A stretch of DNA of 64,000 nucleotides from Anaerolinea sp. (lineage in GTDB: Bacteria; Chloroflexota; Anaerolineae; Anaerolineales; Villigracilaceae), in NCBI GenBank assembly GCA_020723805.1, contig DYID01000018.1, positions 1 through 64,000 on the forward strand, read 5' to 3'. The position numbers and the translations under genes were made by a program. This document shows, piece after piece, positions 1 through 64,000 of the stretch. Each line of letters opens with the position of its first letter. The stretch's first letter is position 1. Below the pieces are notes generated by a model that saw only the letters and a program-made list of their open reading frames with translations, was not told where the DNA came from and did not search any database.

Positions 1-192
1 CGTCCGCTGGTGATGGCGGCATACGCCTACGACCTGGCGAATGCCTTCCACTCGTTCTATCACGCCGTGCCGGTGCTGCAAGCCGATGACGAGAAGATAC
101 GCGAGGCGCGGCTGGCGCTGGTGGCGGCGGCAAAGCAGACGATAGCCAACGCGCTCAGGCTGCTGGATATTCAAGCGCCCGATGTCATGTAG
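1..192 (+). CDS. argS: Arginyl-tRNA synthetase, C-terminal end (partial)
   Basis: Only the last 63 codons lie in the window; the reading frame is open from base 1. ArgS charges tRNA-Arg in the cytoplasm. The visible segment reads as the end of the DALR anticodon-binding domain: the stretch YDLANAFHSFYH, the VL..D motif, and a final helix with A..L..LL.I. are typical of class I ArgS C-termini. The stop TAG at 190-192 runs straight into a strong terminator, so this is the end of its transcript. Identity rests on the C-terminal signature alone, because the HIGH and KMSK regions are outside the window. Confidence 0.85.
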   Translation, partial: RPLVMAAYAYDLANAFHSFYHAVPVLQADDEKIREARLALVAAAKQTIANALRLLDIQAPDVM

Positions 193-193
193 C

Positions 194-236
194 AAACAGG
201 CTAAACGTACCTTTACGTTTAGCCTGTTTTATTTTA
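194..236 (+). terminator. Rho-independent terminator after argS
   Basis: A perfect stem AAACAGGCTAAACGTA pairs with its complement across a 3-base loop and is followed by a T-rich tail (TTTTATTTTA). It starts two bases after the argS stop codon. Confidence 0.9.
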
Positions 237-252
237 GATTTCATCCGCAATC

Positions 253-370
253 CGATGGTCGAGTAGGGTAAAGCCCGTACCGAGACCATCGCTTTACATG
301 CAAACAGGTGGTCTCGGTACGCCCCTTGGTCTCGATACGGATGAGAAAAACCCTCATCCTACTCGACCAG
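253..370. repeat. REP-like nested palindrome
   Basis: Two nested 12-bp inverted repeats are visible. TGGTCGAGTAGG at 256-267 pairs with 358-369, and GTACCGAGACCA at 277-288 pairs with 309-320. A third small stem (GGATGAG/CTCATCC, about 339-359) sits inside. The GGTCTCGATACG and CTACTCGACCA words resemble bacterial REP elements mobilised by RAYT transposases. No transposase gene is nearby. This element fills most of the 193-415 gap. Confidence 0.75.
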
Positions 371-415
371 CGGGGCTGCTCGACTGCCGCCATATCATCT
401 CAAGGAGACTGACAC

Positions 416-1735
416 ATGCCAATCAAAACCATCATCATGGGCGCGGCGGGACGCGACTTTCACAACTTCAACACGTTCTTCCGCAACAACAAGGACTACG
501 AAGTGGTCGCTTTTACTGCTACCCAAATCCCCGACATCGAAGGACGCCTCTATCCGCCCGAACTGGCGGGACCGCTCTACCCGAAGGGCATCCCCATCCA
601 CGCCGAGGAGGAACTGCCCGAACTCATCCAGAAGCACGGTGTGGAGCAGGTGGTCTTCGCCTACTCGGACGTGCCGCATGAGTACGTGATGCACAAGGCG
701 AGCATCGTCAACGCGGCGGGCGCGGACTTCCGCCTGATGGGCAGGAAGTACACGCAAATCAAATCGTCCAAGCCGGTCGTGTCGGTGTGCGCGGTTCGGA
801 CGGGATCCGGCAAAAGTCAGACGACGAGGCGGGTTTCGCTGATTCTGCGCGAGATGGGCTACAAGGTCGCGGCGATCCGTCATCCCATGCCGTATGGCAA
901 TTTGATTCGACAGGAAGTCCAGCGCTTCGCCGATTACGATGACCTCGATGAGCAGGAATGCACCATCGAGGAACGCGAGGAATACGAACCGCATCTCGAC
1001 AACGGCGTCATCGTCTATGCGGGCGTGGATTACGAGAAAATCGTCCGCCAGGCGGAGCAGGAAGTGGACATCGTGCTGTGGGACGGCGGCAACAACGACT
1101 TCCCGTTCTACGTCTCGGACTTCGAGATTGTGGTCGCCGACCCGCACCGCCCCGGACACGAAAGCGCCTACCACCCCGGCGAAGTCAACGCGCGCACGGC
1201 GGATGTGTTCGTCATCAACAAGGTGGACACGGCGAATCCCGACAGCGTGATTGCCCTGCGCGAGTCGCTGCGCAAATTGAACCCGAAGGCGATTCAAATC
1301 GAAGCCGCCTCCCCGCTCTTCGTCGAGGACCCCGAAGCGATTCGCGGCAAGCGCGTGCTGGTCATCGAAGATGGTCCCACGCTGACGCACGGCGAGATGG
1401 CATACGGCGCAGGGTACGTCGCTGCCCGCCGCTTCGGCGCGAAGGAAATCGTGGACCCGCGCCCGTTCGCGGTCAAGTCCATCGCGGCGACTTACGAGAA
1501 GTACCCGAAGACGGGTCCCATCCTGCCCGCCATGGGTTACGGCGAAAAGCAGATGAAAGACCTCGAGGAGACCATCAACCGCTCGGACGTGGACATGGTC
1601 ATCGTCGGCACGCCGATTGACCTGAAGCGCATCATCAAAATCAACAAGCCCAGTCAGCGTGTGCGCTATGAGTTGCAGGAGATCGGTCAGCCCACGCTGG
1701 CGGATTTGTTGATGAAGAAGTTTGGGAGAAAGTAG
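416..1735 (+). CDS. COG2403-type GTPase, cyclic 2,3-diphosphoglycerate synthetase-like
   Basis: 439 residues. The N-terminal part (about 1-125) begins with a Rossmann-like strand (KTIIMGAAGRDFHNFN). A P-loop follows at about 127-137 (AVRTGSGKSQTT), and a VFVINKVD motif is consistent with a nucleotide-specificity loop. The C-terminal part is a second nucleotide-binding-like region. This family is often annotated as cyclic 2,3-diphosphoglycerate synthase or as a predicted GTPase. The archaeal synthetase is related but distinct, so the substrate is not established here. ATG at 416 has AAGGAG upstream (about 401). The gene appears monocistronic, flanked by the REP-like element and a terminator. 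Family assignment is firm; function is uncertain. Confidence 0.75.
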   Translation: MPIKTIIMGAAGRDFHNFNTFFRNNKDYEVVAFTATQIPDIEGRLYPPELAGPLYPKGIPIHAEEELPELIQKHGVEQVVFAYSDVPHEYVMHKASIVNAAGADFRLMGRKYTQIKSSKPVVSVCAVRTGSGKSQTTRRVSLILREMGYKVAAIRHPMPYGNLIRQEVQRFADYDDLDEQECTIEEREEYEPHLDNGVIVYAGVDYEKIVRQAEQEVDIVLWDGGNNDFPFYVSDFEIVVADPHRPGHESAYHPGEVNARTADVFVINKVDTANPDSVIALRESLRKLNPKAIQIEAASPLFVEDPEAIRGKRVLVIEDGPTLTHGEMAYGAGYVAARRFGAKEIVDPRPFAVKSIAATYEKYPKTGPILPAMGYGEKQMKDLEETINRSDVDMVIVGTPIDLKRIIKINKPSQRVRYELQEIGQPTLADLLMKKFGRK

Positions 1736-1770
1736 TGCGAGTGATCAGTGAGCGAGTGAGCAGTGAGCAG

Positions 1771-1801
1771 TCGGTCTGCCGCGAGGCGGACCGATTTTTT
1801 T
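1771..1801 (+). terminator. Rho-independent terminator after the COG2403 GTPase gene
   Basis: A 10-bp stem (TCGGTCTGCC / GGCGGACCGA, one G-T pair) with a GCGA tetraloop is followed by seven T. It is preceded at 1740-1770 by tandem AGTGAGC-type heptamers. Confidence 0.9.
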
Positions 1802-1875
1802 AGCGGCATAATACGCATCTAAGCCGCAAGTGAGGGGTAATACTCGAAGAAAACACAACCACGAAAAGGAAAACC

Positions 1876-2448
1876 ATGACCGCTCTTGCTCTCACCCTCT
1901 CGAACCGATACTTTCCACGCCTTACCGCCTGGACACGGGACCTGACATTAATTCTGACCGGCACATTATTGGCTGCCGCGCTGGCACAAGTGAAAATCCC
2001 TCTTCCCTTTACGCCCATTCCGCTAACGGGGCAAACGTTTGCCGTGCTGCTGGCTGGCGCGGCGCTTGGCTCGAAGCGAGGCGCGTTATCCATGATGTTG
2101 TATGTCGCGCTCGGCGCAGCGGGACTGCCCGTCTTTGCGGGCGGCGCGGGGGGATTGGGCTACCTCACGGGTGCGACTTTTGGCTACCTAATCGGGTTCG
2201 TGGCTGCGGCTTGGGTCATCGGTCTGCTGGCGGAACGCGGTTTGGAGCGAAGCGTGCGAACTTCCATCCTGCCGTTCATCGTTGGAACAATCATCATTTA
2301 TGCCTTCGGCGTGGGCTGGCTTGCCTTCGTACTGGGCAGTTTCAGCAAAGCGCTTACCGCTGGGTTGTTCCCTTTTCTGATTGGCGATGCAATCAAATTG
2401 ACCGCTGCGGCGCTGGTACTGCCGGCGGCATGGAAATTGGCGAAATAG
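1876..2448 (+). CDS. bioY: Biotin transporter substrate-binding subunit BioY
   Basis: 190 residues, about six transmembrane segments, cytoplasmic membrane. BioY is the S component of ECF-type biotin uptake and can work with a shared EcfAAT module, which is not in this window. Family signatures visible: the segment IPLPFTPIPLTGQTFAVLL near residue 37, LGSKRGALSMMLYVALGAAGLPVFAGG, and GATFGYLIGF. A purine-rich AAGGA lies about 10 bases before the ATG. The gene stands alone and converges on the CAP/LysM gene with only 15 bases between stops. No biotin operator or riboswitch was recognised upstream. Confidence 0.92.
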   Translation: MTALALTLSNRYFPRLTAWTRDLTLILTGTLLAAALAQVKIPLPFTPIPLTGQTFAVLLAGAALGSKRGALSMMLYVALGAAGLPVFAGGAGGLGYLTGATFGYLIGFVAAAWVIGLLAERGLERSVRTSILPFIVGTIIIYAFGVGWLAFVLGSFSKALTAGLFPFLIGDAIKLTAAALVLPAAWKLAK

Positions 2449-2463
2449 CGCTGCTCTGTTTCC

Positions 2464-3504
2464 TTATTTCCGTTTTCCAAACCCGATAATCCCCGCCAGC
2501 AGAATGGAAAGGGCAATCAACAGCGCGGCGACAACCGTGCTGTTTTGCCTGACCTGTTCGCTCAGCGGAACGGAGAGTGCGGTCGGCGTGAGGGTGGGCG
2601 TGGAGGTGTGATAGGGAACGGCGGTGGGATAGGGTGTCTCGGTGGAGGTCGTCACTGCAAACGGAGAACCCGTCATGGGCGGCGGCTGGGTGGCGGATTT
2701 CTGGATGAGCAGTTTCCAGCCGGGCAGGATGTTATCGTCCACAAGACCGTTCAGGCGTTTGATTTGCTCGACGGAGACGTGATACTGCTCGGCAAGGCTC
2801 CACAGGGTCTGCCCGTATTGCACTTCGTGAACCACGTCGCCATCGGGGCGGGCAGTGCTGACAATGATGGGAACGGCGTAATCGGAGATTTCCCCCGAAG
2901 CGAAACCCGCGCAGAGCGTTTGAGTCATGGGGATGCCGGTCAGGATGTCGCGGGCGGTGGATTGATGTTGTCCGCTGGGGGTGGAGAGGGCGGTCTCCAG
3001 CACCATGTAAATCTGGTCGCCGACGGCAACCGCCGCACCGATGTGACTGCGGTTGGGGTCCACCATCGTATCCATGTGTTCGGCGTCGCTTTGCCAGAAC
3101 GACATGGCTTGCTCGATCGTCTCCGCCGCCACCCAGTTTTCGGAACGGTAGCCGTCCATCGAGAGGTCGCCCCAAAGCGGGAAACCCATCGAAAGCAACT
3201 GCTGTCCGAGCGTCATGCCGCAGGGACGTTGATGTCCCACCGCGCCTTCGGAGGCGGCGAGCGCGTTCGCCTGCTGGGCGGCAACTTCCATGAGGACGGG
3301 GTGAACCGTGAGGGGGTTCAGTCCGTTGGCGAGGCGAAAGTTGTTGACCGCGTTGATGATGTCGGCGGGGGTGGGCAGAGTCGGCTCAGGGGTGGCGGAG
3401 GCTTCTTGAAACAGGGGCAGGCTGCGGTGAGTCGGAGGCGCTGAAAGGGGCAGGATCAAGATAAGAAGGGAGAAAAGGATGAGGGGGCGGTGAGGTTTGT
3501 CCAT
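2464..3504 (-). CDS. Secreted CAP (SCP-like) domain protein with LysM and C-terminal membrane anchor
   Basis: 346 residues from the ATG at 3504, chosen because a clean signal peptide follows it (KPHRPLILFSLLILILPLSA). An upstream in-frame ATG would put the signal peptide internally. Order: signal peptide (1-25); CAP/SCP domain (about 45-180; NNFRLANGLNPL, HM...VDPNRSHIGAAV); LysM (about 225-270; YGQTLWSLAEQYHVSVEQI, NGLVDDNILPGWKLLI); Thr/Pro-rich linker; transmembrane helix ending GFGKRK. LysM binds peptidoglycan or chitin-like glycans, so an envelope role is likely. The CAP activity is not inferable. An AGAG-loop hairpin lies just upstream at 3531-3544. Confidence 0.8.
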   Translation of the reverse strand: MDKPHRPLILFSLLILILPLSAPPTHRSLPLFQEASATPEPTLPTPADIINAVNNFRLANGLNPLTVHPVLMEVAAQQANALAASEGAVGHQRPCGMTLGQQLLSMGFPLWGDLSMDGYRSENWVAAETIEQAMSFWQSDAEHMDTMVDPNRSHIGAAVAVGDQIYMVLETALSTPSGQHQSTARDILTGIPMTQTLCAGFASGEISDYAVPIIVSTARPDGDVVHEVQYGQTLWSLAEQYHVSVEQIKRLNGLVDDNILPGWKLLIQKSATQPPPMTGSPFAVTTSTETPYPTAVPYHTSTPTLTPTALSVPLSEQVRQNSTVVAALLIALSILLAGIIGFGKRK

Positions 3505-3530
3505 GTGGAATTGAGCATCATGCGTACCCT

Positions 3531-3544
3531 GCGCTAGAGAGCGC
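3531..3544. repeat. AGAG-loop mini-hairpin
   Basis: GCGCT-AGAG-AGCGC, a 5-bp stem between the divergent CAP/LysM and obg genes. It is one of at least seven such hairpins in the window. Confidence 0.55.
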
Positions 3545-3575
3545 AAAGTACACGATACGAACCTCATTATAACGA

Positions 3576-3581
3576 TATAAT
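3576..3581 (+). promoter_or_regulatory. -10 box of obg, leaderless-type spacing
   Basis: TATAAT ends six bases before the obg ATG at 3588. A normal start site about seven bases after the -10 box would fall on the ATG itself, so the transcript is predicted to have no 5' leader. No good -35 box was recognised. Confidence 0.6.
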
Positions 3582-3587
3582 CAACTC

Positions 3588-4853
3588 ATGTTCACAGACC
3601 AGGTTGAAATTTACGTTCGTTCAGGAAAAGGCGGCGATGGGATGGTGCATTTTCGCCGCGAAAAATTTGTGCCGCGCGGCGGTCCCGACGGCGGCGACGG
3701 CGGCAAGGGCGGCGATGTCATCTTCGAGGTGAGAGGCACGCTCAATACGCTGGCGTCATTCCGCCCAAAGCAAAAGTTCAAGGCGGAGGATGGCGCGCGC
3801 GGCGGACCCTCGCAGATGACGGGGCGCAACGGCAAAGACCTTGTGATTCCCGTGCCGCCCGGCACGGTCATCTACGATGCAGATACCGGTGAACTCATCG
3901 GCGATTTGACGGAGGAAGGTCAGCGGCTGGTGGTGTGCAAGGGCGGGCGCGGCGGACGCGGCAATCAGCACTTTGCGACTTCACGGAATCAAGCGCCGCG
4001 CACCGCTGAGAAGGGCGAGCCGTTTGAGGAGAAACGCCTCAGACTCGAACTGAAACTCATCGCCGACATCGGGCTGATCGGCGTCCCGAACGCGGGCAAA
4101 TCCACGCTGCTCTCGGTTCTGACGAACGCCAAGCCGAAGATTGCGCCCTATCCCTTCACCACGCTGGAGCCGAATTTGGGCGTGGCAGAGATTGACGTGA
4201 ACACCACCGTTGTGCTGGCGGATATTCCCGGTCTCATCGAAGGCGCATCGCACGGCGCGGGACTGGGACACGATTTTCTGCGCCACGTTCAACGCACGCG
4301 GGTGCTGATTCATTTGCTGGACGGGCTGTCGGAAGACCCGCTGGCAGATTACAGCCAGATCAACACAGAGTTGGCGTTGTTCGACCCGAACCTGGCGAAG
4401 AAGCCGCAGGTGGTGGCGCTCAACAAGATTGACCAGCCCGAAGTGCAGGCAAAACTCCCCGACCTGCAAAAGCAGTTCAAGAAGAAAAAAGTGGAGTTCA
4501 TGACCATCTCTGCTCTGGCACGGACGAACACGCGCGACCTGCTGCTTAAGGCATATCAGGTTTTGCAAAACACGCCGCCGCCTGAAGCGGTGGAAATGCC
4601 CATGCCGGTCTATAAGCCGAAGGAGGATCCGCGCGCGTTCGAGATCGTCCGCGAGGGAGAAAACGAATGGCGGATTACGGGCATCGCCATCGAACGCGCC
4701 GCCAAGATGACCTATTGGGAGCACGACGGGTCGGTGCGGCGTTTCCAAAAGGTGCTGGAAACGCTCGGCATCAAGGACGCCCTCCGCAAGGCGGGTGTGC
4801 AGGACGGCGATACGGTGTTCATTGATGAGTTCGAACTGGAATGGCAGGAGTGA
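3588..4853 (+). CDS. obg: GTPase ObgE/CgtA
   Basis: 421 residues. Obg is an essential ribosome-associated GTPase involved in 50S assembly and stress responses. Visible: the N-terminal glycine-rich Obg fold (1-158; [21 protein letters not shown]); G domain with G1 [10 protein letters not shown]3 DIPGLIEGA and G4 NKID; and a C-terminal OCT domain (about 340-420; [15 protein letters not shown]). Length is normal for the three-domain form. There is no Shine-Dalgarno sequence because the -10 box abuts the start codon. The next gene begins one base after the stop codon. Confidence 0.97.
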
Positions 4854-4854
4854 T

Positions 4855-5277
4855 ATGTCTCCTAAAATTCAGCGCCTCCTGGTTTGGGGTTTGATTACGG
4901 CGGGCATTTTGCTTGCCGTGTTCTTCGGCTTGCGCGCGGCTTTTGCCTTCCGTGAGTTTCGCCGGCATGGACCGCCTCCGTTTGCGCCGATGGAGGTCAA
5001 AAACGATCAAACCGCCGAGACGGATGTGGAACTCATCCGCGATTGGATGACCATCCCGTATATCGCCAAGATGTATCGCGTGCCTCCCGATGTCTTGTTG
5101 GATGCCTTGAGTCTGCCCCGCTCGAAATCCATCGGTGAAAAGAGCCTCAAGCAGTTGAACGACGAATATTTCCCGCAGGCGGAGGGGTTCGTCATCACAA
5201 CGGTCAAAGCCGCCATTTTGGAATTTCAAGCGCAGGCGTTTTCCACTCCCACACCTCCTGTCATCCCCACCCCATAG
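4855..5277 (+). CDS. Membrane-anchored protein of unknown function downstream of obg
   Basis: 140 residues. The start at 4855 is supported by a GGCAGGAG ribosome-binding site inside the end of obg and by the hydrophobic helix that follows (residues about 7-27). One N-terminal transmembrane segment, a short basic/Pro stretch (RRHGPPPF), then a soluble region with RDWMTIPYIAKMYRVPPDVLLDAL, which looks like a helix-turn-helix-like or small helical module. The C-terminus is Thr/Pro-rich. Not recognised as a named family. It is cotranscribed between obg and the DedA gene, with a 12-base gap to the latter, so a membrane-linked role alongside DedA is possible but unproven. Confidence 0.75.
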   Translation: MSPKIQRLLVWGLITAGILLAVFFGLRAAFAFREFRRHGPPPFAPMEVKNDQTAETDVELIRDWMTIPYIAKMYRVPPDVLLDALSLPRSKSIGEKSLKQLNDEYFPQAEGFVITTVKAAILEFQAQAFSTPTPPVIPTP

Positions 5278-5289
5278 GCAAAGACCTGC

Positions 5290-5898
5290 ATGTCCGATTT
5301 TTTGCTGACACAAATCATCAACTACGGCGCGCCGGTGCTGGGAATGATTGTTTTCATCGGCGCGCTGGGCGCGCCGTTCCCCGGCACACTGATCGTCGTG
5401 GCGGCGGGCGCTTTTGCCCGCCAGGGATTGCTCGCCTGGCATACCACCGGGCTGATTGCGCTGGTGTCGGTGGTGCTGGGCGACAACCTGAGTTACGGCA
5501 TGGGTCACTTTGCGCGGGAGGCAGTATTGCGCCGCTTTCAAGGCTCGCAGAATTGGGCAAAAGCCGAGTCCACTTTTGCGCGCTGGGGCGGGATGGCGGT
5601 TTTTTGGACGCGGTTTCTGATCACGGGCATCGCCGTGCCGGTCAACCTGATCGCCGGCACGAGCGGATTCGGCATCCGCCGCTTCTTTCTCTACGATTTG
5701 GCTGGCGAGGCAATCTGGATCTTCGGCTACGGGGGATTGGGGTATCTGTTCGGGATGCAGTGGGAGGTGGTCAGCGAACTGCTGGGAAGCGTCAGCGGTT
5801 TGGCGCTGGGACTTGTGCTTTTGGGCTTGGGCGTATGGCTGGGAGTTCGTCAGTGGCGGATTGTGGAGGCGCGCAAAGCAAACGTCCCTGAGGCATGA
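5290..5898 (+). CDS. DedA family membrane protein (VTT domain)
   Basis: 202 residues, cytoplasmic membrane. DedA/VTT proteins are linked to phospholipid scrambling, including undecaprenyl-phosphate flipping in some members. Visible family features: GAPFPGTLIVVAAGAFARQG, the re-entrant loop region GDNLSYGMGHFARE, the F.RF.iTGI.vPvNliAG motif with a conserved Arg (TRFLITGIAVPVNLIAGTSG), and GFGIRRFFLYDLAGEAIW. About five hydrophobic segments. It is the third gene of the obg unit; a terminator overlaps its 3' end. Confidence 0.88.
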   Translation: MSDFLLTQIINYGAPVLGMIVFIGALGAPFPGTLIVVAAGAFARQGLLAWHTTGLIALVSVVLGDNLSYGMGHFAREAVLRRFQGSQNWAKAESTFARWGGMAVFWTRFLITGIAVPVNLIAGTSGFGIRRFFLYDLAGEAIWIFGYGGLGYLFGMQWEVVSELLGSVSGLALGLVLLGLGVWLGVRQWRIVEARKANVPEA

Positions 5899-5914
5899 AG
5901 CCCAGGGACGTTTT
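5881..5914 (+). terminator. Terminator overlapping the DedA gene 3' end
   Basis: AACGTCCCTG pairs with CAGGGACGTT across a 12-base loop that contains the stop codon, then TTTT. The coding end and the terminator stem share sequence. Confidence 0.75.
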
Positions 5915-5930
5915 GTGATTCGACGCGGGG

Positions 5931-5946
5931 GACGCTAGAGAGCGTC
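5931..5946. repeat. AGAG-loop mini-hairpin
   Basis: GACGCT-AGAG-AGCGTC between the convergent DedA and malic enzyme genes. Same loop and stem style as the elements at 33468 and 41658. Confidence 0.6.
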
Positions 5947-5957
5947 AACTACACATT

Positions 5958-8225
<2,268 letters not shown>

Positions 8226-8358
8226 GAGAGCCTCCTGAAATGTGCATTCGCCAACAAACGGTGAAATTATGGCATGGTTTATATAAAATTACCTAGTTCC
8301 ATTTGTCACGACTTTAATATATAACCCGCACAGCCAAAAATGCTACGGAATTGGAAGG
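8226..8358. other. Intergenic region upstream of maeB
   Basis: This contains the maeB ribosome-binding site and, on the minus strand, a CATAAT -10 candidate at 8266-8271. The rest is AT-rich. No further structure was recognised. Confidence 0.4.
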
Positions 8359-8387
8359 TTAACAAATCTTAAAATTCCATGTATAAT
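8359..8387 (+). promoter_or_regulatory. Strong sigma-70-type promoter in the maeB-recX gap
   Basis: TTAACA at 8359-8364, 17-base spacer, TATAAT at 8382-8387. Predicted start is about 8394. It is among the best-matched promoters in the window, yet the next clear gene (recX) starts about 400 bases downstream, beyond a terminator-like hairpin. Confidence 0.7.
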
Positions 8388-8574
8388 CGAACCAATCCGC
8401 AAGGAAACGAATTCGTTACTTCCACCGCACCCGCGGTCTTGGCTGAGCCAGTTTCTGGATATGAAGAGTAAGAGCCTCCCCCGGTTTGGGAGTTAATTCG
8501 CGAAGTCGAAGCAGGAATATTTTGGATAAGAATCGGACTTCCGCACCCCTTAACCTGTTTACAAGGCACAACCT
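8379..8574 (+). pseudogene. Possible degenerate 3' remnant of an IS200/IS605-type tnpB / right-end region
   Basis: One frame stays protein-like across a single stop codon. From the ATG at 8379 it reads NPQGNEFVTSTAPAVLAEP and VSGYEE, a TAA at 8469-8471, then PPPVWELIREVEAGIFWIRI and GLPHPLT up to a TAA near 8574. The GNE...TP.AVAE style and the GTCGAAGCAGGAAT word near the end resemble the extreme 3' end of IS605 tnpB genes, where the omega/reRNA is also encoded. No catalytic RuvC segment is present. The assignment is from pattern memory, with no alignment made. A functional small RNA or a leader peptide is the alternative. Confidence 0.35.
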
Positions 8575-8745
8575 AAATCACTGCCTTGTGATCTGACCTC
8601 TCCCTCAGGCACGCCTCACGCGTGACTTGGGGTCTGCTCCACCTATCCAGACCTTTCCCACCCCTGCCAGCGCGCTCACGCGCGGCAGTCCTCAACAGCC
8701 GAAGGTCCGCCGGACGGTCCGTCGGCTGTGTGTGTTTTAATGACA
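8575..8745 (+). ncRNA. Candidate structured RNA downstream of the 8359 promoter
   Basis: GC-rich stretch with no convincing reading frame, lying between the strong promoter and the terminator-like hairpin at 8693-8738. Local inverted repeats are visible (CAAGGCA near 8561 with TGCCTTG at 8582; GCGCGCTCACGCGC near 8669). I looked for hallmark motifs of tmRNA, RNase P, SRP and 6S RNA and found none, so the class is unknown. It may be a read-through portion of the preceding remnant. Confidence 0.3.
8693..8738 (+). terminator. Terminator-like hairpin upstream of recX
   Basis: ACAGCCGA pairs with TCGGCTGT, enclosing a second palindrome (GTCCG-C-CGGAC). It is followed by GTGTGTTTTAA, a weak T-rich tail. 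It would end transcripts from the 8359 promoter. Confidence 0.55.
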
Positions 8746-8753
8746 TGGTGTAA

Positions 8754-8773
8754 TCGGCGCTCTCCTGCGCCGA
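8754..8773. repeat. CTCT-loop mini-hairpin before recX
   Basis: TCGGCGC-TCTCCT-GCGCCGA, a 7-bp stem just upstream of recX. It is a divergent member of the AGAG/CTCT hairpin class. Confidence 0.45.
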
Positions 8774-8789
8774 CGGTGTGCAAAAAACA

Positions 8790-9443
8790 ATGAAAAAAAT
8801 CACCGCCATCGAAGCGCAAAAGAGACGTCCCAACCGGGTGAACATCTACCTGGACGGAGAATTTGCCTTCGGGCTGGAACGCATTACCGCCGCATGGCTG
8901 CGAGTCGGGCAGGAGTTGGATGAAAAGAAAATCGAGCAGTTGCAGGCTGAGGATGCGCGTGAGCGTGCGCTCCAGCAGGCGCTGCTCTTCCTGAGTTACC
9001 GCGCCCGCTCCGAATCCGAAATCCGCAAGAATCTCCGCAAGCACGAGATTCCCGAAGCCGTCATCGAAGAAACCCTCGAACGCCTGCGGCGGGACGGGCT
9101 GGCAAACGACAACCAGTTTGCCCAGGCATGGGTCGAAAACCGCAGTACGTTCCGTCCGCGCAGCCGCCGCATGTTGGCGCTCGAACTCCGCCAAAAGGGA
9201 CTCAATGACGAGGCAGCAAAAACGGCTCTGGCAGGCGTGGACGACGAGGCTCTGGCGTATGAAGCCGCCCAAAAACGGGCATCCAGGCTGCGGGGTCTGG
9301 AATGGAGCGAATTCAGAACGAAACTTTCCGGGTTCCTCGCCCGGCGCGGATTTTCTTATCCGGTGATTGCCAGTGCGGTCACACGGGTCTGGAATGAAGC
9401 GCACGCTGAGGAACAACACTTCGAAGAAGAGGACGAATCATGA
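8790..9443 (+). CDS. recX: Regulatory protein RecX
   Basis: 217 residues. RecX binds RecA filaments and modulates recombination and the SOS response. The three tandem three-helix repeats are visible: the region after ELDEKKIEQLQ, R.RSE.EIRKNLRKH..PE..IEE....L...GL.ND..FA..WVENR, and the final R...R.L.W.EF..KLSGFLARRGF. The ATG at 8790 was chosen over an in-frame GTG at 8778 because MKKITAIEAQKRRP matches typical RecX N-termini. The stop overlaps the rny start by four bases (ATGA), so the two are translationally coupled. Confidence 0.9.
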   Translation: MKKITAIEAQKRRPNRVNIYLDGEFAFGLERITAAWLRVGQELDEKKIEQLQAEDARERALQQALLFLSYRARSESEIRKNLRKHEIPEAVIEETLERLRRDGLANDNQFAQAWVENRSTFRPRSRRMLALELRQKGLNDEAAKTALAGVDDEALAYEAAQKRASRLRGLEWSEFRTKLSGFLARRGFSYPVIASAVTRVWNEAHAEEQHFEEEDES

Positions 9444-10966
9444 ATCCAATCATCATACTTGTTGATTTAATAGTCCTGTTCGTGGGTATTGCCGCTGGTT
9501 ATTTGTTCCATCGTTATCAGATTGATCAACAAACCAAGAATCAACAGAACAAGGCAGACCTTATTCTGAAAGGCGCCAACGAACAGGCGCGGTTGATCGA
9601 AAGCCAGGCGCGCGAAAACGCCGTCAAAATCATTCAGGCGGCAGAGGCGGAAATCAAGGAACGCCGCATCGAATTGAATCGCGAGTCGGACCGCCTCGAC
9701 AAGCGCCGCTCCGAACTCGACAACCGCGCTGACCGCCTCGAACAGCGCGAGCAGGCGGTCAACAAACGGCAGTCGCAAATAGACCGCAAAGCCAACGAAA
9801 TCGAGAAACTGTACGAAGAACAGATGAAGCGGCTCGAGCAAATCGCGCAGATGTCGCAGGAGGAAGCCAGAAAGGAGCTGCTGGCGTCGGTCGAAAAAGA
9901 GGCACGCAGCGACATGGCGCGCATCATCCGGCAAATCGAAGCGGAAGCGCGCGAGGAAGGCGAAAAGCGCGCCCGCAAGTTGATTGCCGACGCCATCCAG
10001 CGCGTCGCATCGGAGCATGTGGCGGAAGTCACCCGCGCGGTGGTCAACCTGCCCAGCGAGGAGATGAAGGGGCGCATCGTGGGGCGCAACGGACGCAACA
10101 TTAAAGCCTTCGAACAGGCGGCAGGCGTGGATGTCATCGTGGACGACACGCCCGACTCGGTCACCATCTCGTGCTTCGACTCGGTGCGTCGTGAAATCGG
10201 TCGCCGCGCCCTCGAAAAACTCATCCTCGACGGGCGCATCCATCCCGCTCATATCGAGAAGGTGGTGCATGACGAGACCAAAGCCGTCGAGAAGATCATC
10301 AACGAAGCCGGCGAACAAGCCGCCTTCGACGCCAATGTCTCGGGCTTGCATCCCGAAGTCCTGCGCATGATGGGGCGGCTGAAATTCCGCACCTCTTACG
10401 GGCAAAACCAACTCGCCCATGCGGTGGAGGTCGCCAAACTCGCTGGCATTCTCGCCGCGGAAATTGGCGCCAACGTGGAACTCTCCAAGCAGGCGGGCTT
10501 CCTGCACGACATCGGCAAAGCCATGGATCACAACCAGGAAGGCACACACGCCATGCTGGGCGCAGAGTTCTGCAAGCGCTACGGTGTACATCCCAAAGTG
10601 GTCAATGCCATCGCCGCCCATCACCATGAGGTGGAACAGGAATCCATCGAGGCGGTTATCGCTGAGGCGGCAGACGCCATCTCCGGCGCCCGCCCCGGCG
10701 CCCGCCGCGAAGACCTCGAGGCGTACATCAAACGCATCCGCACGCTGGAGGAGTTGTCCACCTCCTTCGAGGGCGTGGAGCAAGCCTTCGCCATTCAGGC
10801 GGGACGTGAAGTGCGCGTCATCGTCAAGCCCGAAAAGATTGACGACCTGACCTCCGCCCGCCTCGCCCGCGACATCGCCAAGAAAATCGAAGAGACCATG
10901 CAATACCCCGGTCAAATCAAAGTGACCGTCATCCGCGAAACACGGGCGACGGAATATGCGAAGTAG
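9440..10966 (+). CDS. rny: Ribonuclease Y
   Basis: 508 residues, normal length. RNase Y is a membrane-anchored endoribonuclease that starts mRNA decay. Order: N-terminal transmembrane helix (about 3-23), long charged coiled coil (about 35-200; RRIELNRESDRLDKRRSELD), KH RNA-binding domain (about 205-270; VVNLPSEEMKGRIVGRNGRN with GRNGRN in place of GREGRN), and HD phosphohydrolase domain (LHDIGKAMDH, AAHHHEVE). It ends with the typical PGQIKVTVIRETRA...YAK tail. It overlaps recX by four bases and is followed by a terminator, so recX-rny form one unit. Confidence 0.97.
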   Translation: MNPIIILVDLIVLFVGIAAGYLFHRYQIDQQTKNQQNKADLILKGANEQARLIESQARENAVKIIQAAEAEIKERRIELNRESDRLDKRRSELDNRADRLEQREQAVNKRQSQIDRKANEIEKLYEEQMKRLEQIAQMSQEEARKELLASVEKEARSDMARIIRQIEAEAREEGEKRARKLIADAIQRVASEHVAEVTRAVVNLPSEEMKGRIVGRNGRNIKAFEQAAGVDVIVDDTPDSVTISCFDSVRREIGRRALEKLILDGRIHPAHIEKVVHDETKAVEKIINEAGEQAAFDANVSGLHPEVLRMMGRLKFRTSYGQNQLAHAVEVAKLAGILAAEIGANVELSKQAGFLHDIGKAMDHNQEGTHAMLGAEFCKRYGVHPKVVNAIAAHHHEVEQESIEAVIAEAADAISGARPGARREDLEAYIKRIRTLEELSTSFEGVEQAFAIQAGREVRVIVKPEKIDDLTSARLARDIAKKIEETMQYPGQIKVTVIRETRATEYAK

Positions 10967-10975
10967 GCAGACAAT

Positions 10976-11012
10976 AAAACAGGGCGGCTCCCATCGAGCC
11001 GCCCTGTTTTGA
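10976..11012 (+). terminator. Rho-independent terminator after rny
   Basis: AAAACAGGGCGGCTC pairs with GAGCCGCCCTGTTTT across a short CCATC loop. The A-run upstream and T-run downstream would allow it to work on both strands for the convergent gene at 11085. Confidence 0.92.
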
Positions 11013-11084
11013 TTCATTTCCAAACCACAGATGAAAAGGATTTTTTATGATTTCTGCAGGATAGGCTTATCACGCAATCGGTGT

Positions 11085-11978
11085 TCATCCGAATTTGATT
11101 ACGCTTGGCTTCAAGCCTAATTCATCTATCAGCCCGTTCAATTCATCATCCGTCAGCCGCCTGCCTTGCCCGGCATAGGCAGTGAGGGCGGCTTCCATCA
11201 TGTTCGTCCCAAACGAACGTCCCTCGTAACGGGGCGTGGTGGTGATGACCGTCTTCACGCCGCGCGACTGGAGCAGTTCGATGTTCTCTTCTGTGGTGGT
11301 GTTCGTTACGATGGTCTTGCCCGCTAAATCCAGCGGCATGTACTTGCGCATGAACAGAAAATCGCCCGCCAGCAGGTCGGATTCTTCGAAATACTTCACA
11401 TACTTCGGCTCGTGTTCTGCGCCGTCGCTGCCATAGAAGATCATGCTCATCGGAAAGTAACTGACCATCGGCAGCAGGAGGCGCACCACCCGTTTGAACG
11501 ACGGAAGCCCATACACGGGAAGCGGGACTCCCAAAGCGACCATCAAATCGCCAAACACGATTCGTTTCGCGACCTCGGAAATTGCCTGCGCCACCCCCAG
11601 CCGGTCCACGCCGAGCGGTAGAAACGCCTGCCTAAAGCGCACCTCGCCCAATGACGGCTTTGCCAGTTCGAAGACGCGCCGCTCGAGGGTGTGTTTGAGT
11701 CCGCGCCCATCGCACAGCGGAGTTTTGGTCACGCCTTCCACCAGTTTGAGCGCGGCGCGCAGCGGATATTCCCGCTGGTCGAGCCGCAGGTACAAATCCA
11801 CGCCGCCGACGCCGAAGGCATCCACCTTGCCGTCGAGTTCGAGGTACATGCGGCGGGCTTTGGCAACATCGCCGTCCGTGCCGATGCGCTCGACTTGAAC
11901 CTCCTCCCCGTTGAAGTTGAGGGTCACTTTTTTATCGCGCTTCGAACTTCCCAGGCTGATGCTGACGGCACGTTTCAT
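11085..11978 (-). CDS. Quinate 5-dehydrogenase-like family protein (function unproven)
   Basis: 297 residues from ATG at 11978, which has a GGAGGAGCG ribosome-binding site. The opening KRAVSISLGSSKRDKKV, the RIGTDGD segment, FGVGG.DLYL, the VTNTTTEENIELL strand-turn and TTPRYEGRSFGTNMMEA are recognisable hallmarks of a Chloroflexota/Firmicutes family usually named quinate 5-dehydrogenase in databases. There is a Rossmann-like middle part (IVFGDLMVALG). I do not know of a biochemical demonstration, so the enzyme name should be treated as provisional. Monocistronic, with two mini-hairpins upstream at 12035-12075. Confidence 0.6.
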   Translation of the reverse strand: MKRAVSISLGSSKRDKKVTLNFNGEEVQVERIGTDGDVAKARRMYLELDGKVDAFGVGGVDLYLRLDQREYPLRAALKLVEGVTKTPLCDGRGLKHTLERRVFELAKPSLGEVRFRQAFLPLGVDRLGVAQAISEVAKRIVFGDLMVALGVPLPVYGLPSFKRVVRLLLPMVSYFPMSMIFYGSDGAEHEPKYVKYFEESDLLAGDFLFMRKYMPLDLAGKTIVTNTTTEENIELLQSRGVKTVITTTPRYEGRSFGTNMMEAALTAYAGQGRRLTDDELNGLIDELGLKPSVIKFG

Positions 11979-12034
11979 TTTGCGCTCCTCCAAGACAAGT
12001 CTGAGAGAGCGTCTGAAAACTGATAGTTTGCGTA

Positions 12035-12056
12035 AGCGACGTTCTCTCACGTCGCT
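12035..12056. repeat. CTCT-loop mini-hairpin
   Basis: AGCGACGT-TCTCTC-ACGTCGCT, 8-bp perfect stem upstream of the gene ending at 11085. Confidence 0.6.
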
Positions 12057-12059
12057 GGC

Positions 12060-12075
12060 TGCGCAAGAGAGCGCA
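12060..12075. repeat. AGAG-loop mini-hairpin
   Basis: TGCGC-AAGAGA-GCGCA, adjacent to the previous hairpin; two copies side by side in opposite loop orientation. Confidence 0.5.
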
Positions 12076-12139
12076 TCCTACGCATTTTCGGAGCAATGGA
12101 AATCTCTTTTCAGACACTTTCTGAGACTCGCGTTACTTA

Positions 12140-12775
12140 CTACATTCCCACAAATGGATTGTTCATCTTCTCTTCGCCGACCGTCGTCGCCGGTCCATGC
12201 CCCGAAAGCAGACGGGTTTCATCGGGAAGCGTGAAAATTTGCTCGCGGATGCTTTTCACCAGCGCGTCCCAATCGCCGCCGGGCAGGTCGGTGCGACCGA
12301 CTGAACCTGCAAAAATCAGGTCGCCACAAAAGCAGACCTTTGCCGCTGGAACGTACAACACACAATGCCCCGGCGTATGCCCCGGCGTGAAGCGCACCTC
12401 GAACTCGTTCGAGCCGAGTTTCATCTTCATGCCGTGAACGAAGTCAATGGTCGGTTCGGGACCGGGGTCAATGTCGAAGCCGAAGAGCGCGCCGCCGCCG
12501 CCCGCCCGCCACAGCACATGATCGTTGGGATGCAATGCCGTCAGCGGCAGGGGATTCAATGCGTCGGCAATTGCGCCCGCGCCGCCGATGTGGTCGAAGT
12601 GGGCGTGTGTGTACCACAAGTGACCGATGCGCCAGCCGCGTTTTTGCGCCGCCTTCAAAATGACGTGACCGTCCCACGCGGGGTCAATGACGGCGGCTTC
12701 TTTGGTCTCGGGGTCGGCGACAAGGTAGGCATTAGTCTGCGCGGGACCGAGAGTGAAGGATACGATTTCAAGCAT
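12140..12775 (-). CDS. MBL-fold metallo-hydrolase, glyoxalase II-like
   Basis: 211 residues, cytoplasmic. The metallo-beta-lactamase metal motif is intact: THAHFDHIGGAGAI (HxHxDH), later GHTPGH, GDLIF and the terminal LSGHGPATTVGEE. The length and TNAYLV start fit the short GloB-like subgroup that hydrolyses thioesters such as S-lactoylglutathione, but substrate cannot be read from sequence. It is the third gene of an overlapping operon: its ATG lies inside the end of the upstream MFS gene (8-base overlap). Confidence 0.88.
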   Translation of the reverse strand: MLEIVSFTLGPAQTNAYLVADPETKEAAVIDPAWDGHVILKAAQKRGWRIGHLWYTHAHFDHIGGAGAIADALNPLPLTALHPNDHVLWRAGGGGALFGFDIDPGPEPTIDFVHGMKMKLGSNEFEVRFTPGHTPGHCVLYVPAAKVCFCGDLIFAGSVGRTDLPGGDWDALVKSIREQIFTLPDETRLLSGHGPATTVGEEKMNNPFVGM

Positions 12776-13889
12776 GAACGAGCCTCCTCGGGACGATCAG
12801 GCTGATGAAAACCGAAACAGCCAACAGTCCAAGAGAGAACCGGTAGATGAGGGCTGGGTCAATTTTATACATGAATCCAGCCAGAGGCGGAGTCAAAATA
12901 AAAATCACCGCGTTGACCGTCTCCATTACGCCGTAGGTCAATCCCATTTGCGATTCGTGGACGAGTTCGCGCGCCTGCGCCATCGCCAGCGGACGCGCCG
13001 CGCGGAAACCGCCGAGCAGGAAGTATCCCAGCGCAAGGAGCGGCAGGCTCGTGGCGCGCCACATGAGAAATGCAAAAGCGGCGACCAGCGCCTGTCCCGC
13101 GACGTAACCGATGTGGGGGTTGAAGCGGCTGAGAAGAAGCGCCAGCAGAGCATTGCCCAGCGCGCCCATCGTGAACATGATGCCCACATTGCTCAGCGAA
13201 AACCCGCGCACGTCGTTCACGAAGTTCGGCGTGAGCGGTTGGGCAAGATACATGGCAAAGACGGCAAATGCCACCACGCCCAGATACGCCATGAAACGCG
13301 GATTGCTCCGCAGATTGGGGGGCGGCGCTTCGGGGTCGTGACCGTCAATCGGCTGGCTTTGAATGAAGAGAATGCACAGCGTCGAAAGCAGGAAGATTCC
13401 CGCCGCGACGAAATACACCGTGCGCAAACTGTAGTGTTCGCCGATCCACCCGCCCGTGAGGGGACCCAGCACCATGCCCGTGCTGAAGGTGGCGGTGGTC
13501 AGCGAGAGCGCCGTGCCGACGCGCCACTTGCCGCGCGCCGCCGTCACATAACTGCTCAAGGGCGAGGCGACGAAGGCAGTCAGCCCGTAGCCCAGCATCC
13601 CCGCCACGAAGAGCGGCAGTTCCCGCGCCGCCGCCATCACCACCGTCGAAACCAACCCCATGATCCACGCCGCAACGAGCAGTGGTCTGCGCCCGATGCG
13701 GTCTGCCAAGCGCCCGGCGGGGATGTGCGTCACCGCCATCGCCGCGCCGAACGCGCCCAAAATCAAGCCGATCTGCTGTTCGTCGCTCCCCAGCGACTTG
13801 AGGTAGATGGGCTGAAAATTGAAGAACATCCCTTCGCCGAATCCCCACAGCAGGAGCGCAACAGCAATGAAGATGAGATTACGATTCAA
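12768..13889 (-). CDS. MFS transporter
   Basis: 373 residues with about 11-12 hydrophobic helices. The MFS loop 2-3 signature is visible (HIPAGRLADRIGRRP). A second-half counterpart is present at FNPHIGYVAGQ. It looks like a small-solute or drug exporter of the sugar-efflux type; substrate unknown. The start at 13889 lies within the upstream esterase gene (11-base overlap) and its end overlaps the MBL gene by eight bases. Translation coupling of esterase, transporter and hydrolase suggests one small pathway, for instance export or clearance of an ester product, but this is inference. Confidence 0.85.
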   Translation of the reverse strand: MNRNLIFIAVALLLWGFGEGMFFNFQPIYLKSLGSDEQQIGLILGAFGAAMAVTHIPAGRLADRIGRRPLLVAAWIMGLVSTVVMAAARELPLFVAGMLGYGLTAFVASPLSSYVTAARGKWRVGTALSLTTATFSTGMVLGPLTGGWIGEHYSLRTVYFVAAGIFLLSTLCILFIQSQPIDGHDPEAPPPNLRSNPRFMAYLGVVAFAVFAMYLAQPLTPNFVNDVRGFSLSNVGIMFTMGALGNALLALLLSRFNPHIGYVAGQALVAAFAFLMWRATSLPLLALGYFLLGGFRAARPLAMAQARELVHESQMGLTYGVMETVNAVIFILTPPLAGFMYKIDPALIYRFSLGLLAVSVFISLIVPRRLVHA

Positions 13890-14661
13890 GGCGGCTCTCC
13901 ACCCTTTGGATGAATTTCAACGCCGCCTCGAACACCTCACGGCGAGCCGCATCACGCGTGACGACGTGACCTGATCCGCTTACGAATTGCTTTGTCTTGT
14001 CTGACGTTTTCAGCTCGGCGAAGATGCGCTCCATGTTTTCGGGCAGGACGTATTTATCGTCTTGGGAGTGAATCAACAACACCGGCACGTTGACCTTCGG
14101 CAGAGCGGCGCGCATCTCGCCCAGCAATTGATTCAACTGCCCAATCGAACGGACGGGGTTCTGCGGATACGAAACATGCTCTTTGAAGGCGTCCTTGTCG
14201 AACCAGCCGGCGCCGGGTTCCTCGTCGCTTTTGGGCATGTAGGGGACGATCTTGGCGATCCAGTCAATGTGACGCAGGCGCGGATCGTCGGGCAGTTTAT
14301 ACGGCGTGGACATGGCAACCACGCCCAGCGTCTTCAAGCGCGTGGACATGAGCAGGGAAAGCACGCCGCCCATCGAAAGACCGATGAGGAAGATTCGGTC
14401 GGTCAAGCCTCGGAGGAGGGAGTAGCCGTCTTCGACGGAGGCAGTCCAATCGGTCCAGTTGGAGCGGATCATGTCTTCGGGGTCGGTGGCGTGACCGGCG
14501 AGGCGCACGCCGAGGCAGGTGTACCCCTTCTCGTTGAGGTAATCCCCCATCCAGCGCATTTCCTTGGGCGTGCCGGTGAATCCGTGAATGAGCAGGCATG
14601 CGGGTTTTGTGCGGTCACCCGGCAGGAGGAAGGGCTCCGCGGTGGCGATGAGTTGTGGCAT
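13879..14661 (-). CDS. Alpha/beta hydrolase, carboxylesterase Est30-like
   Basis: 260 residues. Alpha/beta-hydrolase fold with oxyanion strand LLIHGFTGTPKEM, nucleophile elbow GLSMGG (Ser about 97), acid in LLIHSQDDKYV and catalytic His in GSGHVVTRDAAR. The HGF.G.P.em and YS..R....SGH.I..D layout matches monoacylglycerol-lipase/Est30-type carboxylesterases. First gene of the esterase-MFS-MBL operon, presumed cytoplasmic because no signal peptide is seen. Confidence 0.88.
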   Translation of the reverse strand: MPQLIATAEPFLLPGDRTKPACLLIHGFTGTPKEMRWMGDYLNEKGYTCLGVRLAGHATDPEDMIRSNWTDWTASVEDGYSLLRGLTDRIFLIGLSMGGVLSLLMSTRLKTLGVVAMSTPYKLPDDPRLRHIDWIAKIVPYMPKSDEEPGAGWFDKDAFKEHVSYPQNPVRSIGQLNQLLGEMRAALPKVNVPVLLIHSQDDKYVLPENMERIFAELKTSDKTKQFVSGSGHVVTRDAARREVFEAALKFIQRVESRLES

Positions 14662-14757
14662 GGGGTGAATTATATTACTGATGTTACGCAGAGGATGCGT
14701 CGCACTTTTATTAGCAAGGAAATGCCAGGCGGTGATTCAGCCTCTTTTGTGGGTATC

Positions 14758-15327
14758 TCAACCCGTGTGGTGCGACGCACTGCGCTTTCGCATCCAAGCG
14801 GGACGGAGCGAGGCGACCTTTTTATAGACCGGGCAGGTCTCGTCGTGCGCGCCGGGTAAATAGCCAGTGGACATGAGGAACTCGTTCACGATTTCACTGC
14901 CGGTGAAGACGAAGGTCTTTTTGAAGAGTTTCGTCCATTCGTTCAACGGGAGGGGGTGATGGGCGTCCAGCCAGCCTTTGAAGGAGCCGAATTCCCTGCG
15001 CAGTTCTCGAATGCGTTTTGCGTTTTCGATGGCGGCATTGACCTTCAGCCGGTTGCGGATGATGCCGGCGTCGGCAAGCAGGCGGGCGCGGTCTTTCTCG
15101 GTGAATTTCGCCACCCGCTCAATATCGAAGCCGCGATAGGCTTTGCGGAAGTTCTCCGCCTTTTTCAGGATGGTGATCCACGAAAGCCCTGCCTGGTTGA
15201 TCTCGAGGACAAGACGCTCGAAGAGCAGATTGTCATCATGGAGGGGAAAGCCGTATTGCGTGTCGTGATACGCGCGATTGAAGGTGTCTTCGGGATGGGC
15301 GTTGCAGTAGTCGCAGTAGGAGGTCAT
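14758..15327 (-). CDS. tag: DNA-3-methyladenine glycosylase I
   Basis: 189 residues. Tag removes 3-methyladenine from alkylated DNA. Zinc-binding residues are visible at the start (CDYC near residues 5-8) and in the tail (H...CPVY). The family motif DTQYGFPLHDDNLLFERL and LEINQAGLSWITILKK are strongly conserved, as is FVGSEIVNEFLMSTGYLPGAHD (here FTGSEIV). ATG at 15327 overlaps the stop of the PIN toxin gene by four bases, so tag is expressed as the third gene after the toxin-antitoxin pair. Confidence 0.92.
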   Translation of the reverse strand: MTSYCDYCNAHPEDTFNRAYHDTQYGFPLHDDNLLFERLVLEINQAGLSWITILKKAENFRKAYRGFDIERVAKFTEKDRARLLADAGIIRNRLKVNAAIENAKRIRELRREFGSFKGWLDAHHPLPLNEWTKLFKKTFVFTGSEIVNEFLMSTGYLPGAHDETCPVYKKVASLRPAWMRKRSASHHTG

Positions 15328-15722
15328 GGAGAATAAATTTCAAAGGTCAGTTCAGATGATAAAACTGAGGCAAGTCTTTTATCCCGGGTCAGGATGGTCA
15401 GCCCGGCGACTTTCCCAGTTGCAGAGATCAAGGCGTCCATCCAGCCGAGCCCGGATGCGGAGTATTTCTGCATCCACGAACCCGCCAGACGGGCTGCATC
15501 CGAATCGAGCGGCAGTAATATGAAACGCTCCATCAACATTTCATGTTTTTCGGTTTCGTCCGCACGCAAGCCGCGCCACAGTTCCGCTTCGGTCAGGACA
15601 GAGACGTAGGGCAATAATGTTTCATCCAAGATGGCGTCGAAGTAGGGTTTGATCGCGCTCTTTCCCCGGTAAATGTCAATCAACGCATTGGTATCGAACA
15701 ACAACTCTGTCTGGTTAGCCAT
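15324..15722 (-). CDS. PIN-domain toxin, VapC-like ribonuclease
   Basis: 132 residues. PIN-domain nucleases cleave RNA with Mg2+. The acidic site is visible: D at FDTNALIDIYRG, E at SVLTEAELWRGL, and D in GWMDALISATGK and LTRDKRLASV. The layout is that of VapC toxins of type II toxin-antitoxin systems. It overlaps the upstream antitoxin gene by eight bases and the downstream tag gene by four. Target RNA unknown. Confidence 0.88.
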   Translation of the reverse strand: MANQTELLFDTNALIDIYRGKSAIKPYFDAILDETLLPYVSVLTEAELWRGLRADETEKHEMLMERFILLPLDSDAARLAGSWMQKYSASGLGWMDALISATGKVAGLTILTRDKRLASVLSSELTFEIYSP

Positions 15723-16002
15723 TTTCCCAGTTGCTCTCCCATCTGGCGCGCCCTTCGTTCAGCCAATCATCATTGATGTCGCTGCGGTTGGACCAGAGAC
15801 CAAAGACGCCGCGCGTCAATTCAGCCTTCTTGGGCGATAGTTTTACACGGCGGGTGCGTTCATATTCGCGCACGCTCAAAATGACCGCAACGGATTTCCC
15901 ATCCCGTTCGATGTAAATGGGTCCGCCCGATTTGGCGACCTCGCGCAGGACTCGTCCAAAGCGGTTTTTGACTTCGGTAGCGGGCAGGTATTTGATCGGC
16001 AT
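15715..16002 (-). CDS. Phd/YefM-type antitoxin
   Basis: 95 residues. Begins MPIKYLPATEVKNRFGRVLREV, a Phd/YefM DNA-binding N-terminus, followed by GGPIYIERDGKSVAVILSVREYER, the typical strand pair. The acidic/Trp-rich tail (RSDINDDWLNEGRARWESNW) would wrap the PIN toxin. It is first in the operon, as usual for antitoxins. A perfect 9-bp inverted repeat lies 11 bases upstream of its start and is a likely autoregulatory operator. Confidence 0.88.
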   Translation of the reverse strand: MPIKYLPATEVKNRFGRVLREVAKSGGPIYIERDGKSVAVILSVREYERTRRVKLSPKKAELTRGVFGLWSNRSDINDDWLNEGRARWESNWENG

Positions 16003-16012
16003 AGCACACTCC

Positions 16013-16037
16013 TGTTAGCCATCTTAATTGGCTAACA
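16013..16037. promoter_or_regulatory. Inverted repeat, probable toxin-antitoxin operator
   Basis: TGTTAGCCA and TGGCTAACA separated by seven bases (TCTTAAT), immediately upstream of the antitoxin start. Position and symmetry fit autorepression by the Phd/YefM antitoxin. No T-tract follows in the antitoxin direction, so a terminator is less likely. Confidence 0.65.
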
Positions 16038-16061
16038 AGATTTTACAACCGCTAGGGCGTT

Positions 16062-16529
16062 TCAGCAAGAGCCGAGTGTCATTTCCATTATGGGCAGGCT
16101 TCGCGGTTGTCCCTCGATTTCGGATTGCCGTTCTCCGACCCGGCGCATGCCCATTTTTTCGTAAAAACCGACCGCATGAGGGTCGGCTTCGAGTTGCAGA
16201 AGTGTGTAACCGCGCCGCCGCGCCAGGTCCACCGCGTGAAGGAACAATTGCTTCCCAATGCCCTGCCCCATGTATTCCGGCAGCACCCAAAGATTTTCGA
16301 GCCATCCGTTTCCGCCCCGCTCTTGCAACGTGTGAAACGCGACCGGCGTGCCGTCCACAACAGCCGCCCAACTTTCGTTTTCCTCGAAGTATTCCGGGCG
16401 GAAGGTCAACTGAGGTTTCCAAATTTCGATCCAGCGTTCGGGATACCCCCAATGCCGCTTGGCGAATATGGCAATGCGCGTCAGGGCATCTGCCTCGGTG
16501 GGAAGAGCACGGCGAATTTGAACGGTCAT
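16062..16529 (-). CDS. GNAT family N-acetyltransferase
   Basis: 155 residues. Acetyl-CoA binding motif A is visible: LENLWVLPEYMGQGIGKQLFLHAVDLA (the Q/R-x-x-G-x-G/A loop), followed by motif B (LQLEADPHAVGFYEKMGMRRVGE). The N-terminal IRRALPTEADALTRIA is the common GNAT start. Acceptor substrate unknown. It lies upstream of the antitoxin gene on the same strand, with 59 bases between containing the operator, and downstream of the zinc-ribbon gene with a 13-base gap, so it probably belongs with the latter. Confidence 0.85.
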   Translation of the reverse strand: MTVQIRRALPTEADALTRIAIFAKRHWGYPERWIEIWKPQLTFRPEYFEENESWAAVVDGTPVAFHTLQERGGNGWLENLWVLPEYMGQGIGKQLFLHAVDLARRRGYTLLQLEADPHAVGFYEKMGMRRVGERQSEIEGQPRSLPIMEMTLGSC

Positions 16530-16542
16530 TCGCTGTTATGAC

Positions 16543-17073
16543 TTATTCCGCTTTTTCTTCCCCAGCCGGCGCTTCCTCTTCCAATTTCAGACCGCGCAAT
16601 GCCTCGTCCACGCTGGTGGCGGCATCGCGGCGCAGACCGGCGGCGGGGGTGCCGCAGTAGGGACAGATGTTCCAGGGCAGTTCCATCAGTTTGCCGCAGG
16701 CTTCGCAAGTCTTCTTGAGTTTGGTGTGACAGTTGGGGCAGACCTGCCAGTCGTCTTTCACACGGCGCTCGCAGCCCGGACAAAGCGGAAGGTCCTCCAA
16801 CGCCTGAAGCAGGGCTTCCTCTTCGAGCGTTTTCTGGTAGTCCTCTTCGAGGGTACGCGGCGGGCGCAGGATGAGATAGACCAGCACGCCGGGCAGGTTC
16901 AGCACTGCCACCAGCAGGGCGGCGAGAGTCTGCACCAGCGGGTCGCGGGCGCGGGCGCGGATGTCGCGGTAGGTCCAGATGATGAGCGAAATCCACAAGG
17001 CGGCAAGGAATGCGGCGCCGAAGCCGGTCAAAACGAGGAGCAGGTTGCTGACGAAGGCGGGGTCGAGGGTCAT
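16543..17073 (-). CDS. Two-TM membrane protein with double zinc ribbon
   Basis: 176 residues from ATG at 17073; the long upstream extension lacks plausible protein character. Two hydrophobic helices (about 6-32 and 47-66) flank a short cytoplasmic turn (WTYRDIRARARDP). A soluble C-terminal part then has four Cys pairs: CPGC, CPNC, CEAC and CPYC, a DZR-type double zinc ribbon. The tail is acidic. Such proteins are common in Chloroflexota without known function. The gene sits between the DUF3048 gene and the GNAT gene, all on the minus strand. Confidence 0.75.
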   Translation of the reverse strand: MTLDPAFVSNLLLVLTGFGAAFLAALWISLIIWTYRDIRARARDPLVQTLAALLVAVLNLPGVLVYLILRPPRTLEEDYQKTLEEEALLQALEDLPLCPGCERRVKDDWQVCPNCHTKLKKTCEACGKLMELPWNICPYCGTPAAGLRRDAATSVDEALRGLKLEEEAPAGEEKAE

Positions 17074-17092
17074 GGCGGTATTGTATCCCATC

Positions 17093-18325
17093 TCAAGGCG
17101 TCGTGTGGTGGAAGAACCATTCGCCGTCGCCTTGCGAAGCGTAAGAATTCGAGCCGATGACTTCGTAGAAGGTGATGCCAGGACGCAGGGGAATGGGGAC
17201 GCCGTCGGGCGTGGTGAGGAGCAGGGGCTGGTCTTTGTAGAGACGGTTCCAGCGGGCGGGATAGCCGACGCCATCGCGGAAGACATAGGCTTCGCCGCTG
17301 CCGGTCAGGTCAATGTGATAGACCTCGTCGTCCTCCTGATACGGGTTGGCAAACTCGTGATAGGCAAACAAGACCACCACGTTCGCGGCATGGACTTGGA
17401 GCCCGGTGACGTTATCGGTAAGCGGCGCATACGCCTCCTCCTTGCCGTCGAGGGTATCGTCTGTTTCCTGAAAGCGGAAGTATTCGCCGATCTCCGGCTT
17501 GTATTCCCATTGGTTGTAGGAAAATTTGGAAAAGTAGGTGAACACGCGCAGCGCCGGCGCTCCGCCCAACTGCGGCACGTCTGGGCTGAAGTTGCCGCTC
17601 AGGTAGGGTTTATCGGCGGGCAGTCCGTTCTTGCGCACACAGTCGCCCCACAGGGTGGTGTTGAAGTAGTTGTTGTTATATGCTTCCAACTTGCGCGTGG
17701 GCATCAGGCGGAAGGGCGGACATGCCCCCTCGCTGGGAACGACGAGGAAGTCGGCGATGTCGGTGGTGCGCAAATATTCAAGCACACGCTTGTCGGCAAA
17801 CTTGAAGACGAGGTATGCCTGATACATGCGGGCGATATGCTCATCGAAGAACCTGCCCGAACGGACGGGACCCACCCACTCGGAGTCGTTGCCGTAGAAG
17901 ATGGCGATGTAGCGCGTCAGACCGCCCTCGATGTAATACTCGAATACCTGGTCGGCGAGCGTCAGCCCCGATTGCGGACGGACGTAGCGCGGGTAATTCG
18001 CCACCTTGATTGCCATCGGATGCCGCTCCAGCCGGCCGGGGTCGGCTTGCGGTAAGCCGGTCAGCGGGTTGAGGACGGGGGGAACGGTTGGCGTGGGCGG
18101 GACGGTGGGAAGAGGCGTATCGGTGGGCGCGGCAGTTGGCAGACTCACCGTCGGGAGGAAGAGGGGCGTCGGCGCAGAATCAGCATAGAGGGAGTCTGAA
18201 GCGTTTTCCGTCCCCGGTTGAAAGGGCGTTGGGGAGGGAATTCCAAAGGCAGAGACATCCTCTGCGGGGAAGGCGCATCCAGAAAGAAGGATGGAACAAC
18301 AGACCAGCAATAGGACGGTTCGCAT
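17093..18325 (-). CDS. DUF3048 (YerB-like) lipoprotein
   Basis: 410 residues. The ATG at 18325 is chosen because a lipoprotein signal follows directly (TVLLLVCCSILLSGC, lipobox LSGC). A Thr/Pro-rich linker (about 45-85) is followed by the DUF3048 domain: NPLTGLP, RHPMAIKVANYPRYVRPQSG, ADQVFEYYIEGGLTRY, AIFYG..SEWVGPVRSGR, and the C-terminal DGVGYPARWNRL. Anchored on the outer face of the cytoplasmic membrane. Function unknown in the family. Divergent from the antiporter-like genes; the two start codons are only 70 bases apart. Confidence 0.88.
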   Translation of the reverse strand: MRTVLLLVCCSILLSGCAFPAEDVSAFGIPSPTPFQPGTENASDSLYADSAPTPLFLPTVSLPTAAPTDTPLPTVPPTPTVPPVLNPLTGLPQADPGRLERHPMAIKVANYPRYVRPQSGLTLADQVFEYYIEGGLTRYIAIFYGNDSEWVGPVRSGRFFDEHIARMYQAYLVFKFADKRVLEYLRTTDIADFLVVPSEGACPPFRLMPTRKLEAYNNNYFNTTLWGDCVRKNGLPADKPYLSGNFSPDVPQLGGAPALRVFTYFSKFSYNQWEYKPEIGEYFRFQETDDTLDGKEEAYAPLTDNVTGLQVHAANVVVLFAYHEFANPYQEDDEVYHIDLTGSGEAYVFRDGVGYPARWNRLYKDQPLLLTTPDGVPIPLRPGITFYEVIGSNSYASQGDGEWFFHHTTP

Positions 18326-18382
18326 GAGCGAATTGTACAACACTCGCCAGAGGGCGGCAAAAAGGGTGAAGGTCAAACCTGA

Positions 18383-18388
18383 TACAAT
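18383..18388 (+). promoter_or_regulatory. -10 box of the antiporter module, leaderless-type spacing
   Basis: TACAAT (in GATACAAT) ends seven bases before the ATG at 18396. This predicts a leaderless first gene. No clear -35 element is seen. Confidence 0.45.
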
Positions 18389-18395
18389 TGCGCCG

Positions 18396-19958
18396 ATGTT
18401 TCTCCTGATCACGGTTGGCATCCTGATTTCGACCGCCTTGATTTTGCTGATCTTGCGGTTCGCCCTGCCGTCGTTTCGGTTTGCCTGGCTGACGGCGGCG
18501 GGCGGCGCACTGCTGGCATGGGGGAGCATGTTTTTCTGGCAGGCGGGAATGCCGGCGCAGATTCGATTTCCGCTGTGGCAGCCAGAGAACATTTTTCGGC
18601 AATCCCCCTCCTTTGTGCTGGACGGCATCTCGTGGGCGTTTGCGTTCAGCGTGGTTACTGTCGGTTTGAGCGTCATTGTGACTTCGGTGGCGCGTGAGAA
18701 CTTCCCCGGCTTGCTTGGCTGGGTGGGCGTGCTGGCAATGACAGCGATTGGTGTGCTTGCCGTGACCGCCGGCAATCCGCTGACGCTCGTGCTGTTGTGG
18801 GCGGCGATGGATTTGACGGAATTCATCGCCCAGATGCGCTTCGTGGAGGAACCCCGCCTGAGCGAGCGCGCCGTCATTTCCTTCGCTTCGCGCGTGACGG
18901 GAATCCTGATTCTGCTTTGGGCGGGCATGGTCAGCGCCGCGGAGGGCGCCGAGCTCAACTTTCTCTCGCCGCCGCCGCGCGCGGGGTTGTATCTCGTTGT
19001 TGCGGCGGCATTTCGGCTCGGCATCCTGCCGCTTCACCTGCCGTATGCCAGTGAGTCCTCTTTTCGGCGCGGCTTCGGCACCACCCTGCGGACGGTCTCG
19101 GCGGGGTCGAGCCTGATTTTGTTGGCGCGCGTCCCGTTGAGCGGGATTGAGTCTCCCATCACACCTTATCTGATTCTGCTGGTTGCCGCCGCCGCCCTCT
19201 ACGGAGGCTGGATGTGGTTGAGGTCGCCGGATGAACTGGCGGGGCGTCCCTTCTGGCTGATTGGTATGGGCGGGCTGGCGGTCGCCGCCGCCCTGCGCGG
19301 CAACCCGATTGGCGCAACCGCATGGAGTTGTGCGCTGATGCTGGCGGGCGGCGCGTTGTTTCTCGTCTCTGCCGAAAATCGCTGGCAGGATAAAGCCCTG
19401 CTCATCGGCGCATGGGGGGCTTCGTCTTTGCCGTTTTCGCTCACTGCCAGCGGCTGGGTCAGCCAGGGCGGGCGGTTTTGGTACGCCGTTCCATTCCTGA
19501 TTGCGGCGCAGGTCATGCTCTTGGCAGGATACATCCGCATGAGCCGCCGCGCTCCCCAGCGCAGCGGTTTCGAGAATCAGCCCATCTGGGCGAAAAACGT
19601 CTATCCCTTCGGCATTTACGTCATTTTGTTCACCATCCTGCTTCTCGGATGGTTCGGCTGGGAGGGCGCTCTGCAAACCGGCAACTGGGTCGCCGCCCTG
19701 TTCGCCGCCCTGCTCACCCTCTTTTTGCTCTGGCTGGCGGTGCGTGTCCGCGCCCTCAATCCGGTCCGCGCGCATTGGGTGCGTTCTGCCGAAGCCGCCT
19801 GGCTGGACGCCGTCTATCAAACGGTTTGGGAAACCTACCGTGCGTTGAGGCGGCTGACCGCCCTGTTTTCGAGCGTGCTGGAGGGCGAAAGCGGGGTGAT
19901 GTGGACTTTGCTCTTTCTGGTTTTGTTCATTACCTTCCTCATTCAAGGGACTCCCTGA
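18396..19958 (+). CDS. Complex I/Mrp antiporter-like membrane subunit (NuoL/M/N family, divergent)
   Basis: 520 residues with about 14 hydrophobic helices. The region around residues 126-150 (GNPLTLVLLWAAMDLTEFI) aligns by pattern with TM5 of NuoM/NuoN, where a Glu is normally buried; here the position is Ala-Ala with Asp139 nearby. Residues 203-216 (AAAFRLGILPLHLP) match the TM7 motif in which a Lys precedes FP.H.WLP; here Arg207 takes its place. The family was recognised from these motifs and the overall hydropathy, not from an alignment. First gene of a three-gene module that has no hydrogenase or NADH-oxidising subunits around it. Confidence 0.65.
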   Translation: MFLLITVGILISTALILLILRFALPSFRFAWLTAAGGALLAWGSMFFWQAGMPAQIRFPLWQPENIFRQSPSFVLDGISWAFAFSVVTVGLSVIVTSVARENFPGLLGWVGVLAMTAIGVLAVTAGNPLTLVLLWAAMDLTEFIAQMRFVEEPRLSERAVISFASRVTGILILLWAGMVSAAEGAELNFLSPPPRAGLYLVVAAAFRLGILPLHLPYASESSFRRGFGTTLRTVSAGSSLILLARVPLSGIESPITPYLILLVAAAALYGGWMWLRSPDELAGRPFWLIGMGGLAVAAALRGNPIGATAWSCALMLAGGALFLVSAENRWQDKALLIGAWGASSLPFSLTASGWVSQGGRFWYAVPFLIAAQVMLLAGYIRMSRRAPQRSGFENQPIWAKNVYPFGIYVILFTILLLGWFGWEGALQTGNWVAALFAALLTLFLLWLAVRVRALNPVRAHWVRSAEAAWLDAVYQTVWETYRALRRLTALFSSVLEGESGVMWTLLFLVLFITFLIQGTP

Positions 19959-19961
19959 ACC

Positions 19962-20585
19962 ATGCCGCCGTTTCTTTCTTCGGTTGTCCTTCTGCTGCTT
20001 ACTGTGACCTCAGTGGGCATCCTGCTGGCGCATCAGTGGCGCTGGCTGGTTATCTTCCTGGCGGTGCAATACGTGGGCGTCTTCCTCTTCGCGTTGGAGC
20101 ATCTTCCTCTCGGCATGGCAACGGTCAAGGTGATTGCCGGCTGGATGGGCGCCGCCATTCTGGCAATGACGCGCTCCTATGACGATGAAGCGGAGAAAGC
20201 GGGAGATTTCCTCCCACAGGGACGCTTCTTCCGCCTGACCGCCGCCGCCATCGTCGGTTTGATTGCCTTTACCGCCGCCCCTCAGGTGGATGCGCTGATG
20301 GGAGATGCCGGCGCGGCGCTCGCCGCCGGAAGTCTCTTGTTGGTTGGCATGGGGCTGCTCCACCTCGGCATGACCGATCAGCCCATGCGCGTCACTGCCG
20401 GGCTGATGACCGTGCTGGCGGGCTTCGAGGTGCTGTATGCCGCCGTCGAAAATTCCGTCCTCGTCGCGGCTTTGCTTGCCGTCATCACCCTCGGGCTTGC
20501 CCTGACCGGCGCCTACCTGATGACCGCCGCCCGCCTTGCCGAAGAACTCTCAGCCGAAGAAAAAGAAGAAGCGGAGGCGGCATGA
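19962..20585 (+). CDS. HyfE/NuoK-like membrane protein
   Basis: 207 residues, about six hydrophobic helices. The segment from residue 140 (MRVTAGLMTVLAGFEVLYAA and the following NSVLVAALLAVITLGLALTGAYL) resembles the end of hydrogenase-4 component E, itself NuoK-related. The tail is acidic (ELSAEEKEEAEAA). It begins three bases after the preceding stop and overlaps the next gene by four bases, so all three are one transcription unit. Assignment is tentative; it could be a lineage-specific membrane protein. Confidence 0.55.
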   Translation: MPPFLSSVVLLLLTVTSVGILLAHQWRWLVIFLAVQYVGVFLFALEHLPLGMATVKVIAGWMGAAILAMTRSYDDEAEKAGDFLPQGRFFRLTAAAIVGLIAFTAAPQVDALMGDAGAALAAGSLLLVGMGLLHLGMTDQPMRVTAGLMTVLAGFEVLYAAVENSVLVAALLAVITLGLALTGAYLMTAARLAEELSAEEKEEAEAA

Positions 20586-21979
20586 ACGCGCCCCTCATCT
20601 GGATTGTTTTCCCTGCCGCCCTTGCCCTGCTGCTGATGCTGACCCAAAACAAACGCCTGCTGAGCCTGAGCGGCGGAGCGGTCGCCGCCTTTTTGGCAAT
20701 CGCCGCCCAATTCGTCCCGCTGGAAGAGGCGTTTCGCGTGGGGAGCATGTCCATCCGCATCGAATCGTCTTTGAACATCCTGGGGCGGCAACTCATCATC
20801 CAACCCTCGGAGGGACCGCTCTTGGCGCTCCTCTATGGCGCAACCGCCCTGTGGTTCTTCGGCGCCGAAGCCTCGCAATCGGCGTCCAAATTCGTGCCGC
20901 TGGGGTTTCTCATCACCTCGCTGATGATTGCCTCCATCGCCGTCGAGCCGTTTCTTTACGCCGCGCTTTTCATTGAGATGGTCGTCCTGCTCTCCGTCCC
21001 GCTGGTCACCAGTCTCTATCAACCGCCCGGCAAGGGCATCATCCGCTTTTTGATTTATCAGACGCTTGCCATGCCGTTCATCCTGCTCTCCGGCTGGCTG
21101 CTGGCGGGCGTGGAATCCAGCCCCGGCAACCTGAGCCTCGCCGCGCAATCTGCCGCTGTGCTTGGGCTGGGCTTTGCCTTTCTGCTTTCCATCTTCCCCC
21201 TCTATCACTGGATGCCCATGCTGATGGAGGAAGCGCCGCCGTTCGCCGCGGGCTTCCTGCTCTGGATTTTGCCCACCGTCACGCTGATATTCGGCGCAGG
21301 CTTCATTGACCGTTATTCCTGGCTGCGCACTTCACCCGAACTGATCGTTGTCCTGCGATACTCCGGTCTCATCATGCTCGTCACCGGCGGAGTGTGGGCG
21401 GCGTTCCAAAATCACCTCGGGCGGATCATGGCATACGGCGTCGTTGCGGAAACGGGCTTTGCCCTGCTCGCGCTCAGCCTGGACCTGAGGCTGGGCATCC
21501 CCATCCTGTTTTTGCTCTTCCCCGCCCGCGCCCTCGGGCTGGCGCTCTGGTCGCTGGCGCTGACCGTCCTCAAGCCGCACGCCGACTCACTGCGCTACAG
21601 TCAGGTGCGCGGGGCATTACGCCAATTTCCCCTTGCCGTGACAGGCATCGTCCTTGCCTCTCTGTCGGTCAGTGGATTGCCGCTGCTGGCAGGGTTTCCT
21701 CCCCGTTTGGCATTATGGGACAGTCTGGCGCGCGTCGCGCCGGATGCCGCGCTTTGGATGGGAGTGGGCGTCGTCGGCTTGTTCACCGCCTCCTTCCGCA
21801 TGTTGGCAGTGATGAGCATGGCAGAGGAGTACAGCGGCTGGGAGTTGGGAGAAAACTGGCTGCAGGGCATCATGCTCGGGCTGGGTGCGACCGGGCTTTT
21901 CATCCTGGGGATCTTTCCGCAAACCGTGCAATACTTCCTCGCCGCCCTTCCGTCCATGTTCGAGCATCTCGGACGTTGA
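20582..21979 (+). CDS. Second antiporter-like membrane subunit (NuoN/HyfF-like, key lysines missing)
   Basis: 465 residues, about 13 hydrophobic helices. Glu132 in LYAALFIEMVVLLSVPL occupies the conserved TM5 glutamate position of NuoM/N. The TM7 motif is kept in outline (AFLLSIFPLYHWMPMLMEEA, residues about 199-218), but the usual Lys before FP is Ser203, and the next conserved Lys (LLK.G) is Trp228 in GFLLWIL. GRIMAYGVVAETGFALLAL matches the AYSS..H.G segment with Glu in place of His. Proton pathways may therefore be rebuilt or lost. It starts inside the previous gene (ATGA overlap). Confidence 0.65.
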   Translation: MNAPLIWIVFPAALALLLMLTQNKRLLSLSGGAVAAFLAIAAQFVPLEEAFRVGSMSIRIESSLNILGRQLIIQPSEGPLLALLYGATALWFFGAEASQSASKFVPLGFLITSLMIASIAVEPFLYAALFIEMVVLLSVPLVTSLYQPPGKGIIRFLIYQTLAMPFILLSGWLLAGVESSPGNLSLAAQSAAVLGLGFAFLLSIFPLYHWMPMLMEEAPPFAAGFLLWILPTVTLIFGAGFIDRYSWLRTSPELIVVLRYSGLIMLVTGGVWAAFQNHLGRIMAYGVVAETGFALLALSLDLRLGIPILFLLFPARALGLALWSLALTVLKPHADSLRYSQVRGALRQFPLAVTGIVLASLSVSGLPLLAGFPPRLALWDSLARVAPDAALWMGVGVVGLFTASFRMLAVMSMAEEYSGWELGENWLQGIMLGLGATGLFILGIFPQTVQYFLAALPSMFEHLGR

Positions 21980-22022
21980 GGCGGTATAATCACACGGAAT
22001 TTAAGAAAGCGCCGGAGGCAGC

Positions 22023-23222
22023 ATGGATTTCGAACAAATCGTCAAACGCCTGCAATGGCTGGACGAGGAACACCGCAAGGACAAAGCCGTCATCGCCGCG
22101 CTGGAACAGCGCATTGCGGCTTATGAGGGCAGCCTCGACACGGTTGCCAAACAAATCAAACCCCTCGAAAAACAAATCAACGGGCTTTTGCCCGCTTCCA
22201 CGCGCATAGACCAATTCGAAGTGCTGGTGGCAAAACTGCGCGAAGAAATGAAGAACGCCCTCGAAGAACTCGACAAAAAATATCAAAAGCGCGAAAAGGA
22301 ACTCACTGCACAGCGGCAAAAGGACTTGGAACCCTTTCACAAGGAAATCGAAGCGCTCAAGAAATCGCTCGCCGAAATTCCGGTCCTCAAACGCGAACTC
22401 AAACTTCGCAGCGCCGCTGAAAACCGCCTGCAGGTGGAAATTGACGAACTAAAACCGCCCCTCGAAGAGGTCAAGCGCATTGCTGAAGACGCCATCCGCG
22501 TGCAAAGGGTCTTCGATGAAAACCGCAAGCAGGACATGAAGCGCATCGCCGACCTGCAGGGTGAAATTGCCGCCCTGCGCAAGCGAATTGACGAGGCGCG
22601 CGTCAAAGTGGATACCAGCGTGGATGCCTTCCGTCATTTGGAAAATCGCTTCAAGGAACTGCTCGCATCGGAAGCAGAGCGCAAAGCCGCGCAGGCGGAA
22701 TTCATCGAAAAACAGTCCATCGCCTACCTCGACCGCGAACGCGCCTTCAAAGAATGGAATAACAGTTATCAGGAATTTCAAAAGCAGGTCGAACGGCTCG
22801 AAACGCAGTCGGTGGCGCTCGAAGAAACGCTCCGCGCCGCCAAACGCGCCCAGGAAACCTACAACGAACTCAACGCCAAACTGGAACGGCGCATCAACGA
22901 AGTCACCGAAATGCAGCGTCTCGCCGAAGACCGCCTGCGGCAGGAATGGGTCACCTTCAAGGCAGACGACCAGAAACGCTGGACGGGTTACACCCTCTCA
23001 CAGGACGAAATCGGCAAAGACCTGCGCAAAGCCCTGCAAAAACTGGAAGACCGCATCAGCGCCCTCGATGAAGCCTTCCAGGTCACACAGGACAAACTGG
23101 AACAGACCACCGACGCCGCCGAACAGCAGCTTCAGGAACTGATGAACGTTGCCCATGAATGGCTCTCTGCCTACGAGCGCATCATGGGTCACGGCAAGAC
23201 GGCGAAGAAAACGAAAAAATAA
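22023..23222 (+). CDS. Long coiled-coil protein of unknown function
   Basis: 399 residues, almost entirely charged heptad-like helix from about residue 5 to 385. It has no signal peptide or transmembrane helix and ends in a Lys-rich tail (HGKTAKKTKK). There is a -10-like TATAAT at 21986-21991 and a GGAGGC ribosome-binding site, so it is expressed separately from the antiporter genes. Not recognised as a named family; structural or scaffolding roles are typical for such proteins. Codon use is like its neighbours. It is followed by a heptamer-repeat hairpin and selB. Confidence 0.75.
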   Translation: MDFEQIVKRLQWLDEEHRKDKAVIAALEQRIAAYEGSLDTVAKQIKPLEKQINGLLPASTRIDQFEVLVAKLREEMKNALEELDKKYQKREKELTAQRQKDLEPFHKEIEALKKSLAEIPVLKRELKLRSAAENRLQVEIDELKPPLEEVKRIAEDAIRVQRVFDENRKQDMKRIADLQGEIAALRKRIDEARVKVDTSVDAFRHLENRFKELLASEAERKAAQAEFIEKQSIAYLDRERAFKEWNNSYQEFQKQVERLETQSVALEETLRAAKRAQETYNELNAKLERRINEVTEMQRLAEDRLRQEWVTFKADDQKRWTGYTLSQDEIGKDLRKALQKLEDRISALDEAFQVTQDKLEQTTDAAEQQLQELMNVAHEWLSAYERIMGHGKTAKKTKK

Positions 23223-23231
23223 CCTTTATAT

Positions 23232-23284
23232 CTTTCCTCTTTCTTCTTTCGTTTCTTATGCCAAAAAAAGAGGAAAGAAAAGAG
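23232..23284. repeat. Polypurine/polypyrimidine heptamer repeat hairpin before selB
   Basis: Tandem heptamers (CTTTCCT CTTTCTT CTTTCGT TTCTTAT) face a complementary purine arm (AAAGAGG AAAGAAA AGAGACC), forming a long imperfect hairpin in the 71-base gap upstream of selB. The same word family recurs at 50228-50287 and 60985-61035. Confidence 0.6.
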
Positions 23285-23293
23285 ACCAAATCC

Positions 23294-25185
<1,892 letters not shown>

Positions 25186-25189
<4 letters not shown>

Positions 25190-26859
25190 ACATTCTCAAG
25201 CGCGCCCTCAAACCGCCCGAGTTTGCGGATGAGTACACGGCGCAGCAAGCCTACATGCTTCACATGATTCTGTGGGCATTGATGCTTGTGCCGATTCCCT
25301 ACCTGGCTTACATGCTGGTTTTCAATCCGGCCGATTCTGCGCGCGCACTGGCACAGACGATCTTCGGCGAAGCCGCCAACGTTTTGTTGTTGATCATCCT
25401 GCATCGCGGATATGTAAAAGAGGCATCGCTGTTGCAGGTGAGCATCTTATGGATTTTTTTCGCCGCATCAGCGTGGACGGGCGGCGGTGTGCAGGGCGAA
25501 TCGTACCTGGTGGGGTTTACGCTGGTCATTACGATTGCGGGCATCCTGTTGGGATGGCGCGGCACCATCGTGTTCATCCTCCTTTCGCTGGGGATGGGTG
25601 CGCTCATGGTAGAACAGTATCTGCAGGGGCAATTTTCGAGCGGTTTTGCCAGTACGCCGCCGACAACATGGGTGGTCAGCCTGGTTTTGTTTCCGGTCAT
25701 TGCCGTGCTGCAGTGGTTGTCTGCCAGCCGTGTGCAGAGAGCGCTTGCCCGCGCCCGCGCCAGCGAGGAAAAGTATCGCCTGATTTCCAATGTCAGTTCG
25801 GATTATGTCTTCTCCACACAGGTGGAGGCAGATGGCAGTATGCGGCTGAACTGGGTGGCAGGAGCGTTCGAATCAATGACCGGCTACGCCAGCCTCGAGG
25901 AATACCGCGCCAACGGCGGGTGGTTTGCCCATTTGCATCCCGAGGATGTGCCGGCAGACAGAGAGGTGCTGGAAAGGCTGAAAGCCCGCCAGCAGACCAC
26001 CCATGAAGTCCGCACCTATCGCAAGGACGGCGAACTGCGCTGGGTGAGGGTCTATGCCCATCCGGTATGCGATGAGACCTCGAACCGCCTGAAAGCCATC
26101 ATCGGCGCGGTGCAGGATATTACCGAAAGAAAACAAATCGAACAGGAGCGCGAAACGCTCATTCACGAACTCGAAATCCGCAACGCCGAATTGGAGCGCT
26201 TCACCTACACCGTCTCCCATGACCTGAAAGCGCCGCTGGTGACCATCACCGGCTTCCTCGGCTTTCTGGAAAAAGACACCGCAAGCGGTGACCGGGAACG
26301 GGTCAAAAGCGGCATCGAGCGCATCTCCGGCGCGGCAAAGAAAATGGAGGCGCTGCTCAACGACCTGCTCGAACTCTCCCGCATCGGACGGTTGATGAAC
26401 CCGCCCGAAGACGTCTCCTTCCTGGAAATTGTCCACGAAGCCATAGACCGTCTGCGCGGACGGCTGGACAAAATCAACGCCATCGTCGAAATTCAACGCG
26501 ACCTGCCCGTCGTCCGCGGCGACCGCATCCGCCTGGTGGAAGTGGTTCAAAACCTGATAGATAACGCCGCCAAATACGCCAAGCCCGGCGTGCGGGCGCA
26601 CATCGAAATCGGCACCAGCGGCGTCAATGGTCATGGCTACCCGATCTTCTACGTGCGCGATAACGGCATCGGCATCGAACCGCAATATCACGAGCGCATC
26701 TTCGGCTTGTTCAACAAACTGGACGCCCAAAGCGAAGGAACGGGAATTGGTTTATCATTAGTCAAAAGAATCGTCGAAATCCACCGCGGACATATCTGGG
26801 TCGAGTCGGAAAAAGGCAAAGGCGCCACTTTCCGGTTTTCCCTGCCGCCCCCGCCCTAA
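25186..26859 (+). CDS. Membrane PAS-domain sensor histidine kinase
   Basis: 557 residues. Five to six transmembrane helices (about 22-180), a PAS domain with PAC (about 190-318; EEKYRLISNVSSDYVF, LRWVRVYAHPV, GAVQDITERK), a HisKA dimerisation domain with phospho-acceptor His345 (YTVSHDLKAPL), then HATPase with N box (LIDNAAKYA), G1 (DNGIGI) and G2 (GTGIGLSLVKRI). It autophosphorylates and passes phosphate to a response regulator, but none is encoded beside it. ATG overlaps selB by four bases, so it is probably cotranscribed with selB, which is odd. Confidence 0.92.
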
Positions 26860-26869
26860 AGGAGTAATC

Positions 26870-27538
26870 ATGTGCGGACGCTTCACTCTCACGGTTGACC
26901 CCGCTCAATTTCAAGACACCTTCCCCGGCTTCCTCTTCCCGGCGAAGTTTGCGCCGCGCTACAACATCGCTCCCTCCCAGCCTGTGCTGGCAATCCCCAA
27001 CGACGAGCGCAACGCCGCCGACTTTTTCATTTGGGGTCTCATCCCCATGTGGGCAAAGGACCCGTCCATCGGCTCGCGCCTCATCAACGCCCGCAGCGAA
27101 ACGCTCGCCGAAAAACCGTCTTTCCGCGGATCGTTCAAATACAAACGCTGTCTCATCCTCGCCGACGGCTTCTACGAATGGAAAACCGTCGCCGGCAAAA
27201 AAAACAAGACGCCCTACTACATTCACCTGACAGACCGCCGTCCCTTTGCCTTCGCCGGTCTGTGGGATGTCTGGGAAAGCCCCGACGGTTCCAGCCTCAA
27301 GACCTGCACCATCATCACCACCGAGCCCAACGAACTGATGGCGACTCTGCACAACCGTATGCCGGCCATCCTGCACCCGCGCGATTACGCCAAATGGCTG
27401 GACCCCTCGCCTCAGACTCCCGAAAGCCTGCTTCCCCTCCTCAAGCCTTACCCCGCTGAAGCCATGACCGCCTACCCCGTCTCGACGCTGGTCAACAAAC
27501 CCGGCAACGATTCGCCCGAACTCATTGCTCCCGCGTAA
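26870..27538 (+). CDS. yedK: HMCES/YedK-type SOS response-associated protein
   Basis: 222 residues. Proteins of this family form a covalent thiazolidine link between Cys2 and abasic sites in single-stranded DNA, protecting them. All key residues are in place: Cys2 in MCGRF, Asn in RYNIAPSQP, Glu in ADGFYEWK and His in LHNRMPAIL. Start ATG at 26870 has AAAGGAG upstream. Ten bases follow the kinase stop, so it may belong to the same transcript; MFS gene next. Confidence 0.93.
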   Translation: MCGRFTLTVDPAQFQDTFPGFLFPAKFAPRYNIAPSQPVLAIPNDERNAADFFIWGLIPMWAKDPSIGSRLINARSETLAEKPSFRGSFKYKRCLILADGFYEWKTVAGKKNKTPYYIHLTDRRPFAFAGLWDVWESPDGSSLKTCTIITTEPNELMATLHNRMPAILHPRDYAKWLDPSPQTPESLLPLLKPYPAEAMTAYPVSTLVNKPGNDSPELIAPA

Positions 27539-27556
27539 CCCCACCGTCCCGTCAAC

Positions 27557-28846
27557 GTGAATCAACTCAAGACAAAACTCACCGAGCGGTTTCCCGCGCT
27601 CGCCTCACGCGACTACGTCATTTTCGTCGTTGGGCAGCTGCTCTCCGTCATCGGCACATGGGCGCAATCCACCGCCCTGCCCTACCTTGCCTACCGCATC
27701 TCGGGGCGTCCCTTCGACCTGGGGCTGATCGGTTTCTCGAACACCCTCCCCACCCTGCTCTTTGCCCTGCCCGCCGGCGTGCTGGTGGAACGCTGGGACA
27801 AGCGCCAAACGGTCATCGTGTTGCAAGCCGTCATGGCGCTGCAGGCGTTTGGGCTGGCATGGCTCGCCTACACCAACCGTCTCCAAATCTGGCATATCAT
27901 TGCGCTGGCGTTCTTCTTCGGTTCGGCGGTGTCCATCGAAGTGACCGCCCGCCAATCCATGCTGATCGAACTGGCAGGGCGCGAGGCGCTGCCCAGCGCC
28001 ATCGCTTTGCAAACCACCGCCTTCAACACCGGGCGCGTGCTCGGACCGATGCTGGCGGCGTGGCTTATTTCTGCCACAGGCAGCGAGGGGAGCGTGTTTT
28101 TGGCTAACGGGATCAGTTTCTTGTTTGTGATTGCGGGTCTGCTCGTGGCGAGGACCCGTTTCAAGGTCCGGAAAGAGGCGAAAGCGAAAGGCGGCTTGAA
28201 GGAGGAATTCCGGGCGGGCATTGCCTACATCCGCAGCAGTCCGGTCGTCCTGTCGGTCATTCTGATGGCGGCGCTGGTGGGCTTTTTCGGTGTTCCGTTG
28301 ACTCAACAGATTCCGGCGGTGGCGCGCGATGTGCTCAAGTCGGCGCTGGATACGGAGACGGCGATTGCCACCCGCACGAGCAACCTGTATGCGGCGCAGG
28401 GCGTGGGCGCGTTGACCGCCGCGTTTCTCGCCGCGTATCTCGCTTCTGCAAACCGGCAAAATATGCTGATGCTGGGACAGGCGTCGTTTGTGTTTCCGAT
28501 TATCGCGCTGGGCTTCGTAAGGGATGTCAACGCGGCGCTGTTTTTGCTGGCGCTGGTGGGCTGGGGAACGGTCACGCAGTTGGTAACGATGAATACGCTG
28601 ATTCAGGTGGAAGTGCCGGACCACTTGCGCGGACGAGTGTTCAGCGTGTACTTTTGGGCGTTGCAAGGGGTGGCGCCGTTTGGGAGCATAGTCATCGGCT
28701 GGATGGCGCAAACTTGGAATGTGCCGGTGACGATCATCGTGGGAGGGACGACGTGTCTCATCGGCATTTTGGCAATCCGCTTGACCCTGCGGAAAAAAGA
28801 GACACAGCAAGAAGCGGCACAGGGCGCAGGGGAATCGTCGGGTTAA
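27557..28846 (+). CDS. MFS transporter, EntS/MefA-like
   Basis: 429 residues, GTG start at 27557 soon after the yedK stop. About 12 hydrophobic helices. Hallmarks of the EntS/DHA3 group are visible: FVVGQLLSVIGTWAQ, the helix 2-3 loop with GVLVERWDKRQTV, and the post-helix-4 segment EVTARQSMLIELAGREALPSAIALQTTAFNTGR. Members export macrolides, siderophores or other small molecules; the substrate here is unknown. The C-terminus is a charged tail (RKKETQQEAAQGAGESSG). Confidence 0.88.
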   Translation: MNQLKTKLTERFPALASRDYVIFVVGQLLSVIGTWAQSTALPYLAYRISGRPFDLGLIGFSNTLPTLLFALPAGVLVERWDKRQTVIVLQAVMALQAFGLAWLAYTNRLQIWHIIALAFFFGSAVSIEVTARQSMLIELAGREALPSAIALQTTAFNTGRVLGPMLAAWLISATGSEGSVFLANGISFLFVIAGLLVARTRFKVRKEAKAKGGLKEEFRAGIAYIRSSPVVLSVILMAALVGFFGVPLTQQIPAVARDVLKSALDTETAIATRTSNLYAAQGVGALTAAFLAAYLASANRQNMLMLGQASFVFPIIALGFVRDVNAALFLLALVGWGTVTQLVTMNTLIQVEVPDHLRGRVFSVYFWALQGVAPFGSIVIGWMAQTWNVPVTIIVGGTTCLIGILAIRLTLRKKETQQEAAQGAGESSG

Positions 28847-28920
28847 TGGCAGGTTAGCGTGCAGCAGGGCGCATTGACGCTCGTTTTTTGGGCATGTTAT
28901 GATGCCGTGCGGAGTTTCTA

Positions 28921-30057
28921 ATGAGCAAAGAGCATTCACGCGGACTTTTAAGCAGATTTTTCAATTTTTTCGTTCAGTTGGGGCTGGGAGAGGGATTACT
29001 GCGCGTCGGCACGGGGATATTGTCGCTGGTGTTGGTGGGAGTGGTGATTGCCGCCATTCGGACGAGCGCCACCCGCGCAGAGGCAGTGGAGGCGGCGAAG
29101 ACGCCGGTCGTGGTGCCAACTGTCAGCGCGGGAGGAGGCGGGAGCGTCCCTCAGCCGGTGGTGGATGTGTTCGAGGGCGTGCCGCGTTTGGCGCAAGAAC
29201 GGACGATCATCCCCTCGCGCCCGCGGCAGGAGATACTCAAGTACACGGTTTTGGAAGGCGATACGATTTTCGGGATTGCCGAGAAATTCGGTTTGAAGCC
29301 CGAAACGATCTTATGGGGAAATTATTATGTCCTGCTGGATAACCCGCATTCGCTCCAGCCCGGTCAGGTGTTGAACATTTTGCCGGTGGATGGGACGTAT
29401 CACGAGTGGCAGCAGGGCGAAGGGTTGAACGCCGTGGCGCGTTATTACGGGGTGAAGCCCGAAGACATCATCAACTATCCCGCCAATCATTTGGATGCCG
29501 CAAGCATCGGCGACTACGCCAACCCGAACATTCCGCCGGGGACGTGGCTAATTGTGCCGGGCGGAAAACGCAATTTTATTTCGTGGAGCGCTCCGCTGGG
29601 TGTGACGCGCGAAAACCCGGCTCTGGCGCGCGTGCTCGGCGAAGGCGCCTGCGGACCGGTCAGCGGCGGCGCGGTGGGCTACGGCAGTTTCATCTGGCCC
29701 TCCAACAAGCACTACCTCTCCGGCTTCGATTATTCGCCCAGCACCAATCACTGGGGCATTGACATTGCCGGCAACGAAGGGGAAGCCGTGTATGCGACGG
29801 ACGCCGGTGTGGTGGTGTATGCCGGCTGGAATAATTACGGCTATGGCAACATGATTATGATAGATCACGGAGGCGGGTTTCAATCGCTGTATGCGCACCT
29901 GAGCGCGCTCAATGTGGTTTGCGGACAGTCCGTCGGGCAGGGAGATGTCATCGGCGCGATTGGCACCACCGGGCGGTCGAGCGGTCCGCATTTGCATTTC
30001 GAGATACGCGCCAGTTCGTCCTTCGTCAACCCGTGGGATGTCTTGCCGGCGCCATAA
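28921..30057 (+). CDS. LysM-LysM-M23 peptidoglycan endopeptidase, membrane-anchored
   Basis: 378 residues. Single transmembrane helix (about 32-52), an extracytoplasmic linker, two LysM modules (about 103-155, YTVLEGDTIFGIAEKFGLKP; about 160-215, the second lacking the canonical start), then M23 LytM domain (about 270-375) with the zinc site complete: H...D in HWGIDIAG and HLHF in GPHLHFEIR. Likely cuts cell-wall cross-links or activates amidases. A TATGAT -10 box lies 18 bases before the ATG. It precedes tRNA-Val. Confidence 0.92.
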   Translation: MSKEHSRGLLSRFFNFFVQLGLGEGLLRVGTGILSLVLVGVVIAAIRTSATRAEAVEAAKTPVVVPTVSAGGGGSVPQPVVDVFEGVPRLAQERTIIPSRPRQEILKYTVLEGDTIFGIAEKFGLKPETILWGNYYVLLDNPHSLQPGQVLNILPVDGTYHEWQQGEGLNAVARYYGVKPEDIINYPANHLDAASIGDYANPNIPPGTWLIVPGGKRNFISWSAPLGVTRENPALARVLGEGACGPVSGGAVGYGSFIWPSNKHYLSGFDYSPSTNHWGIDIAGNEGEAVYATDAGVVVYAGWNNYGYGNMIMIDHGGGFQSLYAHLSALNVVCGQSVGQGDVIGAIGTTGRSSGPHLHFEIRASSSFVNPWDVLPAP

Positions 30058-30069
30058 GCAAAAAATCGC

Positions 30070-30098
30070 TTGCAGAACAACTGTATCTCGGCTATAAT
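30070..30098 (+). promoter_or_regulatory. Promoter of tRNA-Val
   Basis: TTGCAG at 30070-30075, 17-base spacer, TATAAT at 30093-30098, 12 bases before the mature tRNA. Confidence 0.75.
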
Positions 30099-30110
30099 CG
30101 GCGTCGCTTC

Positions 30111-30184
30111 GGGCGCATAGCTCAGTTGGTTAGAGCGCATGTATCACACACATGAGGTCCGGGGTTCGAGTCCCTGTGCGCCCA
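30111..30184 (+). tRNA. tRNA-Val (CAC)
   Basis: Cloverleaf folds cleanly: acceptor GGGCGCA/TGCGCCC, D-arm GCTC...GAGC, anticodon stem CATGT/ACATG with loop ATCACAC (anticodon CAC), variable AGGTC, T-arm CGGGG-TTCGAGT-CCCTG, discriminator A. CCA is not encoded. Position 32 is A, which is unusual but allowed. It has its own promoter and a strong hairpin downstream. Confidence 0.95.
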
Positions 30185-30191
30185 CTCCCTC

Positions 30192-30232
30192 TGATGCGGT
30201 CTGCTCCACGTGGAGCAGACCGCATCATGTTT
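30192..30232. terminator. Long palindromic terminator after tRNA-Val
   Basis: A 17-bp perfect stem (TGATGCGGTCTGCTCCA and its complement) around CG, followed by TGTTT. It ends eleven bases before the 3' end of the convergent MBL gene, so it may work in both directions. The T-tract is short. Confidence 0.65.
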
Positions 30233-30242
30233 CTGCACGCTC

Positions 30243-31148
30243 CTAGCCTGCCATCCTCACCTTCTTCCAATACCGCATCAAGCCGTCGGCGCTCATGCCG
30301 GGCGGGTTTGCCAGTTCGTAGGCTTGCGCCACTTCGGCGTCCACGCCCATCTTCTCCTCTTCCGCGCGCATCCAAGCGATGAAGCGTTCGCGCAGCTCCT
30401 CGATGGTCGGGTTGGAAGGCATCACCTCCTCCAGCCAGCGCGAGGCGGCGGTCAAGCCCTTCTCCACTTCATCCAACTGCCATTGAGGGTCGTCGAACAT
30501 GCCGAAATGAGTGGGCGCGATGTGGGCAATCTTCTCGCGGCGCAGGCGGGCAAGGCTCTCATGCCAGCGTTCGATGTGCAATTCCGGCGGCGGCATGGGG
30601 ACGCGCAAATAGGGATAGCCCGGAATGCGCACGCCGCCCACGTCGCCGCTGAACAATACATCTTCGAACAGATAGGAATAATGATGCTCGGCGTGACCGG
30701 GCGTGTTCAACGGAACGAACTCCGCATTGCCGATTCGAATTGCCTCCGCATCCTTCGGGACCTGGAGTTGACTCTCCGGCACCGGCAAAAACTCCCCCCA
30801 CAGCGACTCCATCCTGTCGCCGTAGATGCGCGCCGCGCTCGTCAGCAGGCGTTCCGGGTTGAGCATGTGCGGCGCTCCGACCGGATGTACGAAAATCTGC
30901 GCGCCCTGCCGCGCCAGCCAGCCGGCTGCGCCGGCATGGTCGAGATGAATGTGCGTCAGCAGGACGTGGGTCACGTGGCGGGGAGACAAGCCCTCTTTTG
31001 CCAGACCCGCCTCCAGCGCGGAACGAGTCGAGCCGGGTCCGCTTTCGATAAGGACCACCGCATCCCCTGTCCGAATCAGATAAGCGGCAATCGCATGAGG
31101 GCGTCCCTGAAAATTCAGGTCAAGTGTGACAACGCGGGTTTGCGCCAT
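30243..31148 (-). CDS. MBL-fold metallo-hydrolase
   Basis: 301 residues from ATG at 31148 with an AGGAGG ribosome-binding site (31153-31158). Metal motif LTHIHLDHAGAAGWL, then LNTPGHAEHH, FSGDVGG and, toward the end, IAPTHFG. A C-terminal helical extension (about 225-300) is added, common in the beta-lactamase-like group that acts on thioesters or phosphoesters. The substrate cannot be assigned. It is the third gene of the MoxR operon; its first 34 bases overlap the end of the DUF58 gene. Confidence 0.85.
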   Translation of the reverse strand: MAQTRVVTLDLNFQGRPHAIAAYLIRTGDAVVLIESGPGSTRSALEAGLAKEGLSPRHVTHVLLTHIHLDHAGAAGWLARQGAQIFVHPVGAPHMLNPERLLTSAARIYGDRMESLWGEFLPVPESQLQVPKDAEAIRIGNAEFVPLNTPGHAEHHYSYLFEDVLFSGDVGGVRIPGYPYLRVPMPPPELHIERWHESLARLRREKIAHIAPTHFGMFDDPQWQLDEVEKGLTAASRWLEEVMPSNPTIEELRERFIAWMRAEEEKMGVDAEVAQAYELANPPGMSADGLMRYWKKVRMAG

Positions 31149-32437
31149 GAAACCTCCTGTGAAAAAGTTTGGGCTGTGAAACTGGAAAGCGTTTCGGAAA
31201 GATCGGTTTCGCAATAGACTGGGCAGACCGGCACATTGCGTTCCATGAGGGTACGCGCAAGGTCTTCGCTGCTTTGCCGCCCGCCAAAAGACTGTGCCAT
31301 CAGCAGGACGACCACCGGGCGCAGACTGCGGCGCTGGAGGCTGTCCACTGCCACGAGCAGTTCGTGCCATACCATCGGCGTGACGAGAATGGCGCTGCTC
31401 CCCTGCGGCATCTGCCCGATTTGCGTCGAGACCAGTGTGGGAAGCGTGAGCGTGCTTTCGCCCTGCAAAAACGCCAGCGCCTCGAGGATTTTCCCCTCCT
31501 GCCGTTCGCTCCGTTCGGCGGGAATGATCTCGAAGGTGTGTTCGGAAGCGGTCACCAACCCCACCGAGCGCCGCTGTTCGATGAAGTAATGCGCCAGCGA
31601 GGCGGTGATGCTGACGGCATACTCCAGCGTGGAGGGCGGCAGTTTGATTTTGCGCCGGCGGATGAGGAAGATGTCTTCCACAGGCGGCGTTTCACCGGGC
31701 TCAGCCGCTTTGGCAACATGCACGCTTTTGTGTGTGTCGAGGAAGAACCACACCTCCGCCTGTGGGTCCTGCTCGAACTCTTTGACCATGAGCCGTCCGC
31801 GGCGGGCGGTGGAGACCCAATGGATGCGCTTCATCGGGTCGCCGGGGACGTATTCGCGCACGCCGGAAGCATGAGGGGTGATGTCTATGGACTTGCGGCG
31901 GATGGCTTTGCCGCCGGGCAAAAGACCGGGCGGCGAGAGAAAATCGCGCACCGGGTAAAGCATGGGGAAGACCACCAGCCGCCCGGCGGCGGGGAATTTT
32001 TTCGAGACGCGGAAGATGCCGAACGGGTCGCCCGAAGTCAGGGTGGTGGGACCGAGCGTGAATCCGCCGCGGGAGGTGAGCCAGGTGCGGGCGGTGTAGG
32101 AACGCCGCTGACGTCCGCGCAGCAGGGTGACGATGCGGGAGCCGCCCGCGTTGGGCATCTTCGTCTCGTTGACCACTTCCAGCCAGAGTTTGGTGAGTCG
32201 GCTGTTGTTGATGATTTCGAAATGCTCTTCGAAGATGTCGCCCACCCCGGCGCGCGAGGTGCGGGCGCGCCGCTCCACCGTCACGCCGCGCAGGGAGGTG
32301 ACGGTCAACAGCCAGGCAGCGATGAGGAGCAAACCGCCGAGGTAGAGCAGACGCACGTAATACACCGCGCCGTTGACCAGCGTGCCAATGCCGCCCACCA
32401 CAAGAAGCAGAAGAACAAGGATGCGTCCCGGTGTCAC
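31115..32437 (-). CDS. DUF58 domain protein
   Basis: 440 residues, GTG start at 32437. Two N-terminal transmembrane helices (about 5-50), a beta-rich region ([19 protein letters not shown]), then the DUF58 core with [17 protein letters not shown] and a VWA-like fold ([11 protein letters not shown]). DUF58 proteins accompany MoxR AAA ATPases and are thought to act with VWA proteins as chaperone modules for envelope or metalloprotein assembly. The GTGA start overlaps the moxR stop by four bases. Confidence 0.9.
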
Positions 32438-33429
32438 TTTGCCTTGCCTCGCGAGGTTGGAACGGGTCGAGGTTCGGAGGAGGCTTTGTAATCGCCGCCG
32501 GGCACCGGCGTGCTGTGCAAAATCTCTTCCACGATGCGCTCGGCGCTCAACTCGCGCAAACGCGCCGCCGGCGAGACGATGACACGATGCCCCAGCACGG
32601 GAATCGCCAGCGCTTTGATGTCGTCGGGCAGGACGTAATCGCGTCCGTTCAGGGCGGCGTGCGCCTGCCCGGCGCGGAACAATGCCAGGCTTCCGCGCGG
32701 ACTGGCGCCCAAGTATACGTCGTTGCTCTGACGAGTGCGCCCCACCAGGTCAATGATGTAGCGCTGAACGGCGGGAGAGACGAAGACCTCGCGCACTGCC
32801 TTCACCGCCGCCAGCAGGTCTTTCACCTTGACCACCGGCTTGAGCGTTTCAATCGGATGCCGAATCTGCTGTCCGCTCATGATCTTCATTTCCTCCGACG
32901 CCGAGGGGTAGCCGATGCGCACACGCATCAGGAAGCGGTCCAATTGGGCTTCGGGGAGCGGGAACGTGCCTTCGTATTCGATGGGGTTTTGAGTGGCAAG
33001 CACCATGAACGGCGGCACGAGCGGATGCGTCACCCCGTCCACCGTGACTTGACGTTCCTCCATCGCTTCGAGCAGGGCGGCTTGCGTCTTGGGCGTGGCG
33101 CGGTTGACTTCATCTGCCAGCACAATCTGCCCCATGATGGGACCGGGACGGAACTCGAAGACGCGCTTCTGCTGGTTGTAAATGGAGACGCCGGTCACGT
33201 CACTGGGGAGCATGTCGGGCGTGAACTGGATGCGGCTGAAGGTGCAGTCGAGCGACTTTGCCAGGCTGCGCGCCAGCATCGTCTTGCCCACGCCGGGCAC
33301 GTCTTCGATCAGGATGTGCCCCTGACACAGCAAACCGATGACCACCAGTTCGAGCGAGCGCCGCTTGCCGACGATGACCTGCTCCAGATTGCCAATCAGC
33401 CGTTCTCCAAATTCTTTGATGTCTGTCAT
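32434..33429 (-). CDS. moxR: MoxR-family AAA+ ATPase
   Basis: 331 residues, cytoplasmic. Walker [11 protein letters not shown], Walker [24 protein letters not shown], sensor 1 [22 protein letters not shown] and sensor 2 region are all visible. MoxR ATPases are chaperone-like and usually pair with DUF58/VWA proteins, as here. First gene of a three-gene operon (moxR, DUF58, MBL). An AGAG-loop hairpin with a 14-bp stem is located about 40 bases upstream. Confidence 0.95.
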
Positions 33430-33467
33430 TTCGGTTCCTTTCCCGTGCTGCTCAAACTCCTGACCAC

Positions 33468-33499
33468 GCGTAGTTGACGTTAGAGAACGTCAACTACGC
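33468..33499. repeat. AGAG-loop hairpin, longest copy
   Basis: A 14-bp perfect stem (GCGTAGTTGACGTT and its complement) around an AGAG loop, upstream of moxR. This is the best-formed copy of the family. Confidence 0.75.
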
Positions 33500-33667
33500 A
33501 CCTGCATTTCCTTTCGATTGTACGAGAGATACAAGCGCCGGGCAAGTGCGGTTTCCCCTTCTGGGGAGGGGTATCCATTTCCTGTTGCTGGCGGTTTTCA
33601 AACTGGGTGCATTCAAATTCTATAGAATCGCTTCTGGTGTGATCCTTGTGTCTCGCGATGATTCAGC
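33500..33667. other. Intergenic stretch without recognised features
   Basis: Part of the 423-base gap between moxR and the giant membrane protein. No start codon with a plausible reading frame, promoter or hairpin was recognised here. Confidence 0.4.
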
Positions 33668-33768
33668 GGACTAAAGTCCTGCCTCAGATCATGAAAGCCG
33701 GTTGAAACCGCCTTGTGGCATAGCCTGCAGGGCTTCCACGCGCTGAGCAGGCGGCTTCAGCCCCGCGC
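33668..33768. repeat. Composite small-palindrome repeat (ACTAAAGT / GTTGAAAC class)
   Basis: GGACT-AA-AGTCC at 33668-33679 and CGGTT-GA-AACCG at 33699-33710 are followed by a stretch ending GGCGGCTTCAGCC. All share a short stem around an AA or GA centre. The same pattern recurs at 55739-55760 and 60406-60421. Confidence 0.6.
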
Positions 33769-33817
33769 GGTTGTGCAGAGAAACTACAACATTTGGAATT
33801 GCCCTTCAAATTCGTGC

Positions 33818-33846
33818 TTGCCCTTTGCCTGGCTTTATGTCATAAT
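33818..33846 (+). promoter_or_regulatory. Promoter of the giant membrane protein gene, leaderless-type
   Basis: TTGCCC at 33818-33823, 17-base spacer, CATAAT at 33841-33846; the ATG follows six bases later at 33853, so the transcript is predicted to start at or next to the start codon. Confidence 0.6.
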
Positions 33847-33852
33847 TTTTCC

Positions 33853-36800
33853 ATGGACTGCCCGCGCTGCAGGTACACGGACTTCACCGCCAACAGAACC
33901 TGTCCCCGCTGCGGCTTCGAGGGGGAAGCAGGTCTTCTCCAGGAACTCGCCCGGCTGGACTGGCTGTTGAGCGAAATGGATACTTGGGCGGCGCAGGGCA
34001 TCCTTCCCGAACTCCCCGAAAATCTCAAACGACATTACCTCTCCCGCCGGCAGGAGACCCTCGCTGCGCTGGGATTGACCTATCCGCCCCTCCCTGCCGA
34101 GGAAGCAGAAGACGCCTGGGCAGAACTTTATCTGCATGAAATTCTTTTCGAGCAAATCGAAGAGTGGAAAAAGGCTGGACTTCTCAAATCGGGTTTGCTC
34201 CCAACTTATTATGCCCGCATGCTCGAACTGCAAGCCCGCCTGGAGGAACACCCCCGCCCGCAAATCGAAAATACCCCCGAAACCCGCCTGGCAGAAATCA
34301 ACTTTTTACGGGAAGCCATTCGCGAACTCGACCAAAGGGATGACTTTGTTTCGAGGGTGACCAAGCAAAAAGCTTTGCTTCCCCTGCTTACGGAGAAGGA
34401 CCGCCTCGAAGCCGCGCTCCAGCCTGCCGTCAAGGAGGAAGCGGCAGAGTCCCCCAAAGCCGAAGAGACGCCTGCCCCGCCTCGTCCTGCGCCGGAGCCG
34501 CTTCCTCTTCCCATCGCTCCCAAGCCTCCTGCGACCCCGCTCCGCGAACGGTTGTGGCGCACACTCCTCTCCGAGCGCACGTTGCAGGCGCTGCTTTTCC
34601 TCGGTATCTTTTTGCTGTTCGTGGCGGCAGTTTCGTTCGTCATCTGGGGTTGGAAGGATTTTTCCGCGCCGGTGCGTGTTGCCATCCCCATGGGGTTCAC
34701 GGCGCTGTTCTTTGGGCTGGGCTGGTTCGTGCGCACGCGCACTCATTTATATCGCTCCGCCATTGCACTGAGCGCCATTGCCGCCCTGCTGGTGCCGATT
34801 GACTGTTACACCATCTACGCCAACTACGGAAACCCGCCCCAAGGCTGGGAGCAGTTTTGGGCAATCACCTCGTTTGCATCCCTCATTGTCTATATCCTCG
34901 CCGCTCTGCAAATTCAAAGCCGCTTCTTCGGTTACATCAGCGGCGCGGCGGCGGGAAGCCTGCTGCTCTCTCTGCTCGAACTGCTGACGGACATTTCACG
35001 CGACTGGTATTCCGCCGCGCTTTCGCTCCTCGCCGTGACCTTGTTCCTGCTCGGGACGCGGCTCGCGCGTCATCCCCGCCCCGGACGCTGGGTGGTGTTC
35101 TCCGAACCTTTTCTGCAACTGGCGCTTTGGATTCCCGGCATCCTCATGCCGCTGACTCTGGGTCTGCGCTTCGTCACGCGCGATACCTACGACGCCCTGC
35201 ACTACGCCATGTCGGCGACGTGGTTCGTGGGGGCGTTCCTGTTCGGCTGGGGCGCGGTGCATCATCGCAGCCGAAGCCTGGGGATTCTCGCCGCCATTGC
35301 GCTGCCGGTCTCGGTGTACATGGCACAGGGCGCATGGTTCGACCACAGCGGTATCAACCCTGCCTGGCATGCCTTCGGGCTGGCGCTGCTCACTCCTCTC
35401 TACCTCTTCACAGGCTGGAAACTTTCCACCTACAAGGATGACCCGGTCATTGCCGCGCACGGCATGACTGCCACACGCTGGGGCATGACGCTCATCGTTG
35501 CCGCCGCCTTGCTCTCCCTCACTGACCTGCGGAACGGGACTGCCGCCGCCGTTTCTCACACCGTCCTGACGGCAAGCGTGGCGTTCGCCGCCCTGCTGTG
35601 GAAGAAACCGCGCACGCTCTACGCCGCGTCCTTCTTCTCGTTCACCGCCGCCACCTTTGCCATGACCGAGTTGAACCTCGGGCTGAACCAGTTGGGAGTG
35701 GGCTGGGCGTCGCTGGCGATTTTGCACATCCTGCTTGTCCTGCGCTTTGCCCGCATCCCTCCGCCTTTGGAATCGTCCAAGCCCTTCCTGCCGCCGCTGG
35801 TCGTTGCGGCGTATGTCATCGCCGCGCTGGCAATTCTGCCGCCCATCCTTTTCTACAACGGCGCGACGCTCGCCTACGCCCTCGGCAACTGGATCGCGCT
35901 CTCGGCGTGGGGCGCGTATCTCTCGCATCACGCACAGCCCGGCTTCATCCCCACCCGCCCAAGCGCAAAGCCGCGCCTGCTCGAGAGGCTGATTCAGAAC
36001 GGCTCGCTCTACCACTGGTTTGCCAGTCTGCCGCTTCCGCTTTGGGTGTGGATTGTGAACCGTAACAACGAGTGGCGGGCGGAAGTCCTGCCGATTCTGC
36101 TCACGGCGCTGGCGTGGTTCATGGTACTGCTCAGCCATCGGCTGGGAAAGGCGCGGGCGGCGTATCCGCTCCCGTGGCGGCTGACCGGGCTGACGGTCAG
36201 TATTGCCGCGCCGATTGTCGCGTATGCCAACGTTCAGGCGGGATACGTTCCTTCTGCCACTTTATTAGCGGTGGGCATCCTGTACTTCGTCAACGCCGTG
36301 CTTTCGCGAGGAGAGATCGGCTTCTACCCGGCGGGACTGGTGACTGCGGCGGGACTTTGGCAAGTCCTCGGCGAGGCGGGGGCAGAGACGGAGGTCAGGG
36401 CGTTTGCGCTGTGCGTCCTGACGGCGGTCTATTTCCTCGCCGGCTTGGAGGCGGAACGCAGGAAACTGCCGGGCGCAAGTTACGCTTTCCTCGCGCCGCT
36501 CTACAACACCGCTCACTTCCTCGCCTTCGTGCTGGTGGCGCGGATTTATCTCCTCCCGCTGGAAGAATTTATCGGCGCGTCCGAATGGACGAAAGCCGAA
36601 CAACTTTGGAGTGCAGGAGGACAGCTGCTCTTCGGCGTGACCTACGGACTCTTCGCGTGGCGGCGGTATCAGGAGTTTTGGGGGCATATCGCGGCGTGGC
36701 TGGGCATGCTCGGAGGCGGGTTCGTCGCCGCCGCCTACAGTCAGGGACACGGTTCGCTTGCCGCCAAGGGCGCCATCATCGCCTCCCTCATGGTGCTTGC

Positions 36801-39675
36801 CGAACGCGGACTGCACCATCTCAAAGGGCGCGAATCGCTGAAGGAACATCTCCGCGCCTTCTTCCGTCTCGCCTGGGATTTGTACCAGCGTCCTCTACTG
36901 CTTGCCGGCTGGACTGCATCGGTGGCGGTCACCCTGCTGGCGCTCGTCCGCAACCTCATTTTGCTCGGCGGCGGGCGCATTCAACAAACTTGGGCGGCGG
37001 CGGGACTGCTCATCATCACCGCGCTCTACGCCGTTTCGGCGCGTCTCTTCCAGAGAGCACGTTTCGTCTGGTTCGCCGTTATCGTCGTCTTTGCTCCGTG
37101 GACCATCCTCACCAACCTCGGCTGGTTCACCTCTTTCAAGCCCGACCTGCCCGATTTCGGCGTCAGTTGGGTTGTCCTCGCCTGGCTGTTTTTCCTCATC
37201 AGCCTGCTCGTTGCGGCGCACGCCCCGCTCGCCTACGCCCGTCCGCTCAAAGCGGGGACGCATCTCCTTTTGCCTTTCTCGATGCTCTGGTCGGTGGCGA
37301 ATACCGAAGCCAGCCTGTTCACGGTGGGGCTTTCGACTGCGCTTTACGCCGTCTCTGCCTGGCTGAGGCATCGGCAATCCAAACAAACCGAACTCCCGCC
37401 CCTCGCCGCAACCAAATTCCTCTACCCGGCGCTCGGCTTGTTCCCGCTCTGGAGCGTGTATTGGCTGCACCATCTCCGCCCCGGCGCACGGCACGAATAC
37501 TACGGGCTGCTCCTGCTGACTTTCGGCGTCCTTGGCTTGCTCGCCGGTCTGGGACTGGAACGCCTCGCCCCCCGCCCGAACCTGAAACGCCCCTATAGGC
37601 TGCCTGCCTATCTGACGGCTTACATCTCCCTCATCGTCGGCACGATGCTGGTCGCCCACCTGCGGGCTCCCCTCGCCTGGGCGCTGCTCTACGACTCCCT
37701 GCTGATGGCGGTCTCGGCATGGCTCTTCCACAGTTCGTTGTGGCTGTACCCTGCAACTGCCCTGCCTATCCTCTCGCTGTTCATTGCGCTCAATGAGGCG
37801 AAGATACCCGCTGAGCGGCAGGGCTGGTGGCTGATGGGTCTGGCGGCGGTGTATCTGCTCGGCGCATGGCTGCTGCGGCGTTTCAAGTTGACCTCCTACG
37901 GCTCGCCGCTCATCGCCATGGGATTCGCCGTCACTGCGCTCGCACTGCCTCCCTCCAGCCTCGACCGCACCGGCGCGATGTGGGGCTATGGCGCCGCCGC
38001 CCTGCTCTACGCCGTCTGTGCCTTCTGGCTGGGTCAGCCGCTTTTGCTGACGCCCGCCAGCGCGCTCATCGTCGTCCCCTATGCCGCCCTCATCCAAGAG
38101 TGGGACATTCCACTGCGCTATCAGGGACTCAGCCTGCTGCCGGGCGCAGCGCTTGCCCTGCTTGCGGGCGTGCTCCTCGACCACCGCTTTGGAACGGCGA
38201 ACTTGCAAGGCAGAGGCGTTGCCCGCCTCGTCAACCGTTTCCTGAGCGATTGGTCGTTTCCGCTCTACGCTTTAGGATTGGGACTGGCGACCGCCGCACC
38301 CTTCTTCACGGACTCCCGCGCAGACTTCGCCGCCTTGAACTTCCTCCTGCTCGCCGCGTTCTACGGGTGGGCTGTGTACCGCTTCCGCTCCCGCTTCTGG
38401 CTGACGGCTTCTCTGCTCGCCCTCCACCTCAGCCTTGGCTACTACTTGGAACATCTCGACTTATGGCGGTTCGCGCACGAGGACGAAGCCTGGTTGCGCT
38501 TCCTGCCGTTGACCGCCGCGCTGACCGCAAGCGGCTTGTTCATCGAAAGGCGCCTGAACGAAGGTTCACCCCTGCGTGCGAAAATGTTTGCAGGCTGGTC
38601 GCGTCCGTTCTATCTGTTCGTATTTTTCGATGTTTTCTTTTCGCAACTCGGCGGGATGAATGGCTCGTGGAATAGCGTCTGGCTGTCGCTGGGCAACACG
38701 CTCATCGCGGCAGTGCTGGCTTCGGCGTGGAGGTCGGCGGGGTTGGCGTATGTGGGCGCACTGCTCGGCTTTGTCACGCTCGCGCAATGGCGCGGCGCAG
38801 TGGAGGCATCGGACATCAGCCTGCCGGTGCATTGGGCGGCGCTGGCGCTGGGATACGGCGCTCTGGGCTTTGGCTACAGCCTCCTGAAACGCTGGTCAGG
38901 CTTGGGCGGGGAAAGAAGCGAAGTTTCGTCCGAAGCAAAATGGTATGAAGTTTGGGAAGTCCCTCTGCAGAGGTCGGGCGTCGTTCTGTCGTTCCTCGCG
39001 CTGGGGATGGGAGCGCTCTTCGGCATTGACATCGCCGCCTGGAGCGTGATGGCGCTCTTCGGCGTGCCGTTCCGCCGCATGGTGGATGCGGAGACGGTGT
39101 ACATGGCGGTGTGGGTGCTGTCGCTGATTGGTCTGCTGTATGTTGCCGCCGCCGCGGTGTACCGCCGCGTGAGGCTGGGCTATCTGGCAGTGGGGATGCT
39201 GCTGGCAGGCTGGTTCCTGTATGCGTTTTACGTCAATGCTTGGGAGAACCTGCGGCAGGTGCAATGGTACGCCATGCCCGCCGGGCTGTACCTGCTGGGC
39301 ATCGGCTTTGTGGAATGGGAACGCGGCAACAAGAACCTTGCCCGCTGGCTGGATTACGCGGCAATCCTGCTCCTGCTCGGCTCGCTCTTCTGGCAGACGC
39401 TGGTCTTCGGCTGGCAGTTTGCCCTGCTGTTAGGCGCGGAGGGATTGGTAACGTTCTGGTGGGGCAGCGCGCGGCGGCTGAGACGTTTCTTCTATGCAGG
39501 TATGGCTGGTGTGGTGCTGGCGGTGCTGGGACAACTGCTCAATGCCCTGCAGGAAGTCAACCAGTGGATTACGTTTGGGTTAATCGGTCTGCTGCTGGTG
39601 ATTCTGGCGGTCATCGTGGAGCGGCGGCTGGAGGCAATCAAAGCCTGGCAGCAGGTATTGGAGAGTTGGGAATGA
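33853..39675 (+). CDS. Giant multi-pass membrane protein with N-terminal zinc ribbon (SCO7613/DUF2157-like)
   Basis: 1940 residues. The ATG at 33853 puts the zinc ribbon first (MDCPRC...CPRCGFEGEA). A cytoplasmic helical region (about 20-235) contains a Pro/Glu-rich linker. Then comes an unbroken series of hydrophobic helices to the C-terminus, roughly 45-55 in number by eye, with short charged loops. The pattern resembles the very large actinobacterial SCO7613 C-terminal/DUF2157-type proteins whose function is unknown. Internal similarity between segments (alternating helix pairs with YAVSAWL- and LYAV-type words) suggests growth by repeat duplication. It stands as a single gene with its own promoter. 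Confidence 0.8.
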   Translation: MDCPRCRYTDFTANRTCPRCGFEGEAGLLQELARLDWLLSEMDTWAAQGILPELPENLKRHYLSRRQETLAALGLTYPPLPAEEAEDAWAELYLHEILFEQIEEWKKAGLLKSGLLPTYYARMLELQARLEEHPRPQIENTPETRLAEINFLREAIRELDQRDDFVSRVTKQKALLPLLTEKDRLEAALQPAVKEEAAESPKAEETPAPPRPAPEPLPLPIAPKPPATPLRERLWRTLLSERTLQALLFLGIFLLFVAAVSFVIWGWKDFSAPVRVAIPMGFTALFFGLGWFVRTRTHLYRSAIALSAIAALLVPIDCYTIYANYGNPPQGWEQFWAITSFASLIVYILAALQIQSRFFGYISGAAAGSLLLSLLELLTDISRDWYSAALSLLAVTLFLLGTRLARHPRPGRWVVFSEPFLQLALWIPGILMPLTLGLRFVTRDTYDALHYAMSATWFVGAFLFGWGAVHHRSRSLGILAAIALPVSVYMAQGAWFDHSGINPAWHAFGLALLTPLYLFTGWKLSTYKDDPVIAAHGMTATRWGMTLIVAAALLSLTDLRNGTAAAVSHTVLTASVAFAALLWKKPRTLYAASFFSFTAATFAMTELNLGLNQLGVGWASLAILHILLVLRFARIPPPLESSKPFLPPLVVAAYVIAALAILPPILFYNGATLAYALGNWIALSAWGAYLSHHAQPGFIPTRPSAKPRLLERLIQNGSLYHWFASLPLPLWVWIVNRNNEWRAEVLPILLTALAWFMVLLSHRLGKARAAYPLPWRLTGLTVSIAAPIVAYANVQAGYVPSATLLAVGILYFVNAVLSRGEIGFYPAGLVTAAGLWQVLGEAGAETEVRAFALCVLTAVYFLAGLEAERRKLPGASYAFLAPLYNTAHFLAFVLVARIYLLPLEEFIGASEWTKAEQLWSAGGQLLFGVTYGLFAWRRYQEFWGHIAAWLGMLGGGFVAAAYSQGHGSLAAKGAIIASLMVLAERGLHHLKGRESLKEHLRAFFRLAWDLYQRPLLLAGWTASVAVTLLALVRNLILLGGGRIQQTWAAAGLLIITALYAVSARLFQRARFVWFAVIVVFAPWTILTNLGWFTSFKPDLPDFGVSWVVLAWLFFLISLLVAAHAPLAYARPLKAGTHLLLPFSMLWSVANTEASLFTVGLSTALYAVSAWLRHRQSKQTELPPLAATKFLYPALGLFPLWSVYWLHHLRPGARHEYYGLLLLTFGVLGLLAGLGLERLAPRPNLKRPYRLPAYLTAYISLIVGTMLVAHLRAPLAWALLYDSLLMAVSAWLFHSSLWLYPATALPILSLFIALNEAKIPAERQGWWLMGLAAVYLLGAWLLRRFKLTSYGSPLIAMGFAVTALALPPSSLDRTGAMWGYGAAALLYAVCAFWLGQPLLLTPASALIVVPYAALIQEWDIPLRYQGLSLLPGAALALLAGVLLDHRFGTANLQGRGVARLVNRFLSDWSFPLYALGLGLATAAPFFTDSRADFAALNFLLLAAFYGWAVYRFRSRFWLTASLLALHLSLGYYLEHLDLWRFAHEDEAWLRFLPLTAALTASGLFIERRLNEGSPLRAKMFAGWSRPFYLFVFFDVFFSQLGGMNGSWNSVWLSLGNTLIAAVLASAWRSAGLAYVGALLGFVTLAQWRGAVEASDISLPVHWAALALGYGALGFGYSLLKRWSGLGGERSEVSSEAKWYEVWEVPLQRSGVVLSFLALGMGALFGIDIAAWSVMALFGVPFRRMVDAETVYMAVWVLSLIGLLYVAAAAVYRRVRLGYLAVGMLLAGWFLYAFYVNAWENLRQVQWYAMPAGLYLLGIGFVEWERGNKNLARWLDYAAILLLLGSLFWQTLVFGWQFALLLGAEGLVTFWWGSARRLRRFFYAGMAGVVLAVLGQLLNALQEVNQWITFGLIGLLLVILAVIVERRLEAIKAWQQVLESWE

Positions 39676-39705
39676 TACAGTTTTTATCGAAAAACATGAA
39701 TTTTA

Positions 39706-39764
39706 GCCACAGAGACACTGAGTCACGGAGTTTTTTATTCTCTGTGTCTCCATGGCTCTGTGGC
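39706..39764. repeat. CACAGAGACAC-type inverted repeat
   Basis: GCCACAGAG at 39706-39714 pairs with CTCTGTGGC at 39756-39764; inner arms (GACACTGAGTCACGGAG / CTCTGTGTCTCC) pair partly around a T-rich loop. The arms read as tandem heptamers. It lies in the 106-base gap before the PrsW-type gene. Confidence 0.65.
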
Positions 39765-39781
39765 ACAAGGGGGGTGGTTGA

Positions 39782-41116
39782 ATGAACGAGGTACAGACCA
39801 CCGAGAAAGTAGTCCCTGACGGGTTGAAGCGGGTGATACAGATTCTCGGGCTGCTCCTTATCATCGCCGGCGTGCCGCTGACGCTCAACCTGCTGTGCAT
39901 CCTGCCGCTGGTGGCACTCGGCGGCGGCATGGATACCGTGTACTTCGGCGTCATCAGTCTGACTCTGACGCTGCTCACGCTCGGCGCAGGGCTGACGACA
40001 TTCTGGCATGCCAGCCGCTCGTTGAACGGCAAACCCTCGAAGCCGTTGAGGTTTCCGCCCATCTTTCTGCTGGTGGGCGTCTTCGTCATTTTGGTCGCTT
40101 TGGGGGCTGCCATCATCGCTTCCGAGACGGCGGCAGGACTATTCTTCCCGCCGCTCCTTCTGGGGGCGGCGGCGCTGCCTCCGCTGTGGGCGGTGGCGTG
40201 GATGATTCCGGGAGCAAAGCCGTCAGCGGAGGGAGAGGCTGGGGCGGCGGATCAGCCGTCCCTTAATTGGAGACGCGCTCTGCTGGCGTTTGCCGGCGGC
40301 GCGACGGTGAGCGTCTTCATCGCCCTCGTGCTGGAAATCCTTTTGCCGGTCACGATCTTTGCGCTGGTCTTCGATTTGGCAGAGCAGGTTCTGGGGCAAA
40401 TGGAGTCGCTGTTCCGCGCGCTCTCGAACCGCGAGGTGGCGGAGGCGTTGACAGACCGCGGCTTCATCTACCTGTTCGTGCATATTGCGGTCATTGCGCC
40501 GCTGGCGGAGGAGTTCGCCAAGCCGCTGGTCGTTCTGCCCATCGCCCGCCGCCTGAGCCGGCGCGAGACGTTTTGGCTGGGGGCGCTGGCGGGCGCGGGG
40601 TTTGCCGCGCTGGAGAACGTGATTTACGCTACGAGTTGGCTGCCTGTTTGGGCGGGCATTCTGACGGTGCGGGCAATCGGCGGCGCACTGCATCCACTGG
40701 GGGCGGGGCTGGTGGCGCAGGGCTGGGGGGACGTGCTGCGCGGCGAAAAGGATGCCTGGAAAAATTGGTGGAAGCGGTTCGGGATTGCCGTGGCGGTCCA
40801 TGCGGCGTGGAATGGAGGTTCGCTGCTGGTCATCACGCTGGGAGGTGCGCGCTTCTTTGGGGACCTGCCGCCGGAAATTGACATCCTGGGCACCTCCGCC
40901 GCCGGGAGCGTACTGGCGTTTCTCCTCATCCTCGGGCTTGCCGCGCTGTGGATCGGACGCGCCTACGGTCACAACAAACCCTTCCTGCCGGCGGAGGGCG
41001 GCGAGGCGGAGGCTGGGCTTGTCCCCTCGGAGCGCGCCATTGCGTTGTGGGCGGTCGCCTGCCTGCTCGCCATCGTCCCGGCTGGGATTGCGGGACTCAA
41101 ACTATGGCTGCGCTGA
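39782..41116 (+). CDS. PrsW-type intramembrane glutamic protease
   Basis: 444 residues, about 10-11 transmembrane helices. The diagnostic motifs are all visible: EEFAKP (Glu243-Glu244), FAALEN (Glu278-Asn279), His304 in GGALHP and H340AAWN344. PrsW cuts anti-sigma factors within the membrane in Bacillus; the substrate here is unknown. The N-terminal 150 residues are an added four-helix region plus a Gly/Ala-rich loop. The stop overlaps the next gene by 13 bases, so the downstream extracytoplasmic protein may be a partner. Confidence 0.9.
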   Translation: MNEVQTTEKVVPDGLKRVIQILGLLLIIAGVPLTLNLLCILPLVALGGGMDTVYFGVISLTLTLLTLGAGLTTFWHASRSLNGKPSKPLRFPPIFLLVGVFVILVALGAAIIASETAAGLFFPPLLLGAAALPPLWAVAWMIPGAKPSAEGEAGAADQPSLNWRRALLAFAGGATVSVFIALVLEILLPVTIFALVFDLAEQVLGQMESLFRALSNREVAEALTDRGFIYLFVHIAVIAPLAEEFAKPLVVLPIARRLSRRETFWLGALAGAGFAALENVIYATSWLPVWAGILTVRAIGGALHPLGAGLVAQGWGDVLRGEKDAWKNWWKRFGIAVAVHAAWNGGSLLVITLGGARFFGDLPPEIDILGTSAAGSVLAFLLILGLAALWIGRAYGHNKPFLPAEGGEAEAGLVPSERAIALWAVACLLAIVPAGIAGLKLWLR

Positions 41117-41649
41117 AGACCCGCCTGAACTTGTTCGTTGCCCTTGGCGTCATCGCCGCCAACTTGTTCGCCTGGGGGCAAATTTTGCTGGCGGCGTCGA
41201 ACCCGCATGTGGTCGAGCCGATCATGGACCCGGAGGTCCGCGCGCTGCTGGATTACATCCATTCGGGGGAGCACTCCGGCGAAACCTGGGAGGTGACGCT
41301 GACCGAGCTAGAAGCCGAGCAGACCATCACCTGGTATTTGCACCGTTACCCGCAAATTCCCTTTGCCTACCCGGAGATAAACATCACGCCGGATTCAATC
41401 CGCGGCGAGGGGGATGTGATACTCACCGGCTTGCATTTCCACGTCAGCGGGGAGGCGCGCATCACGCTGGAAGACGGCTTGCCGGTGGTGGAAATCCTCG
41501 ACCTGAACCTGCCCTTGCCCGGCAACATGAAGGACGCCATCGAAAGCGAGATACAACGTCAACTGCGCCGCGCGGAATTGCTTCCCGTGCGCTTCACGTC
41601 TGCCGAATGGGGCGACGGCGTGGTGGTGGTGAGGGGAGTCATCAAATGA
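41104..41649 (+). CDS. Membrane-anchored extracytoplasmic protein paired with the PrsW homologue
   Basis: 181 residues. ATG at 41104 lies inside the PrsW-type gene. N-terminal hydrophobic helix (about 8-30), then a beta-rich domain with EPIMDPEVRALLDYIHSGEHSG and TWEVTLTELEAEQTITWYL, ending VRFTSAEWGDGVVVVRGVIK. The later half (LHFHVSGEARITLEDGLPVVE) resembles lipid- or YpfA-like barrels only loosely. Not recognised as a named family. Overlapping genes suggest a functional link with the protease, as substrate or cofactor, which is inference. Confidence 0.7.
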   Translation: MAALKTRLNLFVALGVIAANLFAWGQILLAASNPHVVEPIMDPEVRALLDYIHSGEHSGETWEVTLTELEAEQTITWYLHRYPQIPFAYPEINITPDSIRGEGDVILTGLHFHVSGEARITLEDGLPVVEILDLNLPLPGNMKDAIESEIQRQLRRAELLPVRFTSAEWGDGVVVVRGVIK

Positions 41650-41657
41650 CTGCGTAA

Positions 41658-41677
41658 CGGACGTTCTCTAACGTCCG
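41658..41677. repeat. CTCT-loop mini-hairpin
   Basis: CGGACGTT-CTCT-AACGTCCG, 8-bp perfect stem between the 181-residue protein gene and tRNA-Arg. Confidence 0.65.
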
Positions 41678-41702
41678 CTGCATGAGCCAAGTGTTCTTCG
41701 GT

Positions 41703-41708
41703 TATAAT
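41703..41708 (+). promoter_or_regulatory. -10 box of tRNA-Arg
   Basis: TATAAT 11 bases upstream of the tRNA. No convincing -35 box. Confidence 0.55.
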
Positions 41709-41719
41709 CTGCACCGCCC

Positions 41720-41792
41720 GCCCTCGTAGCTCAATGGATAGAGTAATGGACTTCGAATCCAGTGGCTGAGAGTTCGAATCTCTCCGAGGGCG
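41720..41792 (+). tRNA. tRNA-Arg (TCG)
   Basis: Acceptor GCCCTCG/CGAGGGC, D-arm GCTC...GAGT, anticodon stem ATGGA/TCCAG with an A-G mismatch at its base, loop CTTCGAA (anticodon TCG), T-arm GAGAG-TTCGAAT-CTCTC, discriminator G. CCA is not encoded. Followed at once by CTTTTTTA, which may end transcription, and by an ATG at 41800. Confidence 0.93.
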
Positions 41793-41799
41793 CTTTTTT

Positions 41800-42027
41800 A
41801 TGCCACCTCGCTCCCACCTCCACCTCCTCCGCATGTTGACCGAGCGCCTCGAGCGCATCTCCGCCGATTCGGTCTGGGCGCACCGCGCCAGCGGCGTGCG
41901 CGGGTCACTGCTCAGGCTGCTAGAGGAGAGCGAAAAAGGACACCCGCCCGATCCCAAAGCGCTCACGCTGGCGGTCACAACCGCGCTGCACATTCTCACG
42001 CAAGCGGCAAGGAGGGGAGAGAGGTAA
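41800..42027 (+). CDS. Small conserved-looking protein of unknown function
   Basis: 75 residues, starting eight bases after tRNA-Arg. The sequence begins RSHLHLLRMLTERLERISAD and reads as a mostly helical, basic, cytoplasmic protein with no transmembrane helix. It uses typical codons for the region. I recall similar short proteins in other Anaerolineae but cannot name a family. There is no clear ribosome-binding site because the tRNA end and T-run sit there, so translation would depend on read-through from the tRNA promoter. Confidence 0.5.
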   Translation: MPPRSHLHLLRMLTERLERISADSVWAHRASGVRGSLLRLLEESEKGHPPDPKALTLAVTTALHILTQAARRGER

Positions 42028-42121
42028 GTGGTAATTGGTAATTGGCGGCGCGGGATTTTCAGAGTAAGATTTTGGAGCGGGAAGCATTCTCTACACTAAA
42101 ACTTCACCGAAAAGGCAACCT

Positions 42122-42382
42122 ATGTCCGACTGCTGTACGCTCACTCCATCCCAAATCGTCATGTACATCACCGAATACTGTCCCGATTGTCACCGCGCAC
42201 GGAAATTCTTCGAGGCGCACAACATCCCGCATCTGCGCATCAACCTCGAGGGCAACCGCGAAGCCACCGAGTTCGTCGTGCAGGTCAACAACGGCTACCG
42301 CAGTGTGCCCACCATCGTCTTCCCCGACGGCTCCATCCTCGTCGAGCCGGGCTGGGAGGAACTGCGGCAAAGGTTCAACTAA
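42122..42382 (+). CDS. Glutaredoxin-like protein with CPDC active site
   Basis: 86 residues. Thioredoxin fold of the glutaredoxin/mycoredoxin type: IVMYITEYCPDCHRARKFF with a CPDC redox motif at about residues 20-23, the cis-Pro loop SVPTIVFPDGS and a C-terminal helix. A short N-terminal extension has an extra Cys pair (SDCCTLT). It would reduce mixed disulfides in the cytoplasm. The gene ends four bases before a hairpin that also holds the ribosome-binding site of the next gene. Confidence 0.85.
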   Translation: MSDCCTLTPSQIVMYITEYCPDCHRARKFFEAHNIPHLRINLEGNREATEFVVQVNNGYRSVPTIVFPDGSILVEPGWEELRQRFN

Positions 42383-42386
42383 CCCC

Positions 42387-42419
42387 AACTCCGTCTGATA
42401 CAATCAGGCGGAGTTTTTT
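42387..42419 (+). terminator. Terminator-like hairpin that contains the next gene's ribosome-binding site
   Basis: AACTCCG at 42387-42393 pairs with CGGAGTT at 42409-42415, with an inner CTGAT/ATCAG stem, then TTTTTT ending against the ATG at 42420. The 3' arm includes GGCGGAG, the only plausible Shine-Dalgarno for the oxidoreductase. TACAAT in the loop side could also act as a -10 box. Confidence 0.7.
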
Positions 42420-43766
42420 ATGGAACGCTTTGATGCCGTCATCTGCGGCGCGGGCATCGTGGGTGTCTCCGCCGCCTACCACCTCGCCAAAGCGGGCATC
42501 CGCCGCATCCTGCTCGCGGACGAACGCCCGCCCCTCTCCTTCACCAGCGACCGCTCCACCGAGTGCTACCGTAACTGGTGGCCCGACCCCGCCATGCTCG
42601 CCCTCATGAACCGCTCCATTGACCTGATGGAGGCGCTCGCCGAGGAAAGCGGCAACGTCTTTCGGATGAACCGCCGCGGCTACCTCTACGTCACTGCCGA
42701 CGAGGGCAAGATCGCAGAGATGAAAGCCGCCTCAGACTTAATCTCGCGCCTAGGCGCCGGTCCGATTCGCATTCACTCCTCTGAATCTTCAGACTACCAA
42801 CCTTCCCAACCCGAGGGGTTCCGCAGCGCCCCCAGCGGAGCCGATCTGCTCCTCGGCAATGACCTCATCCGCAAACATTTCCCCTGCCTCACCGGCAAAG
42901 CCGTCGCGGCGCTCCACGCGAGGCGGGCGGGATGGCTTTCCGCGCAGCAGTTGGGGATGTACCTCCTCGAAAGCGGACGCAGGCTCGGCGTCCGTTTTGA
43001 AGCGGGGAAGGTGACGGGCGTAGACACAGAGGGAGGAAAAGTTCGCGGCGTCCGATTGAGTTCGGGAGTCCGAATCGAATCCCCCATCTTCATCAACGCG
43101 GCAGGACCGTTCCTCAAGGAGGTCGGCAAACTCGCGGGCGTGGACCTTCCGGTTCACACGGAGTTGCATCTCAAGGCGGTCATCAAGGATGCGCTGGGCG
43201 TGGTGGGACGCGATGCGCCGCTCTTGATTTGGAACGACGCGCAGACCCTGCCGTGGGAGGACGAGGAACGGGCAGCGCTGGCGGAAGACCCCGAAACCCG
43301 CTGGCTGACCGAGACCTTCCCGCCCGGCGTACACACGCGCCCCGAAGGCGGCGGCACCGACATTCTGATGCTGTGGGAATATCACACCCTGCCGATGGAC
43401 CCTGTGGACGCGCCGCCGCTGGACGAGCAGTATCCCGAAATCGCCCTGCGCGGACTCGCCGCCATGCTGCCGCGCATGAGGGAATACTTCGGCAGGATGC
43501 CGCGCCCGCAGCTCGACGGCGGCTTCTACACCAAGACGCGCGAGAACCGTCCGCTGGTGGGAGCGATGGGCGCGGAGGGTGCATTTGTGGCGGGGGCAGT
43601 GTCGGGTTATGGCATCATGTCGGCGTGCGCGGTGGGAGAACTGCTCGCGGCTCACATCACAGAGTCCGCTTTGCCCGCCTACGCCGCCGATTTTGCCCCC
43701 TCGCGCTACGACGACCTCGAATACCGCAAGAAACTGGAACACTGGGGCGACAGCGGACAGTTGTGA
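42420..43766 (+). CDS. FAD-dependent oxidoreductase (DAO family)
   Basis: 448 residues. N-terminal FAD-binding motif VICGAGIVGVSAAYHLAKAG (GxGxxG), DERPP ribose-binding segment, a central substrate domain, and the C-terminal FAD motif ENRPLVGAMGAEGAFVAGAVSGYGIM. The DAO/glycine oxidase-sarcosine oxidase fold oxidises amines or amino acids; the substrate is unknown. STECYRNWWPDP and HTELHLKAVIKD are characteristic of a deeper subgroup sometimes annotated as dimethylglycine- or sarcosine-oxidase-like. Start ATG at 42420 directly follows a T-run. Confidence 0.88.
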   Translation: MERFDAVICGAGIVGVSAAYHLAKAGIRRILLADERPPLSFTSDRSTECYRNWWPDPAMLALMNRSIDLMEALAEESGNVFRMNRRGYLYVTADEGKIAEMKAASDLISRLGAGPIRIHSSESSDYQPSQPEGFRSAPSGADLLLGNDLIRKHFPCLTGKAVAALHARRAGWLSAQQLGMYLLESGRRLGVRFEAGKVTGVDTEGGKVRGVRLSSGVRIESPIFINAAGPFLKEVGKLAGVDLPVHTELHLKAVIKDALGVVGRDAPLLIWNDAQTLPWEDEERAALAEDPETRWLTETFPPGVHTRPEGGGTDILMLWEYHTLPMDPVDAPPLDEQYPEIALRGLAAMLPRMREYFGRMPRPQLDGGFYTKTRENRPLVGAMGAEGAFVAGAVSGYGIMSACAVGELLAAHITESALPAYAADFAPSRYDDLEYRKKLEHWGDSGQL

Positions 43767-43791
43767 ACTGAAACGCAGTTATTATGAAATC

Positions 43792-43840
43792 CGCTAATCT
43801 GCACGAATTTGCGCTAATTCTGCATTCGTGCAGATTAGCG
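43792..43840. repeat. 17-bp inverted repeat after the oxidoreductase gene
   Basis: CGCTAATCTGCACGAAT at 43792-43808 pairs perfectly with 43824-43840 across a 15-base loop that repeats part of the arm (GCGCTAATTCTGC). No T-tract follows, so it is a dispersed-type palindrome rather than a standard terminator. Confidence 0.65.
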
Positions 43841-43939
43841 TAGATTGGCGGACACACAAACCAGTTCAACGCCAAAGAACCGAACGGGGGACTTTGCCCA
43901 ACCCATTCAACACGATACAATCAAAAGGAGGAGAAAAAA

Positions 43940-44626
43940 ATGCCCAGCAATCTCAGGAAATTCACCCTGCTTATCCTGTCCGCCGCGGTCCTCGCCGCCT
44001 GCAACGGCTGGGGCGTCAATCCCCTGCCCCAGCCCACGCCCTTCCTGCCCCCCACGCGGACGCCGTCCATCGTCAGCCCCACGCCCGTGAGCGGCGGCAC
44101 TGCCACCTCCACGCCGTTCATTGCCACGCTCACCCCTTCGCCCACCCTCACGCCGACCTTCCTCCCCACCAACACCAACCAGCCCTCTCCCACCGTCACG
44201 GAGACGCCGGTCAACACCTTCACCCCCACCCCCATCACTAACGCGCCGGCGCTGCGCATCGTCATCCTCGGCTGCAACACCGACATTGACATCCTGCACG
44301 GCATGGGCGAAGTGACCAACGCCTACGTTACCCTCAAGAACATCGGCAACGTCCCGTTGACCAATCTAGTTGCCACCCTCTACGCCCTCGACGAAGCCAG
44401 AGAGCATCCCGACAAAACTCAGGAAATCGCCCTCATCCCCGTCGGCTATGAAATCACCCTTAAATTGACCGTGGACAGCACCTACAAGGCGGAAAGCCCC
44501 ATCCAGGTGGAGGTGCGCAGCGACCAGGGACTCTTCCCCCGCGAAGGCGCCGCCTCCTGCCGGGACCTCGGACGCTTCATCCCCAAACCCGACGGCTTGA
44601 ACACGCCCGTACCTCTTTCCCCTTAA
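43940..44626 (+). CDS. Lipoprotein with Thr/Pro-rich linker and Ig-like domain
   Basis: 228 residues. Lipoprotein signal KFTLLILSAAVLAAC (lipobox LAAC), then about 80 residues of Thr/Pro/Ser-rich linker, then a folded part with DIDILHGMGEVTNAYVTLKN and IGNVPLTNLVATLYALDEAR. This is a CARDB-like beta-sandwich pattern used for cell-surface display or adhesion. A strong AAAAGGAGG ribosome-binding site and a TACAAT -10 box (43915-43920) precede it. Function unknown. Confidence 0.8.
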   Translation: MPSNLRKFTLLILSAAVLAACNGWGVNPLPQPTPFLPPTRTPSIVSPTPVSGGTATSTPFIATLTPSPTLTPTFLPTNTNQPSPTVTETPVNTFTPTPITNAPALRIVILGCNTDIDILHGMGEVTNAYVTLKNIGNVPLTNLVATLYALDEAREHPDKTQEIALIPVGYEITLKLTVDSTYKAESPIQVEVRSDQGLFPREGAASCRDLGRFIPKPDGLNTPVPLSP

Positions 44627-44695
44627 GAGCACATCCCGCGCAGTCTGAGGAAAGCAGATGAACTTTTCAGCCGCTTTCCAACGCTGCCGGAAGGT

Positions 44696-44701
44696 TATAA
44701 T
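44696..44701 (+). promoter_or_regulatory. -10 box of the NYN gene, leaderless-type spacing
   Basis: TATAAT ends six bases before ATG at 44708; no Shine-Dalgarno fits between. TTTCCA at 44675-44680 is a weak -35 candidate with a short spacer. Confidence 0.6.
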
Positions 44702-44707
44702 CGAAAT

Positions 44708-45472
44708 ATGGCAAACGACAATTTATCCACCCTTCGCAATAAAATCGCCATCCTGATAGACGGCGATAACGCCCAGCCCTCCCTCCTGCCGGAAATGTTG
44801 GTGGAGGCTGGTAAACACGGGCAGGTCACCGTCCGCCGCATCTACGGCGATTGGACTACCAGCAACATGAATTCCTGGAAGGACATCCTCAACTATCACG
44901 CCTTCCAGCCCATCCAGCAGTTCCGCTACACCGTCGGCAAGAACGCCACCGACAGCGCCATGATCATTGACGCCATGGACATCCTCCACTCCGGCGTGGT
45001 GGACGGCTTCTGTCTCGTCTCCTCCGACAGCGACTACACCCGCCTTGCCACCCGCATCCGCGAATCGGGCATCTTCGTGATGGGCATCGGCGAAAAGAAG
45101 ACCCCCAAAGCCTTCGTCAACGCCTGCGATGTGTTCGTCTTCACCGAAAATCTTGCGGCGGAGAAAAAAGCCCTGCGGCAGAAGCAGGCGCAGGCGAAGA
45201 AAACGACCGGCAAGAAGCACGAAGAAGGCAAAGAGGAACTCGATCCCATGCCCGTTTTGAGTCAGGCATTCGAAATGGCAGTCGGGCAGGACGGCTGGGC
45301 GCCGCTTGCCACACTGGGACAGGCAATTTATCAGGTAGACCCGAGTTTCGACCCCCGCACCTACGGTCACAAACAACTCTCGCGCATGATCGCCAAACTC
45401 AAAGACCGCTTCGAAATCCGCACGCAGGATGTGGGCGGCACCACCGTCATGTACGTCAAAATGAAGGAATAG
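44708..45472 (+). CDS. NYN-domain RNase-like protein with C-terminal OST-HTH/LOTUS domain
   Basis: 254 residues. N-terminal NYN (LabA/DUF88) domain with the acidic site in IAILIDGDNAQPSLL, NATDSAMIIDAMD and LVSSDSDYTRLATRI; these match the PIN-like metal site of NYN RNases. A Lys/Ala-rich linker (about 155-180) leads to an OST-HTH domain (about 185-252; GWAPLATLGQAIYQVDPSF, YGHKQLSRMIAKL), an RNA-binding fold. Likely an RNA-directed nuclease; no RNA target is indicated. Next gene is four bases downstream. Confidence 0.9.
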   Translation: MANDNLSTLRNKIAILIDGDNAQPSLLPEMLVEAGKHGQVTVRRIYGDWTTSNMNSWKDILNYHAFQPIQQFRYTVGKNATDSAMIIDAMDILHSGVVDGFCLVSSDSDYTRLATRIRESGIFVMGIGEKKTPKAFVNACDVFVFTENLAAEKKALRQKQAQAKKTTGKKHEEGKEELDPMPVLSQAFEMAVGQDGWAPLATLGQAIYQVDPSFDPRTYGHKQLSRMIAKLKDRFEIRTQDVGGTTVMYVKMKE

Positions 45473-45475
45473 CCC

Positions 45476-45994
45476 ATGTCCACCCGCCTGATGCAAAGCC
45501 TGAAGTTTACCGAGGAAGATCTTCCCTACAACCGCCGCGGGGTATTGTCTCCCCAGCAGGTAAGCCGCATTACAGCACAACGCCGAACCATCAAACTCGT
45601 TCTTTTGATTTTGGGATTACTTCTGACAGGTGGAGGCTTGGCGTTTCTGCCCGGCATGCTCGACCTGTATGCCCAAGGCGATTCCAACTGGATGGCGAAT
45701 GCGGCAGCCTTGGGCATTTTTGCCTTGCTTGGTTTGCCGCTGGTCTATCTAGGTATCCGCCCGATGCGCCCGGTCAAAGTGGCGGCGGCGAGGGGACCGG
45801 TCAAGGTTGCCCGCGTTCAACGGACGAGCCGCACCAACAACGCCACCAGCACCTATGTTGCCACCGAGCTGCACATTGCCGGAAAAATCTTCAGCCTGCC
45901 CGATGCCGCCTTCTCCGAACTGGAGGACGGCGCAATGTACGCCGTTTATCATTGGGAAGGATTGGATGAGGTCTTTTCGCTGGAGAAGATGTAA
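45476..45994 (+). CDS. Two-helix membrane protein of unknown function
   Basis: 172 residues. A cytoplasmic N-terminus (about 1-35; LPYNRRGVLSPQQVSRI) precedes two transmembrane helices (about 42-63 and 74-97). Then a soluble C-terminal domain (RTSRTNNATSTYVATELHIAG, SELEDGAMYAVYHWEG) resembles the small beta domain found in DUF3592-type membrane proteins. Cotranscribed with the NYN gene (stop and start three bases apart). Function not assigned. Confidence 0.75.
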   Translation: MSTRLMQSLKFTEEDLPYNRRGVLSPQQVSRITAQRRTIKLVLLILGLLLTGGGLAFLPGMLDLYAQGDSNWMANAAALGIFALLGLPLVYLGIRPMRPVKVAAARGPVKVARVQRTSRTNNATSTYVATELHIAGKIFSLPDAAFSELEDGAMYAVYHWEGLDEVFSLEKM

Positions 45995-46013
45995 ACGCGA
46001 GGGGGCTTGCGCC

Positions 46014-47276
46014 TCACTTCAATTCTTCCAGTACGCTTCGCGCCACGACTTCGGGCTGTTCCCCGTTAAATAACCGAATCAACGCCTTTTGCAAAAGAGG
46101 TCCCACCACCGCTGCGGCGTCTTCGGGCGGAAGCGGATGCGCCGATTGAAGCGCTTCATGGATGGGCGCTCTCAACTCCGCATCCCACCCATTCAGCGCC
46201 TGCGGGCGGACGGGCAGGAGGCCGGCGGCGCGCGTCCATTCGGACATGAATCCGCTCTCGACAAGATACGAAGCCACTTCCACAGCCAAGGGTTGATTTT
46301 CGACATTCGAACCCGCCAGCGCCCACACCCACCCATCCCCCATTGTGTAATGACCGTTATCGAGCCCCGGCAGAGGGAGGTACTCTCCGCTGGGAGATTG
46401 AAGGTTGCTGGAAATCCACACCACAGCCAGGTCCGCTTGACCGCTGTGATACAACTGCAATGCTTGGGCGTCTGTCTGCAAATCGCGGGTGGAGAGCGGA
46501 ACAATCCCGCGGTCTATTGCCTGACGGTAAAAAGCAAACAGCCGGGTAAGCGTGGCTTCATCCAGAGTCAATGCACCCTGTTCACTTACCAGCGGCAGGC
46601 TGCCGGAAAGATAGAGGGAAAGCGGAAACGCCGCCCGCGGGTCGGAGGCGGGGAACGCCAAAGAAGCGCCCGAAGCGAAGATATCTGCCCAGGAGGCGGG
46701 AGGCGCATCGAACAACCCGCGACGCTGGACGATGACCAAAACATCGCTCGCAAAGGGGATGCCGTATTCGACGTTTTTGAGATGTCCCAGGTCGCGGGCA
46801 AAGGCATACCAGTCGGGGTCTTGCAAGAGGGTGGTCAGCCCCTCGAGCGGATGCAAAATGCCAGCCGATGCCGCCTTTTGCATGTTCCAATAGGATAGCG
46901 CAATCAGGTCCGGCATGGCGGCAGGAGCGGCGTTGTTCGTGATGGAGAGGGTGCGCAGGATGTCGGTCTCGGACTTGATACGGATGTCGAGTTTGATGCC
47001 GGGATGTTCCGCCTCGAAGGTTTGCAGGCGGGCTTTGAGCAATTCGGCAGAGGGTGTGCCGGCGTTCGGGTCGAAACGCGGGGGAAGCCAGACGCGCAAA
47101 AGACGTGGCTGGTCGGTCCCTGCCGGGGCGGGGGCGGTGGGAGTCGCCTGAGGGGTGGCGGTGGCTTGGGGTGACGGAACAGGCGTCGGCGGGGAAAGAA
47201 GCGGGGTGAGGGACGCGCATCCCGCCAAAAGCAGGGTGAGCGTCAGTGACGCAATCCGCCAAAATCGTGAGGTCAT
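46014..47276 (-). CDS. Extracellular solute-binding lipoprotein (ABC sugar-type)
   Basis: 420 residues from ATG at 47276. Lipoprotein signal RIASLTLTLLLAGC, Thr/Pro linker, then a family 1 solute-binding fold (RLLRVWLPPRFDPN, LQTFEAEHPGIKLDIRI, PDLIALSYWNMQKAASAGIL, IPFASDVLVIVQRRGLF). It would bind a sugar or oligosaccharide outside the membrane. No permease or ATPase genes lie nearby, so it may serve a distant transporter or act as a sensor. Start overlaps the M42 peptidase stop by four bases. Confidence 0.85.
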   Translation of the reverse strand: MTSRFWRIASLTLTLLLAGCASLTPLLSPPTPVPSPQATATPQATPTAPAPAGTDQPRLLRVWLPPRFDPNAGTPSAELLKARLQTFEAEHPGIKLDIRIKSETDILRTLSITNNAAPAAMPDLIALSYWNMQKAASAGILHPLEGLTTLLQDPDWYAFARDLGHLKNVEYGIPFASDVLVIVQRRGLFDAPPASWADIFASGASLAFPASDPRAAFPLSLYLSGSLPLVSEQGALTLDEATLTRLFAFYRQAIDRGIVPLSTRDLQTDAQALQLYHSGQADLAVVWISSNLQSPSGEYLPLPGLDNGHYTMGDGWVWALAGSNVENQPLAVEVASYLVESGFMSEWTRAAGLLPVRPQALNGWDAELRAPIHEALQSAHPLPPEDAAAVVGPLLQKALIRLFNGEQPEVVARSVLEELK

Positions 47277-48277
47277 TCGAGGGCAATCGACGCGCGCAGG
47301 AGGGCGGTCAGCAGTTTGACTGAGTTTTGTATGTCGGTGTAGTCCACCATTTCGGAGGGCGAATGGACATAGCGGGTGGCGACTGAAATACAGCCGGAGG
47401 GTACGCCGGATCGTGTGCCTTGCATGGCGCGCGCATCGGTGCCGCCGAACAACAGGACTTCGCGCTGGTAGGGGATGTTGTTCTTTTCCGCCGTGCGAAT
47501 CATCCATTGGACGACGCGCGGGTCGGAGAGTGCGCCGGCATCCTTGATTTTGATGCAGGGACCCTTGCCCAGCGCCATTTCCATTTTGGCGGCGTCGGGG
47601 GTGTCGGCGGCGGGGGTTACGTCGAGGGCGATGCCGAGGTCGGGGTCAATGCCAAAGGCGGAGGTGGTTGCGCCGCGCACGCCCACTTCCTCCTGGGTGG
47701 TGAAGACGAAGTACACGTCGTGCGGCGTGGATTTGAGGGCGCGCAGTGTTTCGATGGCGACCAGCACGCCGACGCGGTCGTCCATGGATTTGGCGACGAG
47801 GCGGTCCCCCATTTCGATGAATGGGCGGTCGAAGGCGGCAACGTCGCCCACTTTGACGGGACAATCTTTTTGGCTGGCGGCGCCCACATCTATAAAGACT
47901 TTGTCGAGGGCAGGGGCTTCGTGGGTTTTATCGAAACGATCGTAGCCGATAACACCGTGTACGCCGTTCAAAAAGCGGACACGCCCGCCGTGAACGTATT
48001 TGCCAAACACGCCGCCGATCGGCGAGAAGCGGACGAAGCCTCGTTCATCCACATGGCTGACCATGAGTCCGATTTCGTCCATGTGGGCGGCGATCATGAT
48101 CTTTTTCGCGTCTTTGGAGGGCTTGGTCGGTTTTTTGCGGGCGATGAGGTTGCCAAGCGCGTCCACCTGGATTTCGTCGGCGAGGGGTTCAACTTCCGCC
48201 CGCACGAGTTTGCGGACTTCGTCTTCGTAGCCGGAGGGTCCAAAGGTTTCGGTGAGTTGTTTGAGGAGTTTTTTCAT
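47273..48277 (-). CDS. M42 family metallo-aminopeptidase, copy 1
   Basis: 334 residues. M42 (glutamyl aminopeptidase/TET-type) dinuclear zinc peptidase. Metal and catalytic residues: His and Asp in AAHMDEIGLMV, Asp in DDRVGVLVAIE, Glu-Glu in FTTQEEVGVRGA, Asp in IALDVTPAADT and the final His in RYVHSPSEMVD. TET peptidases form dodecamers that trim short peptides. It is followed by the overlapping solute-binding lipoprotein gene. Confidence 0.92.
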   Translation of the reverse strand: MKKLLKQLTETFGPSGYEDEVRKLVRAEVEPLADEIQVDALGNLIARKKPTKPSKDAKKIMIAAHMDEIGLMVSHVDERGFVRFSPIGGVFGKYVHGGRVRFLNGVHGVIGYDRFDKTHEAPALDKVFIDVGAASQKDCPVKVGDVAAFDRPFIEMGDRLVAKSMDDRVGVLVAIETLRALKSTPHDVYFVFTTQEEVGVRGATTSAFGIDPDLGIALDVTPAADTPDAAKMEMALGKGPCIKIKDAGALSDPRVVQWMIRTAEKNNIPYQREVLLFGGTDARAMQGTRSGVPSGCISVATRYVHSPSEMVDYTDIQNSVKLLTALLRASIALE

Positions 48278-48289
48278 TTGTGAGTCCTG

Positions 48290-48385
48290 AGTCTGATAGT
48301 CTTATAGTCTGATAGTCATGTAGTCCGATGGTCTTGTAGTCTAGTAGTCATGTAGTCCGATAGTCTTCTGGTTTTGCAGTTTGAT
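48290..48385. repeat. Tandem octamer array upstream of an M42 peptidase gene
   Basis: About twelve 8-base units in register, consensus AGTCNGAT alternating with AGTCNTGT, so a 16-base higher-order period. The last two units are degenerate. It lies between the M42 gene (starts at 48277) and the end of the S51 gene (48400). There are no spacers, so it is not a CRISPR array. Confidence 0.85.
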
Positions 48386-48399
48386 GGCAGGTTGGATTT

Positions 48400-49110
48400 T
48401 CAGTCGAGCAGGATGGTTTGACCGTTTTCGTAGACTTTTTCTTCCTTTTTCGTGAAGACATGGACGCTGCCTCGTCCCATGACACGCCATTCGCCGCCGA
48501 GCCGGCCGACGAGCGCGGTTTCTTCGTCCACGCCGATCATGCGCTCATTTTCGCGCAGTTGCCGGCGCAGGGCAAAGACAAAGGGTTTGAACACGGCTGG
48601 AACGGCGTCGAAGTGCGGGAGGAGGAATTCCACCGGCAGGATGCCAAAGCCGGTCTGCGTTTGCGCCAGGCGGAAGCGGGGGATGCGCCGGGCGAGGATC
48701 ATGGCGCCCGCCGAACAGCCGGCATAGACCGCGCCGCGTTGCCAGGCGCGCATGGCGGCGTTCCAGGCGCGGCTTCCATGCAGGGTTTCGTAGAGGTAGC
48801 CGGGGTCGCCGCCAGAGAAGTAGATCAGGTCGGCGGTTTCGAGTGCCGATTCCCATTGAGGGTCGTCCGCAGACCGACGGTCAATGATGCGAAGCGCCTT
48901 TGCATCTGCGCCGAGTTTTTCAAAGTGCAGCACGCCCATATCAGACCAGCGGTTGACGCTGGCGTCGCCCTCCCGTCCCGCCGCGGTGGGCAGACAAACG
49001 ACGCGCGGTTTGCGTCCGTTCAAGTTCAGGCTGGCGAGCAGATGACGGTCAACGGTTTCCATGACGGGAAGGTATTCGCCGGAGCCGGCAAGGGCGATGA
49101 GTCCGTTCAT
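48400..49110 (-). CDS. Peptidase S51/cyanophycinase-like protein
   Basis: 236 residues. Class I glutamine amidotransferase-like fold with Ser nucleophile: IYFSGGDPGYLYETL, then GCSAGAMILA (Ser about 133). It resembles dipeptidase E and cyanophycinase-type peptidases that cut Asp-X or beta-Asp bonds. Cytoplasmic, no signal peptide. It sits inside a run of three M42 peptidases on the same strand, suggesting joint peptide breakdown. The exact substrate is not readable. Confidence 0.82.
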   Translation of the reverse strand: MNGLIALAGSGEYLPVMETVDRHLLASLNLNGRKPRVVCLPTAAGREGDASVNRWSDMGVLHFEKLGADAKALRIIDRRSADDPQWESALETADLIYFSGGDPGYLYETLHGSRAWNAAMRAWQRGAVYAGCSAGAMILARRIPRFRLAQTQTGFGILPVEFLLPHFDAVPAVFKPFVFALRRQLRENERMIGVDEETALVGRLGGEWRVMGRGSVHVFTKKEEKVYENGQTILLD

Positions 49111-49135
49111 GAGAGAGTCAGTAAGTGATAATTGG

Positions 49136-50224
49136 TCAACGGGAGGCGAGGAGGGCGGGGGTGATTTTCTTCAACGCCGCATGAAGGAGAGCAAGGGTGT
49201 GCTTCCAATCATCCACGCGCGAGAGGCTGATGGGAGAGTGGGTATAGCGGTGCGGGACGGAGACCGAAACGGTGGGGATGCCCGCCAGCGCGCGCTGGAT
49301 GGCGCCCGAATCGGTGCCGCCTCCGCCGGGCTGGCGGAATTGGTAGGGAATGGCTTCGGCGTCGCCTACTGCGCTGAGGAAGCGTACCAGCCGCGGGTCG
49401 TGAAGCGTCGAGCCGTCGGCGATGTAGATGGCAGGACCGGCGCCGAGTTTGGTGTTATATGCCGTGTTTTCACTGCCGTCATGGACGGGCAGGTCGTTGG
49501 CAGGCGTCGAGTCGATGGCAATCGCCAGATCGGGGTTGAAGTATTGCGCCGCCACCTTCGCGCCGCGCAAACCGATTTCCTCCTGCACGGTGAACGCCGC
49601 ACACAGGTCAATGTTTGCGGGGGCATGTTTGAAGAGTTCGATGAGCGTCGCCACGCCGATGCGATCGTCAATGGCTTTGGACATGATGGTCTGACCCGCA
49701 TGGCGGAACTTCGTGGCAAAGCCGGCGCGGTCGCCGATTTTTGCCTTGCCGCCCAGCCCCACGTCAATGCGCAGCGCATCCAGCGGGACCTTGCGGGTGT
49801 ATTCGTCGCCCTCCATCAGGTGAACCGGTTTGCCGCCAATGACGCCGGGCATGCGGTCTTTGCCGACGAACACCTGCTTGCCGACCAGATGACGGACATC
49901 AATACTGCCGACGGTCTCAAAGCGATAGATGCCTTCGCCATCCTCCGCCACAATCATAAAGCCGACTTCGTCCATGTGCGCGTCGAGCATCACGCGCAGA
50001 CGCTTCGCTCCCCGCCCCTTCGACTGCGAAGCGCTCAGGGCGGCGCCCCGCTTAACCGCCAGGACGTTGCCCAGCGCATCCACCTTGACCTCATCGGCGT
50101 AGGGTTTGATTTCCTCGAGGACGATCTTCCGCACCTCGCCTTCATCACCCGAAACCGCGATGGCGTTGCAAAGTTTTTCCAATAATTTCAATTGAGCCTT
50201 CCCAAAGGCGATTTTCTCAGCCAT
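49136..50224 (-). CDS. M42 family metallo-aminopeptidase, copy 2, with in-frame repeat insertion
   Basis: 362 residues from ATG at 50224; the longer upstream frame runs through a purine repeat and is not credible. M42 metal motifs: LDAHMDEVGFMI, DDRIGVATLIE, FTVQEEIGLRGAKV, AIDSTPAND and HRYTHSPIS. Residues about 61-75 (ALSASQSKGRGAKR) have no counterpart in copy 1 and are encoded by a CCCTGAGCGC-type dispersed repeat at 50016-50040. Paralogue of the flanking M42 genes. Confidence 0.9.
   Translation of the reverse strand: MAEKIAFGKAQLKLLEKLCNAIAVSGDEGEVRKIVLEEIKPYADEVKVDALGNVLAVKRGAALSASQSKGRGAKRLRVMLDAHMDEVGFMIVAEDGEGIYRFETVGSIDVRHLVGKQVFVGKDRMPGVIGGKPVHLMEGDEYTRKVPLDALRIDVGLGGKAKIGDRAGFATKFRHAGQTIMSKAIDDRIGVATLIELFKHAPANIDLCAAFTVQEEIGLRGAKVAAQYFNPDLAIAIDSTPANDLPVHDGSENTAYNTKLGAGPAIYIADGSTLHDPRLVRFLSAVGDAEAIPYQFRQPGGGGTDSGAIQRALAGIPTVSVSVPHRYTHSPISLSRVDDWKHTLALLHAALKKITPALLASR
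50016..50040. repeat. CCCTGAGCGC dispersed repeat inside a coding region
   Basis: Reads CCCTTCGACTGCG..., ending GCGCTCAGGG; its complement shares CCCTGAGCGC and CGAAGGG ends with 61963-61981 upstream of a DUF6159-like gene. In this copy it is translated as a loop of an M42 peptidase. Confidence 0.6.
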
Positions 50225-50227
50225 ACC

Positions 50228-50287
50228 ATTCTCCACATGAAAGAAAGAGGAAAGACGAAAGAAAATTCTTTCTTCCTTCTTCTTTCT
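50228..50287. repeat. Polypurine/polypyrimidine heptamer repeat upstream of M42 copy 2
   Basis: GAAAGAA AGAGGAA AGACGAA AGAAAAT, then a TTCTTTC-rich arm, fills the gap between two M42 genes. It can fold as a hairpin like the element before selB. Confidence 0.6.
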
Positions 50288-50291
50288 TGAT

Positions 50292-51353
50292 TTATTCCCA
50301 AACGATCTTTTCGACGAAATCCGCTTCGAGCGAAGCGATGAACTCGGCGAGCAAACGTCCCGCACGTTGAATGTCCTTGACCGAAACCGACTCGACGGTG
50401 GTGTGCATGTAGCGAATCGGGAATTCCACCAGAGCCGTCGGGATGCCTTCCATCGTCACCTGCATGGGGTAAGCGTCGGTGCCGGAGTGCCGCGGCGTGA
50501 CATCCAAGAACCAGGGGATTTCCAGTTTGTCCGCCAGTTCGGTCAGTTTCTTGTGCAAGAACGGATGCAGGTTCGGTCCCATGCAAATGCCCACACCCTT
50601 CCCCATGGGGTGCGTCTGCCAGCCGTTTGCGCCGGGACCTTTGGCAAACGTCCCGTCCACGGCGATGGCGATGCTGGGACGCAGCTGGAAGGCGGATGTG
50701 TACGCGCCGAGGAAACTCGTCTCTTCCTGGACCGTCGCCACTGCCCAGACATCCCAAACATGGGGCTTCCCCTGGAGTTCTTCCAGACAAACCGTCAACG
50801 CGGCGACGGAGGCGCGGTTATCCAGCGTGTGACCGGAGAGCACGTCGCCCGCCAGTTCGAGCGGCTCGTTGGCAAAGGAAACCAGGTCGCCCACGCGCAC
50901 CTTCTTTTCCACTTCGCGCGGGGTCAAGCCGGTATCCACCAGCAGATGCTTCATCGCCACCACGCCGTCGCCTTCGCCTTCAGGGAGCAGACGGGCAGGC
51001 GGCATCGCAATGACGGCAGGCAGGTCCTCGCCGCTGCTGGCGTGAACCGTCACCTGCGCCCCCGGCAGAACGCGCACGTCAATCCCGCCGACGTTGGTGA
51101 TGTGCAAAAAGCCGGCTTCGATGCTGGAAACCATCATGCCGATGGCGTCCATGTGAGCGGCAATCATCACCGAGGGGCGCGGAGTTTTGCCGGCGCCTCG
51201 CTTGAGTCCGTGCAGAGAGCCGACGCGGCTGAGGCTGGTCTCATCCACGAGTGGACGCCACTTCTCCTCGATGAGTTTGGCAACGGGCGTTTCATGTCCC
51301 GATACGCCGGAGGTCGAAATGAGGGATTTCAGAAAAGGAAGGATGTCTGTCAT
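50292..51353 (-). CDS. M42 family metallo-aminopeptidase, copy 3
   Basis: 353 residues. M42 motifs: IAAHMDAIGMMVSSI (Asp-Ala in place of Asp-Glu), LDNRASVAALTV (Asn in place of the usual second Asp of DD.VG), VATVQEETSFLGAYT, AIAVDGTFAKGPG and RYMHTTVESV. The changed residues near the metal ligands (HMDA, DNRA) make this the most divergent of the three; it may prefer other residues or have lower activity. First of the peptidase run. Confidence 0.88.
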   Translation of the reverse strand: MTDILPFLKSLISTSGVSGHETPVAKLIEEKWRPLVDETSLSRVGSLHGLKRGAGKTPRPSVMIAAHMDAIGMMVSSIEAGFLHITNVGGIDVRVLPGAQVTVHASSGEDLPAVIAMPPARLLPEGEGDGVVAMKHLLVDTGLTPREVEKKVRVGDLVSFANEPLELAGDVLSGHTLDNRASVAALTVCLEELQGKPHVWDVWAVATVQEETSFLGAYTSAFQLRPSIAIAVDGTFAKGPGANGWQTHPMGKGVGICMGPNLHPFLHKKLTELADKLEIPWFLDVTPRHSGTDAYPMQVTMEGIPTALVEFPIRYMHTTVESVSVKDIQRAGRLLAEFIASLEADFVEKIVWE

Positions 51354-51354
51354 G

Positions 51355-51822
51355 TTATGGGGCTGCCGTAGGGGGGAAGGAAGTGATCGTCGAAGAAGGG
51401 GTTATAGAGGGAGTGACCGGCGTGAAACTGGCGGTCGGGGTGAAGGTGTTCGTTGGGACCGAGGTGTTGGAGGGCGTAAACGACGGCGTGATGGAGGGCG
51501 TGACGGAAGGTGTGACCGACGGCGTGAAGGATGGCGTGACCGACGGCGTAAGCGTTGGGGTGAAGGTTGGGGTTGACGAGGGGGTGACGGTGGGCGTATT
51601 GGAGGGAGTGGCAGTGATGATGGCGGGACCCGGCGTCAAGGTCGGGAGTTGAAGCGGTTCGGTCGCTGTGAAAGTAAGAGTCGCTGTGGGAGTGGCAGTC
51701 GCAGAGCCGTCCGGTGCGAACATCACTGCAAGCCCGCCCAGGCAGTAACAAGGGATCGTTGCAAGAATGATGGAAATCAAAATCAGACGACGGCGCGCCA
51801 CCGGGTTCGAAGATTCATGCAT
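51355..51822 (-). CDS. Short membrane-anchored protein with Thr/Pro/Ser repeat tail
   Basis: 155 residues from ATG at 51822. One transmembrane helix (about 11-34; RRRLILISIILATIPCYCLGG), then about 110 residues dominated by TP/SP/TFTP repeats. No folded domain is visible. Such tails are common linkers in this genome's lipoproteins, but here there is nothing attached, so it may be a stalk or a remnant of a larger surface protein. It lies one base upstream of M42 copy 3 and is divergent from the SbcC-like gene. Confidence 0.65.
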   Translation of the reverse strand: MHESSNPVARRRLILISIILATIPCYCLGGLAVMFAPDGSATATPTATLTFTATEPLQLPTLTPGPAIITATPSNTPTVTPSSTPTFTPTLTPSVTPSFTPSVTPSVTPSITPSFTPSNTSVPTNTFTPTASFTPVTPSITPSSTITSFPPTAAP

Positions 51823-51858
51823 GATGGGTAGATTATAATCCATTGAACAAACACACCT

Positions 51859-54420
51859 ATGATTCCCCTTCAATTACGCATTACCGGCTTTCTTTCTTAC
51901 CGCGATACGGTGGAATTGGATTTCGGTCCCATCGCGCTTGCCTGCATTTCCGGGCACAACGGCGCAGGCAAATCATCCTTGCTCGATGCCATCACCTGGT
52001 GCCTGTTCGGCGAAGCGCGCGGCAAAAGCAGCGAGGTCATCAACCTGAATGCGGACGTGAAAGCCGCAGAAGTGGCGCTCACCTTCCAGCATGAAGGCAA
52101 TACCTACCGCATTCAGCGTACCTTGCCGCGCAACAAAAGCACTGTACTCGAATTTCAAATCAAAGGCGAGGACGGCTGGCATCCGCTCACCGAAAAGAGC
52201 ACACGCGAAACCCAAACGCGCATCGAACAAACCCTGCGCCTCGACTACGAGACCTTCGTCAACGCCTCTTTCTTTTTGCAGGGCAAAGCCGATCAGTTCA
52301 CCCAGCAAAACGCCGCCAAACGCAAGGAAGTGCTGAGCAACATTCTCGGTCTCGAAGCGTGGGAAGCATACAAAAACCGCGCCGCCGAACGCCGCAAAAT
52401 CATCGAGCGCAAAGTGGACGAAATAGACGGGCGTCTCGCCGAAATCGAAGCCGAACTCAGCGAAGAGGAAATCCGCAAAGCCCGGCTTGCCGAGTTAAAA
52501 GCCCACCTCGAACGGCTCGCCTCTGCCCGCGCCGCACAGGAAGCCGTCCTGGAAAACATCAAAAAGAACGCCGCCCTGCTGGAAGAACAACGCAAACTGA
52601 CCGCCTCCCTCCGCAACGGACTCGAACGTGCACGCGCGGCTCTCAGCGGACTGGAAACCCGCCTCGCCTCGAGAGAATCGGACCTGCGCTCCTACCTTGA
52701 CCTGCTCAACCGCGCCGCCGAAATCGAAGCCGCCTACAAGGAATGGCAAAACGTCCGCAAGGAACTGGAGGCGTGGGAAAAGACCGCCGCGCAGTTCCAC
52801 GAACAGGAAAAGGAACGCACGCCGCTGTTATTGAAAATCGAAACGGAAAAAGCAACGCTGGAAGATGAAAGACGGAGACTGAAGGCTGAAGAAATAGAGA
52901 TTAGTAATCAGTTATCAGTGATCAGTGAGTTGCGAGCGGAGATCGAAACAAAGCAGGCGCTATTGAAAGAGGCGGAAGCCAAAGTTGCCGAACGCATCGC
53001 ACTGGAAAACAAGCGAAACGAGGCGCGGGAACGTCAGGCGGCGCTCAAGGTCGAAAATGAGGCGCTGAAACTCGAGATGAAGCAGATCAAGGAGCGAATC
53101 GAAACGCTCCAGTCTGCCGGTGGAGCGAATTGTCCCTTGTGCGGGCAGGCATTGAGCGCAGAACACCGCCAGTCCACGCTGGAGCAATTGGAAACAGAGG
53201 GCAAACAAAAGGGCGACCAATATCGAGCGAACAACGAAGAGGCGAAATCCCTCGCCGCCGAAATTACCAATTACCAATCACAAATTACCCTTCTCTCTTC
53301 CGCCGAAGACGACCGCCTCCGCCTTTCCGCTGAAATCTCACAACTCACCGAACGTATGGAAAACCAGCAGGCGCGCGCCCAAGAGTGGGAGACCACAGGG
53401 AAACAACGCCTGAAAGAAGTGGAAGACCTTCTGGAGAGCGGTGCATACGCCTCTGAGGCACAAAAACAACTCGCCCAACTCGACCGTCAACTCGCCCAAC
53501 TCGGCTACGACGCCTCCGCCCACGATGCCGCCCGCCGCCGCGAAAACGAACTGCGCCGTGTCGAAGAGGAATACGGCAATCTCAAATCGGCAAAGGAAGT
53601 AAGCAGGCAAATTGAGACCGAGATTTCCAATTTGAAGGAAGAAATCGAAAATCGAAAATCGGAAATCGAAAATCTCGAAACGGAATATCAAACCGTTCGG
53701 ACCAAACTGGACGAAGCGGAAGCTCAATCTCCCAGTGTCGAAACCGCCGAGCGCGAGTTATTCCGCATCCGCGAGGAAGAGAACAAAGTCCGCAGTGAAG
53801 TGGGCGGCGCGCAGCAGCGCGTGAACATCCTCGACGTTCAACGCGACCGCAAAAAAGACCTGCTGAAAGAACGCGAAGAACTCCAAAAACAAATCACCCG
53901 TCACCGCGCCCTCGAACGCGCCTTCGGCAAGGACGGCGTCCCTGCCCTGCTCATCGAACAGGCGCTGCCGCAAATCGAAGACAAGGCAAACGAAATCCTC
54001 GACCGCCTCTCCGACGGGCAAATGTCCGTCCGCTTTGTGACGCAAACCGAATACAAAGACAAAAAACGCGCAGACCTGCGGGAGACCCTCGAGATTCAAA
54101 TCAGCGACTCGGCAGGCGCCCGCAACTACGAAATGTACTCCGGCGGTGAAGCCTTCCGCGTCAACTTTGCCATCCGCCTTGCCCTCTCCGAAATCCTCGC
54201 CCGGCGCAAAGGCGCGCGCCTGCAAACCCTGGTGATTGATGAAGGCTTCGGCTCGCAGGATGCGCTCGGACGCCAACGCCTCATCGAAGCCATCAACCTC
54301 GTCAAGGATGACTTTGCCAAAATTCTCGTCATCACCCACCTCGACGAACTCAAGGACGCCTTCCCCACGCGCATCGAAGTGGAAAAGTCGGAGCGCGGGT
54401 CAACAGTGCGAATCATCTAA
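51859..54420 (+). CDS. sbcC: SbcC/Rad50-like SMC ATPase
   Basis: 853 residues. Walker A GHNGAGKSS (32-40), long antiparallel coiled coil, zinc hook CPLC (Cys425, Cys428), second coil, ABC signature YSGGEAFRVNFAIRLAL (from 760) and Walker B LVIDEGFGSQD. With an SbcD nuclease it would process hairpins and double-strand ends, but no sbcD gene is adjacent. Coil segments at about 335-358, 469-478 and 594-608 are encoded by tandem heptamers. TATAAT at 51834-51839 is a good -10 box. Shorter than E. coli SbcC, close to archaeal Rad50. Confidence 0.9.
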   Translation: MIPLQLRITGFLSYRDTVELDFGPIALACISGHNGAGKSSLLDAITWCLFGEARGKSSEVINLNADVKAAEVALTFQHEGNTYRIQRTLPRNKSTVLEFQIKGEDGWHPLTEKSTRETQTRIEQTLRLDYETFVNASFFLQGKADQFTQQNAAKRKEVLSNILGLEAWEAYKNRAAERRKIIERKVDEIDGRLAEIEAELSEEEIRKARLAELKAHLERLASARAAQEAVLENIKKNAALLEEQRKLTASLRNGLERARAALSGLETRLASRESDLRSYLDLLNRAAEIEAAYKEWQNVRKELEAWEKTAAQFHEQEKERTPLLLKIETEKATLEDERRRLKAEEIEISNQLSVISELRAEIETKQALLKEAEAKVAERIALENKRNEARERQAALKVENEALKLEMKQIKERIETLQSAGGANCPLCGQALSAEHRQSTLEQLETEGKQKGDQYRANNEEAKSLAAEITNYQSQITLLSSAEDDRLRLSAEISQLTERMENQQARAQEWETTGKQRLKEVEDLLESGAYASEAQKQLAQLDRQLAQLGYDASAHDAARRRENELRRVEEEYGNLKSAKEVSRQIETEISNLKEEIENRKSEIENLETEYQTVRTKLDEAEAQSPSVETAERELFRIREEENKVRSEVGGAQQRVNILDVQRDRKKDLLKEREELQKQITRHRALERAFGKDGVPALLIEQALPQIEDKANEILDRLSDGQMSVRFVTQTEYKDKKRADLRETLEIQISDSAGARNYEMYSGGEAFRVNFAIRLALSEILARRKGARLQTLVIDEGFGSQDALGRQRLIEAINLVKDDFAKILVITHLDELKDAFPTRIEVEKSERGSTVRII
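52861..52934. repeat. Tandem heptamers inside sbcC (first block)
   Basis: GATGAAA GACGGAG ACTGAAG GCTGAAG, then TTAGTAA TCAGTTA TCAGTGA TCAGTGA in 7-base register. Encodes ERRRLKAEEIEISNQLSVIS in the first coil. Similar blocks at about 53264-53290 (ATTACCA ATTACCA) and 53640-53675 (GAAAATC repeated). Confidence 0.7.
53264..53290. repeat. Tandem heptamers inside sbcC (second block)
   Basis: ATTACCA ATTACCA ATCACAA ATTACCC, translated as ITNYQSQIT. Matches the non-coding GGTAATT GGTAATT at 42030-42043 on the opposite strand. Confidence 0.65.
53640..53680. repeat. Tandem heptamers inside sbcC (third block)
   Basis: GAAATC, then GAAAATC GAAAATC GGAAATC GAAAATC, translated as EIENRKSEIENLE in the second coil. 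Confidence 0.65.
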
Positions 54421-54468
54421 AGTCAAGGTCAAAAGTCGAATATTCAACCTTTGACCTTCGCTCATCCC

Positions 54469-55632
54469 ATGTCATACTTCATCCTCTCAACGGTATTATT
54501 TCTCGGCGGCATCGTCATCATTTACTGGCTTCACAACCAATATCATCTCGACATCGTCGTCGAAGCCGCGCCGCCGCCGCCGAACCCGCCGCTCATTTCC
54601 GTCTGCATTCCCGCCCGCAATGAAGAGCGCAACATCCGCGCCTGCGTGGAAGCGGTCTTGAAACAGGATTACCCGAACCTCGAAGTCATCGTGGTGGATG
54701 ACCGCTCGACAGACGCGACCTTCCGCATTTTGACCGACCTCGCCTCCCGCGACTCCCGCCTCCGCCCCATCAGCGGTTCAGACCTGCCCCCGGGCTGGGC
54801 AGGCAAACCCCATGCCTTGTACCAAGCCTCCGCCTCCGCCCGCGGCGACTGGCTGTGCTTCATAGACGCCGACACCTTCCTCGAACCCTCTGCGCTTTCC
54901 TCTTGTTATGTCAAAGCCCTCGAAACTCAGGCGGATATGTTCACCATCATGACCTTCCAAATCCTCGGCTCGTTTTGGGAGCGGACGGTCATGCCGCTGG
55001 TGATGACCGCCCTCTCGGTGGGATTTTCCCCGCGCAAGGTCAACGACCCGAAGCGCCGCGACGCCATCGCCAACGGACAGTTCATCCTCATCAAGCGTTC
55101 GGTCTATGACGCCACCGGCGGACATGCAAGCGTGAAGGACAGCATCGTGGAGGATAAAGCCATCTCGGAAAAGGTGAAATGGAACGGCTACCGCCTCATC
55201 GTTGCCGATGGCATGAAAGTTGCGCGAACGCGCATGTACACCTCCCTGCCCGAAATGTGGGAAGGCTGGACGAAGAACATCTACCTCGGTCTGCGCGACC
55301 AGGCGGGCTTGTTGTGGCTGGGGGCGTTCGGTGCATTCCTGGCGTTCATGGCGTCGCTCTTCCTCCCCCTCTGGCTCCCGCTGGGATGGATTTGGTTTCT
55401 GCACGGCGGAGAGTGGATGGCACTGGCGGTCATGGGCGAGGCGCTGGCGTTGTGGGCGTATCTGATTTTTGTCCGCGCCCAAGTCGCCGAAAAGATGAAC
55501 ATCTCCCGCTGGTATGCGCTGACCTCGCCTCTCGGGGCGGCGGTCTTTGGAGCCATGATGCTCACCTCGGCGTGGAGGGTGGTCTCACGTCAGGGGGTAA
55601 CATGGAAGGGGCGAACCTACAAGGCAGGGTAA
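54469..55632 (+). CDS. GT2 family glycosyltransferase, membrane-bound (HpnB/CrtQ-like layout)
   Basis: 387 residues; ATG at 54469. N-terminal transmembrane helix (about 2-22), GT-A domain (about 38-290): ISVCIPARNEERNI, VIVVDDRSTD, the LPPGWAGKPHAL loop, DADTFLEP (DxD), and VEDKAISEKVKW plus WEGWTKNIYLG in place of QxxRW. Two to three C-terminal helices follow. The LPPGW.GK word is typical of hopanoid- or carotenoid-associated glycosyltransferases. The acceptor is probably a lipid, by inference. 48 bases after the sbcC-like gene, with a heptamer-like repeat between. Confidence 0.85.
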   Translation: MSYFILSTVLFLGGIVIIYWLHNQYHLDIVVEAAPPPPNPPLISVCIPARNEERNIRACVEAVLKQDYPNLEVIVVDDRSTDATFRILTDLASRDSRLRPISGSDLPPGWAGKPHALYQASASARGDWLCFIDADTFLEPSALSSCYVKALETQADMFTIMTFQILGSFWERTVMPLVMTALSVGFSPRKVNDPKRRDAIANGQFILIKRSVYDATGGHASVKDSIVEDKAISEKVKWNGYRLIVADGMKVARTRMYTSLPEMWEGWTKNIYLGLRDQAGLLWLGAFGAFLAFMASLFLPLWLPLGWIWFLHGGEWMALAVMGEALALWAYLIFVRAQVAEKMNISRWYALTSPLGAAVFGAMMLTSAWRVVSRQGVTWKGRTYKAG

Positions 55633-55738
55633 ACCATGTGCACAGCCGACGTTTCTCTAACGCTGGCGGTTCAGAGGTAGAAAAAGGCTTGGGAGGTGAA
55701 TCAGGCTTCGGTCAAGCATGAGGCGGGGCGTTCATCTA

Positions 55739-55760
55739 GGTTGTGACTAAAGTCACAACC
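55739..55760. promoter_or_regulatory. TGTGA-N6-TCACA palindrome upstream of nrfH
   Basis: A 10-bp perfect inverted repeat with an AA centre containing the consensus Crp half-sites. With a TAAAAT -10 box at 55778-55783 and a start near 55790, its centre lies near -41, the class II activator position. It also resembles the ACTAAAGT small palindromes at 33668, so a repeat origin is possible. Confidence 0.55.
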
Positions 55761-55812
55761 AAGCGGATAAAATTAGGTAAAATTAGCGCCAGATTAATCA
55801 AAAGGTGAACCG

Positions 55813-56301
55813 ATGCTTAGAAACCCGCTCTTCATTGCCATCGCTGCGGCGGTCATCGCTCTGGGGACGTTCGTGTTCGTGACCGATGCTCCCGCCTACG
55901 CCGGCAAATCGTCCGAGACGTGCGCGAATTGCCATGTGATGGATTCGATGTACGAGAATTACTATCACAGCGCGCACCAGCCCTGGGCGGAATGTTCGGA
56001 CTGCCACCTGCCCCACGATAACATCGTGAACTATTACATCGAGAAGGGGCGGCAGGGCATGCACGATGTGTACGTCTTCAGCACCGGGCAGACGCCTGAA
56101 GTCATTCGCGCAAACGAACATTCCAAGCAAATCATCCAGGGGAACTGCATCCATTGCCACGAGGATGCAGTGGAGACCATCATGATGGGCGCCCAGCCGT
56201 TCGACCGCTACTGCTGGGAATGCCATCGCAACGTCGCGCATGGACCGCGCGGCGCGTCCATCGTCCCGTATCAGGACTCCAACTTCTACCCCGTCAAGTA
56301 A
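55813..56301 (+). CDS. nrfH: Cytochrome c nitrite reductase small subunit NrfH
   Basis: 162 residues. Membrane-anchored tetraheme quinol dehydrogenase that passes electrons to NrfA. N-terminal signal anchor (about 5-25), then four CxxCH haem sites: CANCH (37-41), CSDCH (61-65), CIHCH (112-116) and CWECH (134-138). Met43 in CANCHVM corresponds to the haem 1 methionine ligand region of NrfH. ATG at 55813 has AAAAGGTG upstream. 48 bases precede nrfA. Confidence 0.95.
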   Translation: MLRNPLFIAIAAAVIALGTFVFVTDAPAYAGKSSETCANCHVMDSMYENYYHSAHQPWAECSDCHLPHDNIVNYYIEKGRQGMHDVYVFSTGQTPEVIRANEHSKQIIQGNCIHCHEDAVETIMMGAQPFDRYCWECHRNVAHGPRGASIVPYQDSNFYPVK

Positions 56302-56349
56302 ATTCGCAAGACATCAACAGTCATCATACGTTCAAAAGGAGAATCGCAC

Positions 56350-57711
56350 ATGAACACGTTGAAAAAGTATACGACCCTCATCCTGGTCGGCATCATTATC
56401 GTGCTTGCCGCCGTGTTGACGGGCGTGCTGATCTTTATAAAAAACCAGCCTGTGGAGGAAAGAGGTTTTCAGCCGCTGGTGGAAATTGCCCCCATGGAAC
56501 CGAACTCGGAACAGTGGGGTATCAACTTCCCCAACCAATACACCACCTTTCTCAAGACCAAGACCAACAACATTGACACGACCTACGGCGGCTCGTCCCA
56601 GTTCTCGTGGCTGGAGCGCGATCCGCGCCAGGTCATCCTGTTTGCGGGGTATCCGTTCAGCAAGGATTACAACGACGACCGCGGTCACGCCAACGCGCTG
56701 GAAGATGTGCGCGCCACAAAACGCCTGAACCTCAACGACGAGGATCCGAAGCACACGCCCGCCACCTGTTATTCCTGCAAATCTGCCGACAACCCAAAGT
56801 TATGGTCGGAGATGGGCATGGAAGCCTACGACAAGATGTCGTTCAATGAAATGACGCCGAACATCAACAACACCATCGGCTGCGCCAACTGCCACGAAGC
56901 CGGGACGATGCGGCTCATCGTCACCAACCCCGCGCTGAAAGAGGCGCTCGAAGCCCAAGGCAAGGACTGGACGACCTTCACCCGTCAGGAAATGCGCACG
57001 GTCGTCTGCGCCAACTGCCATGTGGAATACTATTTCGCGGGACCGGGCAAGTATCTGACCTTCCCTTGGGAGAACGGTACCGACATCTACTCGATCATCG
57101 AATACTACAATGAGCTTGGTTTCAAGGATTGGGACTATCCCGGCACGGGCACGCCCACCCTCAAAGCACAGCACCCCGAATATGAATTCTTCACAGCCGG
57201 CTCCACGCACTACAACGCGGGCGTCTCCTGCGCCGACTGCCACATGCCCTACGTCCGCGACGGGGCGGCGAAATACTCCACGCACGATGTCCACAGCCCC
57301 CTGCTCAATCCCCAGCAGGCTTGCGGACAGTGCCACACCGACACGGAATACGTCGTCCGCCGCGTGAACGCCATTCAGGATCAGGTTGCCACCACCAAGA
57401 TCGCCACCGAAGACGCCATCATTGACGCCATCAACGCCATCAAACTTGCCGCCGCCAACCCCAACGCCGACCAGGAACTGCTGAACCAGGCGCGCCAACT
57501 GCACCGCGAAGCGCAGTTCATGTGGGACTTCGTCTCCGCCGAAAATTCGACGGGCTTCCACAACCCCGAATACGCGCTCAAGATTTTGGCAGATTCCACC
57601 AACCGCGCGCGGCAGGCGCAGATGCTCGCGGCGCAGTCGGTGAACGATATGTCCCTGCTGGAAACCGGCATCTACGACAAGATGGACCCCAAGCCGACAC
57701 CGGCACAGTAA
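56350..57711 (+). CDS. nrfA: Ammonia-forming cytochrome c nitrite reductase NrfA
   Basis: 453 residues. Six-electron reduction of nitrite to ammonium, exterior side of the membrane. Signal anchor (about 9-30). Active-site haem CYSCK (140-144) with Lys as ligand, then CANCH (178-182), CANCH (220-224), CADCH (294-298) and CGQCH (325-329): pentahaem, as expected. Catalytic Arg111 (DRGHA), Tyr226 region (CHVEYYF) and QHPE (274-277) with His287 nearby are in place. AAAAGGAG ribosome-binding site. Ends before a strong terminator. Confidence 0.97.
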   Translation: MNTLKKYTTLILVGIIIVLAAVLTGVLIFIKNQPVEERGFQPLVEIAPMEPNSEQWGINFPNQYTTFLKTKTNNIDTTYGGSSQFSWLERDPRQVILFAGYPFSKDYNDDRGHANALEDVRATKRLNLNDEDPKHTPATCYSCKSADNPKLWSEMGMEAYDKMSFNEMTPNINNTIGCANCHEAGTMRLIVTNPALKEALEAQGKDWTTFTRQEMRTVVCANCHVEYYFAGPGKYLTFPWENGTDIYSIIEYYNELGFKDWDYPGTGTPTLKAQHPEYEFFTAGSTHYNAGVSCADCHMPYVRDGAAKYSTHDVHSPLLNPQQACGQCHTDTEYVVRRVNAIQDQVATTKIATEDAIIDAINAIKLAAANPNADQELLNQARQLHREAQFMWDFVSAENSTGFHNPEYALKILADSTNRARQAQMLAAQSVNDMSLLETGIYDKMDPKPTPAQ

Positions 57712-57770
57712 CGTGCAAGCGGGCGCTCCCCAACACCCCAAGCGCCTGCTGTTCCCAACCCATTGTCAGC

Positions 57771-57806
57771 AAGAGACGCTGTTTACATGAACAGCGTCTC
57801 TTTTGT
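57771..57806 (+). terminator. Rho-independent terminator after nrfA
   Basis: AAGAGACGCTGTT pairs perfectly with AACAGCGTCTCTT across TACATG and is followed by TTTTGTTATT. Confidence 0.93.
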
Positions 57807-57815
57807 TATTACAAC

Positions 57816-57844
57816 TTGACAATAAATAGCAAAATTGTTATATT
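57816..57844 (+). promoter_or_regulatory. Consensus promoter of the DeoR-NosL fusion gene
   Basis: TTGACA at 57816-57821, 17-base spacer, TATATT at 57839-57844. The spacer and -10 lie within CAAAAT-TGTTAT-ATTTTG, a small palindrome. Confidence 0.8.
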
Positions 57845-57856
57845 TTGAAAGAATTC

Positions 57857-57868
57857 GTTATAAATAAC
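57857..57868. promoter_or_regulatory. Possible operator before the DeoR-NosL fusion gene
   Basis: GTTAT-AA-ATAAC palindrome six bases before the ATG, just after the predicted start site. A repressor bound here would block transcription, which fits autorepression. Confidence 0.45.
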
Positions 57869-57873
57869 AAAAA

Positions 57874-58419
57874 ATGACAAAATTACCCCCGACCGAGCGC
57901 GAAACCCATATTTTGGAGATTCTCCATGCAAAGGGCAGTGCTTCGATTGAAGAGCTTGCCCAAGCGTGCTCGGTCTCGACCATGACGATCCACCGCGACC
58001 TCCAACGTCTCGAAAGAACAGGACACATCCAAAAAAGGCATGGAGGCGCAGTGCTGGCAGATCGCAAAACCGGCAGCGTCCCTTGCGCCATGTGCGGCAA
58101 AGTCACTACCGGCAAGCAGACCTTTCTGGTCCATCTTGCAGACGGGGGACAAAAAACAGCCTGTTGCGCTCACTGCGGCCTGATGCTTCTGAACGCCGAA
58201 AAAGACGTATGGCAAGCCATGACCATGGATTTCCTGCATGGACACATGATCAGCGCCCAGCAGGCAATCTACCTGCTCGGTTCCGACCTGAACGTTTGCT
58301 GTGTGCCGACCATCCTAACCTTTGGCTCCCGCGCAGAAGCCGAACGCTTCCAAAAAGGGTTCGGTGGAACACTTGCGACCTTGGAAGAAGCCACCCTCTC
58401 CTTATTGGGGGCGCATTAG
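57874..58419 (+). CDS. DeoR-type HTH regulator fused to a NosL-like (copper-binding) domain
   Basis: 181 residues. N-terminal DeoR winged helix (about 5-60): ILEILHAKGSASIEELAQACSVSTMTIHRDL and the GGAVL end of DeoR HTH domains. The usual sugar-phosphate sensor domain is missing. It is replaced by a region with C71xxC74, CC97-98xxC101, an MTMDFLHGHMISAQQAIY segment and CC142-143VP...FGSRAEAERFQKGFGG, which follows the NosL/DUF layout of Cu-binding proteins. Likely a metal- or thiol-responsive repressor. Neighbours nrfA and a PCu(A)C gene support copper or redox sensing. Confidence 0.75.
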   Translation: MTKLPPTERETHILEILHAKGSASIEELAQACSVSTMTIHRDLQRLERTGHIQKRHGGAVLADRKTGSVPCAMCGKVTTGKQTFLVHLADGGQKTACCAHCGLMLLNAEKDVWQAMTMDFLHGHMISAQQAIYLLGSDLNVCCVPTILTFGSRAEAERFQKGFGGTLATLEEATLSLLGAH

Positions 58420-58605
58420 AAAATATAAACTCATCCAAAGGAACAGAAATTTTTGCGCTCAGACATCACCCTCGCGCGGTTAGACAACACCTGCTGATGA
58501 TTTCGGCGGGCATGTTTGGCATGACTCTGAATGAATTGGTTTTTCGTCAGCAGTAATCCACCGGCATCCTGTCTTGGAGCCAAATCACCTAAAGGAGAAA
58601 ACTTG

Positions 58606-59064
58606 ATGAAAAGAACTTTTGCACTGTTTTTTGCGCTGGCACTTACACTGAGCGCCTGCGGCAGCCCCAAGCAAGGCATCGAAGTCCGCGATGTCTGGGC
58701 GCGCTCATCCACACAAGGGATGAACGGCGCCGTCTATTTTGTCATTGAGAATCACAACAGCCAGGCAGACGAATTGATCGGGGCGGCATCCGACATAGCA
58801 GAGGTGGTCGAAATCCATGAAAGCAAAATGGAAGGCGACGTGATGATGATGAACCAAGTCGAAGCGGTTGCGCTGGAACCTTCTGCCGTGGTCGAATTCA
58901 AGCCGGGCGGCTATCACGTCATGCTCATCCGCCTCACGCGTGACCTCAAGGCAGGCGACGAAATCGAAGTCACCCTCCACTTCAAAAACAGCCCCGACCT
59001 CACCATCAAAGCAATGGTCAAGGATGCAGACGGAATGCAAAACATGGGCGGGCACAGCCCATAA
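58606..59064 (+). CDS. PCu(A)C-type copper chaperone lipoprotein
   Basis: 152 residues from ATG at 58606, AAAGGAGAA upstream. Lipoprotein signal with lipobox LSAC. PCu(A)C domain: RDVWARSSTQGMNGAVYFVIEN, then VEIHESKM (His and Met ligands), VMMMNQVEAVALEP (Met), and FKPGGYHVMLI (His, Met). Cu(I)-binding proteins of this family deliver copper to cytochrome oxidase CuA in other bacteria. Extracytoplasmic, anchored. 186 bases after the NosL-fusion regulator, with no clear promoter between, so probably cotranscribed. Confidence 0.88.
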   Translation: MKRTFALFFALALTLSACGSPKQGIEVRDVWARSSTQGMNGAVYFVIENHNSQADELIGAASDIAEVVEIHESKMEGDVMMMNQVEAVALEPSAVVEFKPGGYHVMLIRLTRDLKAGDEIEVTLHFKNSPDLTIKAMVKDADGMQNMGGHSP

Positions 59065-59071
59065 CAAGCGA

Positions 59072-59097
59072 AACTCCCCGGCAGCGGGGAGTTTTCA
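59072..59097 (+). terminator. Terminator after the PCu(A)C gene
   Basis: AAACTCCCC / GGGGAGTTT around GGCAGC, then TTCATTTA. Confidence 0.8.
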
Positions 59098-59149
59098 TTT
59101 AGGGGAACCAATCGCCTTCCCTCATCGTCAACGCAGGGAAGGAGACAAA

Positions 59150-59596
59150 ATGAAAAAGATAACCTTATTGTTACTGACCCTGATCCTTGCCGCCTGTTCG
59201 GTTGGCGGGAGCGAACTCAGCCGCAATCAAGCCAAATGGCAGGAGGCGGGCGTCACCCACTACCGCTTTCAGTTGAGCGTCACCTGCTTCTGCCTGTTTC
59301 GCAGTCAAATGCCGCTGACCGTCGAAGTGAAGGACGGCGAAATCGTTTCGATGACCGACGTCAACGGCGAGGCGTTCCCGGTGGACGACCCGATGAGCGA
59401 CTTGGTGATGAAGCACGCCACGATTGAACGCATCTTTTCTGAACTGGGGTCTGATTCCGTCCAAGCAGCCGACCGCCTCACGATAGACTTTGACCCCACC
59501 TACGGTTTCCCCAGCGAGGTTGCCATAGACTACATCGAGCTTGCCGCAGACGATGAGTTGTACCTCTCGGTTTCAGGGTTCGAGCCGCTTCAATAA
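59150..59596 (+). CDS. DUF6174-type lipoprotein
   Basis: 148 residues. ATG at 59150 with a GGAAGGAG ribosome-binding site. Lipoprotein signal KITLLLLTLILAAC. The body RNQAKWQEAGVTHYRFQLSV, then TCFCLFRSQMPLTVEVKDGEIVSM and LTIDFDPTYGFPSEVAIDYI, matches the DUF6174 pattern (W...G...Y.f......F.........vt V..G.v.......G......D....G.P........d.). Two closely spaced Cys (TCFC) may bind metal or form a disulfide. Function unknown. The neighbouring PCu(A)C gene hints at envelope redox work. Confidence 0.8.
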   Translation: MKKITLLLLTLILAACSVGGSELSRNQAKWQEAGVTHYRFQLSVTCFCLFRSQMPLTVEVKDGEIVSMTDVNGEAFPVDDPMSDLVMKHATIERIFSELGSDSVQAADRLTIDFDPTYGFPSEVAIDYIELAADDELYLSVSGFEPLQ

Positions 59597-59631
59597 GCAG
59601 AGACAATTTCTCGGTCCAGGATGAAGCGAAA

Positions 59632-59670
59632 AAACGTCCCGAAGGCTACAAACCTTCGGGACGTTGCCTT
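59632..59670. terminator. Bidirectional terminator between DUF6174 and Crp/Fnr genes
   Basis: ACGTCCCGAAGG / CCTTCGGGACGT stem around CTACAAA, flanked by AAAA and TTGCCTTT. It serves the plus-strand gene and the minus-strand Crp/Fnr gene. Confidence 0.8.
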
Positions 59671-60353
59671 TAGTTGTACGGCTGTGTCCACTGGCGGAAG
59701 ATTTCTTCATCGGCAATTTGGATGCGCCGGTCCTCTACGCGAATCGCCCCGCTTTTTTCCAGTTCCTTGAGCGAGCGGGAGACCACCTCGCGCACGGTTC
59801 CCAGCCGCGCCGCCAGTTGTTCCTGCGTCCAATGCGGGCGCGGTCCCCGTTCCATTTCGGCGATGAGCCGCGCCAGCCGATGCGTGACCTGGTAAAACGC
59901 CATCTCGCTGACCTTGCCCACCAGATTGCGCAGGTTCTGACCAAACTTGCTCAAAATTTTCAATGCAAATTCGGGATTGGTCTTGACGAGTGCGCGCAGG
60001 GTTTGTGCGTCCACCACCCAAACGCGCGTCGTCTCGAGCGCCTCCACGTTGACCGGGTTGGTGCCGCCGTCGAAGGCAGGGACTTCGTTACAGGTTGCGC
60101 CTTCGGTAAGGACGGCAATGATGTACTGCCGTCCCTGAGGAGAGACGCGGTAGAGTTTGACGCTCCCGCTTGCGATGATGTGCAAGCCGGCGCATTCGTC
60201 GCCTTCCCAAAACAGGACGTCGCCGCGTTCGTATTCGCGCAACTGGGTAACTGCCGTCAGGTCTTTCAGCACAGATTCGGGGAGTTCATCGAAATAAGGA
60301 TTGACCCGCAGGGTTTTGAGTTTTTCGCTCTTGGAAACCTCAATGAGTTTCAT
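59670..60353 (-). CDS. Crp/Fnr family transcriptional regulator
   Basis: 227 residues. cNMP-binding-type beta-roll (about 20-115; the double-psi stretch LREYERGDVLFWEGDECAGL), dimer helix (about 125-160), and winged HTH (174-208; HWTQEQLAARLGTVREVVSRSLKEL). Recognition helix residues Arg188, Glu189 and Arg193 equal the Crp trio that reads TGTGA. Only two Cys (54, 88), no N-terminal Fe-S cluster motif, so not a classical Fnr. Ligand unknown. Candidate activator of nrfHA, whose promoter has TGTGA-N6-TCACA. Confidence 0.9.
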   Translation of the reverse strand: MKLIEVSKSEKLKTLRVNPYFDELPESVLKDLTAVTQLREYERGDVLFWEGDECAGLHIIASGSVKLYRVSPQGRQYIIAVLTEGATCNEVPAFDGGTNPVNVEALETTRVWVVDAQTLRALVKTNPEFALKILSKFGQNLRNLVGKVSEMAFYQVTHRLARLIAEMERGPRPHWTQEQLAARLGTVREVVSRSLKELEKSGAIRVEDRRIQIADEEIFRQWTQPYN

Positions 60354-60405
60354 TGAAATCCTATCATCAGTACTTCACGAAGCGACGCCAGCCTCTTTAC
60401 AACTG

Positions 60406-60421
60406 AACGGCTGAAGCCGTT
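60406..60421. repeat. GCTGAAGC-type small palindrome
   Basis: AACGGCT-GA-AGCCGTT between the Crp/Fnr and phosphoribosyltransferase genes. Same class as 33668-33710. Confidence 0.55.
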
Positions 60422-60449
60422 GCTACGTTTTCGTGATTCACAGAAAATT

Positions 60450-60965
60450 TTACAATTCGCCCAATAAAACCCGGTCGGCGCCGCGGTCAATCTCCCAGGG
60501 ATAGACAATGAAGGCGTCGGTGATGGCGGCGTAATAATCGGGACGCACATGACCGAACAGGCTGCGGTAAGGGTTGTAATGCAGCACGCACGTTTCCGGA
60601 AAGCCGCCCGCCGCCGAGACGCGGTTCTTCACAGCCGTAATCGTCCGCCCGGAACCCCACACATCGTCCACGATGAGCGTCGGTCTGCCGCGCAGTTTGT
60701 CCTCGGCGGGAAACTGAATGAACTCGGGCCAAGCCATCAGTTTCGACTTTTCGCTGGCAGACTGGGCAGGGAAGTCCACTGCCGCCGTCAGGATATGGGT
60801 GATGTTCATCGCTTCGGCGAGCATGCCGCCGGGGATGATGCCGCCGCGCGTGATGATGACCATGGCGGTAAACTCGCGCCGAAACTGCGGGATGAGATGG
60901 TCAATCAGGCGGTCAATTTCCGCCCAGGTGACAATTTCGCGGCGGGGCTGATTCTGAGGCTGCAT
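60450..60965 (-). CDS. Phosphoribosyltransferase (type I PRTase fold)
   Basis: 171 residues from ATG at 60965. The PRPP loop IVDDVWGSGRTI (the usual DDv.dTG.T has Trp-Gly-Ser here) and the hood/PPi segment VIITRGGIIPGGML are visible. It resembles xanthine-guanine or hypoxanthine PRTases, but base specificity cannot be assigned; KSKLMAWPEFI and YYAAITDAFIVYPWEID are consistent with the Gpt/YxiE-like prokaryotic group. Cytoplasmic. Preceded by purine-rich heptamers at 60985-61035. Confidence 0.82.
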   Translation of the reverse strand: MQPQNQPRREIVTWAEIDRLIDHLIPQFRREFTAMVIITRGGIIPGGMLAEAMNITHILTAAVDFPAQSASEKSKLMAWPEFIQFPAEDKLRGRPTLIVDDVWGSGRTITAVKNRVSAAGGFPETCVLHYNPYRSLFGHVRPDYYAAITDAFIVYPWEIDRGADRVLLGEL

Positions 60966-60984
60966 GGAATCCTTACCGATGGAA

Positions 60985-61035
60985 ATCTTTTGTCTTTCCT
61001 CTTTCAGCCGGAACAAGGAAAGGTGAAAGAGGAAA
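60985..61035. repeat. Polypurine/polypyrimidine heptamer repeat
   Basis: TCTTTTG TCTTTCC TCTTTCA on one arm and GGAAAGG TGAAAGA GGAAAGA on the other, forming a hairpin between the PRTase and DUF6159-like genes. Confidence 0.6.
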
Positions 61036-61043
61036 GAGGCTCA

Positions 61044-61940
61044 TTACGACAACACTGCCGCCAGCGGTGCCGGGGCGGGAATCTGCACAGGCTGACCGGC
61101 GGTTTGCGCCTTTTCCACGTCGCGCGCCCAGATGTAGAGGCAGGTGTGATAGGCAATGGACGTGTAGGAACTAATTACGCTGGCGACCGCCACAAAGGCA
61201 AAGAAGACAAAAGCCGCAATGGCAACCGCCGCAATGGACAGGGCGTTGAATCCGCCCGCCGCATACACCGCTCCGCCGCCCAGCGCCAGCGCGATGACCA
61301 AACCGCCAAAGCCCAGCAGGAAGCCAATCAAGCCGGTCACCCAGCGCACGCCGACGGTGCTGATGCCAATCAGCAGGAGGTTTTGTTTGGTGATGTTCAA
61401 CACCCTCTGCATCGCGTTCTTGAGGTTCAAGTCGTCAATCACCATGGCGGGCAGGATGAGGTAGGATGCCTCCGTCCACAGCGCTTCGAGCAGGTTCGCC
61501 GCGCCGCGGATGAGCCCTGCGGCAAGACCGCCGCGGCGGTTACGGTTGGCGGCGTTCTTCAGCATGTTGACGAACGTTGAAGCCGCGGCGAGGGTGAGGA
61601 TATCGAAAAAGTCGCGGCGGACAATTGCCCAGGCTTTGTCCATGCGTCCGTCGCCTTCGGAGAGATAGCCAAAGATGAGATAAGCGGTCATCCCCGAAAA
61701 GACGTATGTGACGATGAACTGCGCAAAGATCATGAACGCCCCCAACACACCCATGATGATGTTCCCAAAATCCGACCCGCCAAACAAGACCGCGACAATC
61801 ACAATCGGGATGACACCAAGCACCGAGACAATCATCCCGACCACCAGCGCATAAATCGAAGGCTTGAGCAGGTCTTTATCCCTGAACGCCATGCTCCAGG
61901 CTTGTTTCAAAAACGACCAACCGCGGGAAAACGACTCCAT
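61044..61940 (-). CDS. Multi-pass membrane protein (DUF6159-like)
   Basis: 298 residues from ATG at 61940 with GGAGAA upstream. Begins SFSRGWSFLKQAWSMAFRDKDL, followed by six hydrophobic helices. The IFGYLSEGDGRMDKAWAIVRR, the GLIRGAANLLEALWTEASYL and LPAMVIDDLNLKNAMQR segments match a family (DUF6159) seen across Chloroflexota and Actinobacteria. The Tyr/Ala-rich end (YTSIAYHTCLYIWA) is typical. It ends in a Pro/Ala tail. Function unknown. A CCCTGAGCGC repeat precedes it. Confidence 0.75.
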   Translation of the reverse strand: MESFSRGWSFLKQAWSMAFRDKDLLKPSIYALVVGMIVSVLGVIPIVIVAVLFGGSDFGNIIMGVLGAFMIFAQFIVTYVFSGMTAYLIFGYLSEGDGRMDKAWAIVRRDFFDILTLAAASTFVNMLKNAANRNRRGGLAAGLIRGAANLLEALWTEASYLILPAMVIDDLNLKNAMQRVLNITKQNLLLIGISTVGVRWVTGLIGFLLGFGGLVIALALGGGAVYAAGGFNALSIAAVAIAAFVFFAFVAVASVISSYTSIAYHTCLYIWARDVEKAQTAGQPVQIPAPAPLAAVLS

Positions 61941-61962
61941 AAAATTCTCCAATGATACGTCA

Positions 61963-61981
61963 CCCTGAGCGCAGCGAAGGG
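61963..61981. repeat. CCCTGAGCGC...CGAAGGG dispersed repeat
   Basis: CCCTGAGCGCAGCGAAGGG upstream of the DUF6159-like gene. Same word ends as the repeat inside M42 copy 2. Confidence 0.55.
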
Positions 61982-62059
61982 TCTCTCCACCGCAGGAGAG
62001 TTTCTTCACCGCTTCGCGGTTCAGACTGACAAACTGGCTTTGATTATAGCAAAGGATGA

Positions 62060-63454
62060 TTAGGAATACGCCCTGCGCCGCCTCAGCCAGACCAGCGCCA
62101 GGGGGATGAGAACAGCGGAACCGCACAGCGGACTCCCCGCGCTCGACGGGACAGGCGTGGGATTGGGACTCGCTTCACGCGTCGGGACGGCTGATACTGT
62201 TGCAATAGGCGTGGATTCCGCTTCAGGCGTCGCCGTCGGCTCGAGGGTGGGAGCAATGGTCGGCGGAGAGGGAAGCGGCGTAGCCGTCAGCCAGAGGAAG
62301 TCGTATCCGCTTTCCAGCAGGTTCACTGCATCGGGGAAAAAGTAATAAATCTTCTCAGCAATCTCCTTGACTTTTGGATCGTTTGGGGCAAGTTCCAGCG
62401 CACGATGGATTTCCTGCATGGAGCGCAACGCTTCGGCAGTGGCGTCCCCGCCTTCCCATGAAACATAATAAGCGTGGACAGCCAGCAGGTCGGCAAAGCC
62501 CGCATGCCAAAGACCGTCATCGGGCAGGAGCGCGACCGCCTTCTCGTACGCCTCGACGCTCAAGCGATAGAGTTCCTCACCGCCTGCATCCTGACGGAAG
62601 CCGCGGCGGTAAAAAAACGCTTCCTTGTAGAGTTTGCCCAGCCGCCCCCATGCCTCGCCGTCGTTGGGGTTGGCGGCGACGTTTGTCCGTTCGTTCAATA
62701 CCTTCTGCCACACCGAAGGCATGACGAGCGAAATTTCGAAGTCGTTTTCGCGCGTGGGTTCGAAATCATCGAACCGCCAGCGGATTTCGTTGCCATCCAT
62801 TCTCCCGCCCGGCGTCGTTTCAGACCAGCCGGTTGTTTCACCCAAAATGACGTTTTGCGGGCTCGCCTCATACGGCAGGCGGACAATTAAATCAGCCCTG
62901 CCAATCGTATCTTTCCAGCCCTCGCCGGTGTGGAAGATGTAACTGTAGGAGACAAAGGGATATTCGCCCGTTCCGTAAATCAGGTAGGTCACCTGGATCG
63001 TCACATCCTGCCCTGCCGGAAAAGTCACATCGAACTCCGCCCACGGTACAAGGTCGTAACTCCAGAGGGGGTCTTCCTGCATCACCCGTCGTGTGGCAAC
63101 GGTACGTCCGTTCACACTGATTTGCAAAGCGCGAATCTCCGGGAACCTGCCAAATCCATCATTCACACTGAGAGGGAAGCGCGCTGCCATTTTTTCCGTC
63201 TCGCTTCCAAGATTCCGCATGGTGAAATCTGCTGTGACCTTTGCCTGACCGAGGTCATTTGCCGATGTACCCGGCAGAACCTCGATCACGACGGTCTCCG
63301 CCATCATGCGCACCTGCGTGCCTTCCGCGCCCGCCTCAGGGTTGGCGCCGGGCGGCTGGGCAGGCGGCGCAACGTCGGCGCGAACGTGCAGCGGAGCAAA
63401 AATCGCCGCCATAAGAAGACCCACTGCAATAATCCGAACCAAACGCTTCGTCAT
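62060..63454 (-). CDS. Secreted surface protein with TPR-like segment and C-terminal sorting-type anchor
   Basis: 464 residues. Signal peptide (about 1-26, ending VRA). A beta-rich domain (about 45-260) with TVVIEVLPGTSANDLGQAKV, FTMRNLGSETEKMAARFPLS and TYLIYGTGEYPFVSYSYIFH resembles DUF4424-type domains. A helical TPR-like stretch (about 275-380), Thr/Pro linker and a terminal LCGSAVLIPLALVWLRRRR helix with basic tail follow, like exosortase or archaeosortase (PGF/PEP-CTERM) signals, though the motif itself is not exact. Nine bases from the priA end. Confidence 0.75.
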   Translation of the reverse strand: MTKRLVRIIAVGLLMAAIFAPLHVRADVAPPAQPPGANPEAGAEGTQVRMMAETVVIEVLPGTSANDLGQAKVTADFTMRNLGSETEKMAARFPLSVNDGFGRFPEIRALQISVNGRTVATRRVMQEDPLWSYDLVPWAEFDVTFPAGQDVTIQVTYLIYGTGEYPFVSYSYIFHTGEGWKDTIGRADLIVRLPYEASPQNVILGETTGWSETTPGGRMDGNEIRWRFDDFEPTRENDFEISLVMPSVWQKVLNERTNVAANPNDGEAWGRLGKLYKEAFFYRRGFRQDAGGEELYRLSVEAYEKAVALLPDDGLWHAGFADLLAVHAYYVSWEGGDATAEALRSMQEIHRALELAPNDPKVKEIAEKIYYFFPDAVNLLESGYDFLWLTATPLPSPPTIAPTLEPTATPEAESTPIATVSAVPTREASPNPTPVPSSAGSPLCGSAVLIPLALVWLRRRRAYS

Positions 63455-63462
63455 AGTTCACC

Positions 63463-64000
63463 TCACAATAAACTGATGGGGTCCACTTCCACGCGCCAGC
63501 CGTCCAGGCGGATGCCGCGCAGTAACTCCTTCGGATTCGCTCCGCGCAACACAATCTGCCAGCGGTAATACCCGCCGACCTTTGCAAAGAAACACGGCAC
63601 AGGACCGATCACTGCCGACTGACCGCTGATCACCGATACCCTCTCCCCCACCTTCCTCGCTTCTCTCTCCGCCGCATCCGGGTCGGTGTGCCGATATTCC
63701 AGCCTCACCAGACGGCTGAACGGCGGATAGCCCAGCCGCCGGCGCTGTTCCAACTCGTAGCGGTAAAAGCCGTCCACGTCATGCCTTGCCGCAGACTGGA
63801 TGACCGGATGCTCAGGCTCGAAGGTTTGCAAAATGACCTTGCCGCCGCGCTCGCTTCGCCCCGCCCGCCCGGCGACCTGCGTCAGCACTTGAAAGACGCG
63901 TTCGCCAGCGAAGGGATCGGGCAGGTTCAATCCCACATCTGCCAGCACAATGCCCACCAGCGTGACCATCGGCAGGTCGAGCCCTTTGGCAAGCATCTGC
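63463..64000 (-). CDS. priA: Primosomal protein N' (PriA), C-terminal part (partial)
   Basis: About 179 codons are visible; the gene continues past the window end. PriA is the DNA helicase that restarts stalled replication forks. The visible part starts at QMLAKGLDLPMVTLVGIVLAD (motif IV/V region of the helicase), then QVAGRAGRSERGGKV (motif VI) and the C-terminal domain ending RIRLDGWRVEVDPISLL, all typical for PriA. The Cys zinc cluster lies upstream outside the window. Confidence 0.93.
   Translation of the reverse strand, partial: QMLAKGLDLPMVTLVGIVLADVGLNLPDPFAGERVFQVLTQVAGRAGRSERGGKVILQTFEPEHPVIQSAARHDVDGFYRYELEQRRRLGYPPFSRLVRLEYRHTDPDAAEREARKVGERVSVISGQSAVIGPVPCFFAKVGGYYRWQIVLRGANPKELLRGIRLDGWRVEVDPISLL

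Follow-up and report, generated by a model that had tools for sequence, protein, structure and literature searches.

The gene at positions 57874 to 58419 of the window, by which is meant the whole 64,000-nucleotide stretch of DNA that was analysed, most likely codes for a YcnK-type repressor that senses copper, a kind of regulator that is already known from Bacillus subtilis. The full explanation put forward here, namely that the protein is a Chloroflexota member of the YcnK family that represses its own gene and that of a periplasmic PCu(A)C chaperone in response to copper, is given a probability of about 80%. The evidence that was computed comprises a two-domain architecture with its predicted fold, a conserved set of cysteines, kinship with ycnKJI-type loci, a copper-gene neighbourhood and a class-specific upstream motif. 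The initial annotation had proposed a new class of copper- or redox-sensing repressor linked to the supply of respiratory enzymes. From the present data one can indeed infer an autoregulated repressor that senses a metal, probably copper, and is linked to copper delivery, whereas the claim to a new class falls away, since YcnK is known. The gene being known in kind through YcnK, its interest lies in the spread and rewiring of the type in the Chloroflexota.

Domain architecture and predicted fold

57874..58419, + strand: YcnK-type regulator, 181 amino acids, DeoR winged helix (residues 9-64) and NosL domain (about residues 64-181)

The open reading frame begins at ATG 57874; the start first assigned to it, 57857, falls within a palindrome. 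Counted from this ATG, Cys71, Cys74, Cys97, Cys98, Cys101, Cys142 and Cys143 are located at the positions originally reported, forming part of the signature C71xxC74, C97C98xH100C101, C142C143xP145. Analysis with Pfam placed HTH_DeoR at residues 9-64 (E = 9.5e-16) and NosL at residues 122-174 (E = 4.7e-7; 30.6 bits, with a cut-off of 24), the NosL sequence profile spanning only the second half of NosL and the fold comparison spanning residues 66-177. A DeoR sugar-phosphate sensor domain was not found in the protein among 18 Pfam families at E ≤ 0.01. The status of exported lipoprotein, which is a trait of NosL, is likewise absent, the N-terminus being formed by the HTH domain without a signal peptide.

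An AlphaFold2 model of the regulator, built on an alignment of 42 sequences (alignment A1, comprising the window protein and 41 of the 45 other fetched places, without L040, L064, L068 and L069), has a mean pLDDT of 93.6 and a pTM of 0.68. The top PDB match to the model in Foldseek was NosL from Shewanella denitrificans (7og7; E = 4.2e-6, TM 0.70 by target length), and comparison of the same structure with model residues 66-177 in VIA-align 2 gave a Z of 15.6 and an rmsd of 1.9 A over 112 residues. At the sequence level, a profile match of the regulator to NosL 7osf was obtained (E = 4.4e-6). The C-terminal domain is accordingly modelled with the NosL fold, not as a normal DeoR sensor, and both parts of the original description, a DeoR helix-turn-helix joined to a NosL-like domain and the replacement of the customary sensor by that domain, are borne out by the Pfam matches and the model together. 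Below the NosL entries, VIA-align 2 returned many winged-helix proteins on residues 1-66, the metal sensor CadC among them (Z 11.1, rmsd 1.6 A, 63 residues); unrelated winged-helix proteins score within about one Z of CadC on these residues. No match spanning both domains was present among the best 60 of the 98 matches listed in a PDB sequence search.

Distribution and conservation of the family

Full-length fusions were found at 46 places in 39 of 200 related genomes, the genome of the window included, so the architecture is not a product of chance. Matches at E ≤ 1e-5 were obtained in 83 of the 200 genomes, those besides the 39 matching in the HTH part only. The 42 of the 46 places that were aligned all match HTH_DeoR, and 40 match NosL, at E ≤ 0.01. 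A sample of the phylum contained the fusion in 7 of 301 genomes, again including that of the window. Additionally, a scan of genome contigs gave 186 relatives, and the best 80 of the 186 were kept; nearly all of these are labelled Chloroflexota, the remainder including two Acidimicrobiia-labelled MAGs as well as the isolate Bacillus sp. REN16, in whose order the fusion is present in 22 of 150 genomes. The phyletic survey suggests that YcnK-type copper repressors are no peculiarity of Bacillus, and that they are widespread among the Chloroflexota genomes found here.

In total 155 loci were scanned, with a full-length protein in 148 and 119 distinct proteins. The other seven loci are L242-L246, which were fetched for stand-alone NosL, and L040 and L095, both kept out of the 119-protein set by a filter against long runs of X; an apparent fusion of 1072 amino acids at L040 was discounted, being produced by a run of N. 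Within the set of 119, Cys74, Cys98, Cys101, Cys142 and Cys143 are conserved in all 119 proteins, Cys71 and Cys97 in 118 each and His100 in 117, the columns of Cys97, Cys98, His100 and Cys101 being partly selected for, since 80 loci were found with a pattern containing CC.HC, and those of Cys71, Cys74, Cys142 and Cys143 lying outside that pattern. The near-invariant cysteines can be listed as specific candidates for the Cu(I) ligands of a YcnK-type sensor. Quick maximum-likelihood inference on the 119 proteins, with the tree midpoint-rooted for display only, gathered the 22 Bacillales rows into a single group (SH-aLRT 100) with a long stem and paired the window protein with a sequence from the same genus (99), among Chloroflexota rows.

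Genes adjacent to the regulator

The genes and sites that flank the regulator are as follows.

55813..56301, + strand: NrfH, cytochrome c nitrite reductase small subunit (TIGR03153, 144.3 bits, cut-off 134.2)
56350..57711, + strand: NrfA, cytochrome c552 nitrite reductase (PF02335, E = 2.9e-132)
57771..57802, + strand: terminator-like hairpin after nrfHA, a 13-bp perfect inverted repeat followed by a T-rich tail
58606..59064, + strand: PCu(A)C copper chaperone, 152-amino-acid lipoprotein (E = 2.5e-35; lipobox LSAC identified by eye)
59150..59596, + strand: DUF6174 lipoprotein (PF19671, E = 4.4e-30)
59670..60353, - strand: Crp/Fnr-family regulator (cNMP_binding, E = 2.9e-23; HTH_Crp_2, E = 2.5e-13)

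The copper chaperone that had been reported to follow the regulator is the PCu(A)C protein of this list. Its gene is probably regulated by, and in the same transcription unit as, the gene in front of it; no promoter- or terminator-like site was listed in a scan of the + strand of the gap between the two. Regulation of NrfHA by the protein is not supported, as a terminator-like hairpin lies in between and the linkage is seen largely among members of the clade with the same surrounding gene order. The DUF6174 gene is a frequent neighbour within the window's clade (9 of 46 loci). NrfHA, the nearest of the other neighbours, are haem and not copper enzymes, an observation that counts against a copper reading of the locus.

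A copper-handling gene was found within 3 kb at 96 of the 119 fusion loci, as judged with profiles built from clusters in the same fusion loci, and at none of 20 canonical DeoR control loci (loci around DeoR genes matching in the HTH only, from 18 of the related genomes, 11 of the 20 loci being in genomes that also have the fusion, several being shortened by contig ends and none being from the Bacillales), a comparison that strengthens the copper reading. Counted by profile, PCu(A)C was encountered at 72 of the 119 loci, SCO1 at 24, YtkA at 13, CopCD at 10, DUF1775 at 7, DsbD_2-cupredoxin at 6, HMA at 5 and CopA at 4; a single representative of each of the PCu(A)C, SCO1, DsbD_2-cupredoxin and HMA clusters was verified against Pfam, as were the CopCD, DUF1775 and YtkA seeds (from the L235 locus), and CopA was named by eye only. 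Copper genes are common both outside the Bacillales (76 of 97 loci) and within them (20 of 22). The genes concerned differ between the lineages, however. Outside the Bacillales the YcnK type is mostly accompanied by PCu(A)C (72 of 97 loci, against 0 of 22 in the Bacillales) and not by YcnJ/YcnI, DUF1775 being present at 0 of 97 loci as opposed to 7 of 22 and YtkA at 0 of 97 as opposed to 13 of 22. No listed copper gene was found within 3 kb at 23 of the 119 fusion loci, among which L048, L068 and L069 are on short contigs and L041, L042 and L056 have ample flanks. At the 72 loci with PCu(A)C within 1.5 kb, the chaperone gene follows the regulator on the same strand at 53 and precedes it on that strand at 2, and it is divergent upstream at 13 and convergent at 4. 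Within the clade of the window, many loci have their whole gene order in common and are hence non-independent.

Relationship to YcnK

YcnK of B. subtilis is described, in passages of PMC8424229, PMC10991351, PMC12154828 and PMC13344008, as a copper-dependent repressor. Such passages present it as a DeoR-family repressor of copper uptake under copper excess, whose helix-turn-helix domain contacts the region upstream of ycn, the ycnKJI genes being up in copper starvation and down under copper-replete conditions. The sign of the copper response differs between papers, in that a passage of PMC13344008 puts it as a proposed antagonism of YcnK by Cu+.

At the Bacillales loci L235 and L238, the regulator gene is followed by genes for a protein of approximately 560 amino acids and a protein of 206 amino acids, for which Pfam returned, at L235, CopC-CopD-YtkA and DUF1775, respectively. 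These are the domains described for YcnJ and YcnI in parts of PMC12154828 and PMC8424229, and it is by gene order and domains that L235 and L238 are tied to ycnKJI. The L235 regulator itself matches HTH_DeoR (E = 8e-16) and, at 20.5 bits and so under the cut-off of 24, NosL (E = 6.3e-4). Over 178 residues (E = 5e-28) its identity to the window regulator is 30%, and the seven cysteines and His100 all fall in register. In a control search the NosL family was matched in B. subtilis and in Haloferax volcanii. The C-terminus of B. subtilis YcnK is taken here to be NosL-like, in keeping with the NosL match in B. subtilis and the domains of the L235 protein.

The statement in the initial annotation that no characterised regulator has this build is therefore mistaken, a YcnK-type Bacillales gene in ycnKJI order having the same domains and the same cysteines, and a new regulator class without a known relative was ruled out on the strength of the NosL match in B. 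subtilis and the ycnKJI-type loci. Genes resembling those for YcnJ and YcnI (CopCD, DUF1775) were absent within 3 kb of the window gene; an operon with YcnJ and YcnI is a trait of B. subtilis and not a criterion for the protein family. Among the papers searched, none joins NosL, DeoR and copper and none joins Chloroflexi and YcnK, and measurements of metal or DNA binding by a member from the Chloroflexota were not found.

Promoter and putative operator

Three features were identified in front of the regulator gene.

57816..57844, + strand: sigma-70-like promoter, TTGACA-N17-TATATT, 11 of 12 consensus matches, just before the open reading frame
57835..57842, + strand: candidate operator half-site TTGTTATA, on the -10 element (repeat D3, inverted pair I7)
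57855..57870, + strand: proposed operator, 16-base near-palindrome TCGTTATAAATAACAA

A consensus promoter and palindromes in front of the gene, as had been noted at the outset, were thus recovered. The promoter is weak evidence when taken alone, since two promoter-like sites were counted in the 4.1 kb scanned and 2.1 were expected by shuffling. The TTGTTAT/ATAACAA sites overlap this near-consensus promoter, TTGTTAT at 57835 being on the -10 element, and the element at 57835..57842 recurs upstream of relatives. In the assembly of the window's genome (3.69 Mb, 54 contigs, 97.2% complete), no site other than 57855-57870 comes within one mismatch of TTGTTATNNATAACAA. At up to two mismatches the pattern occurs at five places, the same number as for a reversed control pattern, and no recognised copper gene adjoins the four additional sites; a wider regulon in this genome was rejected on both counts. 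With no second operator found in the genome, the regulon may be a single unit.

The 119 upstream regions were then grouped by the recognition helix of the regulator, four loci fitting no class, and motif counts were set against 50 dinucleotide shuffles. GTTAT/ATAAC was counted 117 times upstream of the 82 xTxHR loci, whose helix type the window regulator shares (28.5 expected; highest of the 50 shuffles, 36), GATAA/TTATC 32 times upstream of the 14 ATxYR/S loci (7.0 expected; highest, 14) and GTGAA/TTCAC 19 times upstream of the 19 MTxYR loci (5.7 expected; highest, 11), the counts being drawn from related sequences and hence not independent events. Motifs and helix classes separate uncleanly, since GATAA/TTATC is raised in the xTxHR class also (52 versus 25.8 expected; highest of 50 shuffles, 37). 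Moreover, the helix classes largely track lineage, with Bacillales making up 19 of 19 MTxYR loci, 3 of 82 xTxHR loci and none of 14 ATxYR/S loci, so that the effects of helix and lineage are confounded. With that confounding, the upstream data agree with autoregulation and with an operator that has shifted between classes. Because the commonest upstream motif varies with helix class, the operator lends itself to a direct test.

Proposed mechanism and alternative readings

At the cut-offs used, the genome of the window contains no other NosL-family match. It carries one CsoR-family gene, one COX1 gene and two SCO1 genes, one of which shares a contig with COX1; in the controls of the same searches, B. 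subtilis gave matches for CsoR, COX1 and SCO1. A CsoR-family gene was found in 101 of 121 genomes. The idea that the regulator senses copper by default, for want of CsoR, was dropped because a CsoR-family gene is present, and a division in which CsoR would serve efflux and the YcnK type uptake or delivery, as in B. subtilis, is a reasonable inference.

Binding of the regulator to DNA is proposed from its fold, the palindrome and YcnK, and the further steps are modelled on YcnK. The DeoR winged helix would bind the TTGTTAT/ATAACAA half-sites on the -10 element and around the transcription start, and would thereby silence the promoter of the regulator along with the downstream PCu(A)C gene. The NosL domain may bind a metal, presumably Cu(I), through the cysteines of the CxxC, CCxHC and CCxP motifs, and its position relative to the winged helices is presumed to differ between the apo and copper forms. 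The copper-loaded form would be the repressing one, after YcnK. Copper shortage would then lift repression, and PCu(A)C, presumably co-transcribed with the regulator, would be made and would deliver scarce copper, a possible client being the heme-copper oxidase encoded in the genome. PCu(A)C is described in part of PMC7558416 as a chaperone linked to oxidase metalation.

The strong HTH_DeoR match would suit an ordinary DeoR sugar-phosphate regulator that adjoins PCu(A)C by chance, but the lack of a sensor domain in Pfam at E ≤ 0.01, the NosL fold and the canonical DeoR loci, none of which is near copper genes, make this reading barely credible. More serious, if improbable, is a reading in which the DNA-binding part is unchanged but the cysteines pair as disulfides, as in a thiol-redox sensor, or hold another soft metal ion (Zn, Ag, Hg). 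Seven near-invariant cysteines could suit either use, and NrfHA and the Crp/Fnr regulator as neighbours suggest anaerobic respiration; set against this are the copper handlers that adjoin 96 of 119 loci, a fold that is that of a copper chaperone and a characterised relative, YcnK, that responds to copper. Copper might alternatively free the regulator from DNA, such that PCu(A)C rises with copper. This is unlikely, though somewhat less so than a redox or other soft-metal sensor. It would accord with the Cu+ antagonism of YcnK proposed in PMC13344008 and with the presence, at some ATxYR-class loci, of an HMA-domain protein and of a P-type ATPase identified by eye as CopA. Against it stand the descriptions of ycnKJI as raised in copper starvation and lowered under replete copper, of YcnK as a repressor when copper is in excess, and of PCu(A)C and SCO1 as chaperones for the metalation of oxidases.

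An organomercurial lyase-like (MerB-like) enzyme was considered because MerB also has a winged helix before a NosL-type fold. Indeed, MerB2 (5c17) was the next Foldseek match after 7og7 and runs along the model (E = 8.3e-5), and comparison of profiles of 119 YcnK-type and 16 MerB sequences gave a probability of 89.8% across both domains in local alignment (E = 1.8e-6) and 88.7% in global alignment. The rmsd to MerB2 is 14.4 A over the whole, however, and the profile comparison gave 80.3% for the helix domain alone and 42.5% for the C-terminal domain alone in local alignment, and 0.9% for the C-terminal domains in global alignment; a smaller YcnK-type and MerB alignment gave 31.9%. The copper-gene neighbourhood also speaks against such an enzyme. 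The genome of the window has no MerB family match at E ≤ 0.001, for want of which a mercury lyase function was ruled out, and a MerB-like enzyme is judged to be extremely improbable. The cysteine register first proposed between MerB and the YcnK type was not reproduced by profile alignment, which sets WCALD of MerB near Cys74 and the next MerB cysteine near Cys98.

Comparison with known systems

NosL (PF05573; PDB 7og7 and 7osf) shares the fold of regulator residues 64-181 and, in the sequence profile, the second half of the domain. It differs in being described as an exported lipoprotein, the window protein being an HTH fusion without a signal peptide, and in that the window regulator has a CC motif in the NosL-aligned second half. 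DeoR/GlpR repressors have a similar DNA-binding domain, and their sensor domain is replaced by NosL in the window protein. The archaeal CopT/CopR regulators have a single TRASH domain and an Lrp-type HTH, and resemble the window regulator in that an HTH is joined to a metal domain of treble-clef origin. Passages of PMC4999995 trace NosL to a duplication of TRASH-like domains and describe its fold as akin to that of MerB.

MerB (PF03243; PDB 5c17) shares the order of a winged helix followed by a NosL/MerB-like domain, and differs in being an enzyme, in its weak sequence relation and in having no family match in the genome of the window. It is conceivable, if doubtful, that YcnK-type repressors and MerB descend from one two-domain ancestor made up of a winged helix and a duplicated treble-clef domain. 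A 2014 study by Kaur and Subramanian, cited in PMC4999995 and PMC8261052, reportedly deals with the origin of MerB. Shared ancestry is favoured by the Foldseek match to MerB along the model and by the local and global profile alignments across both domains; against it stand the 0.9% for the C-terminal domains in global alignment, the 31.9% of the smaller alignment and the winged helix being, on its own, a common fold. Were that ancestry true, the winged helix of MerB would be the relic of a metal-sensing repressor and its active-site cysteines would come from the copper site of a regulator, and the Chloroflexota, home to both families, would be a place to seek intermediates.

The closest of the known systems is YcnK. 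Common to both are a DeoR-type winged helix and a NosL-type C-terminal domain with seven cysteines and a histidine in register, a copper locus, and a CsoR-family protein elsewhere in the genome. Conversely, the window gene is approximately 30% identical to the ycnKJI-type Bacillales gene, the Bacillales clade being set on a long stem; it adjoins PCu(A)C as opposed to YcnJ/YcnI; and the recognition helix and the commonest upstream motif differ as well.

Recognition helices and upstream half-sites

The upstream regions of the 119 loci encoding distinct full-length fusion proteins were sorted by the recognition-helix sequence of the regulator, and the half-site words were compared between three helix classes. 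The commonest word was GTTAT for the xTxHR class, GTGAA for MTxYR and GATAA for ATxYR/S. Judged from these sequences, the three helix classes with their differing words may represent a natural specificity series, although the classes themselves largely track lineage. Near the regulator at five ATxYR-class loci (L051, L054, L055, L058 and L059) lies a gene for a membrane protein that joins DsbD_2 to a cupredoxin domain, and several of these loci also encode a protein with an HMA domain as well as a P-type ATPase, identified by eye as CopA.

Genes adjoining the regulator

Two further features lie close to the regulator in the window:

55813-57711, nrfHA, near the regulator-PCu(A)C pair
59150-59596, DUF6174 lipoprotein (cluster 9) with a Cys-Phe-Cys motif

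The side on which nrfHA lies relative to the pair varies between genomes while proximity is kept (seen in the window and, for example, at L027 and L029), indicating that the linkage survives local rearrangement, even though NrfA is not a copper enzyme. The DUF6174 lipoprotein adjoins the regulator in 9 of 46 loci, in the window's clade, and with its Cys-Phe-Cys motif is possibly a further metal-related partner.

Distribution and similar domain architectures

The fusion is also present on two metagenome-assembled contigs labelled Acidimicrobiia (L105 and L121), the proteins of which place inside a Chloroflexota group with a support of 90 in the maximum-likelihood tree of the 119 proteins; this is either horizontal transfer or misbinning of the contigs. 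Of 301 genomes sampled from the Chloroflexota, 40 have a MerB-family match at E <= 0.001, 37 being above the cut-off. When Chloroflexota MerB proteins (L163-L187) are set against the 42-sequence regulator alignment, the order of winged helix followed by NosL-type domain is common to both these proteins and the YcnK-type regulators.
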